The notes below the pieces were generated by a model. The model was not told where the DNA came from, ran no database searches, and saw nothing but the letters and a program-made list of their open reading frames with translations. From NCBI GenBank assembly GCA_945917985.1, contig CAMEIH010000022.1:1-40394 (forward strand): DNA of 40,394 bases, written 5' to 3'. Within the stretch, counting starts at the first letter, position 1, and every line of letters starts with the position of its first letter. Position numbers and translations under genes: made by a program. Positions 1 to 40,394 of this stretch are shown in pieces. Source of the DNA: an uncultured Clostridium sp. GTDB taxonomy: Bacteria > Bacillota > Clostridia > Lachnospirales > Lachnospiraceae.

Positions 1-299
1 ATGCGGATCACCGGCTTTCCTGCCTGTAATCTTTCCAGTATCAGATCTTCTCTTCCGCTCCAGCCTGCGATCAGGATGTCGCTGTCCATGATCAGCTTTC
101 TGCATGCTTCTTCCTCCTCATAAAGGCAAAGCACATAGGGAAGCGCTGCCGCGTCCGGATGCCAGCCCATATCAATGCGCTCCTGTTCCATAGGCTGTGT
201 CTGGATAAAGCAGAAATCATCCGAAAGTTTTTCATAACATGCATTGCAAAACGGAATCTGATGATGATTAATATAATTTGAAATAAAGGTAATGGTCAT
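1..299 (-). CDS. glycosyltransferase, N-terminal part (cut by window edge)
   Basis: The ATG at 299-297 opens a frame that runs off the left edge, giving about 99 residues starting MTITFISNYINHHQIPF. An N-terminal beta strand followed by an N-H-H-Q-I-P-F motif is typical of the first Rossmann half of GT4/GT1-type glycosyltransferases in clostridial polysaccharide clusters (family knowledge). The segment DSDILIAGWSGREDLI fits the end of that half-domain. It begins 2 bases after the stop of the upstream GT4 gene, so the two are almost certainly co-transcribed. The C-terminal donor-binding half lies outside the window, so substrate and exact family cannot be judged. Confidence 0.8.
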   Translation of the reverse strand, partial: MTITFISNYINHHQIPFCNACYEKLSDDFCFIQTQPMEQERIDMGWHPDAAALPYVLCLYEEEEACRKLIMDSDILIAGWSGREDLILERLQAGKPVIR

Positions 300-301
300 A
301 C

Positions 302-1606
302 TTACGCTCCTAGGATATCCCCATAAATCTCAAGAAGTCTCCTGTAATTTGTTTCCCCGTCATGAGCATTCTTCGCCCGCCTTCTTTCGGCCTTCGAAAT
401 TCTCACGGCAAGGGTATCTCCTTCCGCATCCTTCTCCTGCGAAAAAACTTTATCGACAGCCGACGCAAGGTCAGCCGGATTTCCCGTTTCAAACAAGAGT
501 CCCTCACTGCCATCAGTGATCATATCGGGAATGCCTCCCGCTCTCGATGCCACCACGGGCACACCGAGAAGCATAGCCTCACCTACCGTGTTGGGAGAGT
601 TTTCCAGAACAGAAGCGCACACAAAAACATTGGATTTTAAAAACTGCTGCTTCATCTCCTCCTCTGAAAGCTTCCCGAGCATCACCACCCTGTCCTCAAG
701 ATGATAGCTTTTGATCAGCGAAAGCAAATATTTCCCGTAGGCCGGAAGCTTTATCTTCTCTCTTACAGTCTGATGGGAGATCACGCTGTTTCCGGAAACA
801 TAGAGCATGGCATCCGGATATTTTTTCAAAATTTCCGGCATGGCCTGTAAAAGAAAATGAAATCCTTTGAGCGGATAATCTCCCTGTCCCAGAAAAATAC
901 TGTGCTTTTCACAGGCTTCCGGATCCCACATCCCTTCATAAAAGCTGCTTCTCATGGTCTCATTCATGGAATGATAAAGAGCTTTCCCGTTAATCCTGGA
1001 AGTTCCTTCTCTGTCAAATCTCGTTCTTCCGGTAATGTGTCCGGCCAGAGAAATGGCTTCAATTTCATTTTTCCCCCGCAGATAAAATTTTTCCTGCTGC
1101 TGCTTTAAGGAATCTCTCCGAAGGAAGTCCCGGAAAGTAACCTTTCTCTGCACCTCTTCGGGGAGTCCTGCCATATAGACCTTGGCGATCTCATAGCAGA
1201 GTCCCTGAATCCCAACGAGAGTTCTCTCAGGCTTTCCGAATGCTCTCGCCGCCGCAAGGGCATGGGGAAACTCCGTCCCGAAAATATGGATCATATCCGG
1301 CTCTGTCTTCTCAAAGATCTCCCGGAATTCTCTCTCCAGCCCGCTGTCATAAATTTCCGGTGTATCCGGATTTTCATGAAAGCCATAGCACTTTGCCCCA
1401 TTGACCGTAAGACCGGAAAGCAGTTCCTCCTCTTTGGCAGTAAGCTTTCCTATTGGAAAGCAGACCGAAATCTCTATTTCTCCTTTTTTCTCCGTGATCC
1501 TGTCAAAAATACCGGAGAGCCACCCCTCCCTGTTGCTGTAGGGAAGGGAAAGCTTTCTTGCGACAGCCGGAAGCATAATATTGCAAATCCATAAAACCTT
1601 TTTCAT
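302..1606 (-). CDS. GT4-family glycosyltransferase
   Basis: A 434-residue GT-B glycosyltransferase, probably adding one sugar to the lipid-linked repeat unit at the cytoplasmic membrane face. The N-terminal half has the acceptor-domain pattern DMIHIFGTEFPHALAAARAFG. The C-terminal half has the GT4 donor-site signature SVLENSPNTVGEAMLLGVPVV followed by SRAGGIPDMI, with the E-x7-E pattern of retaining GT4 enzymes. The start is set at 1606: the frame stays open to an ATG at 1627, but that ATG has no good ribosome binding site and would overlap the upstream gene. The ATG at 1606 has GGAGAAA about 10 bases ahead, inside the end of the upstream gene. The sugar specificity is not readable. Confidence 0.88.
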   Translation of the reverse strand: MKKVLWICNIMLPAVARKLSLPYSNREGWLSGIFDRITEKKGEIEISVCFPIGKLTAKEEELLSGLTVNGAKCYGFHENPDTPEIYDSGLEREFREIFEKTEPDMIHIFGTEFPHALAAARAFGKPERTLVGIQGLCYEIAKVYMAGLPEEVQRKVTFRDFLRRDSLKQQQEKFYLRGKNEIEAISLAGHITGRTRFDREGTSRINGKALYHSMNETMRSSFYEGMWDPEACEKHSIFLGQGDYPLKGFHFLLQAMPEILKKYPDAMLYVSGNSVISHQTVREKIKLPAYGKYLLSLIKSYHLEDRVVMLGKLSEEEMKQQFLKSNVFVCASVLENSPNTVGEAMLLGVPVVASRAGGIPDMITDGSEGLLFETGNPADLASAVDKVFSQEKDAEGDTLAVRISKAERRRAKNAHDGETNYRRLLEIYGDILGA

Positions 1607-1610
1607 CTTC

Positions 1611-2450
1611 TTATCTTTCTCCGCCATAAAGCATTCTCTTCACACGGTTATAAAATCCCGCAGTCACCTTATTTCTCGAAAGCCATGTTCTCACAGGGGC
1701 AAGGGTAAGCCACATGATCAGTTTATATTTCCTGATCTGCGCCTTAGACAGATACTGACTGACAATCTCCTGATGCTCCTTTTCGGAAAGCTTTCTATTC
1801 TTCTTCGTCTCCGAAAATCCACCGCCCTCATAGTCGGCTATCATGGTATCACTGTAGCAAAAGAACACATCCTCCATGTACTGTTTCGTAAAAAAGCACC
1901 AGAGGAACTGCTCATAATCGGCTCTTACTCTGTACTCTGTACGGAAAGGGTGGGCAAGAAGCAGTTCTCTGTCATAAAAGCATGCCTGATGGCAGGGCAC
2001 ATTCCGATAGCATGCAAATGCATCTATTCTTGGATTGGAGGTCACCTTCTGACCGGTCAGCCTCTCATAAATGTTGCCATAATAGATGCCATGGGCAGAA
2101 GGATTTTCCCGAATCAGTTCGTTCATCACTGCCAGCACATTTTCATCATAAAAAAGATCGCCGCAGTTGAGGAAATAGACATATTTTCCCCGCGCCTTTG
2201 CCACTGCCTGGTTCATGGCATCATAAATACCGGCATCCTTCGTTTCGATCACCGTGATATGTTCCCCTGAAACGAGCACTTTTTTCGCCAATTCTACTTT
2301 CATGCCCTCGAGGAAGCCATCCGTGGATCCGCCATCCTTGATCACGATCTCATAATCCGTAAAGGTCTGCCTTCCGATACTGTCCAGCGTATTTTTTAAT
2401 TTCTCTCCCGGGTTTAAGCAAACCACCAATATGGAAAACTGCGGTCCCAC
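1611..2450 (-). CDS. GT2-family glycosyltransferase
   Basis: A 279-residue GT-A fold inverting transferase. The N-terminus FSILVVCLNPGEKLKNTLDSI and the following KDGGSTDG match the nucleotide-binding start of family GT2 (WcaE-like subgroup). The metal-site region DAMNQAVAKARGKYVYFLNCGD follows; the usual DxD is replaced by N-C-G-D, as is common in the WcaE-like group (family knowledge). It starts with GTG at 2450, nine bases after a perfect GGAGG. Its 3' end carries the ribosome binding site of the next gene. It is part of the leftward polysaccharide operon; sugar donor and acceptor are unknown. Confidence 0.88.
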   Translation of the reverse strand: MGPQFSILVVCLNPGEKLKNTLDSIGRQTFTDYEIVIKDGGSTDGFLEGMKVELAKKVLVSGEHITVIETKDAGIYDAMNQAVAKARGKYVYFLNCGDLFYDENVLAVMNELIRENPSAHGIYYGNIYERLTGQKVTSNPRIDAFACYRNVPCHQACFYDRELLLAHPFRTEYRVRADYEQFLWCFFTKQYMEDVFFCYSDTMIADYEGGGFSETKKNRKLSEKEHQEIVSQYLSKAQIRKYKLIMWLTLAPVRTWLSRNKVTAGFYNRVKRMLYGGER

Positions 2451-2485
2451 TGTATAACACCTCCATGCCTTTTTAGGTCTATCTG

Positions 2486-3592
2486 TCAGTTGACATCCGA
2501 TAAAATAGGCACCATATCATGAAACAGAAACGTCTCATAAGGCAGAATCCGAAAGCCCGGATTTTTTGCCTTACTCATCAAAAGTGCAAAATACAAAACA
2601 CCTGCTGCCACCGTGCAGACGGTAAGAAACTTTTTCATTTTTTTATTCTCCACACCGTTTATCAGTGCCGGTATAAAGAAGATATGGGTAATCGTGAGGT
2701 AATAGCCGATTCTGGAAATCACCGGAAGGAAAGAACAGCACACATACATTACCATTGCTCCCAGATTACAGTAAAAATAAAACCGGTTTCTTCTGCTGTC
2801 CTTCACCACCTTTTGATACAAAAGAAGGGCGAGCAGAAGTACGCATAAGCACCGCACAATATTCACATAGCTGGTGCCCCCTTCCAGATATTCTGTCTCT
2901 TCATAGGTGGGATAAAGGAAAACGACCAGTTTCAGATAAAAATCCTGCAGGAAGAAAAAGGTGGAGCAGAACACAGCAGCCAGCACAAGCTGCCATTTTT
3001 TCCAGGCAACGGATGCGAGGAAATAAAGCGGAATCACTACCAGCAGAGATTTGTGTAAGGTCGCTCCGATGAGAATCAGAAGAATAAATTTCAGCCACTC
3101 TTTTCTCAGCACATAGGGAATGGCAAAGAGCGCAATGGCAAGGGCGAGATAATATCTCACCGTGCTGAAGGACTGGAAATAATATCCAAGTGCCATAAAC
3201 AGGAAAAAGCTGAATCCGAAAGAATCAGCCTGTCGGTGAATTGCCGCAAGGAACAGAAGCACCGTAAAAAAAGCAAAAAAAGCAAAGACCAGCAGGTAAT
3301 TTTCAAACCCGCTGATTCCATAGAGCAGCTTCACGATAAAATTAAATCCAAACTCCGTGGGAACATAGGCATCGCAGCGGATCAGATGCATGAACTCCAC
3401 ATACTTTGCATAATCGTTTCCAACATTTAACCGGCATGATGACAGCGCAAACAGAATCAGAAAAACTGACAAAAGCGACAGTCCGTTCAGCATCTGTCCT
3501 CTTGTGATTCCGCCCCCGTCTCTCACCTCATGATTGTTGACAAGAAGGCCAAGCAGCACCGTGACGATCGCCACAAATACATACAAAATCAT
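2486..3592 (-). CDS. EpsG-family polysaccharide polymerase (Wzy-like)
   Basis: A 368-residue multi-pass membrane protein with about ten hydrophobic segments. The early motif SCRLNVGNDYAKYVEFMHLI followed by a conserved EFGFNFIVKLLY segment is characteristic of the EpsG family, the Wzy-like polymerases that join lipid-linked repeat units outside the membrane (family knowledge). The ATG at 3592 is preceded by AGAGG at good spacing. It lies between two GT2 genes in the operon and is the only polymerase candidate in the visible part of the cluster. No flippase (Wzx) is visible, so it may lie beyond the left edge. Confidence 0.85.
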   Translation of the reverse strand: MILYVFVAIVTVLLGLLVNNHEVRDGGGITRGQMLNGLSLLSVFLILFALSSCRLNVGNDYAKYVEFMHLIRCDAYVPTEFGFNFIVKLLYGISGFENYLLVFAFFAFFTVLLFLAAIHRQADSFGFSFFLFMALGYYFQSFSTVRYYLALAIALFAIPYVLRKEWLKFILLILIGATLHKSLLVVIPLYFLASVAWKKWQLVLAAVFCSTFFFLQDFYLKLVVFLYPTYEETEYLEGGTSYVNIVRCLCVLLLALLLYQKVVKDSRRNRFYFYCNLGAMVMYVCCSFLPVISRIGYYLTITHIFFIPALINGVENKKMKKFLTVCTVAAGVLYFALLMSKAKNPGFRILPYETFLFHDMVPILSDVN

Positions 3593-3613
3593 AAATTACC
3601 TCTATTACTCCGT

Positions 3614-4396
3614 TTATCTGAGTCTTCCCTCACGGATTCCTTTTTTCATCAGACCGTAGGCTTCCTTAACCGGAATCTCCCGGCACATTTCCCCACCGTG
3701 AGCCATAAGGAAACGCAGGGAAAACAGCTTTGCCATTTTCCCGTACAGATGGGCATACAACACACCTCTGTCCAGGAAGAACTTTTCATTATATCCCTTA
3801 AACCATGTGGACTCCCTGTATTTTTCTTCCCCGATCTCCTCCGTGGAGGCATATAAATGCATTCCCTTTTTCAGGCAGTCATGCAAAAACAGGCTGTCCT
3901 CCCCGTTGCTGTATCTGGCTCCGCCCCCGAACAAAAGGGAGAAACTGACGTTGCATTTCCTGATAGATTCCAATCTGACAGCCACGCTATAGGTGGGATA
4001 CCGCCCGTAATTATACCACCTGATCGGCTTTTCTTCTGTGTTGTAATAGGTAGCTCTTCTCTCATCCACTTTAAAGTTAAAGGTGATGAGATCCGCATCT
4101 GCATTCCTTTCAAAGGCAGAGAGCACCTGCTTCCCATATCCGTCATAGAAACGGATATCCTCATCCGAAAACAGCACAATATCGGCATCTGCATGAAGAA
4201 GTGCCGTATTTCTGCTAAGTCCCACTCCACGTTCTTTCATAGAAAAACAGCGGATCTGCCTGCCCTTGTATTCAAATTCTTCATAGGAACAGCTTCCACA
4301 CTGGTTGACAATGATCGCATCCGTGGAAAGATTCATGCTTTCCGCAAGCGCTCTCACATCCTGTTCCACTGCTGCTGCAAGTACCTGCAATTTCAT
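3614..4396 (-). CDS. GT2-like glycosyltransferase
   Basis: A 260-residue GT-A type transferase. It lacks the classic VSVIIPVYN start and begins MKLQVLAAAVEQDVRALAES, but has the downstream GT2 features: GVGLSRNTALLHADADIVLF, then the acidic S-D-E-D motif expected to bind the metal and nucleotide sugar, and a later NGEDSLFLHDCLKKG motif that matches the catalytic-base E-D region. The start ATG is 11 bases after a GGAG. It sits between the Wzz-like gene and the polymerase gene. The substrate is not identifiable. Confidence 0.82.
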   Translation of the reverse strand: MKLQVLAAAVEQDVRALAESMNLSTDAIIVNQCGSCSYEEFEYKGRQIRCFSMKERGVGLSRNTALLHADADIVLFSDEDIRFYDGYGKQVLSAFERNADADLITFNFKVDERRATYYNTEEKPIRWYNYGRYPTYSVAVRLESIRKCNVSFSLLFGGGARYSNGEDSLFLHDCLKKGMHLYASTEEIGEEKYRESTWFKGYNEKFFLDRGVLYAHLYGKMAKLFSLRFLMAHGGEMCREIPVKEAYGLMKKGIREGRLR

Positions 4397-4408
4397 CTCA
4401 AAACTCCG

Positions 4409-5530
4409 TTAACGATAATATCTTCCTAAGAATTCTTCATCAGCTCTTGTGATCACCATACCGAGCACAGGGCAATCCTGATTTTCAAGAAGACTTAAGA
4501 CACGCCTTGTTTTTCTGCTCACATCTTCCCCGAAAGGAAGCATGATTACTGCGCCCTTAAGTTCTCTGATTCTTGCAAGCTCGTTTTCGGAAAGCATATT
4601 CTCATTAAACGCATCCGCTTCCCACTCTTCTCCTGTCTTTACCTCATCAGGGTCCTTTGGCAACGTCCAGGTAAGGCCTCCGGCCTCTCCGTCTCCTCCT
4701 ACAAATTCATTCTCACCGGCATTTAACACCAGCAAAAGTTCCGATTTGCGAAGATCACACTGATCTCCCATATCAATCATGGCAAACTGCTTTCTGTCAT
4801 TTAAAAGATAAGCGAAATTTGCCTGAAGTTCTCTGGCATAAGGCTGCAACCCGGCCTGTTTTTCCATGGTCATGCCAAGTACCTTATAGGGATATTTTTT
4901 CTCTGCATCGCAAGGCACATAGACGGCATCGTCAAGTACATACGCAAAAGCCAGGGCAAGGCAGGCGATTACCGCAAAAACAACCGCTCCCGCCACACAG
5001 GCTGTGACTGCTTTGTTATCCCAATAAACACGGACCGGATCGTCTGTTCTGATCACTTCGATTCTCTTTAATTCTTCACTGTCCTTAGCGTAATCCACAA
5101 GTCCGTTTTCCACCGCTTCCTGAATTTCCCGCACAAACTTTTCCGTGCTTCCATCGACGGTAACGGTAAGAAGTCTGATATCAGATAAGATTTCTGCTCC
5201 CGTTGCTTCCCGGACTTCCTCCTTATCATATCCTTGCGGCACGTATTTCATAATCCTGTCAAGAATCGGATCCGCATCCAGAAGATCATTCCAGGTGTAT
5301 CCGTTGTAATACTGGTAGACTTCTCCGCTTTCATCCACACCAAAGCTGATATATAGTTTGGAAACTCCCTCATAGGTAATGGGCATACGCATGGCTCTCA
5401 CCACCTGATAGGCGACACCACCGATCACAGCGCCCATAACGGTGAGCATGACAAGTAGCCATATTTTCCCCTGAAAGCACAGGTAGAACCTGCGAAGATC
5501 CATTCCGCTTTTTCTGTATTCCTCACTCAT
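4409..5530 (-). CDS. Wzz-like chain-length protein with degenerate BY-kinase-like domain
   Basis: A 373-residue membrane protein. Residues 1-20 are cytoplasmic, about 22-42 form a first membrane span, 43-172 an external polysaccharide co-polymerase (Wzz/CpsC) domain, and about 175-199 a second span. The remaining 170 residues are cytoplasmic. This tail has features of bacterial tyrosine kinases (YARELQANFAYLL, a GAVIMLPFGEDVSRKTRRVL stretch, then GMVITRADEEF and a final GRYYR). It shows no GxxGxGK(S/T) Walker A and no clear Walker A'. It overlaps the phosphoglycosyltransferase gene by ATGA, implying translational coupling. Likely role: control of polymer length through a non-catalytic pseudokinase tail (inference). 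Confidence 0.82.
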   Translation of the reverse strand: MSEEYRKSGMDLRRFYLCFQGKIWLLVMLTVMGAVIGGVAYQVVRAMRMPITYEGVSKLYISFGVDESGEVYQYYNGYTWNDLLDADPILDRIMKYVPQGYDKEEVREATGAEILSDIRLLTVTVDGSTEKFVREIQEAVENGLVDYAKDSEELKRIEVIRTDDPVRVYWDNKAVTACVAGAVVFAVIACLALAFAYVLDDAVYVPCDAEKKYPYKVLGMTMEKQAGLQPYARELQANFAYLLNDRKQFAMIDMGDQCDLRKSELLLVLNAGENEFVGGDGEAGGLTWTLPKDPDEVKTGEEWEADAFNENMLSENELARIRELKGAVIMLPFGEDVSRKTRRVLSLLENQDCPVLGMVITRADEEFLGRYYR

Positions 5531-6933
5531 TTACGCTTTCCCTCTTCCATCTTTCCTTCTGCCTTCATAGCTGTCGTCTGCGTTTCATCAACGCCTTCCG
5601 TACTTTCTGCCTTGATCAGAATCTTCAGTGTCAGAAGCATCAGCTTAATATCAAGCCATACCGAGTAATTCTCGATATAGGACAGATCCAGTTTCAATTT
5701 ATCGTAAGGAGTCGTATTGTACTTTCCGTAAACCTGCGCATACCCTGCAAGGCCCGCCTTTACTCTCATGCGGAACACAAACTCCGGCATCTCTTCCACA
5801 TACTGTCTGATAATCTCCGGGCGTTCCGGTCTCGGGCCGATGAAAGACATATCCCCCTTCAGAATATTAAAGAGCTGGGGGAGCTCATCGATCCGGACAG
5901 CCCTGATAAATCTGCCCACCGGTGTGATCCTGCTGTCATTCTTCGAGGCCAGTCTTGCCACACCGTCCTTCTCTGCATCAACGCGCATACTGCGGAACTT
6001 CATGATCTGAAATTCTCTGCCGCCGATGGTACAGCGCACCTGCTTATAGAGAACAGGCCCCTTGTCATAACACTTGATGCAGATTGCCGTGATCAGCATG
6101 ATGGGTGAAGTAATTACGGTGAGGACCAGCGCACAGACAATATCGATCAGTCTCTTTGCAATTCTCTGTTCCACTGTCAGGGCATACTCCCTGGTCAGCA
6201 TAATCGGTGTATCAAACAGATGAAGCTGATCGGAACCCTTGATCAGTACATCCGGTATCTTAGGCATCATATAAACTCTGATAGACCTGCTGTAACAGTA
6301 TTTTAAGAGTGTATTGCGATCCTGCGCCGGAATATCCCAGAGAACCACAGCTCCGTATCTCTTATCGATCTCCTCTTTGATCTTCTCGGACCCTTCCTTA
6401 ATATCCATGCACTTTACAATTTTGTATTTATCCTTTCTGGAAGCAAACTTCCGAAGGATATCCTCCACAGAATGCTCTCCGTGGATAAACAGCATCTCCC
6501 TCGGCGGAAATACTTTCCTGTAAAACAGGTTGCAGATATTATCCCACACAATGGCAATGGCAAACTGCACAAGTGTTGCCACCATAAAATATTTGGGATC
6601 CAGCCACCAGTTGTTCATCAGGGAAAGCTGGAAATAAGTCAGGATATTGACGAGCAAAATCGCAAAAACCTGAGAGAAAAACAGGTCCATGGGTTTCAGA
6701 TATCCGATCTTCAGTCCGCCATAGGTGCTGGTGAAAAAGAACAGCAGCGCAAAATATATGGCAAACATACCGATATGCCCGTTCCTTGTATATTTCAGAC
6801 GGGCAGTAAATTTACTGATGGCAGGATAATAATATTCCAGCCATATGTAGGCGTAAACCGCCGTTTGCAGAAAAAGGCCTATATAGGAAAGCCAAAGCAC
6901 TATTACTCTTTTTAATGATTCAAACCGTCTCAC
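5527..6933 (-). CDS. polyprenyl-phosphate glycosylphosphotransferase (initiating sugar transferase)
   Basis: Transfers the first sugar-1-phosphate to undecaprenyl phosphate to start the repeat unit (WbaP/WcaJ-type family knowledge). The N-terminal ~150 residues hold four or five membrane spans. A CoA-binding-like region follows, and the C-terminal ~200 residues hold the bacterial sugar transferase domain: GPVLYKQVRCTIGGREFQIMKFRSM, RAVRIDELPQLFNILKGDMS and FIGPRPERPE, with the catalytic D-E pair. I place the start at the GTG at 6933 (468 residues). It has AAGGAG nine bases ahead and shares one base with the upstream TAG. The longer reading from TTG at 6966 would overlap the upstream gene by 34 bases and has no ribosome site. 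Confidence 0.92.
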   Translation of the reverse strand: MRRFESLKRVIVLWLSYIGLFLQTAVYAYIWLEYYYPAISKFTARLKYTRNGHIGMFAIYFALLFFFTSTYGGLKIGYLKPMDLFFSQVFAILLVNILTYFQLSLMNNWWLDPKYFMVATLVQFAIAIVWDNICNLFYRKVFPPREMLFIHGEHSVEDILRKFASRKDKYKIVKCMDIKEGSEKIKEEIDKRYGAVVLWDIPAQDRNTLLKYCYSRSIRVYMMPKIPDVLIKGSDQLHLFDTPIMLTREYALTVEQRIAKRLIDIVCALVLTVITSPIMLITAICIKCYDKGPVLYKQVRCTIGGREFQIMKFRSMRVDAEKDGVARLASKNDSRITPVGRFIRAVRIDELPQLFNILKGDMSFIGPRPERPEIIRQYVEEMPEFVFRMRVKAGLAGYAQVYGKYNTTPYDKLKLDLSYIENYSVWLDIKLMLLTLKILIKAESTEGVDETQTTAMKAEGKMEEGKRK

Positions 6934-7727
6934 TACATTCTTCTCCTTGCTGCCCGGTAAGCCCAAAAAACAAAATTATAAGCACTGTACCAGAAAGAAA
7001 GCCCCTCCTGTACACGATACAGATACCAGATTCTTCTGACCGCCTCAAGCTTGTTGGAGGATAGGGACCTTACCGGTCTTCTGTATATCGCCAGCACCTC
7101 ATCAAGGCCGTAGGCATCAAACCCGTTTTTTAAAAGCTTCCACCACAGAGCAGTGTCCTCACTTTTTACCACCGGCATATGGATCAGTTCTTTTCCCGTT
7201 TTGGCAGTATCAAGCATCACCGTTGTGGTAAAGATCACTGTTCTCGACAGCGCTTTTTTATAAGTCAGGATTTCAGGAACATGGACGATCTTTCCGGTCC
7301 CTAACGCCCTTTCATCCCCAAATTCATAGGCGGTACAGACAAAAGCAGCCTCTTTTTCCTTCAAAAAAGCAAGCTCCTTCTCAAGCTTGTCCGTCATCCA
7401 GATATCATCCGCGTCAAGGAAAGCAATATAGCGTCCCTTTGCCGCATCGATCCCTGTATTTCTTGCTCTGGCGGCACCCTCATTTTCGTCTTTTGTAATC
7501 AGGCGGATTTCTCCGGCCTCGGAATCCTTGTCCCTTTGCTCCTTTTCCCGCCTGTCCAGATAATTTTCAATAATCTTCCTGCTGTCATCCGTGGAATGAT
7601 CGTCAACCAGAATCAGCTCCCAGTTTCGATACGTCTGCTTTTCCACCATATGGATAGTCTCTTCTATATAGCTCCCGGCATTGTAAACCGGTACGATAAT
7701 ACTGATCAGTTCCTCTCCGGCATTCAT
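6933..7727 (-). CDS. GT2-family glycosyltransferase
   Basis: A 264-residue GT-A glycosyltransferase with a textbook N-terminus (ISIIVPVYNAGSYIEETI, LVDDHSTDDS), followed by NEGAARARNTGIDAAKGRYIAF and the metal-binding LDADD. A later KSEDTALWWKLLKNG matches the catalytic-base region. The ATG directly abuts the TAG of the upstream GtrB-like gene, and GAGGAAA inside that gene's end is its ribosome site. The last ~30 residues are aromatic-rich (YSAYNFVFWAYRAAR) and may lie on the membrane. Donor and acceptor sugars are unknown. Confidence 0.88.
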   Translation of the reverse strand: MNAGEELISIIVPVYNAGSYIEETIHMVEKQTYRNWELILVDDHSTDDSRKIIENYLDRREKEQRDKDSEAGEIRLITKDENEGAARARNTGIDAAKGRYIAFLDADDIWMTDKLEKELAFLKEKEAAFVCTAYEFGDERALGTGKIVHVPEILTYKKALSRTVIFTTTVMLDTAKTGKELIHMPVVKSEDTALWWKLLKNGFDAYGLDEVLAIYRRPVRSLSSNKLEAVRRIWYLYRVQEGLSFWYSAYNFVFWAYRAARRRM

Positions 7728-8657
7728 CTAAATTTCCTCTTTTACCAGATAGATTGGACGGTTTTTCACTTCCATATACGTTTTTGCCAGATATTGTCCC
7801 ACAATTCCCAGACAAAACAGCTGCACACCGCTCACCAAAGAAATGATACAGACCAGAGAAGGCCAGCCTGAGGTAGGATCGCCAAACAGAGCCTTTCTCA
7901 CAATGGTAAAGATGATAAGTCCAAAGGAAAACAGACAGAACAGCACTCCCATAAACGCTGCAAAACCAAGAGGCGCCGTGGAAAAGGACGTGATCCCTTC
8001 CAGGGAATACACAAACAGCTTCCAGAAGGACCATTTTGTCTCTCCTTTTTTGCGCTCCACATTTTCAAACTCAATCCATTTGGTACGATAACCGACCCAA
8101 CCGAAGATTCCCTTGGTAAACCGGTTATATTCCTTCATGGAAAGAAGTGCATCCACTACCTGCCTGGTCATGAGTCTGAAATCTCTGGCGCCGTCCACAA
8201 TCTCCGTCTCTGAAATCTTATTCATCAGCTTATAAAACATTCTGGCAAAAAAAGACCGGATCAGAGGCTCACCCTTTCTGGTAACTCTTCTGGTTGCCAC
8301 CGTATCATATCCCTGCCAGAGATAGCCAAACATCTCAGGCAACAGGCTCGGCGGATCCTGCAGGTCCGCATCCATACACGCCACATAATCTCCTGATGCC
8401 TTTTCAAGTCCCGCATACAGCGCGGCTTCTTTCCCGAAATTCCTGGAAAAGGAAAGAAGATGTACTCTTTTATCTTTCAGGATCAGTTTCTTTACTTCCT
8501 CCGCTGTTTTGTCTCTGGATCCGTCATCTATATACCATAATTCAAATTCTAACTCATGTTTCTTAAAAAAGTCTTCATTCTTCATGAATTCTTCATAAAA
8601 ATAAGGAACATTCTCTTCCTCATTATAGCAGGGCACGATCGCACTCAGTAATTTCAT
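7728..8657 (-). CDS. GtrB/DPM1-like polyprenyl-phosphate glycosyltransferase
   Basis: A 309-residue GT2 enzyme. The N-terminal catalytic domain has LLSAIVPCYNEEENVPYFYE, YIDDGSRDKT, FSRNFGKEAALYAGLEKA and the metal site MDADLQDPP. The C-terminus has two long hydrophobic segments (about 230-255 and 265-290). This is the DPM1/GtrB/ArnC arrangement that makes undecaprenyl-phosphate sugars used by GT-C enzymes outside the membrane (family knowledge). It is the first gene of the polysaccharide operon, with CAGGAGGC ahead of the ATG and a promoter 30 bases further upstream. A GT-C partner is not in the window. Confidence 0.9.
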   Translation of the reverse strand: MKLLSAIVPCYNEEENVPYFYEEFMKNEDFFKKHELEFELWYIDDGSRDKTAEEVKKLILKDKRVHLLSFSRNFGKEAALYAGLEKASGDYVACMDADLQDPPSLLPEMFGYLWQGYDTVATRRVTRKGEPLIRSFFARMFYKLMNKISETEIVDGARDFRLMTRQVVDALLSMKEYNRFTKGIFGWVGYRTKWIEFENVERKKGETKWSFWKLFVYSLEGITSFSTAPLGFAAFMGVLFCLFSFGLIIFTIVRKALFGDPTSGWPSLVCIISLVSGVQLFCLGIVGQYLAKTYMEVKNRPIYLVKEEI

Positions 8658-8689
8658 AAGTCCGCCTCCTGATTCTCATAGTTGTTTTT

Positions 8690-8718
8690 ATCATATCACA
8701 CATCAGAAAATATCACAA
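8690..8718 (-). promoter_or_regulatory. promoter of the polysaccharide operon
   Basis: On the minus strand, TTGTGA (8718-8713) and TATGAT (8695-8690) are separated by exactly 17 bases, giving a short leader of roughly 25 bases before the ribosome site CAGGAGG and the ATG at 8657. It lies just downstream of the terminator of the upstream XRE gene, so the polysaccharide operon is probably its own transcription unit. Read by eye. Confidence 0.65.
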
Positions 8719-8724
8719 TGACAG

Positions 8725-8749
8725 AAAAAAGCGAAGCATTCTGCTCCGC
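8725..8749 (-). terminator. intrinsic terminator after XRE gene
   Basis: In the minus-strand RNA, GCGGAGCA-GAA-UGCUUCGC forms an 8-bp stem (one G-U pair) with a three-base loop, followed by six U. It begins ten bases after the stop codon of the XRE gene and separates it from the polysaccharide operon. Confidence 0.8.
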
Positions 8750-8758
8750 CTTGTCTTT

Positions 8759-9124
8759 TTACTGTTCGTTTTCTTCCCTGATTGTCATTTCCATCAATTT
8801 ATATATATATTTGATATTCTTCAATATATCCGGCAACATTCGAAGTTCCGCATCCGTAAAATCCTCAATCATTTCCTGTATCTCATTGTGATAGACCGTT
8901 CTACCCGTTTTGATGCTGCCACAGACCAGCTCGTCTAAAGAGCAGTCGAGTATATTGGCAATATCCACAAGTTTTTCAAGTCCGATCTTACTTTTGGCAT
9001 TTTCTACGTTGCTGATATGTTGTGTAGACAGCTGTGCTTTCGATGCAAGCTCTGCCTGAGACATTCTCTTTATTTCTCTTTTTGCCCGTATTCTGCTTCC
9101 CAAATCTCTATAATCTACTGCCAC
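8759..9124 (-). CDS. XRE-family transcriptional regulator
   Basis: A 121-residue protein with an N-terminal HTH_XRE domain (about residues 8-65: LGSRIRAKREIKRMSQAELASKA then STQHISNVENAKSKIGLEKL) and a helical C-terminal part rich in charged residues. I choose the GTG at 9124, which puts the HTH at the usual distance from the N-terminus and has GCAGG ahead of it. A longer frame from TTG at 9196 lacks a ribosome site. The gene lies directly upstream of the polysaccharide promoter in the same orientation, with its own terminator between. It may regulate that operon, but this is only suggested by position. Confidence 0.82.
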   Translation of the reverse strand: MAVDYRDLGSRIRAKREIKRMSQAELASKAQLSTQHISNVENAKSKIGLEKLVDIANILDCSLDELVCGSIKTGRTVYHNEIQEMIEDFTDAELRMLPDILKNIKYIYKLMEMTIREENEQ

Positions 9125-9437
9125 CGTAACACCTGCCTGCAACAATAAATAGTTCGATATTTCTTCATTTCCAAAAAAGATATATAACCTGAGCAATATT
9201 CTATCGGAACTCTTTCTGTTTTGAAATCAAGCAAAAGAATACTTTATTTATACAATTATATTTTCCAAAAATTTTTTTCTTATACAGAGACTGCGGGCAG
9301 GGAAACCCCTGCCCGCCCTTAGAATGCCGTGTACACTTCAAAGGAATGACATCTCAGCTGTCTTTACAGGTAAATTATACTAAAAAAATTCTTTCTTTTT
9401 CACAAATGTAATAAATCATATCCGTAAATGTTACTTT
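9125..9437. other. intergenic region, no gene seen
   Basis: About 310 AT-rich bases between the XRE and LytTR genes. The only clear structure is a perfect 10-bp inverted repeat, listed separately. Short open frames here have no ribosome binding site and resemble nothing known to me. The XRE promoter must lie here, but no good -35/-10 pair stands out. Confidence 0.6.
9293..9316. repeat. GC-rich perfect inverted repeat (hairpin)
   Basis: GCGGGCAGGG (9293-9302), loop AAAC, then CCCTGCCCGC (9307-9316): a 10-bp perfect stem in an otherwise AT-rich gap. Neither strand has a U-run directly after the stem; on the minus strand an A/T-rich stretch begins about 12 bases later. It may be a weak terminator for the LytTR gene, which ends 120 bases upstream on that strand, or a protein-binding or mRNA-stabilising hairpin. 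Confidence 0.55.
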
Positions 9438-10130
9438 TCATCCTTGCCAGCTCTTTTTTGTCCTGGTTACCGGTATTCTCTCCCTGTTTCGCATCACCAC
9501 ATATCTTGGATGAAATTGTTCCACCTGTCTGCCATTGATCAGATAGGACTGATGAATTCTGTAAAATCTGAAAGAATATTTAAGGAGTTCTTTTTCCAGC
9601 TCATCCAGTTTGCCGTAAAACAAATATTCCCTGCCATTCTCCATCAAAATATGAATGACTCTCTTATCGCTGACAAAATACAGTACCTCTGATAATCTGA
9701 TACAGTAGCTCATTCCTTTATATCGGAACACAAAGATGTCATGAAGCATTTGATATCTGTCCACTGCCTGATTCAGACTTTCCAAAAGATAACTTCTTTC
9801 TATTGGTTTTTCCAGATACCGGAAAGGGCACAGTCTAAACGCTTCCTTATAATACCGCTCTTCTCCGGACATAAAAATCAGGCAGAAATATTCATAAATC
9901 TGCCTGATCCTGAAAGCGGTATCAATACCGCTCAAATTGCCCTGCAAACAAATGTCTGTCAGCACAATATCATAATATCCTGTCTGTTCAATATCCGCCA
10001 ACAGTTCTTCACCGGTCAAAAATATCTTTTTCTGAATGTTAAGCCGGCCTTGAAACGCCCATTCCGCAATCCTCTCCTCCATCTTTTTTCCATAGTTTTC
10101 TGTTTCCGCACATAATGCAATGCGTATCAT
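9438..10130 (-). CDS. LytTR-family response regulator (orphan)
   Basis: A 230-residue two-domain regulator. Residues 1-120 form a receiver domain with the likely phospho-accepting Asp59 in DIVLTDICLQG and the switch K in FRYLEKPIE. Residues about 130-228 form a LytTR DNA-binding domain (FRYKGMSYCIRLSEVLYFVS, FRFYRIHQSYLING, ending IPVTRTKK). The N-terminal acidic pair usually seen after strand 1 is changed to AETE. The start ATG has AAGGGGGAG ahead. No histidine kinase or AgrD/AgrB-like genes adjoin it. A perfect palindrome lies just upstream. Such regulators usually control peptide signalling or surface functions; its targets are unknown. Confidence 0.88.
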   Translation of the reverse strand: MIRIALCAETENYGKKMEERIAEWAFQGRLNIQKKIFLTGEELLADIEQTGYYDIVLTDICLQGNLSGIDTAFRIRQIYEYFCLIFMSGEERYYKEAFRLCPFRYLEKPIERSYLLESLNQAVDRYQMLHDIFVFRYKGMSYCIRLSEVLYFVSDKRVIHILMENGREYLFYGKLDELEKELLKYSFRFYRIHQSYLINGRQVEQFHPRYVVMRNRERIPVTRTKKSWQG

Positions 10131-10150
10131 GTAAATCTCCCCCTTGTTTG

Positions 10151-10168
10151 TATGATAGTAATATCATA
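10151..10168. promoter_or_regulatory. palindromic operator-like site upstream of LytTR gene
   Basis: TATGATA-GTAA-TATCATA is a perfect 7-bp dyad 20 bases upstream of the LytTR gene start. On the minus strand its left arm also reads as a -10-like TATGAT. It could be an autoregulatory operator overlapping the promoter. Seen in sequence only; the binding protein is inferred. Confidence 0.45.
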
Positions 10169-10220
10169 TCTGATTTTTGAGGGCACCAAAATCACGCACC
10201 GCAATGATTCCTTTATGCAA

Positions 10221-10892
10221 TTATAGGAAATCAAAATTCTCTGTCTCGGATATCCAGTTTTTCACTTCAAACAAGTCTTTGCAGATCTTATGTGCAAGAC
10301 TTCGCATCTCCTCATCCGGCTGAACCATATCAGGTACCATCACAGGCACCATTCCGGCTCTTTTTGCCGATCTGATTCCGTTATAGGAATCCTCCACGGC
10401 AACCGCCATCCGAGGCTCCACGTCCAGATTTTCACATGCTTTCAAATAAATATCGGGCTCCGGCTTACTCCTTTTCAGCATATCGCCGCAGACCAGATTA
10501 TCAAAATAAGGCATAAGACCCGCATCCCTGATCTCCTGCTCCACGATCGCCTGTCTTGTGGAAGAGGCAAGACCTACCAGATATCCATTCTCCTTCAGAT
10601 AAGAGAGAAACTCCTTAACTCCCGGCTTCAACGGAAGCTTTCCGTTCCCGTAACGGCTGTGAAACAGGGCAGAAGCTTCTTTTTTGTATTCATCATAGGG
10701 AAAATCCTGTCCGTAATACTCCCGGAAAATTTCCCTGGTTACCTGTGCGTTTACTCCAAGACACCTTGGCAGAACCTCTTCAATCCCTTCAATTCCGTAT
10801 TTGGCCGCTATTTCCTGCCACCCTTCAAGTACAAGACGCTCCGAATCAAAGATCACGCCATCCATGTCAAAGATCACTGCTTTGTATTTCAT
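10221..10892 (-). CDS. HAD-family phosphatase / beta-phosphoglucomutase-like
   Basis: A 223-residue HAD subfamily IA hydrolase. Motif I is FDMDGVIFDSE near the N-terminus (nucleophile Asp9, acid Asp11), motif II is the VGLASSTRQ segment, the conserved lysine is in RSKPEPDIYLKA, and motif III is VAVEDSYNGIRSAKRAGM. The cap region has the beta-phosphoglucomutase-like all-helical insert. Members dephosphorylate or isomerise small phosphosugars (family knowledge); the substrate cannot be told. It follows the NSS symporter by 24 bases with an AAGGGAG ribosome site, so the two are probably one transcript. Confidence 0.88.
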   Translation of the reverse strand: MKYKAVIFDMDGVIFDSERLVLEGWQEIAAKYGIEGIEEVLPRCLGVNAQVTREIFREYYGQDFPYDEYKKEASALFHSRYGNGKLPLKPGVKEFLSYLKENGYLVGLASSTRQAIVEQEIRDAGLMPYFDNLVCGDMLKRSKPEPDIYLKACENLDVEPRMAVAVEDSYNGIRSAKRAGMVPVMVPDMVQPDEEMRSLAHKICKDLFEVKNWISETENFDFL

Positions 10893-10916
10893 GCTTTTTT
10901 CTCCCTTGTAAAAGGA

Positions 10917-12329
10917 TCAGATCATCGTCAAAATCCCCAGAGATTTTAACAGTAAAATCAATAAAAGAACAGGGGTAATGTATTTGATCATTACGATATA
11001 AAGCTTTCTTCTGCCAAATTTGCAGCCTGACTTCTCCACTTCGTCAATAATGGTCTTCGGCTTTGCAATCCAGCCTATGAGAACGCAGGTGCCGATGGCA
11101 ACAAGAGGCATCAGGCAGTTATTGCTGATATAATCCATAATATCCAGGATCTGAGCTACCGCTCCGTTTGGCAGTTTCACCTCAAAATACCACTTATTAT
11201 AGCCCAGGCATACGACAATACCGCCCACCAGCGCAATTGCTCCTTCCAGTAAAGTCGCACGCGCTCTTGACATATGGAACCTGTCCATAAAGCTGGAGAC
11301 TACAGCCTCCATAATGGAAACGGCGCTTGTCAGCGCGGCAAAAAGTACCATGGCAAAAAACAGGCAACCAATCAGACTGCCGATTCTTCCCATAGCGCTG
11401 AATACCTTCGGAAGGGAAATGAACATAAGGCTGGGACCTGAAGCCGCCATTCCCTCTTTTCCCATAAAGGTGTACACCGCCGGAATGATCATAACGCCCG
11501 CCAGAAATGCAACCATAGTGTCAAAAATCTCAATCTGATTGATGGACTTTACCAGATTGTCCTCATCCTTCACATAGGAGCCGTAAGCAATCATAATTCC
11601 CATGGCCACACTTAAGCTGAAAAACAGCTGTCCCATGGCATCAAGAAGTGTGCTGAAAAAGCTTTTTACCGTCAGATTCTCTACATCAGGAATTACATAA
11701 ATTTTAAGACCCTGAAGACCGTTTCTCGTCACGCCGCTCTCATCGGTATAACTGATTGTCAATGTAAAAACAGCAATCCCGATCACAAGTAAAAACAAAA
11801 CCGGCATCAACACTTTGGAGAAAGATTCGATGCCTTTTTCCACACCCCGATAAATGATAAATGCCACTGCGCCAAGAAACAGAATCATCAAAATCATTGG
11901 CTCCCACTGTCCTGTGATAAAACCGGTAAAGTAGCCGTCTTCCGCTGCCTGTAAGCCGTCTCCTGTCAGAAAAGCCAGAAAATATTTGACCACCCAGCCT
12001 CCGATTACCGAATAATAGGGCATAATGATCACCGGCACAAGACATGCCAGCACTCCCAGAAAGCCAAATTTCTTGTGTATCTTCCCATATGCCGTCAAAG
12101 GGCTCTGTTTTGTCTTGCGCCCGATGGCAATCTCTGTGGTCAGTAAAGTGAACCCAAAGGTGACTGCCAGTATCAGATAAATGACAAGAAACAGTCCCCC
12201 TCCGTCCTTTGCGGCCAGATAGGGGAATCTCCAGATGTTTCCAAGCCCTACCGCACTGCCTGCCGCCGCAAGCACAAATCCTATAGAACCTGAAAACGAG
12301 TTTCGATGATGTTTTTCTTTGTTACCCAT
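10917..12329 (-). CDS. NSS-family sodium-dependent amino-acid symporter
   Basis: A 470-residue membrane transporter of the neurotransmitter:sodium symporter (LeuT/MhsT) family. The N-terminus carries the family signature SIGFVLAAAGSAVGLGNIWRFPYLAAKDGGG, with the unwound TM1 that holds sodium and substrate. GLQGLKIYVIPD and VAMGIMIAYGSYVKDEDN match the TM6 region. About eleven or twelve spans are visible, consistent with bacterial NSS members. It likely imports an amino acid with sodium; the substrate (tryptophan, tyrosine or another hydrophobic residue) is not readable. It is preceded by a promoter at 12356-12385. Confidence 0.92.
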   Translation of the reverse strand: MGNKEKHHRNSFSGSIGFVLAAAGSAVGLGNIWRFPYLAAKDGGGLFLVIYLILAVTFGFTLLTTEIAIGRKTKQSPLTAYGKIHKKFGFLGVLACLVPVIIMPYYSVIGGWVVKYFLAFLTGDGLQAAEDGYFTGFITGQWEPMILMILFLGAVAFIIYRGVEKGIESFSKVLMPVLFLLVIGIAVFTLTISYTDESGVTRNGLQGLKIYVIPDVENLTVKSFFSTLLDAMGQLFFSLSVAMGIMIAYGSYVKDEDNLVKSINQIEIFDTMVAFLAGVMIIPAVYTFMGKEGMAASGPSLMFISLPKVFSAMGRIGSLIGCLFFAMVLFAALTSAVSIMEAVVSSFMDRFHMSRARATLLEGAIALVGGIVVCLGYNKWYFEVKLPNGAVAQILDIMDYISNNCLMPLVAIGTCVLIGWIAKPKTIIDEVEKSGCKFGRRKLYIVMIKYITPVLLLILLLKSLGILTMI

Positions 12330-12355
12330 TTCCTTTCCCCTTTACTTTTTGCTCT

Positions 12356-12385
12356 ATTATAACTGCTTTGACTCTGCCCTGTAAA
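12356..12385 (-). promoter_or_regulatory. promoter of NSS symporter gene
   Basis: Minus-strand TTTACA (12385-12380) and a consensus TATAAT (12361-12356) with an 18-base spacer, placing the start of transcription about 20 bases before the ATG at 12329. Confidence 0.6.
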
Positions 12386-12440
12386 GGACAATTGCACCCG
12401 CGACACGGAAATGGCATCGACAATATTATTTCTTTTGCTC

Positions 12441-12470
12441 TTGATTTTTTTCCAAAATTTATTGTAGAAT
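12441..12470 (+). promoter_or_regulatory. possible promoter of DUF2798-like gene
   Basis: Plus-strand TTGATT (12441-12446) and TAGAAT (12465-12470), spacer 18. It would give a leader of about 130 bases before the ATG at 12611. No obvious riboswitch fold is seen in that leader. Divergent from the NSS promoter. Confidence 0.4.
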
Positions 12471-12610
12471 AACTCTGCAAATCAAATAACGATACATAAA
12501 CGACACAAGTAATGCTAAGCATGTAAATCTGATTACGGGAATTATGTTTTTTATCGATCGGATTTTAGCGTTACCTGTGTTTTTTTGTGTCAAATTCAGG
12601 AGGAATCAAA

Positions 12611-13156
12611 ATGCCAACAACACAATTTGAAAAGAAAGCATTTGCTTTCTTAACCGTATTGGTAACTGTCCACGCTTACGTTTTTTACAGCTTGTATGTC
12701 ATTAACGGAAGTACACTTATGAATCTGACAGGAGCAGACTCTGTCATTCATGCAATCAATGCCCAGGGAGGTGTTTACATGTTCGGAAGAATGCTTCCCA
12801 TCTGGGCAATTATTCTGATTGAATTTCTGTTTGCATTCTGTCTGGAATGCTTTATGGGAAGTCCCTGTTCCTTCCGGTTAGCATGCAAAATCTTCAACCC
12901 GAAGGAAACGCATCACATGATATTTGAGAGCGCGATCATCTGTGCTACTGTCGGCTTGATGTGCCCCGCCATGAGTTTTCTGGCTGCCTGGTTCTATTAT
13001 CCCTATTATAACGGATTTTCTGTCATCACATTGCTGGCAAATTGGCTGAAGCTAGTGTGCTTCAATTTCCCGTTTGCATTTTTTACGCAATTGTTCTTTA
13101 TCCAGCCACTGGTGAGAACCGTCTTTCGGTTCCTTTTTAAGAAAAAAGACCAATGA
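12611..13156 (+). CDS. small integral membrane protein, DUF2798-like
   Basis: A 181-residue protein with four membrane spans (about residues 9-30, 55-77, 103-128 and 140-165). It starts at the ATG at 12611, seven bases after a perfect AGGAGG; an in-frame GTG 24 bases earlier has no ribosome site. The pattern of two spans, a short loop with a PCS-type motif, then two spans resembles the DUF2798 family, but I recognise it only moderately well. Function is unknown. It stands alone on the plus strand between two minus-strand units. Confidence 0.75.
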   Translation: MPTTQFEKKAFAFLTVLVTVHAYVFYSLYVINGSTLMNLTGADSVIHAINAQGGVYMFGRMLPIWAIILIEFLFAFCLECFMGSPCSFRLACKIFNPKETHHMIFESAIICATVGLMCPAMSFLAAWFYYPYYNGFSVITLLANWLKLVCFNFPFAFFTQLFFIQPLVRTVFRFLFKKKDQ

Positions 13157-13173
13157 TCAGCGTAAAATACCGA

Positions 13174-13812
13174 TCACTCCACCCCATTCTTCTTACAGAT
13201 ATCCTGTAAACAGCACTTGTCGCAATAGGGCTTTGTCCTTGCCGTGCAGACAGCTCTTCCGTGATACACAAGTCTGTGACAGAAATCGTTTCCTTCCTCC
13301 GGTGGAATGATTTTCCAGAGTGCCATCTCCACCTTTTTCGGTTCCCTCACATTGTCCACAAGGCCCATGCGGTTGACCAGACGGATACAATGGGTATCCG
13401 TCACAATGGCGGGCTTTCCGAACACATCCCCCATAATAAGATTGGCGCTCTTTCTTCCGACCCCCGGCAAAGCAAGCAGCTCATCGAAGTCATCGGGCAC
13501 ATTCCCATGATACTTCTCATAAAGAATCTTCATGCAGGCACTGATGTCACGGGCTTTGCTGTGTCCCAGACCACAGGGCTTTACAATCTCTTCTATTTCA
13601 CTCACCGGAGCCTGCGCCAGTGCCTCCACCGTGGGAAACTTCGCATACAGGTCCTGCACCACCACATTCACTCTGGCATCTGTGCACTGCGCTGCCAGCC
13701 GCACGCTGACCAGCAGCTTCCATGCCTGATTGTAATCGAGGGAACATTCCGCATCGGGATACTCCTTCTTCAAACGTTCTATCATTTCAAGTGCCAGTTT
13801 TTTCTTCGTCAT
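13174..13812 (-). CDS. nth: endonuclease III (DNA glycosylase/AP lyase)
   Basis: A 212-residue HhH-GPD base-excision-repair enzyme removing oxidised pyrimidines and cleaving abasic sites. The helix-hairpin-helix LLALPGVGRKSANLIMG carries the catalytic Lys121, and the catalytic Asp139 lies in IVTDTHCIRLVNRMG. Four cysteines near the C-terminus (C189, C197, C200, C206) should hold a 4Fe-4S cluster. Their spacing is C-x7-C-x2-C-x5-C, one residue longer in the first gap than the E. coli pattern. It is the last gene after the DHHW protein gene, 20 bases away. Confidence 0.95.
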   Translation of the reverse strand: MTKKKLALEMIERLKKEYPDAECSLDYNQAWKLLVSVRLAAQCTDARVNVVVQDLYAKFPTVEALAQAPVSEIEEIVKPCGLGHSKARDISACMKILYEKYHGNVPDDFDELLALPGVGRKSANLIMGDVFGKPAIVTDTHCIRLVNRMGLVDNVREPKKVEMALWKIIPPEEGNDFCHRLVYHGRAVCTARTKPYCDKCCLQDICKKNGVE

Positions 13813-13832
13813 TTTCCATGCTCCTTCTTTTG

Positions 13833-14933
13833 TTATTTCAGCGTTTCACTGTGATTCAAAACAAGAGTACTATATAAAAATAACACATCCTGTCCGTCAA
13901 ATTCAATATACCGATCCAGCAGATCGGGATGAAGATACCTAATATCCACCAGCGTGATCTTCCGGTAACCGGATACAAGCAAAGGTGCCATACTGCTTCC
14001 GAAGGAATCCCTGAATAGGATCAGCTCCCTGTCCGTTTCTGCCACCGGATTTGTAATGGTTACAAGCGGCAGCGATCCTGACAGAAACATTTCATAGGGA
14101 TCTTTTCCGTAAGCCTTTTCCATGTCATAGACCGGGCAGGTTCTGTCGTTTTCATAGTCATATACCACGCAGGTTTCCAGTATTTCATTTGTCAGATAGG
14201 CAAAGGTATCAGGCTCTATGGGAAGTGCCGCCTGCCCGCAGTAAACGCCGTAAAAGGGCTGATCCAGGGTTTTCACTTCATACTCCCCTGTAAGCTCCAC
14301 ATCCATCCCCGCTGCCAGCTTCTTTGCTGCCGGGATCAGGGTTTCCTGTCTCCAATGCGTATCTGTCCGGTAATAATTCTGAAGGGTAAGGGTTTCCGTC
14401 AGATCGATATAGGTCATAAATTCTGTTTTTTCTTTCATCCTGTCCATCAACAGGTCGTAATCAAGTGCAGGATAACCACTTTCTGCCGCCAGGAAATAAT
14501 TTTTATCGGGAATGATGGAAAAATATACCCTGGACTCCGTGCCGGCCAAATACTTATCATAGAGATACGAAAAGCGGTCTGCCGCTCTGTCAAGGGAAGA
14601 TTCCTGTATCGGATATTCCAGCTTAGAGGCATAACCGTCCTTAAGATAAATGCCGTTATTGTCCCGCTGCCTGAGCACATCAAACACAAAAAATGCTTTC
14701 AGGGAACGGAAAGCATCTCTCATCGGGAACTGATCTACACTGTAGCTGTCAAATTCCTCCATAAGTTCTCCCGATATAGCCGTATCCCATGACAGTTCCG
14801 GAAGCTGTGCAAGCTCCCTTCTTTCACTGTCTGAATAATCCACCGGCTTTTTCACCCATATCCAGATACAAATTGTCAGAAAGAAAAGGATTGAGACAGC
14901 GGTCACTACCTGATTTTTTGTTTTTTCGGCCAT
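13833..14933 (-). CDS. DHHW/AlgX-like protein, MBOAT partner
   Basis: A 366-residue protein with one N-terminal membrane anchor (about residues 10-27) and an extracytoplasmic domain. The motif YRTDTHWRQ (Asp191-His193-Trp194) and the later LFRDSFGSSMAPLL with its candidate Ser nucleophile are the catalytic pattern of DHHW/AlgJ-AlgX SGNH-type acyltransferases that work with MBOAT proteins (family knowledge). The start ATG has AAAGGAGG ahead. It lies 14 bases after the MBOAT gene, so both probably act on the same surface polymer. The acyl group and acceptor are unknown. Confidence 0.85.
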   Translation of the reverse strand: MAEKTKNQVVTAVSILFFLTICIWIWVKKPVDYSDSERRELAQLPELSWDTAISGELMEEFDSYSVDQFPMRDAFRSLKAFFVFDVLRQRDNNGIYLKDGYASKLEYPIQESSLDRAADRFSYLYDKYLAGTESRVYFSIIPDKNYFLAAESGYPALDYDLLMDRMKEKTEFMTYIDLTETLTLQNYYRTDTHWRQETLIPAAKKLAAGMDVELTGEYEVKTLDQPFYGVYCGQAALPIEPDTFAYLTNEILETCVVYDYENDRTCPVYDMEKAYGKDPYEMFLSGSLPLVTITNPVAETDRELILFRDSFGSSMAPLLVSGYRKITLVDIRYLHPDLLDRYIEFDGQDVLFLYSTLVLNHSETLK

Positions 14934-14947
14934 GGTATCCTCCTTTT

Positions 14948-16348
14948 CTAAAACCTGAAATACAAAAACGGATTAAAAGAGCTGTCCACCAGATAAGCTG
15001 TATTTAAAAGCAGCAATCCGATCAGAACAACAGGTTCCAGAATATTGACAGCCTTCTCCCCTCTCAGGCTCTCCTTAAGCTTTTTCGTCACCATTTGGGG
15101 AAGCGGCGTTGCTCCTGCCATACCAAGCAATAACACTATCCCGTAGCTCTTCAGATAATAAAGAAATTCCTTCGAAACAAAAGGGATCCCCAAAAATCCC
15201 ATCATCCCGCCGAGACAGTCCCGCACTTCGCCAAAATCCGTCCCATAAAAGATCACAAAGCTCACAATGACGGTGAGCATCACATAAACATGGCAAAGTA
15301 TCCTGCTCTTTTCAAGATGTTTTGACAGCCATATCTTTTCTGCCATCAGAAAAACCGCAAAGAACAGTCCCCAGAATACAAAATTCCAGGAGGCACCGTG
15401 CCAGAGACCTGTCAGCATCCACACCACAAGAATATTGAAAAACCATCTCGCTTTTGAAACTCTGTTGCCGCCAAGGGGAATGTACACATAATCACGGAAA
15501 AATGAACCAAGGGATATATGCCAGCGTCTCCAGAACTCCGTGATGCTCTTTGCCATATAGGGATAGTTGAAATTTTCCGCAAACCGAAAGCCCAGAATCC
15601 TTCCAAGCCCGATAGCCATGTCACTGTAACCCGAAAAGTCAAAGTAGATCTGCAGTGTGTAGGAAAGTGCAAACAGCCAGTAAAACAACACCGATTTATC
15701 CTCGGAAGCCTGAAAAGTGTCACAGAGCTCTCCAAGCACATTGGCAAGGAGAATCTTTTTGGAAAGGCCAAGCACAAAACGCCTTATCCCCAGTGCAAAA
15801 TTTTCCGTGCTCAGAGTCCGCGCCGCAAGCTCTCTTTCCATATCAGCATAGCGCACAATGGGACCTGCGATCAGCTGGGGAAACATGGCAACGTAAGCAG
15901 CCAGAGAAATGAGATTTCGTTGTGCCGGTACCTTCCCCCGGTACACATCAATCTCATAGCTTAAGATCTGAAAGGTATAAAAGCTGATCCCGATAGGCAG
16001 GGCAACCTGTAATAGCGGGACAGATGATTGCGTTACCGCATTCCAGTTGGTGATAAGAAAATTTCCGTACTTAAAAAAGGCAAGAAGTAAAAGATGAATC
16101 CCTGCCGCAAGAATCAGTATCTGCTTTGCCCGGCTTTGCCCGGCACAGTGCCCGATCAGGATTCCTGCAAAGAATCCCACCAAAATGGAGACCAGCATCA
16201 GAAGTATATATTTCGGCTCACCCCAGGCATAAAAAACGAGACTGACCAGTAAAAGTATGGTATTTTTGAATCGCCCGGGCACCGCAAAATACAAAACCAG
16301 TGCCACGGGCAGAAAGTAATACAAAAAAGAAATACTGGAAAATAACAT
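14948..16348 (-). CDS. MBOAT-family O-acyltransferase (AlgI/DltB-like)
   Basis: A 466-residue membrane-bound O-acyltransferase with about ten spans. Key signatures: GISFYTFQILSYEIDVYRG, FPQLIAGPIVRY, IYFDFSGYSDMAIGLGRILG, NFNYPYMAKSITEFWRRWHISL and the active-site LTGLWHGASWNFVFWG with His317. It passes acyl groups through the membrane to an extracellular acceptor (family knowledge for AlgI/PatA/DltB). The ribosome site GAGG lies in the gap after the lipoprotein gene. No dlt genes are present, so D-alanylation of teichoic acid is unlikely; O-acetylation of a polysaccharide is the better guess. Confidence 0.92.
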   Translation of the reverse strand: MLFSSISFLYYFLPVALVLYFAVPGRFKNTILLLVSLVFYAWGEPKYILLMLVSILVGFFAGILIGHCAGQSRAKQILILAAGIHLLLLAFFKYGNFLITNWNAVTQSSVPLLQVALPIGISFYTFQILSYEIDVYRGKVPAQRNLISLAAYVAMFPQLIAGPIVRYADMERELAARTLSTENFALGIRRFVLGLSKKILLANVLGELCDTFQASEDKSVLFYWLFALSYTLQIYFDFSGYSDMAIGLGRILGFRFAENFNYPYMAKSITEFWRRWHISLGSFFRDYVYIPLGGNRVSKARWFFNILVVWMLTGLWHGASWNFVFWGLFFAVFLMAEKIWLSKHLEKSRILCHVYVMLTVIVSFVIFYGTDFGEVRDCLGGMMGFLGIPFVSKEFLYYLKSYGIVLLLGMAGATPLPQMVTKKLKESLRGEKAVNILEPVVLIGLLLLNTAYLVDSSFNPFLYFRF

Positions 16349-16375
16349 GTCCTACCTCAGTTCTACCGGACAGAT

Positions 16376-16987
16376 TTACACGATCTTTTCCTCTACCAGA
16401 AGAGCAGCACTCTCCCCGTAAACTTCCAGAAGCTTTGTCTTGAAAGTATCCATCGCTTCATTCTTTCCGAAAGTGGAGACCACATACTCCCCACCGTTGA
16501 TCGAGTAGATTGCCATCTTATCCGGGAAGCCGCAAAGCCACTGTGTACTTGCAATGTTCTCTCGCAAAGCCTCGGCCAGCACCCCGGCATCCTCCGCATT
16601 CTTTAAATGAAAAGCCGCACCGGTAAACGTGTTGGCGTTCATGGCATGGATCATGGAAGCCGCCTCATCGACCAGCTCCACACAGTCCTCCGGAATGTAA
16701 AGGGAATAGGTCATGTTTTCTGCATTCTCCATACTGAAAATACCGGCAGCATTCTCCACGGGATTGTCGAAATCGCCGCCCATGACAAAGAATTTTTCCT
16801 CATCTCCGTAGGTGTCCCACACCTTATTTAAAACCTCTGCACTGTCCGCCACTTCCACCCGTGGTACCGCATTCTGGTTTTCCGATGCATTTGCATCTCC
16901 TTCCGTCCCCGCTCCGCAGCCTGCAAGAGCAAGCACAAGTACCATGCTCATGATCATTGCTGTTACTCTTTGATTCATTTTCTTCAT
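16376..16987 (-). CDS. DUF4358-type lipoprotein
   Basis: A 203-residue secreted lipoprotein: signal peptide MIMSMVLVLALAGC with the lipobox L-A-G-C, then a low-complexity linker and a domain with DDAASMIHAMNANTFTGAAFHLK-like sequence (here VDEAASMIHAMNANTFTGAA). That segment and the F-x-V-x-G-G-D motif fit DUF4358, which is often encoded beside MBOAT and DHHW genes in Lachnospiraceae (family knowledge). The ATG has AGAAGGAGAG ahead. As first gene of the set it may tether or regulate the acylation machinery (inference). Confidence 0.82.
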   Translation of the reverse strand: MKKMNQRVTAMIMSMVLVLALAGCGAGTEGDANASENQNAVPRVEVADSAEVLNKVWDTYGDEEKFFVMGGDFDNPVENAAGIFSMENAENMTYSLYIPEDCVELVDEAASMIHAMNANTFTGAAFHLKNAEDAGVLAEALRENIASTQWLCGFPDKMAIYSINGGEYVVSTFGKNEAMDTFKTKLLEVYGESAALLVEEKIV

Positions 16988-17151
16988 TTCTTCTCTCCTT
17001 CTGTTACGGAATACCCTTAGTATATACCATTTGAGGAAAAAATTCTCCTTTGTTTATTTTTCTCTTTAACTGTGGCGGCAATCCGGTCTGATATTTCCGG
17101 TGAAAAGCAGCAGCGGAAGTCACCGCTTTTGAAAAGTCTCCTTTTTATTGT

Positions 17152-17350
17152 TTAATGAAAATAGATTAAAAGGGCAAGAGGACCCATTCCCACGATCATG
17201 CCAAACAGCATGGAAAGAAAAGTGGATGCACTCTGCTTTACTACTCTGGTTTCGTGCTCCCAGTCAAAAACCGGGCTTTAACGCAATAATCAGAATGACC
17301 TCTGATACCAGATAAAAGGGAGTCACCACCCGGGCCCGCATCAGCCCTGC
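17152..17350 (-). pseudogene. remnant of a membrane protein, frameshifted
   Basis: Two overlapping minus-strand frames look like consecutive parts of one membrane protein. The first reads AGLMRARVVTPFYLVSEVIL and ends at a stop at 17264-17266. A second frame then continues DWEHETRVVKQSAS and TFLSMLFGMIVGMGPLALLI to a stop at 17152. The junction needs a frameshift near 17265, and there is no start codon with a ribosome site. The parent family is not recognised. Together with the truncated XRE frame just upstream it marks a decaying locus. Confidence 0.55.
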
Positions 17351-17401
17351 CTTGCTGAAGATTCAACATTCCCTTCAGCGCAGTCACGTTGTTGCAGATT
17401 C

Positions 17402-17638
17402 CTACGCCAGTCTGTGATACTGAAAGCTGATCTGCTCTTTGCTGAGCATGGGAACATAACCAATCAGCTCATCCACCGACACCTCAAAATAGGAGGCAAG
17501 CAGCGGCAATATCTGAATATCCGGCAGCGTGGTTCCCGTCTCCCACTTGGAGACGGAGGTCTTAGTCACTTCCACAAACTCCGCCAATGCTTCCTGGGTA
17601 ATGCCCTTTTTCCTTCCCTCTTTATCCTGATTTTGCAT
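17402..17638 (-). pseudogene. truncated XRE-type regulator
   Basis: A 78-codon frame holds most of an HTH_XRE domain (KKGITQEALAEFVEVTKTSV, SKWETGTTLPDIQILPLLAS) and the YFEVSVDELIGY that ends it, then stops shortly after LSKEQISFQYHRLA. Relatives with this motif carry a much longer C-terminal part. The first helix is also disturbed: a KIRIKREGK-like sequence, expected before KGITQ, is found in the neighbouring frame, suggesting a frameshift. No good ribosome site precedes the ATG. A short functional protein cannot be excluded. Confidence 0.55.
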
Positions 17639-17645
17639 TTCATAA

Positions 17646-17666
17646 AAGTTGCATCATACGCAACTT
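17646..17666 (-). terminator. hairpin after CorA-like gene
   Basis: On the minus strand AAGTTGC-GTATGAT-GCAACTT is a perfect 7-bp stem four bases after the CorA-like stop, followed by TTATG. The U-run is short, so termination is probably weak; it could also be a bound dyad. Confidence 0.4.
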
Positions 17667-17669
17667 CTC

Positions 17670-18530
17670 TTAAAAAAACTTTTTCTTCTTAAAATACCTG
17701 ATCTCCAAAAGCACTATCAGGACTGCAATAATAATCACTGCAGGATATCCATATTTCCAATGCAATTCCGGCATAAACGAAAAATTCATCCCATACCAAC
17801 CTGTCAGGAGCGTGAGCGGAAGAAACAAAGTAGTGACAACCGTCAGGATACACATTATCTTATTTTGCTGTGCATCCTGCTGAGACTGATACAACTCACG
17901 AAGCTGAATAATATTTTCCCGAAGGAGCTGTACATGATTTTGCAGTCGTTCCATCCTAAGTGCATACCTATCCCACTGCTCGGCACTTTTGATCATTGAC
18001 ATGCTATCATGAGACTGGATCAATGCGCCGATTGCGGCCAGCTGCTCATAATAAGCATTAAACTCTGAAAGTTTCTGCCGCAACTTCGTGAGGGAAGCAA
18101 AAAAGTCGCCTGTGACGCCTTCTGTCAACTCCTCTTCCATTTTTTCCATTTCTTTTTCCAAATGAGACAGATAAAGAATATCATTTTCCGTCAGTTGTTC
18201 CAGCAGTTCCAAAAAAAGCTGCTCCGAAGTCTGCAGTTCCTGAAATCTGTCAATCTGTTTTTCTATCCATCTCTTTAAATCCCCCATGTCCTCAATCAGG
18301 ATAAGCTTCTCCTCGGTCAGATAAAACCCACAGGAGATTTGCGGTCCCCTCTGTTTGCTCTTCTGTGGAATGCGCAGGGTACCCAAAATGCAATTCCGAT
18401 ACACTTCTGCCTTGCAATACCGGATGGAGCCAAGACTGTGTAAAAGCTCCTTATAATGGTAAAAGCTTTCCTTCTTCTCACGTAATTCTTCTGACGGCAT
18501 AATTGTCAGAAAAGGCATATATTCTGTCAT
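17670..18530 (-). CDS. CorA-like divalent metal transporter
   Basis: A 286-residue protein with the CorA layout: a soluble N-terminal domain with long charged helices (about residues 100-220), then two C-terminal membrane spans. The first ends in the hallmark Y-G-M-N-F (LLTGWYGMNF), the selectivity motif of CorA-type Mg2+/Co2+ channels. The loop after it (SFMPELHWKYGYP) is acidic only at one position, and the C-terminus is basic (RYFKKKKFF), as expected for CorA. It is somewhat shorter than typical members (about 310-350). The ATG follows AAAAAGGAG located inside the end of a hydrolase remnant. Confidence 0.88.
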   Translation of the reverse strand: MTEYMPFLTIMPSEELREKKESFYHYKELLHSLGSIRYCKAEVYRNCILGTLRIPQKSKQRGPQISCGFYLTEEKLILIEDMGDLKRWIEKQIDRFQELQTSEQLFLELLEQLTENDILYLSHLEKEMEKMEEELTEGVTGDFFASLTKLRQKLSEFNAYYEQLAAIGALIQSHDSMSMIKSAEQWDRYALRMERLQNHVQLLRENIIQLRELYQSQQDAQQNKIMCILTVVTTLFLPLTLLTGWYGMNFSFMPELHWKYGYPAVIIIAVLIVLLEIRYFKKKKFF

Positions 18531-18701
18531 TTACATACACTCCTTTTTATCATTCGATGAGAGGTTCCTGTCAAAGAATTCCATTACGCCTGTTCGATAG
18601 GTCTCATAATCTGTCAGTGCACTATTTGCATGGTCCGCTCCCTCAATCCATACTCTCTCTTTTTTTGCCACACAGTTTTCGCAAAGTATGTTTATTGGAT
18701 T
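18531..18701 (-). pseudogene. C-terminal remnant of an alpha/beta hydrolase
   Basis: A 56-codon open stretch without start codon reads NPINILCENCVAKKERVWIE then GADHANSALTDYETYRTGVM and EFFDRNL, ending TAA at 18531. The GADHANS and DYETYR pattern matches the end of alpha/beta hydrolases, where the histidine is the catalytic residue. The catalytic Ser and Asp parts are absent. A stop precedes the fragment and the upstream DNA does not continue the fold. Its last bases carry the ribosome site used by the CorA-like gene. Confidence 0.65.
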
Positions 18702-18939
18702 TTATTTCCTGAAAGATCAATTCCTGTCTGTATTTCTCTTTAAAATCATCCATTATAATTTCCTTACTCTGTAATTCTATTTTATACCAATCACGCATTA
18801 GCATTTTGCACAAAAAATATTTTATTTTTTCAGAAAATATATACAAAAAAAATTCTTGCACATTCTCCAAAAAAGAGTTAAAACATAATCAACTTCAAAC
18901 GTTAGTAATGCATTGAAAGGGACACATCACCAAAAGAAA

Positions 18940-19186
18940 CTTGATTACAGAGAGCCGTCATATGGTGAAAAACGGTAGAAAGTCTTTTATGTGACATCAC
19001 CCCGGAGCATCCTTCTGAACACAGTAATGCCAGTAGGCAGGGACGTTTTCTCCACGTTACAGGAGAGACTGTTATCAAAGAGAGATGACAGTACTGAGAG
19101 GCTGCAGGTTTTGCAGCAACCAAGGTGGTACCACGGAAAATTCCGCCCTTGCAATTCTTCGGGATTGCAGGGGCGTTTTTTAATAC
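18940..19186 (+). ncRNA. T-box riboswitch (probable isoleucine specifier)
   Basis: Stem I is closed by ATTAC (18944-18948) and GTAAT (19024-19028) and contains the conserved AGAGAG near its base. The specifier region reads GUGAC-AUC-ACCCCGGAGC; by alignment with the usual T-box pattern the codon is AUC at 18996-18998 (Ile), which is an inference. The T-box sequence AAGGTGGTACCACGG lies at 19122-19136. A strong terminator follows at 19144-19181: a long stem capped by a C(UUCG)G tetraloop and a run of U. Uncharged tRNA should pair with the T-box and allow readthrough into the CstA-like gene. Confidence 0.92.
19144..19181 (+). terminator. T-box-controlled intrinsic terminator
   Basis: CGCCCTTGCAATTC pairs with GGATTGCAGGGGCG across a TTCG loop: a 14-bp stem with two G-U pairs, followed by TTTTTT. 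Its 5' part adjoins the T-box sequence, so the antiterminator and this terminator exclude each other. Confidence 0.9.
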
Positions 19187-19218
19187 ATATTTTTACAAAA
19201 AGAAAGGAAGGAAAAACA

Positions 19219-20913
19219 ATGAGTGGAATCTTAATGATGGTAATCGCCATTGTTGTACTTGGAGGAGCCTATCTTCTGTACGGACATTACCTTCAAAACA
19301 AATGGGGAATTGACCCCAATGCCAAAACTCCGGCTTATGAATTGGAAGACGGAGTCGACTATGTACCTGCCGATACCAATGTGGTATTCGGTCATCAATT
19401 TGCATCAATCGCAGGAGCAGGCCCTATTAACGGACCAATTCAGGCAGCCATTTTCGGCTGGCTTCCGGTTCTGTTATGGATCCTGATCGGCGGTGTGTTC
19501 TTTGGCGCCGTTCAGGACTATGCCGCAATGTATGCCTCCGTGAAAAATAAAGGACGTACCATTGGTTATATCATCGAAGAATATATCGGCAAATTAGGGA
19601 AAAAATTGTTCCTTTTATTCTGCTGGCTGTTCTGTATTCTGGTCGTTGCCGCATTTGCAGATGTAGTAGCAGGAACCTTTAATGGTTTTAGCACCGATGA
19701 AGCCGGTGTGGTTTCCACTATAGCCGCAAACGGTGCCGTAGCAACCACTTCAATGTTATTTATTTTGGAAGCTGTCTGTTTAGGGCTTATTCTAAAATAC
19801 GGAAAGCTGAACAAATGGGTCAATACCGGTATTGCAATCGTTATGTTGGTTGCTGCTGTTGCTCTTGGTCTTAAATTCCCGATTTATCTGGAACGAAGCA
19901 CTTGGCACCTGATTATTTTTGCCTATATCATGATTGCCTGCGTGGTTCCTGTCTGGGCATTGCTGCAGCCTCGTGACTATCTGAACAGTTATCTTTTGAT
20001 TTTTATGATTGTAGGTGCAGTGATTGGTGTGCTTGTCGCAAACCCCTCCTGTAATCTGGAGGCTTTTACCGGCTTTACCGTTGACGGTCAGTATCTGTTT
20101 CCAATTTTGTTTGTGACTATTGCCTGCGGAGCCGTTTCCGGATTCCATTCCCTGGTATCCTCAGGTACTGCTTCAAAGCAGGTTAAAAATGAAAAAAGCA
20201 TGCTGCCAGTTTCCTTCGGTGCCATGCTGATGGAAAGTATGCTGGCTGTTATCGCTCTGATTGCGGTTGCTTCCTTTGGAAAAGGAGAAGCTGCCGCCCA
20301 GGGTCTTACCACACAGCCCCAAATCTTTGCCGGAGCAATCGCAAACTTTTTGTCTGTCATAGGCCTGCCCCATGAGTTGGTATTTACTCTTATCAATCTG
20401 GCGGTTTCTGCATTTGCACTTACCTCCCTAGACTCTGTAGCCCGTGTAGGCCGTCTTTCCTTCCAGGAGTTCTTCATGGATGATGATGTCGATGAAGAAA
20501 ATATGAGTCCTGTTTTAAAGGTAGTAACTAACAAATACTTTGCAACAGCCATCACACTGGTGCTTGCATATTTGCTTGCAAAGGTCGGCTATGCCGAGAT
20601 ATGGCCTCTGTTTGGTTCCGCAAACCAGTTGCTATCGGTACTTGCTCTGGTTGCCTGTGCCGTATTCTTAAAAAAGACAAAACGTCAGGGCTGTATGCTC
20701 TGGATTCCCATGGCATTTATGATGGCTGTTACTTTCACAGCTTTGTCCATGACAATCATAAAATTGGCTAAAGCTTTTGCCACTACCGGCTTAAGCCTTG
20801 GAAATACTTTGCAGCTCATATTCGCTGTGCTTCTTCTCATCCTTGGCGTCCTTGTAGCAGTACAGGGAATCAGGAAGCTTTTAGTGAAATCAGACACAAA
20901 ACAGCAGAATTAA
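19219..20913 (+). CDS. cstA: CstA-family transporter
   Basis: A 564-residue integral membrane protein of the carbon-starvation CstA family, with about fifteen spans. The signatures FGHQFASIAGAGPINGPIQA and GGVFFGAVQDYAAMYASVKN near the N-terminus and a late SANQLLSVLALVA segment are diagnostic. Members import peptides or pyruvate (family knowledge). The start is the ATG at 19219 after AAGGAAGG; an open frame reaching further upstream runs through the T-box and is not coding. It is shorter than E. coli CstA (about 700 residues), as in many Gram-positives. Control by a T-box ties it to amino-acid shortage, so uptake of peptides or amino acids is the likelier role. Confidence 0.92.
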   Translation: MSGILMMVIAIVVLGGAYLLYGHYLQNKWGIDPNAKTPAYELEDGVDYVPADTNVVFGHQFASIAGAGPINGPIQAAIFGWLPVLLWILIGGVFFGAVQDYAAMYASVKNKGRTIGYIIEEYIGKLGKKLFLLFCWLFCILVVAAFADVVAGTFNGFSTDEAGVVSTIAANGAVATTSMLFILEAVCLGLILKYGKLNKWVNTGIAIVMLVAAVALGLKFPIYLERSTWHLIIFAYIMIACVVPVWALLQPRDYLNSYLLIFMIVGAVIGVLVANPSCNLEAFTGFTVDGQYLFPILFVTIACGAVSGFHSLVSSGTASKQVKNEKSMLPVSFGAMLMESMLAVIALIAVASFGKGEAAAQGLTTQPQIFAGAIANFLSVIGLPHELVFTLINLAVSAFALTSLDSVARVGRLSFQEFFMDDDVDEENMSPVLKVVTNKYFATAITLVLAYLLAKVGYAEIWPLFGSANQLLSVLALVACAVFLKKTKRQGCMLWIPMAFMMAVTFTALSMTIIKLAKAFATTGLSLGNTLQLIFAVLLLILGVLVAVQGIRKLLVKSDTKQQN

Positions 20914-20940
20914 TTACATTTTGAAAGATTTTTAAATTAA

Positions 20941-20970
20941 TGTACCCTGTCAGCCATCTGACAGGGTACA
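20941..20970 (+). terminator. strong hairpin after cstA
   Basis: TGTACCCTGTCAG-CCAT-CTGACAGGGTACA is a perfect 13-bp stem 28 bases after the cstA stop. It is followed by TATATTATAAAA rather than a clean U-run. Probably a terminator, possibly also serving the convergent gene on the other strand. Confidence 0.6.
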
Positions 20971-21040
20971 TATATTATAAAATATCTTCTATAAACTGTT
21001 TCAGCTTTTTAACTCTTTTTTTGTTACAAGTCAAATTTTG

Positions 21041-21682
21041 TCATTTGTAATTTATTTTCTTTATTGGATGTCTTATCACTGTTTTTAACCGTTCTGCAGC
21101 AACCTTTCTCGCATCACTTAAATAGATTTCATGATGAAGCCGTTTCTCCGTAATATCCAGCTCATACCCTGACTCTGCCATGAAATCATGCATCAGGCTG
21201 ATCGTTTCAGGCTCATCATCGTAAAGGCCGATATGCATGCACTGTACACATAACCCTTCATCATATGTAAGAAATTCCACTTTGGAAAAATCCTGTTTCT
21301 TTTTTCGCGTTGCTTCCTCTATAGCCCAGTTAAAATCTTCTTTTGTCACAAAATCGGGAAGTCTGATGACAGAAATAAACCGGAAATCCTCCTTGTGGGA
21401 ATAATCGATTCCCTCAGTATCGTCCTGCCACCAAAACCCCTCCAGAGGCGGAACCACATAATCAAAGTATCCTTCTATCTGATGACTTCCCATTTTGCTC
21501 ATTTTAATGGTAAAAGCAATCGCATAAAGTAATCCGATGGATTCCTTATACTCGCTGCCATCCGCATTCGGATCTCCCTTGCCGCGGACTGCAAGATAAT
21601 TCATTGGCGGCACTTCCACGATACCCGGTTTATTCTTCGGCATATAAAATTCTTTGTACTCTTTTTTATAATCAAATGCCAT
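21041..21682 (-). CDS. GyrI-like small-molecule-binding domain protein
   Basis: A 213-residue protein of the GyrI-like (SHV/AraC effector-binding) superfamily. It starts with KKEYKEFYMPKNKPGIVEVP and then MNYLAVRGKGDPN, the usual first strand and loop. Later YFDYVVPPLEGFWW and LPDFVTKEDFNWA match the two-repeat SHS2 architecture of clostridial members, and HHEIYLSDARKVAAERLKTV is the typical end (family knowledge). Such proteins bind or hydrolyse small toxic organics. It follows the MmcQ-DUF3795 gene by six bases, so the pair should be co-transcribed. Confidence 0.85.
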   Translation of the reverse strand: MAFDYKKEYKEFYMPKNKPGIVEVPPMNYLAVRGKGDPNADGSEYKESIGLLYAIAFTIKMSKMGSHQIEGYFDYVVPPLEGFWWQDDTEGIDYSHKEDFRFISVIRLPDFVTKEDFNWAIEEATRKKKQDFSKVEFLTYDEGLCVQCMHIGLYDDEPETISLMHDFMAESGYELDITEKRLHHEIYLSDARKVAAERLKTVIRHPIKKINYK

Positions 21683-21688
21683 TTTCTC

Positions 21689-22339
21689 TTATTTCCTTTC
21701 TAATCTGGCTACACGTTCCTGTATATTTTTTTCAAATTCTTCATCGGAAAAAGCCGGATCCTTTGTCTTTCTCCAAATATCGCAGGGAACACAATTACAC
21801 TCTCCGCATCCTTTATATTTATTCCGGTTGACAGAACATTCATAAATCGGACATGCCTGTCCTTCCGGTGCATGAAATACCTTTCCCAGGCTTTCATTAC
21901 ATCCCTTGCACATCATTCCGTAACATCCACACTTTTTACAATCCGTTCCGCAACAGCTTAATGTTTCAGTCAAAGTTACATTCTCTAATATCTCCTTCTG
22001 TTTTTTCTTGCTGAAACCTGAAAGAACCAGTTGATATGACTTGTCCAGCAAATCCTTTAGAAGCTCATCCGGCACCACGCCTTCCGGTTTAATGGAATTC
22101 CAGTGTATTTTGTTCATGTAATAGCCGGGAATGATATCCTCATACTGCTGCCGCAGGAAATCTCCTTCCAGCGGATCAAGCTTCAACGTAATATAATACG
22201 GCTTATCGTCACCACCCAGGCAGATTGCTGTGAACATTTTCCCACCGATCTGATAGCGTATCCAGTTCCAGTCCTTTTGCAAATCCTTGGTTACACCCGG
22301 CTTGTTCATCAAAAAATCATCCAGCCACTCATATCTCAT
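21689..22339 (-). CDS. MmcQ/YjbR-like protein fused to cysteine-rich DUF3795
   Basis: A 216-residue two-domain protein. Residues about 1-115 resemble the MmcQ/YjbR fold (WNWIRYQIGGKMFTAICLGG, then KPYYITLKLDP and GYYMNKIHWNSI). Residues about 120-200 form a cysteine-rich DUF3795-like domain with CCGTDCKKCGCYGMMCKGC, then CPIYEC and GCGECNCVPC; at least 15 cysteines suggest zinc or Fe-S binding. The two domains usually occur as separate proteins. The ATG follows GAGGAGG. Function unknown; the partner GyrI-like protein hints at small-molecule stress. Confidence 0.82.
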   Translation of the reverse strand: MRYEWLDDFLMNKPGVTKDLQKDWNWIRYQIGGKMFTAICLGGDDKPYYITLKLDPLEGDFLRQQYEDIIPGYYMNKIHWNSIKPEGVVPDELLKDLLDKSYQLVLSGFSKKKQKEILENVTLTETLSCCGTDCKKCGCYGMMCKGCNESLGKVFHAPEGQACPIYECSVNRNKYKGCGECNCVPCDIWRKTKDPAFSDEEFEKNIQERVARLERK

Positions 22340-22369
22340 AAGTAATTCCTCCTCATACGTTCAATTACT

Positions 22370-22945
22370 TTAATCAGGTATTCCTTTCGATTGTTTGAAA
22401 TCTGCCAGAATCGATTCCCAGATTATTTTTGCGGCAAATTCAGAGCCGTATACCGATGCATGGGCACCGTCCTCATAGTACATCTCCTGATCCGGTCTGC
22501 TTCGCACCTCACTCCACCAGTTCTGTCCCACCGGTGCCAGAACCGCACCGATTTCCCCGGCAATATTTTCATGTACCCTGTTCATGTGATCCTGCTCAAG
22601 TTCCTCATCCTTCTTCGCCCAGGTGGCATAGATCACAGGAACACTTCCCGCTTCCCGGACCCACTGATTTAAAGTGTGAACTGCTTCATAAAACTTTTCC
22701 TCGGGAGCAAAAGGATGAGAATGCTCCTGAAGCACCACATAATCATACTTTCCGTATTTTATATTAAATTGCACATCAGGTTCCTTAACGTGCTGGGCAA
22801 GAAACCAGCCACCATGGGCAATCATGGTCACCTCACAGGCAAATCCGTCTTTTCCTGCCAGGTTCGCCACCATTGCCGGCATATCATGAAAATAAGTATG
22901 GCTGTTGCCTATAAATAGAATTCTAAGATGCTTTTGTGCCTTCAC
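22370..22945 (-). CDS. SGNH/GDSL-type hydrolase
   Basis: A 191-residue SGNH hydrolase, probably a cytoplasmic esterase. Block I is RILFIGNSHTYFHD with the nucleophile Ser15, block III is KYDYVVLQEHSHPF, and the C-terminal Asp/His pair is in YYEDGAHASVYG. No signal peptide. I use the GTG at 22945, seven bases after GGGAGG. A frame from GTG at 22969 has no ribosome site and would overlap the upstream gene. It follows the GNAT gene by 20 bases. Confidence 0.85.
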   Translation of the reverse strand: MKAQKHLRILFIGNSHTYFHDMPAMVANLAGKDGFACEVTMIAHGGWFLAQHVKEPDVQFNIKYGKYDYVVLQEHSHPFAPEEKFYEAVHTLNQWVREAGSVPVIYATWAKKDEELEQDHMNRVHENIAGEIGAVLAPVGQNWWSEVRSRPDQEMYYEDGAHASVYGSEFAAKIIWESILADFKQSKGIPD

Positions 22946-22965
22946 ATCCGTTCCTCCCTGTACAT

Positions 22966-23490
22966 TCACTTTCTTAAGGCATTCAGTGTGCAGCTCATCT
23001 CATACCACTGTTCTCCGCCCCAGACCGAGCCTGAAATTCCGTCATTTTGAAATCCCATCTTTTCATACATTTCAACCTTGGATTCCAGACAGGTTAAAAT
23101 CACCTTGCTCCTGCCTTTTTCCTTTTCTCTTGCAAGATACCGGGACACGATCTCCCTTGCAAGTCCCTGTCCGCGATATTCCGGCAGTACATCAAGACCA
23201 AGCACCATCAGATTTTTTCCCGCCGGATCATATAGCCCGGCATTGGTAAAAAATTCATCCCTGAGAGAAACCTCATGGGTAGAAAGACCATTCATAAATC
23301 CTGCCATTTTTCCGGTCTCTGTATCTATCGCAACCAGAAACAGCTCAGGCGCCGTCGCAACCCTTTCCTTCATCATGGTTTCGGAACACGCCTCATTGGG
23401 CGGAAAACATATTTTCTCAATCCGTGCAGCCTGGTCGGCCTCCTCCGGAAGAATATTTCTGAATAAAAAACGTTCTTTCAGATTATCCAT
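22966..23490 (-). CDS. GNAT-family N-acetyltransferase
   Basis: A 174-residue acetyltransferase. The start FRNILPEEADQAARIEKICFPPNEACS resembles the AANAT-like subgroup. The acetyl-CoA-binding motif A is LMVLGLDVLPEYRGQGLAREIV (R-G-Q-G-L-A), followed by LTCLESKVEMYEKMGF, the motif B segment. Acceptor unknown (amines or protein N-termini are typical). Ribosome site AAAGGAG precedes the ATG. Probably co-transcribed with the SGNH hydrolase. Confidence 0.88.
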   Translation of the reverse strand: MDNLKERFLFRNILPEEADQAARIEKICFPPNEACSETMMKERVATAPELFLVAIDTETGKMAGFMNGLSTHEVSLRDEFFTNAGLYDPAGKNLMVLGLDVLPEYRGQGLAREIVSRYLAREKEKGRSKVILTCLESKVEMYEKMGFQNDGISGSVWGGEQWYEMSCTLNALRK

Positions 23491-23565
23491 CTTTCCGTGC
23501 TCCTTTTTCTCTTTATCGGTAACATCATCATTTCCGGATGAGATGCCAAATATTACATCAGTGCC

Positions 23566-25107
23566 TCAGTGCTTTTCTGCCCGTTCATCCCAGAATGTGC
23601 AGTCGTCTCTTCCGATCACTTCAGATGTAAATGGAGTTCCGTCATTCTTCTTATAATGCTTTGTTGCGCGGTAAACATATTTCGATCCGACATAAACAAT
23701 GGGAACATTGAAAAATACGATCAGAATATTTCCCAGATCCGAAAAGGCCCAGAGATTGCCAAGTTCCAGACCTGCAATATTACAAAGAATACCAAATGCC
23801 GCCACAAAAAGTCCGATTCCTCTGACCACATTGATAAATCTCCTGTCCTTGCGGATTCGGTTTGCCGCAATCTCCGAAAAGCTGATCATTCCAAGGAGAC
23901 AGGTGTAGGCAAACATGCTGAAGCACAAAGTAACCAGAAAAGTCATGATCGCATTTGCTGCCGTTCCCGGCGTCAACTGCGCAATGGATTCCGTAAACTT
24001 GGGAAGCTTATCAAGTGCTGCCCAGGCTTCCCCGTTCGGTCCATCCCAGCAATGCGCCATAATCACCACAAAACCGGAAAGTGTACAGATCACGATGGTA
24101 TCCAGGAACACGCCGATGGAAGACAGCATACCCTGTTCACAGGGATGCTCAGCATCTGCTGCCGCAGCTGACATGGTGATGGTTCCCTGTCCGGCTTCAT
24201 TCGACATCAGCCCTCTCTTCACGCCCTGTGCAAGCACCGTACCAAATACTCCTCCAAAGAATGCTTCCGGCTTAAATGCCCCTGCAAATACTGTCTTGAA
24301 CAAATAAGGAATCGCTTTCACATTCAGCACGATCAGAATAAATACTGTCACTATGTAGAGCACTGCCATGACCGGAACCATCTTATCCGTCCATTTGGTC
24401 ACCTTCTTAATTCCACCAAAGGCAATAACTGCTGTGATCAGCACAATGGCAGCACCAACAACATAGTAAAAAGCAGAATCTGTTGGAATGGTTACTCCAC
24501 TCACGATCTCTGCCATTCTGCCAATGGAGGATACCACGTTAAATCCTTGCGCCGGCAGACAGCAGAGTGCGTAAAGAATATAAAGCAGCGAAAGGAACAC
24601 ACCGATCCAAACTTTATTTCCCAAAAGCTTCCTTCCATAAAAAGGAAGACCTCCCACGAACTCATCGTCCTTCTTCTCTTTAAAAATCTGAGCCAGCACA
24701 CCTTCCATATAAGCTACCGCCATACCAAAAAAGGCGGAAACCCACATCCAGAAAAGCGCGCCCGGACCACCCACTGCAATGGCACCTGTCACACCGATGA
24801 TATTTCCCGGCCCCACACGCATCGCCGAGCTTAGCAGGAATGCGGCAAGGGGTGAGATTCCGGTTTCTATTTTTCTTTTTTCCAACATGACCTGAATTCC
24901 CTTTTTGAAATGAGTCACCTGGATGAATCCCAGCCGAAAGCTGAAGAAAATTCCGGAACCCAGAAGCAAAATAATGGCAAATGAAAAATTACCCAATACC
25001 GGAATGGATGAATACCACTCAAAATTTGTCGGGAAATCCCAAAGAAAATCGGACAAAGGACCGACAAAGGAAAAAATACCGTTAATGGATTCAAAAATGT
25101 GCTGCAT
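23566..25107 (-). CDS. AGCS-family sodium:alanine/glycine symporter
   Basis: A 513-residue membrane transporter of the alanine or glycine:cation symporter family. Signatures include AFLLSSAMRVGPGNIIGVTGA and IAVGGPGALFWMWVSAFFGM, GVKRGLMSNEAGQGT and TPGTAANAIMTFLVTLCFSM. About eleven spans. It likely imports alanine, glycine or serine with sodium (family knowledge). The ATG follows GAGGAGGG; a TATGAT about 30 bases upstream on this strand may be its -10. Slightly longer than average because of a hydrophilic C-terminal tail. Confidence 0.92.
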   Translation of the reverse strand: MQHIFESINGIFSFVGPLSDFLWDFPTNFEWYSSIPVLGNFSFAIILLLGSGIFFSFRLGFIQVTHFKKGIQVMLEKRKIETGISPLAAFLLSSAMRVGPGNIIGVTGAIAVGGPGALFWMWVSAFFGMAVAYMEGVLAQIFKEKKDDEFVGGLPFYGRKLLGNKVWIGVFLSLLYILYALCCLPAQGFNVVSSIGRMAEIVSGVTIPTDSAFYYVVGAAIVLITAVIAFGGIKKVTKWTDKMVPVMAVLYIVTVFILIVLNVKAIPYLFKTVFAGAFKPEAFFGGVFGTVLAQGVKRGLMSNEAGQGTITMSAAAADAEHPCEQGMLSSIGVFLDTIVICTLSGFVVIMAHCWDGPNGEAWAALDKLPKFTESIAQLTPGTAANAIMTFLVTLCFSMFAYTCLLGMISFSEIAANRIRKDRRFINVVRGIGLFVAAFGILCNIAGLELGNLWAFSDLGNILIVFFNVPIVYVGSKYVYRATKHYKKNDGTPFTSEVIGRDDCTFWDERAEKH

Positions 25108-25226
25108 ACAGTTACCCTCCTCATTTTCTTTTCATTTTATCATATATAACCATACTGTACTACGGAATTATCTGCATACCGGCTATGATACATAATATTA
25201 CTCTCCTTTTCATTGAATTCTCCTTT

Positions 25227-25700
25227 TCACATTATTTTTCTCCATTCCTCCGTAAGCTTCTTAAGACTCCACGCCGCATTGGCAGGACTTGTCGAAGGAA
25301 GGCATATTGCCTTACGTTTAATTTTCGGGAAGACATATTTTTGATACAACTGCTCCGCCTTTTTCCCATTCACATAAATCTGCTTAATATCGGCTTCTTC
25401 CAAAATCAGGCCGAGATCATTTGGTATCATATTTTTAATACTGCTGTCCGAGGAACCCTCAATGTCACAGGACCTGATCACATCCCACACGGCAATATGG
25501 TTTTCAAGTAAAAAAACTTTTTTCTCCTCAATAGTAACAGGCACTTCACATTCGCATATAGCGGCCAGCACCTTCCAGAACCGATTCTGCGGATGTCCAT
25601 AGAAAAAACCCGCTTCCCGGGATTTTACCGAAGGAAAGCTGCCGAGAATCAGTATTTTTGAATTTTTATCATAAACAGGCTCGATTGGGTGCTGTATCAT
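25227..25700 (-). CDS. DNA-deoxyinosine glycosylase (UDG superfamily family 6)
   Basis: A 157-residue uracil-DNA-glycosylase-superfamily protein. The N-terminal KILILGSFPSVKSREAGFFYGHPQNRFWKVL is the family-6 hypoxanthine-DNA glycosylase signature (GSFPS and YGHPQNRFW), and the C-terminal LPSTSPANAAWS is the leucine-loop motif. It removes hypoxanthine from deaminated adenine (family knowledge). The start ATG has AGGAGGG ahead and lies 14 bases after the macro-domain gene, so it is the last gene of a same-strand cluster with nucleotide or DNA-damage functions. Confidence 0.9.
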   Translation of the reverse strand: MIQHPIEPVYDKNSKILILGSFPSVKSREAGFFYGHPQNRFWKVLAAICECEVPVTIEEKKVFLLENHIAVWDVIRSCDIEGSSDSSIKNMIPNDLGLILEEADIKQIYVNGKKAEQLYQKYVFPKIKRKAICLPSTSPANAAWSLKKLTEEWRKIM

Positions 25701-25714
25701 GGTTGCCCTCCTAT

Positions 25715-26569
25715 TTATTTAATAAGGTGATCTATTTCCGTTTCATAAATCTGCTTTGTCCGTTCATCAAACAATACCCACGTCACCCGGTCAAATACTC
25801 CTTTATACTCTTCCAGATATTTATCCACTGTAGCCACTGCAATCTTTGCCGCCTTTTCAACCGGAAAGGAATATACTCCTGTGGAAATGGAAGGGAAAGC
25901 AACGGAACGAAGTTCATGCGAAGCAGCAACTTCTAACGAATTGCGGTAACAGTCTGCCAATAATCTTCCCTCATTACAATCTCCGCCTCTCCAAATGGGG
26001 CCTACCGTATGAATCACATGCCGGCATGGCAGTTGATATGCTTTGGTGATTTTGGCCTGCCCGGTCTCACATCCGCGAAGAGTCCGGCACTCCTCCAATA
26101 ACTCTCTGCCTGCTGCCCGATGAATGGCACCGTCAACACCTCCACCTCCAAGCAAACTGTTATTGGCAGCATTTACGATCGCAGATACATCATTGACTTT
26201 GGTGATATCTCCCCGCATACAATCAATCCTTGCTTTGACGCCGGATACCCTGTTTTCAAGCAGCTTTATCATGCGCTCCAAAATCGGAGAAACCTGTCCT
26301 TTCCGATATCTCTCTTCGAAAGATCCATTGCAAAAATGATCTTCCCGTAAAAGCATCGTCATAAGCGCACAACAGATGTCATAATCTGCATTCTGCAACC
26401 GCTTTAATTCTTCCTCACAGCTAATTCCACCGTCTTTTTGGGACGCATATTCATGATACCGAAACTTTATGTCGCCGGCATCCTCCAGCGCTTTGTAAAA
26501 GTCTTCCATGCGGATGTTCTCACATGCTTGCAGGTTTTTATAATTTATAATTTTTTCATTCGGTTCCAT
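25715..26569 (-). CDS. macro-domain ADP-ribose hydrolase
   Basis: A 284-residue protein. Residues about 1-108 form a helical region ([40 protein letters not shown]) found on bacterial protein-ADP-ribose hydrolases. Residues about 112-284 form a macro domain: [56 protein letters not shown] and [17 protein letters not shown], with the ligand-loop glycines and catalytic-site Asn/Asp. It removes ADP-ribose from proteins, nucleic acids or O-acetyl-ADP-ribose (family knowledge). No sirtuin or ADP-ribosyltransferase adjoins it. Confidence 0.9.
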
Positions 26570-26616
26570 AAGTTTCTTCTTTCCTGAATTTCAGCGATGG
26601 GTACTGTTTTCAGTTA

Positions 26617-28428
26617 TCACAGATTCTTATAATATTTCTCTATCAGCTTCGCCATCAGCCGCCTGCGTTCATTTAAGAACTTATCATAATCATCCACCGT
26701 CATATTAACAACCATTTCAGGAATTGCATTTTCTTCAAGATTTTTCTTAAATGCATCACTATCTGTAATATTGCCGATGACTGCATTTTTCGTTAAGCAC
26801 TGTTCCAATGCTTTTCCAAAATATACATTCGGTGCATCATCGCTGATCGCCTTATTCACCTGAGTATCAAGATATGCAAAATTAGCCACCTGATTATATC
26901 TTCCCTTTGCATCCACACCATTATTCTTTAAATACGCCTTGGGGAATATGTGGTGTACATCACCTGATATATTCAGCAAATCCGATATCATCGTTCCATG
27001 CATAAACAAAGAATTGCAATTCATATTAATCTGGGCAGCCAAAAATGTGTTAAATGCAGGGCTGTTTGTTGATGATGTTTCCAGATTCTGAGGGAGCGTA
27101 ATATTCCAAAATGTATCAGACAACGCAGAAGCTTCTATCTCATTAAAGAAATTAAGGAACCCTTTCTCGTTAATATTTCTGATATCTCTGCTCATCACTG
27201 ATTCCGGTGAACCAATATATCTACTCGTCAATGTTGATAATACGAACCACTTTTGAACATGGTGTTTCACTTGATCATTCGGTATCGTTGGATCCTGACA
27301 CAGCTTGAGATATAACATATACGCAAAGTCCAGCGTCATCTTAGAATTCAACAACTTACCGGACTTAAATCCGGCGCCCTTTATCGCCAAAATAAACTGT
27401 GCAAAATTATATTCTTTGATAAAAGCCTTCACACCATTGCTAAGCTTCTCATAGGAATCTTCAATAATGTCTTCTCTAAATTCACGCGTTTCAAAATCTC
27501 TTCCGGAGAGCAGGCTTACCAAATCAGATAATTTACCTCTGTCAAAACTATACATAAACGCAACACGCAGCATATCATTATAATCCGGATTATAAATATC
27601 TTCATTATCTTTAGCCAGCCATTTTATCATAGATGCATAGTCCGTTTTCCCAAACTCCACATCTTTTTGCATCTGCGGATAAAAATCCGGTTTTACCGAC
27701 AAATGACAGAAATAATCCACAACTTTGCGCAGTGTGTTCCCACCATGAGCGATATCTGCCGCCATTTTCGACATAACAAAATCAGACTGACTGAGCGCTG
27801 TCCCCTTTGAATTAATACGAATAAAAATTTCTGTTACCTCGTCAATATCAAGCATATGATCCAGTTCAATTACTCCAATTTGGCGATTTGCAATACCTTT
27901 CAGTTTTGTAAGTGTTTCTGACAGTTCATCCAAGTCAACATTTTCATTATTACTTGCATATTCATTTTCAAATGCTCTCTGGCGGAAATCTGTCTTAAAA
28001 ATCTCTGCAATATCAGGTATCCACTTTTTATCCTTTAAATGTGACGCATCCTGTACCGCAAATCTTTTTGTCGGATCTTCTGCCAAAGGGTTAAAAGCAA
28101 TCTTAATTCTGTCCTTATTAAAATCTTCATCTAATACTTCCAACCCGGCAATTGCAGCCATGATAGCTGTAATACGCTGCTGTCCATCAATCAGCACATG
28201 CTTGCCACCTGCCATTGTGCCACTCTTTGTCTGAACATCGGGATTCTTCCATGTAATAATATATCCTGTCGGATAGCCATTATAAAGAGAATCTATTAAG
28301 TCTCTTACCTGCGCTCTTTTCCATACAAATGGTCTCTGTATTTCCGGTATTACAAATTGCTGTGCTTCAATCAAACCGAGAATGGCACTGACTGAATATT
28401 GCATTAATGTAAACTTTTCTCCTACCAT
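26617..28428 (-). CDS. DUF262 (GmrSD/ParB-like) protein with HNH-like C-terminus
   Basis: A 603-residue protein. The N-terminal DUF262 domain has FVIPEIQRPFVWKRAQVRDL, YPTGYIITW and the NTPase-like HVLIDGQQRITAIMAAIAG (residues about 77-95). Near residue 490 the motif DVHHIFPKAYLKNNG and following NQVANFAYLD look like the HNH (DUF1524-type) nuclease site. This N-to-C order is that of GmrSD-type modification-dependent restriction enzymes and other DUF262 defence proteins (family knowledge). It follows the CFI-box gene by 75 bases and precedes the macro-domain gene by 47. Ribosome site GAGGAAGG. Confidence 0.88.
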   Translation of the reverse strand: MVGEKFTLMQYSVSAILGLIEAQQFVIPEIQRPFVWKRAQVRDLIDSLYNGYPTGYIITWKNPDVQTKSGTMAGGKHVLIDGQQRITAIMAAIAGLEVLDEDFNKDRIKIAFNPLAEDPTKRFAVQDASHLKDKKWIPDIAEIFKTDFRQRAFENEYASNNENVDLDELSETLTKLKGIANRQIGVIELDHMLDIDEVTEIFIRINSKGTALSQSDFVMSKMAADIAHGGNTLRKVVDYFCHLSVKPDFYPQMQKDVEFGKTDYASMIKWLAKDNEDIYNPDYNDMLRVAFMYSFDRGKLSDLVSLLSGRDFETREFREDIIEDSYEKLSNGVKAFIKEYNFAQFILAIKGAGFKSGKLLNSKMTLDFAYMLYLKLCQDPTIPNDQVKHHVQKWFVLSTLTSRYIGSPESVMSRDIRNINEKGFLNFFNEIEASALSDTFWNITLPQNLETSSTNSPAFNTFLAAQINMNCNSLFMHGTMISDLLNISGDVHHIFPKAYLKNNGVDAKGRYNQVANFAYLDTQVNKAISDDAPNVYFGKALEQCLTKNAVIGNITDSDAFKKNLEENAIPEMVVNMTVDDYDKFLNERRRLMAKLIEKYYKNL

Positions 28429-28503
28429 AATTAATCCTTCCTCTATATAAGAATTGTCGCCTTATGAACACGTATATTTACCACAATATTCGACGAAATT
28501 CAT

Positions 28504-29424
28504 TCATTTTTCAGCGGCTTCAGAGTCTGCATAAGGAGTATCTTTTATCCCTTTGTTCTGAAGATGTAAAACTAAAGCATCCAAATATTTTTTCCAAAAT
28601 GCCCTGAACACTTCTTTGTCTCCAAACCGGTTTACGAGAACAGGGCTGACTGCATAGTATACTTTTATAAAAACACGTCCACCTCGGCTTTTTCTAAGTC
28701 TGTCATCTCGAAACCTACGCAATGTCCACACCTGAGGACAATCATAGGATCCATAAACGCAGGTCGCAACATAACACCCATCTTTCTTACTCGTTTTTGT
28801 TGTAGTTACCTGAATAGAAGGTGCAGGCTTTTCAGCCGGTTTTTCTTTTATAAAATGATGAACCCGTTTTACCGGCAATGTCGAAAGAGTTTCTGTAATT
28901 CGCTTTTTTATGTACTCTGGATTTACCCCATAGGATGTCCATAATTTGATAATAGGTATTCCTGCTTCCTCGCAAATATCAGCAACCTTTTTATCTCTCT
29001 CCCGTCTTTCTTCTGTCAAGTGGCTCTGATCATTGATTTCTATTATCAGTAAGGGACGATATGACAAATCCGTAATAATAAAATCGACATTCCTGTATAA
29101 TTCATTTTGAAATCTTGCATCATCAGTCCTTATAATGAATGATGCCAGATTCGCCTGTGGCTGAATCAAACAGTTTTCCGGCAATACTGACTTGATACAG
29201 TTTAAATATTCCATTTCTTTCTTTGTTACTAAGGAGGATTTCAATTCATAAAGGAATTTTGCTTCTTCTCCCATAACATTTTTTTCTTCTACGCAAAGGC
29301 CATTTGCATAATGCCACTTTTGACATTTCGGACATTTTATAATTTCACCCGCTTCTTTTTTCTTGTTGCATTCTTTGCACAAAGGATACTTTCCGCTTTC
29401 AGCACCACACACTTTACATTTCAT
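28504..29424 (-). CDS. zinc-ribbon / DUF2726 nuclease-like / CFI-box protein
   Basis: A 306-residue protein of three parts. Residues 1-44 have CxxC pairs (CKVCGAES, CKEC, CPKCQKWHYANGLC), a zinc ribbon. Residues about 55-180 match a DUF2726 PD-(D/E)XK-like fold: VDFIITD (Asp114) and LIIEINDQSH (Glu129) then IPIIKLW. Residues about 217-290 are a CFI-box C-terminal domain: CYVATCVYGSYDCPQVWTLR, FRDDRLR and VFIKVYYAVSP. The DUF2726 active site has N-D where K is usual, so catalysis is uncertain. The ATG follows GGGGG, 38 bases downstream of a strong promoter. First gene of the cluster. Confidence 0.85.
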   Translation of the reverse strand: MKCKVCGAESGKYPLCKECNKKKEAGEIIKCPKCQKWHYANGLCVEEKNVMGEEAKFLYELKSSLVTKKEMEYLNCIKSVLPENCLIQPQANLASFIIRTDDARFQNELYRNVDFIITDLSYRPLLIIEINDQSHLTEERRERDKKVADICEEAGIPIIKLWTSYGVNPEYIKKRITETLSTLPVKRVHHFIKEKPAEKPAPSIQVTTTKTSKKDGCYVATCVYGSYDCPQVWTLRRFRDDRLRKSRGGRVFIKVYYAVSPVLVNRFGDKEVFRAFWKKYLDALVLHLQNKGIKDTPYADSEAAEK

Positions 29425-29458
29425 AAAATTCCCCCTTTTTATTTATTTTTTTATAAAT

Positions 29459-29487
29459 ATTATACCATGTTCGCATAAAAGCTCAAA
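29459..29487 (-). promoter_or_regulatory. promoter of the nuclease/macro-domain cluster
   Basis: Minus-strand TTTGAG (29487-29482), 17-base spacer and a consensus TATAAT (29464-29459) with an extended -10 (TGG before it). The leader is about 28 bases. No other promoter of this quality lies between the four genes downstream. Confidence 0.7.
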
Positions 29488-29508
29488 AATAACTTCGGAC
29501 GAGAGTCC

Positions 29509-30267
29509 CTATATCACTTCCGTTCGGTTTAATTGCATCGCCTCAATTTTGCCCCGGTATTTTTGAAGTATCGGATCCAAATCCAGTGGTTCCGTTATAG
29601 GCGGAAAAGTGTCATCATAATGATCCAAAAGAATCTTTTGGGGATTCAGGCGGTCGATGATTTTCACTGCGGGTGTGTAATTATCCTCCCAGCCATTATA
29701 GGGAAGTATCAGAAGATCGCTGCCTGTGGGATAATCTGTATCCTCCCGAAGGTTCAAACTTCCCATCAAAGATATCTTCTTTCCTTCTGTCTCTATCTCA
29801 TAAAATACAGTTTCTCCTTTTTCTCTACACTGACTATTCTCCTTGATAATATAAGGCAGATTTCCCCTTGCAGGCGATTTCAACATATGGGAAAGGCGTT
29901 CCCTGGACAACTTTGGAAGGATAGCATGCTTGCCGTGATAAGCTTTCATTTTAAAATCATGAATGGTAACCTCATTTCCAAATTCAATTAATACCAAATG
30001 AGATTCCGGTATCCCCTTTTTCACTAATGTTCTGTAAGGGGTCTGTGTACAATATATCCTGATATTGGGGTTTCTTTGAAAAATCATAGGGAGACTCACA
30101 ATGTGATCAAGATGTCCATGGGTGATAAAAATATCATCGATTCCATCGTAGTCCTCTATATTGGCAGGCTCATCGGATCCTTTCAAAGGCACAAAGGGAT
30201 CGAACAAAATTCTTCCCGTCTGATTCTTCATTTCGATCGATGCAGTGCCATGCCATTTTATTTCCAT
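29509..30267 (-). CDS. MBL-fold metallo-hydrolase
   Basis: A 252-residue metallo-beta-lactamase-fold hydrolase (UlaG-like group). The start IKWHGTASIEMKNQTGRILFDPF is typical, followed by the zinc motif FITHGHLDHIVSLP. A later MGSLNLREDTDYPTGSDLLI supplies the bridging Asp region and ILLDHYDD the distal His. It has no signal peptide. Such proteins hydrolyse phosphodiesters, lactones or sugar phosphates; the substrate is not readable. The ATG follows GAGGAG. A strong promoter at 30305-30333 serves it. Confidence 0.88.
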   Translation of the reverse strand: MEIKWHGTASIEMKNQTGRILFDPFVPLKGSDEPANIEDYDGIDDIFITHGHLDHIVSLPMIFQRNPNIRIYCTQTPYRTLVKKGIPESHLVLIEFGNEVTIHDFKMKAYHGKHAILPKLSRERLSHMLKSPARGNLPYIIKENSQCREKGETVFYEIETEGKKISLMGSLNLREDTDYPTGSDLLILPYNGWEDNYTPAVKIIDRLNPQKILLDHYDDTFPPITEPLDLDPILQKYRGKIEAMQLNRTEVI

Positions 30268-30304
30268 TCCGATTTCTCCTCGTTCGCATCATTGCCACAA
30301 AATC

Positions 30305-30333
30305 AGTATATCTTTCTTCCCTCTGACAGTCAA
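30305..30333 (-). promoter_or_regulatory. promoter of MBL-fold gene
   Basis: TTGACT (30333-30328), 17-base spacer, TATACT (30310-30305) on the minus strand, 38 bases before the ATG. It is back to back with a plus-strand promoter whose -35 starts only 8 bases away. Confidence 0.65.
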
Positions 30334-30340
30334 TTTTTCA

Positions 30341-30369
30341 TTGCAATTGATAGGGAACAAATCTATACT
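30341..30369 (+). promoter_or_regulatory. promoter of small membrane-protein gene
   Basis: TTGCAA (30341-30346), 17-base spacer, TATACT (30364-30369), then GGGAGGG and the ATG at 30395. Divergent from the MBL-gene promoter. Confidence 0.6.
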
Positions 30370-30394
30370 GGAATTATATACGGGAGGGATAATC

Positions 30395-31048
30395 ATGATT
30401 AGAGAAAGAATTTACAGATCCAGAATAAGAGTTCCTGCGACCGTTCTCGGATGTGCGGGAGGCGGCATCTTGCTTTGCTTGTTAGGAATATTATTTAATT
30501 CAGACGGCAGTAGTGGAAGTATCGGTGCTTTCATTATTTTACTGCCGGTGCCGGCAGCATTTTTTCTCCTCTCTTTTCTTTTGTTTCGCAAAGCCAAAAA
30601 AGAGGAGCAGGCGAAAATTGCCGAGGAAACTGCCTATGCAAATCAAATGGCTGATGGCGATGAGCAAGTTATGCCGAACCAGCCGGACTTCGACGATGAC
30701 AGCGGAGAAATCCATACTACCGTCAATTATTATAATCAGACGAAAGAGGACGGCTGGCAGCAAAACAAAGCCCTTTACGGTTCCCACCTCAACACCAGCG
30801 AAACCAGGAACATTAAAGGAACACAAGTTGGCTATACCTATGTGACAGATGACTACCGAAAGGTACTTCCTGCCTATATCATCGGGACAATCCTTATGAT
30901 TATTATCAGCATTGTTCTGCTGATTCTCGTACCTGTCTTCGGTGTATTTGTTTCCATATTCAGTATTGCATGGATAGTCGGCATGTGGAAAAAAGCACCT
31001 GTTAAGAAATGGAAAAACCAGGCGAAAAAGTTAAAGGATGAGGAATAA
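30395..31048 (+). CDS. uncharacterised membrane protein
   Basis: A 217-residue protein with two N-terminal spans (about residues 12-32 and 42-62), a hydrophilic central region of about 90 residues rich in Asp, Asn, Gln and Tyr (TTVNYYNQTKEDGWQQNKAL), two more spans packed together near 155-195, and a basic tail (KKWKNQAKKLKDEE). I recognise no family. The ATG follows GGGAGGG at six bases. Its last codons form the left arm of its own terminator hairpin. Function unknown. Confidence 0.8.
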   Translation: MIRERIYRSRIRVPATVLGCAGGGILLCLLGILFNSDGSSGSIGAFIILLPVPAAFFLLSFLLFRKAKKEEQAKIAEETAYANQMADGDEQVMPNQPDFDDDSGEIHTTVNYYNQTKEDGWQQNKALYGSHLNTSETRNIKGTQVGYTYVTDDYRKVLPAYIIGTILMIIISIVLLILVPVFGVFVSIFSIAWIVGMWKKAPVKKWKNQAKKLKDEE

Positions 31049-31070
31049 AACCTCATCCTTATTTTTCTTT
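31034..31070 (+). terminator. intrinsic terminator overlapping the end of the membrane-protein gene
   Basis: AAGGATGAGG-AATAAAA-CCTCATCCTT is a perfect 10-bp stem whose loop contains the TAA stop codon, followed by ATTTTTCTTT. The coding end and the terminator share bases. Confidence 0.85.
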
Positions 31071-31268
31071 TGCTCTTCCATCCTCCATAAAATCATCTGT
31101 AAACATATCAATTGCTTGCATAAATGCATCCCATTTATTGTTTTTCGGCATCAGCATCACTATCTCTCCAACTCTGTTAATAATTACCTCATCTGATTTG
31201 AAGCGATATTCCTTCGGTAATTTTACCACCTGACTTCTTCCATGCTCAAATATTTTAGCCGTCATCAT
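31059..31268 (-). CDS. AbrB/MazE-type antitoxin-like protein (VapB-like)
   Basis: A 69-residue protein whose N-terminal half (TAKIFEHGRSQVVKLPKEYRF, then VIINRVGEIVMLMP) is a swapped-hairpin AbrB DNA-binding domain of the VapB/MazE kind. The C-terminal half (NKWDAFMQAIDMFTDDFMED) resembles a toxin-binding tail. The ATG at 31268 has GGGGG eight bases ahead; an earlier in-frame ATG lacks a site. No PIN-domain VapC or other toxin gene follows or precedes it: the next DNA downstream holds a convergent gene. It may be an orphan antitoxin or a regulator of its own. Confidence 0.8.
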   Translation of the reverse strand: MMTAKIFEHGRSQVVKLPKEYRFKSDEVIINRVGEIVMLMPKNNKWDAFMQAIDMFTDDFMEDGRAKEK

Positions 31269-31341
31269 GTACAATACCCCCTCTTTACATAACAAGATTC
31301 CGCTAATTTTTCTGCTGATTTTGCTGATTCATCATGGTTCC

Positions 31342-32523
31342 CTATCGGTTCTCTGCCTGGGCAAACACCCGCACCGTCAGCTCTCCTTTTCCAAATTCCA
31401 GTACAGCAGTCAGATCTGCATCGTTCAGCCAGGCAAGTGAAGGACTCTGCGTCGTGATCACGGGACGCCATTCATCCCGATCCCATTGATTTACAATATG
31501 AATGGAACAATTATCTCCGTTACAGTCATTTCCAAGCAGTGTATACTCTGCCCTTAGCTTAGGCGGCTTTCCCTCAGCATATTCCTGTCTGTCACACCCT
31601 TCCGGCACAATAGCTCCCCGAAAATACCCGGTATCACAATACCCGGTAAAGTAAACGTCAGACTTGTTTACTTCGCCCTCTTCTACAGATTCACAACGCG
31701 TAATCACCACGCGGATAGTAAGAATCTCTTCCCTGTCTGCAAGGAACTGTCGCATAGAAGCGACAAGACTTTTTTGCTGCTCAGTATCGTAGCCGTGTCC
31801 CATCTGCCTGATCAACTGCAGATGGCATTGTCCCTTTTCATAATTTGCCTGTGCGCGAATGGCGTAAGAATAATCTACAATTTGATCTTCCAATCCCTGT
31901 AAAATCAAAACAGGACCTTTATAGGCTGACAGCTCCAGATAGGGATCCATTCCCACTACTGTGTCATGAAATATTTTTCCCAGCACGATATTGCCGCAGT
32001 CAATCTCCTCCGGTACGTTATCTGCATCATAGTTTGCTCCGCCAAGACAACCTCTTCTGGCATGATCCGGAATACACAGCGCCGGAAACACCATAATCAG
32101 CTTCCTGATTTCATCCCCACACTTTGTTGCTGCCAGTCCCGACACAAATCCACCCTGGCTGAATCCCAACAAAACCAGATTACTGTTATCTGTATACGGC
32201 AGGCTTTGTACATATTCCTTAACTGCAAGCAGATCTGCAACCTCTGTAAGTATAGTCATATCCGTGGTTTCACCTTCACTCTTCACATCATCAGCTGCAT
32301 CGAATCTGCTTCCGCCACAAAAGCTGAAACCAAACGCCACATAACCCATCTGCGCAAAATCCCTGCAAAAATCATCCACATCTGTGTAAATCCCGGTAAA
32401 ACCATGACTGATGATAACTGCAGGATAGCTTTTCTCCTCCTGGAAATTCGCCGGCAAATATTGCGCTCCCCGAATCAGAAGTCCGTCTCTTTTACATGTA
32501 AATAGTTGACTCTCTATACCCAT
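31342..32523 (-). CDS. alpha/beta hydrolase fused to a DUF3237-like domain
   Basis: A 393-residue protein. Residues about 15-255 are an alpha/beta hydrolase: PAVIISHGFTGIYTDVDDFC (oxyanion loop), nucleophile Ser122 in LVLLGFSQGGFVSG, Asp213 in LQGLEDQIVDY and His243 in RQMGHGYD. Residues about 265-393 (FTGYCDTGYFRGAIVPEGCD, LRAEYTLLGNDCNG) resemble DUF3237. Esterase or acyl hydrolase activity is likely; the role of the second domain is unknown. Driven by a perfect consensus promoter with an operator-like dyad. Confidence 0.87.
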   Translation of the reverse strand: MGIESQLFTCKRDGLLIRGAQYLPANFQEEKSYPAVIISHGFTGIYTDVDDFCRDFAQMGYVAFGFSFCGGSRFDAADDVKSEGETTDMTILTEVADLLAVKEYVQSLPYTDNSNLVLLGFSQGGFVSGLAATKCGDEIRKLIMVFPALCIPDHARRGCLGGANYDADNVPEEIDCGNIVLGKIFHDTVVGMDPYLELSAYKGPVLILQGLEDQIVDYSYAIRAQANYEKGQCHLQLIRQMGHGYDTEQQKSLVASMRQFLADREEILTIRVVITRCESVEEGEVNKSDVYFTGYCDTGYFRGAIVPEGCDRQEYAEGKPPKLRAEYTLLGNDCNGDNCSIHIVNQWDRDEWRPVITTQSPSLAWLNDADLTAVLEFGKGELTVRVFAQAENR

Positions 32524-32565
32524 ATTGTTATATCCTTTTCCGTGAAAAACCTACCTCTAGTACTT

Positions 32566-32581
32566 GCAAACAACCGTTTGC
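32566..32581. promoter_or_regulatory. operator-like inverted repeat
   Basis: GCAAAC-AACC-GTTTGC, a 6-bp perfect dyad just downstream of the -10 of the hydrolase promoter and close to the expected transcription start. Position suits repression. Confidence 0.45.
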
Positions 32582-32584
32582 CAA

Positions 32585-32613
32585 ATTATATCTAACAGTC
32601 GATTTCTTGTCAA
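32585..32613 (-). promoter_or_regulatory. consensus promoter of alpha/beta hydrolase gene
   Basis: TTGACA (32613-32608), 17-base spacer, TATAAT (32590-32585) on the minus strand: identical to the sigma-A consensus at all 12 positions. It lies between the stop of the AlbA_2 gene and the hydrolase ATG at 32523. Confidence 0.8.
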
Positions 32614-32629
32614 TATTTTCGCTATACGT

Positions 32630-34183
32630 TTATACTTGTATATTATTCATTTTCCACATTCCTCCATTATCAGATCCTATTCTTTCTATTATTTTATGTT
32701 CCTTCAACTCTGATATATATCGTGAAATCGTTCTATCTGTGACATCCAAAGCAGTTCTCAACTCATCTATTGAAATCTGAGGATTCTCGGAAATCAATTT
32801 TAGAATATTTGTAGCTTTAGCTACCTTTTTCTTTGAATATTCAGGTATAAGTTCTTTCATTTTTTTCTCTGAAATATCTATGACATTTTCTATGACATTT
32901 TCTATGACATTTTCTATGACATTTCCATCGTTATTCTCAGCGACCATCTTCAAAACAAGCGTTACTTGATTAAGATTTGTATCCTCAATCAGTTCCGGCT
33001 CAACCCATCCCTCTTCCTTCCAGGCACTCAATATAGAAGGAAAACCTGATCCTGCATTATCACCAAATCCAACCATCCTAAGCATTGTCTGCATGTGTGG
33101 ATTTCTTGATTTTGAGTTTCCACCTCGATAAATATCTTCCAATGGCAGCTTTAAAATTCCCGGATTAGTGAATTCAAAGCTGTCTGACCTTCTAATTATC
33201 TTTAAAACACCTGCATCCATTAAGTAATCAGCATGTATAATAAGATTGACAAAGGCTTCTCTTACTGCTTTGTGAATCGGCGTCTCATCAATTCGCTGTA
33301 TTCCTTCAAGTTTAAAAGGTTTCTTTAAATCTTCTGTTAATTTAGGAGTAACCTTAATAAAGAAATTGAAAAGATTATTCTCCCAAGTTCCATCATAAGT
33401 AATCCTGTCATTCCAACGAATATCCATTGTCGCTTCGCTTTCATTTCGATAATCCATAAAAATATTATCAAATTCATCACGAATAGCCAGTCCGGTACCA
33501 AACATCATCAAACCAGCAAGCGTAAGTCCTTCTTTTCCATCACTACGATTCTTTCTATAACCTCCAAGCTTTTCAAGAAAAGCTTTATTATCTAGAGCAT
33601 TCCATACATGTCCATCATTTCTGATTTCAAATATCTGGCGATACTTTCTGAGAGTCTCTTTGTCTATATCAGACATTGTATAATATTCCAAAATCATTCC
33701 ATCATTCCCCTCGGAATTCTGATCTCGAATCATTCCGCGAACTTCATATTCGGTCGCATGATAGTCCCCTTCATTATTTCTCTTATAAGTTCCTTTATAT
33801 GGATTTTCACCGACATAAATAGGGCGCAATTTATAATCAGCGCGAGGAACTTTAATAACTATAAGCCTTTTGTTTCCTTCTTCAACAATAGATACATCTT
33901 CATCTTTTAATATATTCACATTTACCTTACTCCCATTAATTGTATTCCAAAAATCCTCTTTCTGTTTTTCCGGATTTTGGATACCCTGTATGATAAAACG
34001 TTCCTCGGGGAGTTTCTTAGACTTATCCTCCAATACCCCAAGAATGATATACCCACCTATAGTATTGGCAAATGCAGAATATGATTCATATATAGATCTC
34101 GGCACACTGTTTTCTGCTTTTTTACACTCCACATCAACTTTTTCGCCCCGATAAATTAATTGTTTCAATTCCTGCATATCCAT
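32630..34183 (-). CDS. AlbA_2 (Schlafen-like) DNA-binding / ATPase-like regulator
   Basis: A 517-residue protein. Residues about 12-140 form an AlbA_2 domain (GEKVDVECKKAENSVPRSIY, YSAFANTIGGYIILGV, RNNEGDYHATEYEV). Residues about 290-400 resemble the HATPase_c_4 region of such proteins (KAVREAFVNLIIHADY, SFEFTNPGILKLPLEDIYRG, GFGDNAGSGFPSI). Residues about 455-515 are a winged helix (ISIDELRTALDVTDRTISRY). A four-unit NVIE repeat (residues about 420-435) links the last two. Possible roles: transcription regulator or stress/defence protein. It follows the NYN-domain gene by 49 bases. Confidence 0.87.
   Translation of the reverse strand: MDMQELKQLIYRGEKVDVECKKAENSVPRSIYESYSAFANTIGGYIILGVLEDKSKKLPEERFIIQGIQNPEKQKEDFWNTINGSKVNVNILKDEDVSIVEEGNKRLIVIKVPRADYKLRPIYVGENPYKGTYKRNNEGDYHATEYEVRGMIRDQNSEGNDGMILEYYTMSDIDKETLRKYRQIFEIRNDGHVWNALDNKAFLEKLGGYRKNRSDGKEGLTLAGLMMFGTGLAIRDEFDNIFMDYRNESEATMDIRWNDRITYDGTWENNLFNFFIKVTPKLTEDLKKPFKLEGIQRIDETPIHKAVREAFVNLIIHADYLMDAGVLKIIRRSDSFEFTNPGILKLPLEDIYRGGNSKSRNPHMQTMLRMVGFGDNAGSGFPSILSAWKEEGWVEPELIEDTNLNQVTLVLKMVAENNDGNVIENVIENVIENVIDISEKKMKELIPEYSKKKVAKATNILKLISENPQISIDELRTALDVTDRTISRYISELKEHKIIERIGSDNGGMWKMNNIQV
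32877..32924. repeat. four perfect 12-bp tandem repeats in the AlbA_2 gene
   Basis: TCTATGACATTT repeated four times without mismatch (plus-strand sense). On the coding strand this reads NVIE three times plus NVID, in frame. Units are a multiple of three, so copy-number change would lengthen or shorten the linker without breaking the frame. Confidence 0.95.
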
Positions 34184-34232
34184 TATGGCACCTTCTTTCT
34201 GTTTTATCTACTCTCTATCCCCAAATGGCTCA

Positions 34233-34895
34233 TCATATTATCTGCTTCACAATCCGATAAATCGCTGTACCATCTATCTTGCCAAAAGAATGGAGGGAAT
34301 CAGTATAAAGGCTTTTCCTGCCAACATTCTTTCTGGCTGTTACAAAATCAATAATTTCCGAAGCTCTATTTCCATATTCTGTCCCCAGCAATGCTTCCCT
34401 CAATCTGTTCCTGATCTCATTACGTTCCTCTATTCTTGCATGTTCTGCTGCCAGATCTAACATTGTAGATCTCTCTCGAAGCCTGATTCTTCTGTCTGCA
34501 TCCTCCGATGAACTGAGAGCAACTAAAGCACTTTCAATATTTCCCGCCTTTATCAGGCATACCTCTGACATTGCAGGATTTATCCTAAAATAATCCAGAA
34601 CCGCTTGAAATCCTTTATCATTGCTGATAATAGCCATCTGAGTCTCACCCCGTGCGCTCAAAGCTCCACACTCTGCGGCTATATAGAAATCCAAAGCATT
34701 CTTAGCCGGATTCTTCAGTTTCACAATTCGAAAGTCACATCCCGAAATCTCGATGGACTGCAAATAATCTTTTCTGATCTTTCCGCAGGAATTACTGTAA
34801 AAAATGATCAGTTTGTCATCCTCTTTCAGCGCATCCACACCCTTTAGTCCATTGGATGCAAATACATTTTCGTAATCAATGAGTATCGTTGCCAT
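34233..34895 (-). CDS. NYN/PIN-like domain protein
   Basis: A 220-residue protein. Residues 1-130 match the NYN domain, a PIN-like metal-dependent nuclease fold: ILIDYENVFASNGLKG (Asp7 and Asn10), LDFYIAAECGALSARGETQM and AIISNDKGFQAVLDYF (third acidic position). Residues about 130-220 form a charged helical tail. I choose the ATG at 34895, six bases after GAGGGAG; earlier in-frame starts run into the operator region. It is divergent from an XRE gene over two matching operators and upstream of the AlbA_2 gene. Likely an RNase, target unknown. Confidence 0.86.
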   Translation of the reverse strand: MATILIDYENVFASNGLKGVDALKEDDKLIIFYSNSCGKIRKDYLQSIEISGCDFRIVKLKNPAKNALDFYIAAECGALSARGETQMAIISNDKGFQAVLDYFRINPAMSEVCLIKAGNIESALVALSSSEDADRRIRLRERSTMLDLAAEHARIEERNEIRNRLREALLGTEYGNRASEIIDFVTARKNVGRKSLYTDSLHSFGKIDGTAIYRIVKQII

Positions 34896-34939
34896 TTGCA
34901 TCTCCCTCTTGACTGCATTACCATAATGATATATATTGT

Positions 34940-34976
34940 AACCATCGGTTATTATATAATATATTAACCATTGGTT
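34940..34976. promoter_or_regulatory. pair of operators between NYN and XRE genes
   Basis: AACCATCGGTT (34940-34950) and AACCATTGGTT (34966-34976) are two near-identical dyads (AACC-N3-GGTT), 26 bp apart start to start, about two and a half helical turns. They sit in the 103-bp divergent promoter region and are most likely bound by the adjacent XRE protein. Confidence 0.7.
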
Positions 34977-34998
34977 ATTGTCAATAGGGAGGCCAAAC

Positions 34999-35331
34999 AT
35001 GAATTTTATTCCTGAAAGACTAATTAATTTAAGACATTCTTTGGGTATCAACAAGGCTGAGGCTGCACGCAGACTGAATATGTCTGCCATGGGATATGGA
35101 AGATATGAAAGTGGTGAGCGGGAGCCATCCTATCAAACAGTAGCTTTCATTGCTCAAGCATTTAACAGTTCCATTGAATATTTATATGGTGAAACGGAAG
35201 ACCAAAGAGCTACTGTTCTAACAATCTCCGCCGATGAGGAACCTGAATTATTTTTATTGATACAATCTGTCAGAAATGACAGCGAGTTGCTGAAACGACT
35301 GCTGGCATATACAAATGGTCTGAAGAAATAA
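34999..35331 (+). CDS. XRE-family transcriptional regulator
   Basis: A 110-residue protein. An N-terminal HTH_XRE domain (about residues 5-60: RLINLRHSLGINKAEAARRL, NMSAMGYGRYESGEREPSYQ) is followed by FNSSIEYLYGETED and a C-terminal acidic helix. The ATG at 34999 has GGGAGG six bases ahead; an earlier in-frame ATG at 34978 lacks a site. It is divergent from the NYN-domain gene, and the operator pair between them suggests that it represses both. Confidence 0.87.
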   Translation: MNFIPERLINLRHSLGINKAEAARRLNMSAMGYGRYESGEREPSYQTVAFIAQAFNSSIEYLYGETEDQRATVLTISADEEPELFLLIQSVRNDSELLKRLLAYTNGLKK

Positions 35332-35334
35332 TTA

Positions 35335-35363
35335 AGAGGGAATGCGTGTTTGACATTCCCTCT
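35335..35363. terminator. shared terminator-like hairpin of convergent genes
   Basis: AGAGGGAATG-CGTGTTTGA-CATTCCCTCT, a perfect 10-bp stem between the XRE stop (35331) and the ABC exporter stop (35389). On the minus strand it is followed by TTAATTATTTC, so it suits the exporter operon best. Confidence 0.65.
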
Positions 35364-35388
35364 CAAAAACTTCAAAAGTATTATGTTT

Positions 35389-37218
35389 CTACACCGCAAT
35401 ATATGCTCCGGCCTGCACCTTCCACATCTGCGCATACTTTCCGTTCTGCTGCAATAGCTCCTCATGGCTTCCCTGCTCCACGATCTGACCGTTTTCCAGC
35501 ATAATGATGCGGTCTGCAAGTCTGGTGGTTGACAGTCTGTGGGAAATGAAGATAACAGACTTGTCTCTGGTTGCTTCCATCATTGCATGATTCAGCTGGT
35601 ATTCCGCGATCGGGTCAAGTGCACTGGAGGGCTCATCCAGGATCATAAGACCTGCATTCTTGTAGAACACTCTCGCAATCGCCAGCTTCTGACTCTCCCC
35701 ACCGGAAAGGTTCACACCTTCCTTGGAGAACTCGGTGGTGAGCTGGGTATCCAGACCTGCTGGGAGCGCATTCACTCTGCTGATCAGGCCACTGTCGGTA
35801 AGTGCCTGCCTGATACGCGCCTCGTCGCCGCATTCCTCCACGTTCAAGATAACATTTTCCTTTATATTTCCGCCAAAAATCTGGAAATCCTGAAATACCG
35901 TTCCGATGGTGCCTCGATATTTCGCAACATCGTATTTTCTGATATCCGTTCCGTCTGCAAGAATCTCCCCGGATTTCACATCACAAAGCCTCATGAGAAG
36001 CTTCACCAGCGTCGTCTTGCCTGCGCCGTTGTAGCCGACGAGTGCGATCTTCTCTCCCGGTCTGATATGAAGGTCAATCTCTTTTAAAAGCATATCACAC
36101 CTGTCGCCATATGCAAAGGACACCTTCTTAAGCTCAATATCTTTTGCCTGATCAGAAGGAATAAGCCCTTCCTCTGAGGTAATTTGCGGCTGATAATCCA
36201 GGAACTTCCTGATCCTGCTCACGTAGAGACTGGTCTCACTGGCAAAAGGATATACATCCGTAAAGATACGCATTCCTTCCTTCATCCGTCCAAAGGAATT
36301 GTATAAAATCGCAACCGTACTGAAGGAAAGGGTTCCCCGGACTGCTGCCTGAAATACCAGATAAGAGATATACAGCACATCACCAAACATGGCATTACTT
36401 ACATATCTTCTTAAAAATCCAAGCAGGAATTTGCGGTTGGCATATTTCTTTTCCACCTGGTATACTTCTTTGTTGGCCTCCTCAAAACGCTCAAAGAGAA
36501 TGTCGGACACATCCGGATTCAGCCTGATTTCTTTTGCATAATCATTTAAGTAAAAGATTCTCTTTACATAATCTCTCTTTCTGGAAAAAGGAATACTCTC
36601 AATCCTCACCAGATAATTCAGCTTGTTGTACATCTGATTGAACACAAAGGAAAGCACAAAGGATGCTGCCGCAAAAATAATGGATACTTTGTCTTTCATC
36701 AAAAAGTAAATACCCGTAGAGACAAATACCGTAATTCCTGCCAGGGTATTCTGTATGAACTGGATTCCCCTGTCGATCTGCTTATCCACTTCGGAAATGG
36801 CAAGAACCTGATCATTATAAAATTCAGGATCATCGTAACAGGCAAGATCCAGCTCCTTTGCCTTCTCATAAAGCATCAGCTTGATCTTCTGACGGATCTT
36901 CGGCTTCTCTTTTTCCCCGAGATAATCTCCCACAATGACCGTAAAGACCATCCCAAGCTCGATGCATGCCGCCAAAATCAAAATAACGAATGCTACCTTT
37001 TTAAAAGGGTAATTAAATTCTGCAGCCTCCAGCACATATCCGATCCCCACTGTATGCTCAAAGAAAATGGACAGCTGTCCCCTCACAGCATCAATAGCCA
37101 TAAAAATAATATAGGAAGGCGAAGCTGTAAACATCAGTTTCAGCAAAAAGAAATTGTTGCCGAACACTTCTTTTACGGACTGCTTCGTCTTTTCTTTTTC
37201 GTTGTCTGTCTTTTTCAC
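35389..37218 (-). CDS. ABC exporter half-transporter 2 (membrane + ATPase)
   Basis: A 609-residue fused half-transporter. Residues about 30-330 hold the six-span exporter domain, residues about 365-600 the nucleotide-binding domain: Walker A GYNGAGKT, signature LSGGESQKLAIA, Walker B LMILDEPSSALDP with catalytic Glu, and H-loop ISHRLS. It begins with GTG at 37218 overlapping the TGA of the upstream half-transporter (GTGA), after GAGGAGG, so translation is coupled. The two halves probably form one heterodimeric exporter of drugs or peptides. Both ATP sites look intact, unlike the many heterodimers with one dead site. Confidence 0.92.
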   Translation of the reverse strand: MKKTDNEKEKTKQSVKEVFGNNFFLLKLMFTASPSYIIFMAIDAVRGQLSIFFEHTVGIGYVLEAAEFNYPFKKVAFVILILAACIELGMVFTVIVGDYLGEKEKPKIRQKIKLMLYEKAKELDLACYDDPEFYNDQVLAISEVDKQIDRGIQFIQNTLAGITVFVSTGIYFLMKDKVSIIFAAASFVLSFVFNQMYNKLNYLVRIESIPFSRKRDYVKRIFYLNDYAKEIRLNPDVSDILFERFEEANKEVYQVEKKYANRKFLLGFLRRYVSNAMFGDVLYISYLVFQAAVRGTLSFSTVAILYNSFGRMKEGMRIFTDVYPFASETSLYVSRIRKFLDYQPQITSEEGLIPSDQAKDIELKKVSFAYGDRCDMLLKEIDLHIRPGEKIALVGYNGAGKTTLVKLLMRLCDVKSGEILADGTDIRKYDVAKYRGTIGTVFQDFQIFGGNIKENVILNVEECGDEARIRQALTDSGLISRVNALPAGLDTQLTTEFSKEGVNLSGGESQKLAIARVFYKNAGLMILDEPSSALDPIAEYQLNHAMMEATRDKSVIFISHRLSTTRLADRIIMLENGQIVEQGSHEELLQQNGKYAQMWKVQAGAYIAV

Positions 37219-39041
37219 AGCTTCACCTCCTCCTCATTTTCCAGAGCCAGATAATTCATGGCCTGCTTCTTATACATCTGCGCATAACTGCCATTTGCAG
37301 CCATCAGTTCACTGTGCGTTCCCTCCTCGATCAGGTGCCCTTTCTCCAGCATGAACACCTTGTCACAGTTCTTTACGGAAGAAAGCCTGTGAGAAATGAA
37401 CAGCATCGTATGGTCACTTCCCTCTTTCATGATATTTTGGAACAATTCATACTCCGCGATGGGATCAAGGGCACTGGACGGTTCATCGAATATCTTCATG
37501 GGCGCATCCTTGACAAAGGTCCTTGCCACGGCAATCTTCTGGCTCTCGCCGCCGGACAAAACCGCCCCATCCTCATCAAATTCCTTTGTCATCATGGTAT
37601 CAATCCCCTTTTCAAGGGATGAGACCTTCTCATACACGCCTGCCTTTTTCAGCGCCTCTATGACAAGCTCCTCTTCCTTTTCATAATGCCTTCCCATCAA
37701 TACATTCTCTTTGATGGTCATTCCAAACATCTGAAAATCCTGGAAGGTAGTGGCAAACAGCTCCCGGTATGCCTTCAGATTGTATTCCCTGATATCCCTT
37801 CCGTTGTAAAAAATCGTTCCCGAGGTAGGGTCGTATAATCTGAGAAGAAGCTTGATAATCGTTGTTTTTCCTGCGCCGTTGTGTCCCACCAGGGCCGCCG
37901 TCTGCCCTTTTGTGATCACAAAGGACAGATCCTGAATGGTCTGCTCATCCTTGTAAGAGAATGATACCTTTCTGAATTCAATACTCCGGAATTCTTTCTC
38001 CGGCATATCGCCGTCCTGATCCTCCGGAATTGCTTCCTCATACTCAAGAAAACCGCGGAGATTGTTGATAAACACACCATTTTTCAGGATTTCCATAATA
38101 CTCTCAAACACTCTGATCAGGATCCATGTCATTGCCACCATGAGACTGGTCATAATCGTCAGCTGCGCCAGTGTAATTGATCCCGTCACCTGTTTTCTGT
38201 AGATGGCATACAAAAGGACACCTTCAAAAATCACCGTGAACGTGAAAGTGATTCTCCAGAAGCTCAGGCTGGCATTGGCAAACGCATACTTGACCGCGAT
38301 CCTGACGTTGCGATCCGTTGCCTCCCGATACTGCTTTTTCATAAGAGAAAAAACCTCTGAAAGCCTGATTTCCTTTGCCCCATCGGGAAGGTACATCATA
38401 CGGCTTACATAATTGAGCACTTTCTCATTTGGTGCCTGTTCCTGATAACGTTTAAATTCATATTTGTTTTTCAGATTGCCAAACACAAAGTTTCCCAAAA
38501 GCGGCGAAATGATAAACAACATAGCATAATGGTCTATTTCATACATAAACCAGAAAACTACTACCGCACTGACAGAGCCGATCACCGTACCCAGGATACC
38601 CCTGATGATCGCGGTAACCTTTTCCTCCGCCCCATCCATTGCCATGGTATAGCGGTTGTAAAAATCAGAGTCCTCATAGCACCGAAGCTCCACGTTTTTT
38701 GCTTTTTCGTAAAGTTTCCTGTAAATACCGCCAAACAGCCTGTTTGTTTCCAGCGGATACACCACATTCTCCACATAATTTGTATAAACGGAAGCAGCAC
38801 AGAATGCCACCCCACTCAACAAAATAAACAGAAAGATCGGGCGAAAACCCCGTCCCTGATCCAGTGCATCCACTATCTTTCTCATAAAAATTCCGTCGAA
38901 GAATACCCACTCGCAATATCCCACAAGCCAAAGGAAAAACGAGTGTATGACAATGCTCTTGCTGATGGATGATCCCAGTGCAAGCGCATACCAGGCATTC
39001 TTCAGTGTCTCTTTCAGAGACAGCTTATCCTTCTTTTCCAT
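37215..39041 (-). CDS. ABC exporter half-transporter 1 (membrane + ATPase)
   Basis: A 608-residue half-transporter with the same layout as its neighbour. Nucleotide-binding motifs: Walker A GHNGAGKTT, signature LSGGESQKIAVA, Walker B MKIFDEPSSALDP, H-loop ISHRLS. The membrane part carries six spans and no peptidase (C39) domain, so it is not a leader-cutting bacteriocin exporter. The ATG at 39041 lies 17 bases inside the end of the GNAT gene, with GGGGG about 12 bases ahead. Part of the GNAT-ABC-ABC operon. Substrate unknown; context suggests antibiotic or peptide efflux. Confidence 0.92.
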   Translation of the reverse strand: MEKKDKLSLKETLKNAWYALALGSSISKSIVIHSFFLWLVGYCEWVFFDGIFMRKIVDALDQGRGFRPIFLFILLSGVAFCAASVYTNYVENVVYPLETNRLFGGIYRKLYEKAKNVELRCYEDSDFYNRYTMAMDGAEEKVTAIIRGILGTVIGSVSAVVVFWFMYEIDHYAMLFIISPLLGNFVFGNLKNKYEFKRYQEQAPNEKVLNYVSRMMYLPDGAKEIRLSEVFSLMKKQYREATDRNVRIAVKYAFANASLSFWRITFTFTVIFEGVLLYAIYRKQVTGSITLAQLTIMTSLMVAMTWILIRVFESIMEILKNGVFINNLRGFLEYEEAIPEDQDGDMPEKEFRSIEFRKVSFSYKDEQTIQDLSFVITKGQTAALVGHNGAGKTTIIKLLLRLYDPTSGTIFYNGRDIREYNLKAYRELFATTFQDFQMFGMTIKENVLMGRHYEKEEELVIEALKKAGVYEKVSSLEKGIDTMMTKEFDEDGAVLSGGESQKIAVARTFVKDAPMKIFDEPSSALDPIAEYELFQNIMKEGSDHTMLFISHRLSSVKNCDKVFMLEKGHLIEEGTHSELMAANGSYAQMYKKQAMNYLALENEEEVKL

Positions 39042-40008
39042 TTTTGTTTTTTACCCCCACTCTCTCATCAATTCTTCTGATAAATGAATATGTATATGGT
39101 TCAAAATATTTTGTCCAGAATCGGAGCGCTGTAGGATTGATCGTTTCATAATCAACCCCCAGATAGCTCTTTCCTTCCTCCATGCATCTTTTTGCCATTG
39201 CATCGAGAAGCTGCTTTGCCACTCCTTGCTCTCTATATTTCTCCAAAACATATGCACCGCAAATATTGCTTATGTCCGTTCTTTCGGTGAGAAACGTTTC
39301 CGCCTCGTCATCGATTGCCATAAAGCCTGCAAGTTTCCCTTCGTATCTTGCCGCAAAAACTTTTATCCCGTCGTTTTGCAGCCATCTTTCGGTGTCCCCC
39401 TCCGAAGTAGGTAAAAAGCATGGACTCTTTGCCAAATGGTCTGCCAATTTCTCATGCAGTTCTTTCATCTCCCATTTATCTTCTCCCACCAGCTCTTCCA
39501 TCACAATCGCCGAATCCTCCGCATCATACCCATAATCCTGTAAGGACAAAACCGCATCCGAACATCTGATTCCGAAACCATTCAGGCATAAAGATTTATT
39601 TACTTCTTCATTGTTCGCATATCTGCTTATGGCAATACTGAAAATCTTATCCTGTACCAGTTCTTCCGCTACCGCTTCCAAAAGAAGTGACGCTGTTTTT
39701 CCTCTTTCTTTTCCGGCAAAGGCGCTTGCTCCCAGCGGGGAAAACACACCCTTTCCCTCTCCGTGGAAGCCTTCCCACGGTCCGAAAAAGGCCAGAAAAC
39801 CTACCAGCTTATTCTCCGAAATCATTGCTTTTCCGTATGGCGCACCTTTTACATTATGAATGATATTTGTGAGCATTTCTTCCATGCTCCGATCCATAGG
39901 CGGCATACACTTTACCTTGTTCATCTCTTCCACATATTCCTGCTTACAAAGAGCCACCGCTTCCTCAGTATTCATATCTTTTACTTCAATCATTTCAAAC
40001 ATTTTCAA
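39025..40008 (-). CDS. tandem GNAT-family acetyltransferase
   Basis: A 327-residue protein with two acetyltransferase-like halves. The N-terminal half (about 1-150) has AMISENKLVGFLAFFGPW and SAFAGKERGKTASLLLEAV. The C-terminal half (about 200-315) is a better GNAT: KLAGFMAIDDEAE, then ICGAYVLEKYREQGVAKQLLDA (acetyl-CoA loop) and GVDYETINPTALRFWTKYF. Only the second half has a convincing cofactor site. The ATG has AAAAGGAGAG ahead. First gene of the exporter operon, downstream of the leader peptide and terminators. It may acetylate a toxic compound that the exporter also handles (inference). Confidence 0.86.
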   Translation of the reverse strand: MKMFEMIEVKDMNTEEAVALCKQEYVEEMNKVKCMPPMDRSMEEMLTNIIHNVKGAPYGKAMISENKLVGFLAFFGPWEGFHGEGKGVFSPLGASAFAGKERGKTASLLLEAVAEELVQDKIFSIAISRYANNEEVNKSLCLNGFGIRCSDAVLSLQDYGYDAEDSAIVMEELVGEDKWEMKELHEKLADHLAKSPCFLPTSEGDTERWLQNDGIKVFAARYEGKLAGFMAIDDEAETFLTERTDISNICGAYVLEKYREQGVAKQLLDAMAKRCMEEGKSYLGVDYETINPTALRFWTKYFEPYTYSFIRRIDERVGVKNKNGKEG

Positions 40009-40092
40009 TTCTCTCCTTTTCTTTTTTCGTTCCCGGAGATATCAAGTCGCGTATAATCCGCATCAGGCTTTTCTATAAAAAGCAGGAAAAGC
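40009..40092. other. gap between leader terminators and GNAT gene
   Basis: Eighty-four bases with a ribosome site AAAAGGAGAG before the ATG. On the minus strand a weak -35/-10 pair can be drawn (TTTATA, 18 bases, TATACG), so a separate promoter for the operon is possible but not convincing. Confidence 0.4.
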
Positions 40093-40123
40093 AAAAAAAG
40101 CCAGGGACACAAAATCCCTGGCT
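40093..40123 (-). terminator. second leader terminator
   Basis: In minus-strand RNA AGCCAGGGA-UUUUGUG-UCCCUGGCU is a 9-bp perfect stem followed by six more U. It stands 85 bases before the GNAT gene and 23 bases after the first terminator. Confidence 0.85.
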
Positions 40124-40139
40124 CAATCATTTTAAGCAC

Positions 40140-40172
40140 AAAAAAGTCGTGACACCGAATTGATACCACGAC
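40140..40172 (-). terminator. first leader terminator
   Basis: In minus-strand RNA GUCGUGGUAUC-AAUUC-GGUGUCACGAC forms an 11-bp stem (three G-U pairs) followed by six U. It starts 13 bases after the leader-peptide stop. Its left arm GGUAUCA can pair instead with UGAUUACC inside the leader peptide frame. Confidence 0.82.
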
Positions 40173-40185
40173 GAATGCACATCAC

Positions 40186-40260
40186 TTATTTGCAAATCTC
40201 CGAGGTAATCATCATTATTGTTGTTTTACTGTTTAAATTTGTTCTCTTCATTTTTGTCAT
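40186..40260 (-). CDS. 24-residue leader peptide upstream of exporter operon
   Basis: ATG at 40260 to TAA at 40186 encodes a 24-residue peptide starting MTKMKRTNLNSKTT, continuing IMMITSEICK. It has a near-perfect ribosome site (AAAGGAGG, nine bases ahead) and a consensus promoter, and two terminators follow. The peptide is basic, has no signal or membrane segment, and matches nothing I know. The combination of short frame, strong translation start and terminators in front of resistance-type genes is that of a ribosome-mediated attenuator (as known for the B. subtilis bmrB leader of the BmrCD exporter). It could instead be a free signalling or toxic peptide. Confidence 0.65.
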   Translation of the reverse strand: MTKMKRTNLNSKTTIMMITSEICK

Positions 40261-40273
40261 AGTTGATTACCTC
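40202..40273 (-). promoter_or_regulatory. long-range inverted repeat sequestering the leader ribosome site
   Basis: In minus-strand RNA GAGGUAAUCA (40273-40264, containing the ribosome site) is perfectly complementary over 10 bases to UGAUUACCUC (40211-40202), which lies late in the leader frame. The same UGAUUACC can also pair with GGUAUCA of the first terminator, so the segments compete. Confidence 0.65.
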
Positions 40274-40294
40274 CTTTGTCATAAATTTGAATTA

Positions 40295-40323
40295 ATGGTA
40301 ACATATGGGTTGAATAATGTCAA
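40295..40323 (-). promoter_or_regulatory. promoter of leader/exporter operon
   Basis: Minus-strand TTGACA (40323-40318), 17-base spacer, TACCAT (40300-40295) with an extended -10 TGT just ahead. The transcript should start near 40288, about 28 bases before the leader ATG. Confidence 0.7.
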
Positions 40324-40394
40324 CAATGAAAGTCGACACGCAGCTCCGAAAGGTAAATTCTATTCTATGCCTGCCAGTTTTTTGAAATGTGTGT

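Follow-up and report, generated by a model that had tools for sequence, protein, structure and literature searches.

The window, by which the whole analysed stretch of 40,394 nucleotides from an uncultured Clostridium sp. of Lachnospiraceae is meant, carries close to its end a minus-strand operon, in which the gene of a GNAT acetyltransferase of 325 aa (39025..40002; PF00583, 1.1e-13, for the residues from 39993 on) is followed by the gene of an ABC exporter half of 608 aa that overlaps it (37215..39041) and by that of a second half of 609 aa that overlaps the first (35389..37218). The start of the GNAT gene, corrected in relation to an earlier note on this DNA, is most likely the ATG at 40002, with GGAGAG (40011..40016, minus strand) as its ribosome site, since this start is in register with the orthologue at L016, a locus of a Lachnospiraceae MAG, which is 77% identical and was the sole GNAT orthologue found. 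The solved-structure matches of the window GNAT are weak (best E 9e-4) and it has no BLASTP similarity to the GNAT-containing proteins of the loci L141 and L139 described below, therefore no substrate is proposed for it. Both exporter halves (35389-39041, minus strand) keep the Walker A, LSGGE, DEP and SHR motifs; the BmrCD-type heterodimers have one degenerate site. Downstream of the operon, an HTH_3 frame (34978-35331, plus strand) overlaps a PIN7 frame (34233-35090, minus strand) on the opposite strand.

Upstream of the GNAT gene there lies a leader (all positions on the minus strand) that begins with a sigma-70-type promoter TTGACA(40323)-17-TACCAT(40295), occupying 40295..40323, matching the consensus at 10 of 12 positions and having TG ahead of the -10 box. 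It is followed by a leader ribosome site GGAGGTAATCA (40264..40274; arm 1, which in its pairing with the late segment is the putative anti-antiterminator), with the sequence GGAGGTAAT at 40274, and by a reading frame of 24 codons (40186..40260) with the ORF translation MTKMKRTNLNSKTTIMMITSEICK, whose late segment TGATTACCTCGGAGAT (40196..40211; arm 2) has three potential partners, namely the leader ribosome site, the 5' arm of the first terminator and an element D. Two intrinsic terminators, each with a T run, stand between the frame and the GNAT gene: T1 (40140..40172, stem 40172-40146), whose 5' arm CGTGGTATCA is arm 3 and whose stem begins 13 bases 3' of the leader stop codon, and T2 (40092..40124, stem 40124-40098). 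Thus, the consensus promoter, the 24-codon frame with a strong ribosome site and the two terminators ahead of the GNAT gene, as read in the earlier note, are all in place. Counted on both strands, the region 38500-40394 has 6 terminator-like sites versus 1.5 (sd 1.2) in shuffles, and the 280-nt leader folds better than its shuffled versions (z -2.93), 2 of 200 of which are equally good. Farther upstream of the promoter nothing is visible, as only 71 bases separate the -35 box from the contig end at 40394.

The ribosome-site stretch GAGGTAATCA (40273-40264) is exactly complementary to TGATTACCTC (40211-40202) of the late segment, which gives the ten perfect pairs claimed beforehand, and, in 1000 dinucleotide shuffles of the window sequence alone, only one was equally good for the 5' part including the ribosome site against the late segment. 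The other pairing that the earlier note had proposed, of the late segment with GGUAUCA in the left arm of T1, is also present, GGTATCA meeting TGAT(T)ACC with one bulged base, but in the window alone it is not clearly beyond chance, being equalled in 91 of 1000 shuffles for the T1 5' arm region. The element D CGCGACTTGATATCTCCGGGA (40031..40051), missed by the earlier note, is a possible second layer hiding or freeing the GNAT ribosome site: its UCUCC (40039-40035) can cover GGAGA of that site, while the leader sequence CUCGGAGAU can take UCUCC away, so that the switch may act on both transcription and translation. The pairing of the late segment was equalled in 18 of 1000 shuffles for the region from T2 to the gene and in 99 for that from T1 to the gene; by these counts, the ribosome-site pairing alone is clearly beyond chance in the window, and the support for the antiterminator and D pairings comes from the sequence comparison among members of the family set out below.

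The folding of the window RNA with the early part of the frame masked, suggested in the earlier note as a check, gave the predicted switch for stalls at codons 1-12 and none at codon 16. Unmasked, the leader ribosome site is predicted to pair with the late segment at a probability of 0.98-0.99 and T1 to form at 0.97, and D is expected to share 7.9 pairs with the GNAT ribosome site. With a ribosome on codons 1-12 and the 3' arm of T1 not yet made, 9.6-9.7 antiterminator pairs are expected, and, with T1 complete, its probability falls to 0.42 (stall at codons 1-2), 0.10 (codon 5), 0.06 (codon 9) and 0.03 (codon 12). In the long RNA with early stalls, about 11 pairs join the late segment to D, leaving D 0.2-0.3 pairs with the GNAT ribosome site, while at a stall on codon 16 T1 returns to 0.97 and the site is covered again by 7.0 pairs. 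When T2 is included in the fold, the T1 probabilities in the same early-stall states rise back to 0.88, 0.39, 0.29 and 0.17. No antiterminator or competitor of T2 was found in the window, and the weak point conceded from the beginning, that of a second terminator with no obvious antiterminator, still holds.

Relatives of the leader were sought in samples of 397 genomes of the family to which the window belongs, 392 of the order and 391 of the class, the membership of all 30 members found being decided by eye: 24 loci in 24 of the 397 family-sample genomes (a lower bound for the genomes with a member in this family), one of the order sample and five of the class sample. The DNA search with the leader in the family sample matched 15 of 397 genomes, among which script scan and reading confirmed members at the matched place in the window and G349 only. 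The latter (locus L118) is the one clear DNA homologue, with a 24-codon leader MTKMKKSFYQNLIKHMITSKKYQK, T1 and a T2-like stem, yet it stands before an RsgA gene. The two-arm pattern matched 7 of 397 family-sample genomes, of which five had members, G122, G129 and G370 being gained, while the matches in G083 and G078 were not members on scan or reading; in the order sample it matched 8 of 392 genomes with two members, the window and G711. The order-sample matches L119, L127 and L129-L131 were not accepted, having an R1 score of 19.3 bits or none (L119 was also read), and L126, covered as its matched string only, was likewise not accepted. The covariance model R1, built from the window, G349 and G129, was run on the family sample with a limit of E 1 and under filters that miss weak matches, and found 46 places, distributed over 41 of the 397 genomes; 30 places were read, 22 of them accepted, each in a different genome, and eight (L148, L154-L160) rejected, so that these 22 together with G122 and G370 make up the family total. 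The model R2 of ten members, mostly bearing the leader peptide motif EY...TS, gave 33 places in 30 of 391 class-sample genomes at E up to 0.1, whose strong matches (below 1e-10; 7 places in 6 genomes) all fell in the window's own family. L163-L167 were accepted, L162 proved to be L135 again, L168-L175 were rejected upon reading, and the R2 membership count excludes L176-L191 and three places without a locus, including a strong second place in G520. G264, the sole other genome of the window's genus in the samples, gave no match in the leader DNA search or with R1.

A leader frame of 20-37 codons ending before a terminator was detected by script in 24 of 25 members and by eye in L161, the leader ribosome site of L147 being poor; 18 of the 25 have a TTGAC-type promoter-like match upstream, and in four none was found by pattern. 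No Rfam family matched the window leader or the leaders of 20 other loci at the gathering score, the best sub-threshold score for the window leader being 24.3 bits against a cutoff of 90; the sole Rfam match at gathering score within the window is a T-box leader at 18904-19153 (plus strand). In the plasmid and phage collections no relative of the GNAT protein was found at E 1e-5, and the leader gave short matches only at E up to 1 (8 and 2 records, respectively); the plasmid collection had no relative of the exporter half 1 at E 1e-80. In viral contigs the arm pattern occurred in 101 stretches, with no member among the short frames printed by the ribosome-site script scan, and the T1 pattern gave none.

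The genes behind the 30 members are mixed. RsgA alone follows the leader in 12 (L118, L122, L136, L142, L144, L145, L146, L153, L164-L167), and in three it is fused with GNAT in a single frame: L141 (1782-3149), L150 (2-1411) and L163 (1-1440). A GNAT gene is found in four (L139, L140, L147 and L135, the last counted by eye as a short frame like the others, without a Pfam hit), GNAT with the ABC pair in the window only, an ABC exporter in seven (L120, L124, L138, L143, L149, L151, L152; most truncated where the locus ends), and the P-loop protein PF09818 'ABC_ATPase' in two, L128 (1688-3061) and L161 (1767-3167). At L137, a transposase-like frame with unread bases follows the leader (203-1351, minus strand), adjoined by a RAGATH-18 RNA match. 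In each of the eight genomes checked for an RsgA pair (G349, G129, G221, G236, G073, G042, G047, G039; two strong loci each), a second RsgA with a higher PF03193 score is encoded elsewhere, hence the leader-linked RsgA is regarded as a paralogue. No ABC-F protein was found among the scanned genes (GNAT, ABC exporter, RsgA, GNAT-RsgA and PF09818).

The covariation of the competing arms, also named beforehand as a check, was found. In the R1-fitted alignment of 24 members, which was fitted to the tested structure and so leans towards it, 92.3% of cells are paired versus 84.6% in shuffled alignments, and 36 cells are changed on both sides versus 11.4, neither value being reached in 500 shuffles; the stem of T1 covaries, as does the pairing of the leader ribosome site with the late segment, the latter also in the partner swaps. 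These swaps, in which arms were exchanged among members, are free of the alignment bias for the antiterminator and D pairings, because both pairings are in no search model. In a set of 17, in which each cluster had one member, selected according to the gene behind it and the resemblance of the leaders, the pairing of leader ribosome site and late segment reached -14.1 versus -11.4 kcal/mol for exchanged arms (0 of 20000 swaps equal to the true partners), the late segment and T1 5' arm -10.4 versus -8.8 kcal/mol (3 of 20000), and the late leader and D region -21.6 versus -17.2 kcal/mol (0 of 20000). For the same three pairings, the corresponding counts were 0, 2 and 0 of 20000 with 29 members and 15, 8 and 3 of 20000 with the 11 that remained after the EY-leader group had been removed. 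Earlier swaps of 25 members with the first arm borders had given a P of 5e-5 for the ribosome-site pairing and one of 6e-4 for that of the antiterminator, L120 having been added by hand, as R1 did not align the whole of it; L137 was omitted from the D, folding and 17- and 29-member swap tests on account of its transposase-like frame.

Most members retain a U-U or U-C mismatch in the core of the antiterminator, ACCUCGG against CCGUGGU; this may prevent the T1 5' arm from acting as a ribosome site and allow T1 to prevail finally. In G711 the reading frame of the conserved ATTACCTC is a different one (LLPR, not ITS), and in L161 so is that of the late segment (LPR), so that it is the RNA, not the peptide, that is conserved there. 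As to the orthologous loci, in which conservation had been looked for, the expectation was borne out in part: the arms are kept, but at loci of other genes, while the only GNAT orthologue found, that of L016, has no leader frame or ribosome site upstream and no ABC genes nearby. T1- and T2-like stems persist there with shortened T runs (L016:5880-5990), possibly as a decayed attenuator.

Across the members, D is the segment between T1 and the main gene that is complementary to the late leader. In the minimum-energy folds, by reading, it also pairs with the main ribosome site in 10 of the 24 members shown (the window, L139, L140, L141, L142, L144, L145, L147, L150 and L153), and in L122 and L135 this complementarity was seen by eye only. 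When the leader ribosome site is masked before the T1 3' arm is made, antiterminator pairing is predicted to rise by more than two pairs in 20 of 24 members and to fall by as much in none (p 8e-7), the mean going from 3.0 to 7.6 pairs; L149, with hardly any antiterminator (-2.3), does not gain. In the equilibrium folds of the complete T1, release of the late segment cuts T1 by more than 0.2 in three of 24 only (the window, L128, L151; overall p 0.21), therefore elsewhere the switch would have to be kinetic. The covariation and predicted folds support mutually exclusive anti-antiterminator, antiterminator and terminator structures, with this equilibrium result as the reservation. The predicted access to the main ribosome site, with main starts and ribosome sites assigned by hand or simple match, increased by more than 0.15 in 11 of 24 members and decreased in two (L124, and L118 as borderline) with a longer free segment, at a p of 0.015 that is optimistic since this segment was picked post hoc, after pairs farther upstream had been seen; with the shorter segment, before the start codon of L144 was corrected, it was up by more than 0.2 in three and down in two (p 0.24).

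From the anatomy, the arm-to-partner covariation across members and the predicted switching in the window, all of which were computed, the leader is probably a ribosome-sensing attenuator, part of a family spread in this bacterial family, whose late segment picks among three partners. With no ribosome early on the frame, which is presumably translated, the late segment would pair with the leader ribosome site, T1 would form and transcription would stop, T1 being taken to terminate in cells; a ribosome that completes the frame normally would cover the late segment, with the same outcome. A stall within approximately the first 12 codons, for which a ribosome-targeting antibiotic is the presumed signal, would hide the ribosome site and free the late segment, which could then capture the T1 5' arm ahead of the synthesis of the 3' arm and let transcription continue, presumably past T2 by some further means. 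In the read-through RNA, the late segment would take D, otherwise able to cover the GNAT ribosome site, and translation would be released too, provided that D works in cells as in the folds.

The part played by D is where a different explanation has most weight, although it is unlikely on balance: attenuation of transcription only, with D having no role and its complementarity reflecting an anti-ribosome-site sequence common to the members. The modest predicted effect on ribosome-site access (11 of 24 up and two down, the first version of the test not being significant), the weak D pairing in G349/L118 (-11.9) and L163 (-7.8), and the 18 or 99 of 1000 shuffles that match D in the window alone would all agree with it. 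Shared sequence alone, however, is not expected to make the leaders prefer their own D region, as they do in the swaps (0 of 20000 with 17 and with 29 members, 3 of 20000 with 11), and D-leader pairs changed on both sides were seen by eye, GAATATCT/AGATATTC in L135 versus GAATATGT/ACATATTC in L146. The three-partner attenuator is retained as the preferred reading.

It also competes with two readings that leave out ribosome sensing of this kind, both very improbable. The six threonines and four methionines among the 24 codons of the window leader would suit an amino-acid-sensing leader responding to charged threonine or methionine tRNA, but this composition is not kept across the members, amino-acid genes are absent downstream, where acetyltransferases, exporters and RsgA paralogues are encoded instead, and no T-box or riboswitch matches the window leader in Rfam, so that the amino-acid-sensing and T-box readings were rejected. 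Slightly less probable still, T1 and T2 could be ordinary terminators of an upstream unit, the short frame could be due to chance, and the GNAT operon could have its own promoter; the contig end 71 bases upstream of the -35 box, which hides the upstream neighbour, and the GNAT gene of L016 that stands without a leader leave some place for this, whereas the recurrence of the same arrangement, with covarying arms and a conserved frame, ahead of unrelated genes speaks against it and for the attenuator.

The conserved attenuator design is known in kind, while its target genes are an unusually mixed set. It is conceivable, and put forward here tentatively as a proposal with slightly more against it than for it, that one portable RNA switch, its T1 5' arm mimicking the ribosome site of the leader and, in many members, its late leader mimicking that of the main gene, has become joined to no fewer than four unrelated protein families in this bacterial family, and that it defines a translation-stress regulon including a second, resistance-type RsgA, the GNAT-RsgA fusions and the PF09818 ATPase of unknown function. 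If so, the switch would serve as a sequence handle for genes turned on upon ribosome stalling, e.g., by antibiotics, with the second RsgA above all, and also the GNAT-RsgA fusions and PF09818 ATPases, as resistance candidates, and its many natural variants would be material for studying the three-partner choice in what may be a dual transcription-translation attenuator. Among the titles and opening parts of abstracts covered by the literature searches, subscription papers being mostly outside this scope, there is no description of this attenuator family or of RsgA so controlled, and the covered parts of the motif surveys PMC8632094 and PMC11109978 contain no such family.

Among the known systems compared, the closest mechanisms are those of vmlR and cplR, with bmrB and hflXr related. 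The leader of vmlR in Bacillus subtilis, in which stalling on a short upstream frame has been proposed to release both levels, likewise has an anti-antiterminator, an antiterminator and a terminator, as well as a hairpin by which the main ribosome site is partly sequestered; it differs by its tripeptide frame MIN with a single-stranded ribosome site, whereas here the frame has 20-37 codons and the leader ribosome site is itself the putative anti-antiterminator, and by controlling an ABC-F gene, unlike the genes behind the present switch (PMC9226507). The cplR leader of Clostridioides difficile, induced by retapamulin and lincomycin, shares the short upstream frame with anti-Shine-Dalgarno elements, the premature terminator and the hidden main ribosome site, and its authors found stalling to be essential and premature termination not; however, its frame is MRI, its main ribosome site is hidden by the very stem of the terminator, a role for which a separate D is proposed here, and it serves one ABC-F gene instead of several gene types (PMC10201436). 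The attenuator before the resistance-type HflX-like protein hflXr (rli80) of Listeria monocytogenes also has a short frame, and its protein is comparable to the RsgA paralogues here, but the frame has 14 codons with an RLR motif and the protein is a different one (PMC6310831); the uORFC-6-1 motif, found computationally before hflX, is similarly an upstream-frame motif, but mostly of Bacillales, with an RLR motif and a structure wholly downstream of the start codon (PMC8632094). The parallel first drawn, with bmrB ahead of the BmrCD exporter genes of B. subtilis, which is induced by chloramphenicol, erythromycin and lincomycin, holds for the leader peptide and alternative stem-loops before a two-gene ABC exporter, and is looser than those with vmlR and cplR; the 53-codon bmrB frame contains its terminator, whereas both terminators here lie 3' of the stop codon (PMC4191407). 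ABC-leaders in general have been described in a survey of premature terminators (PMC2965389).
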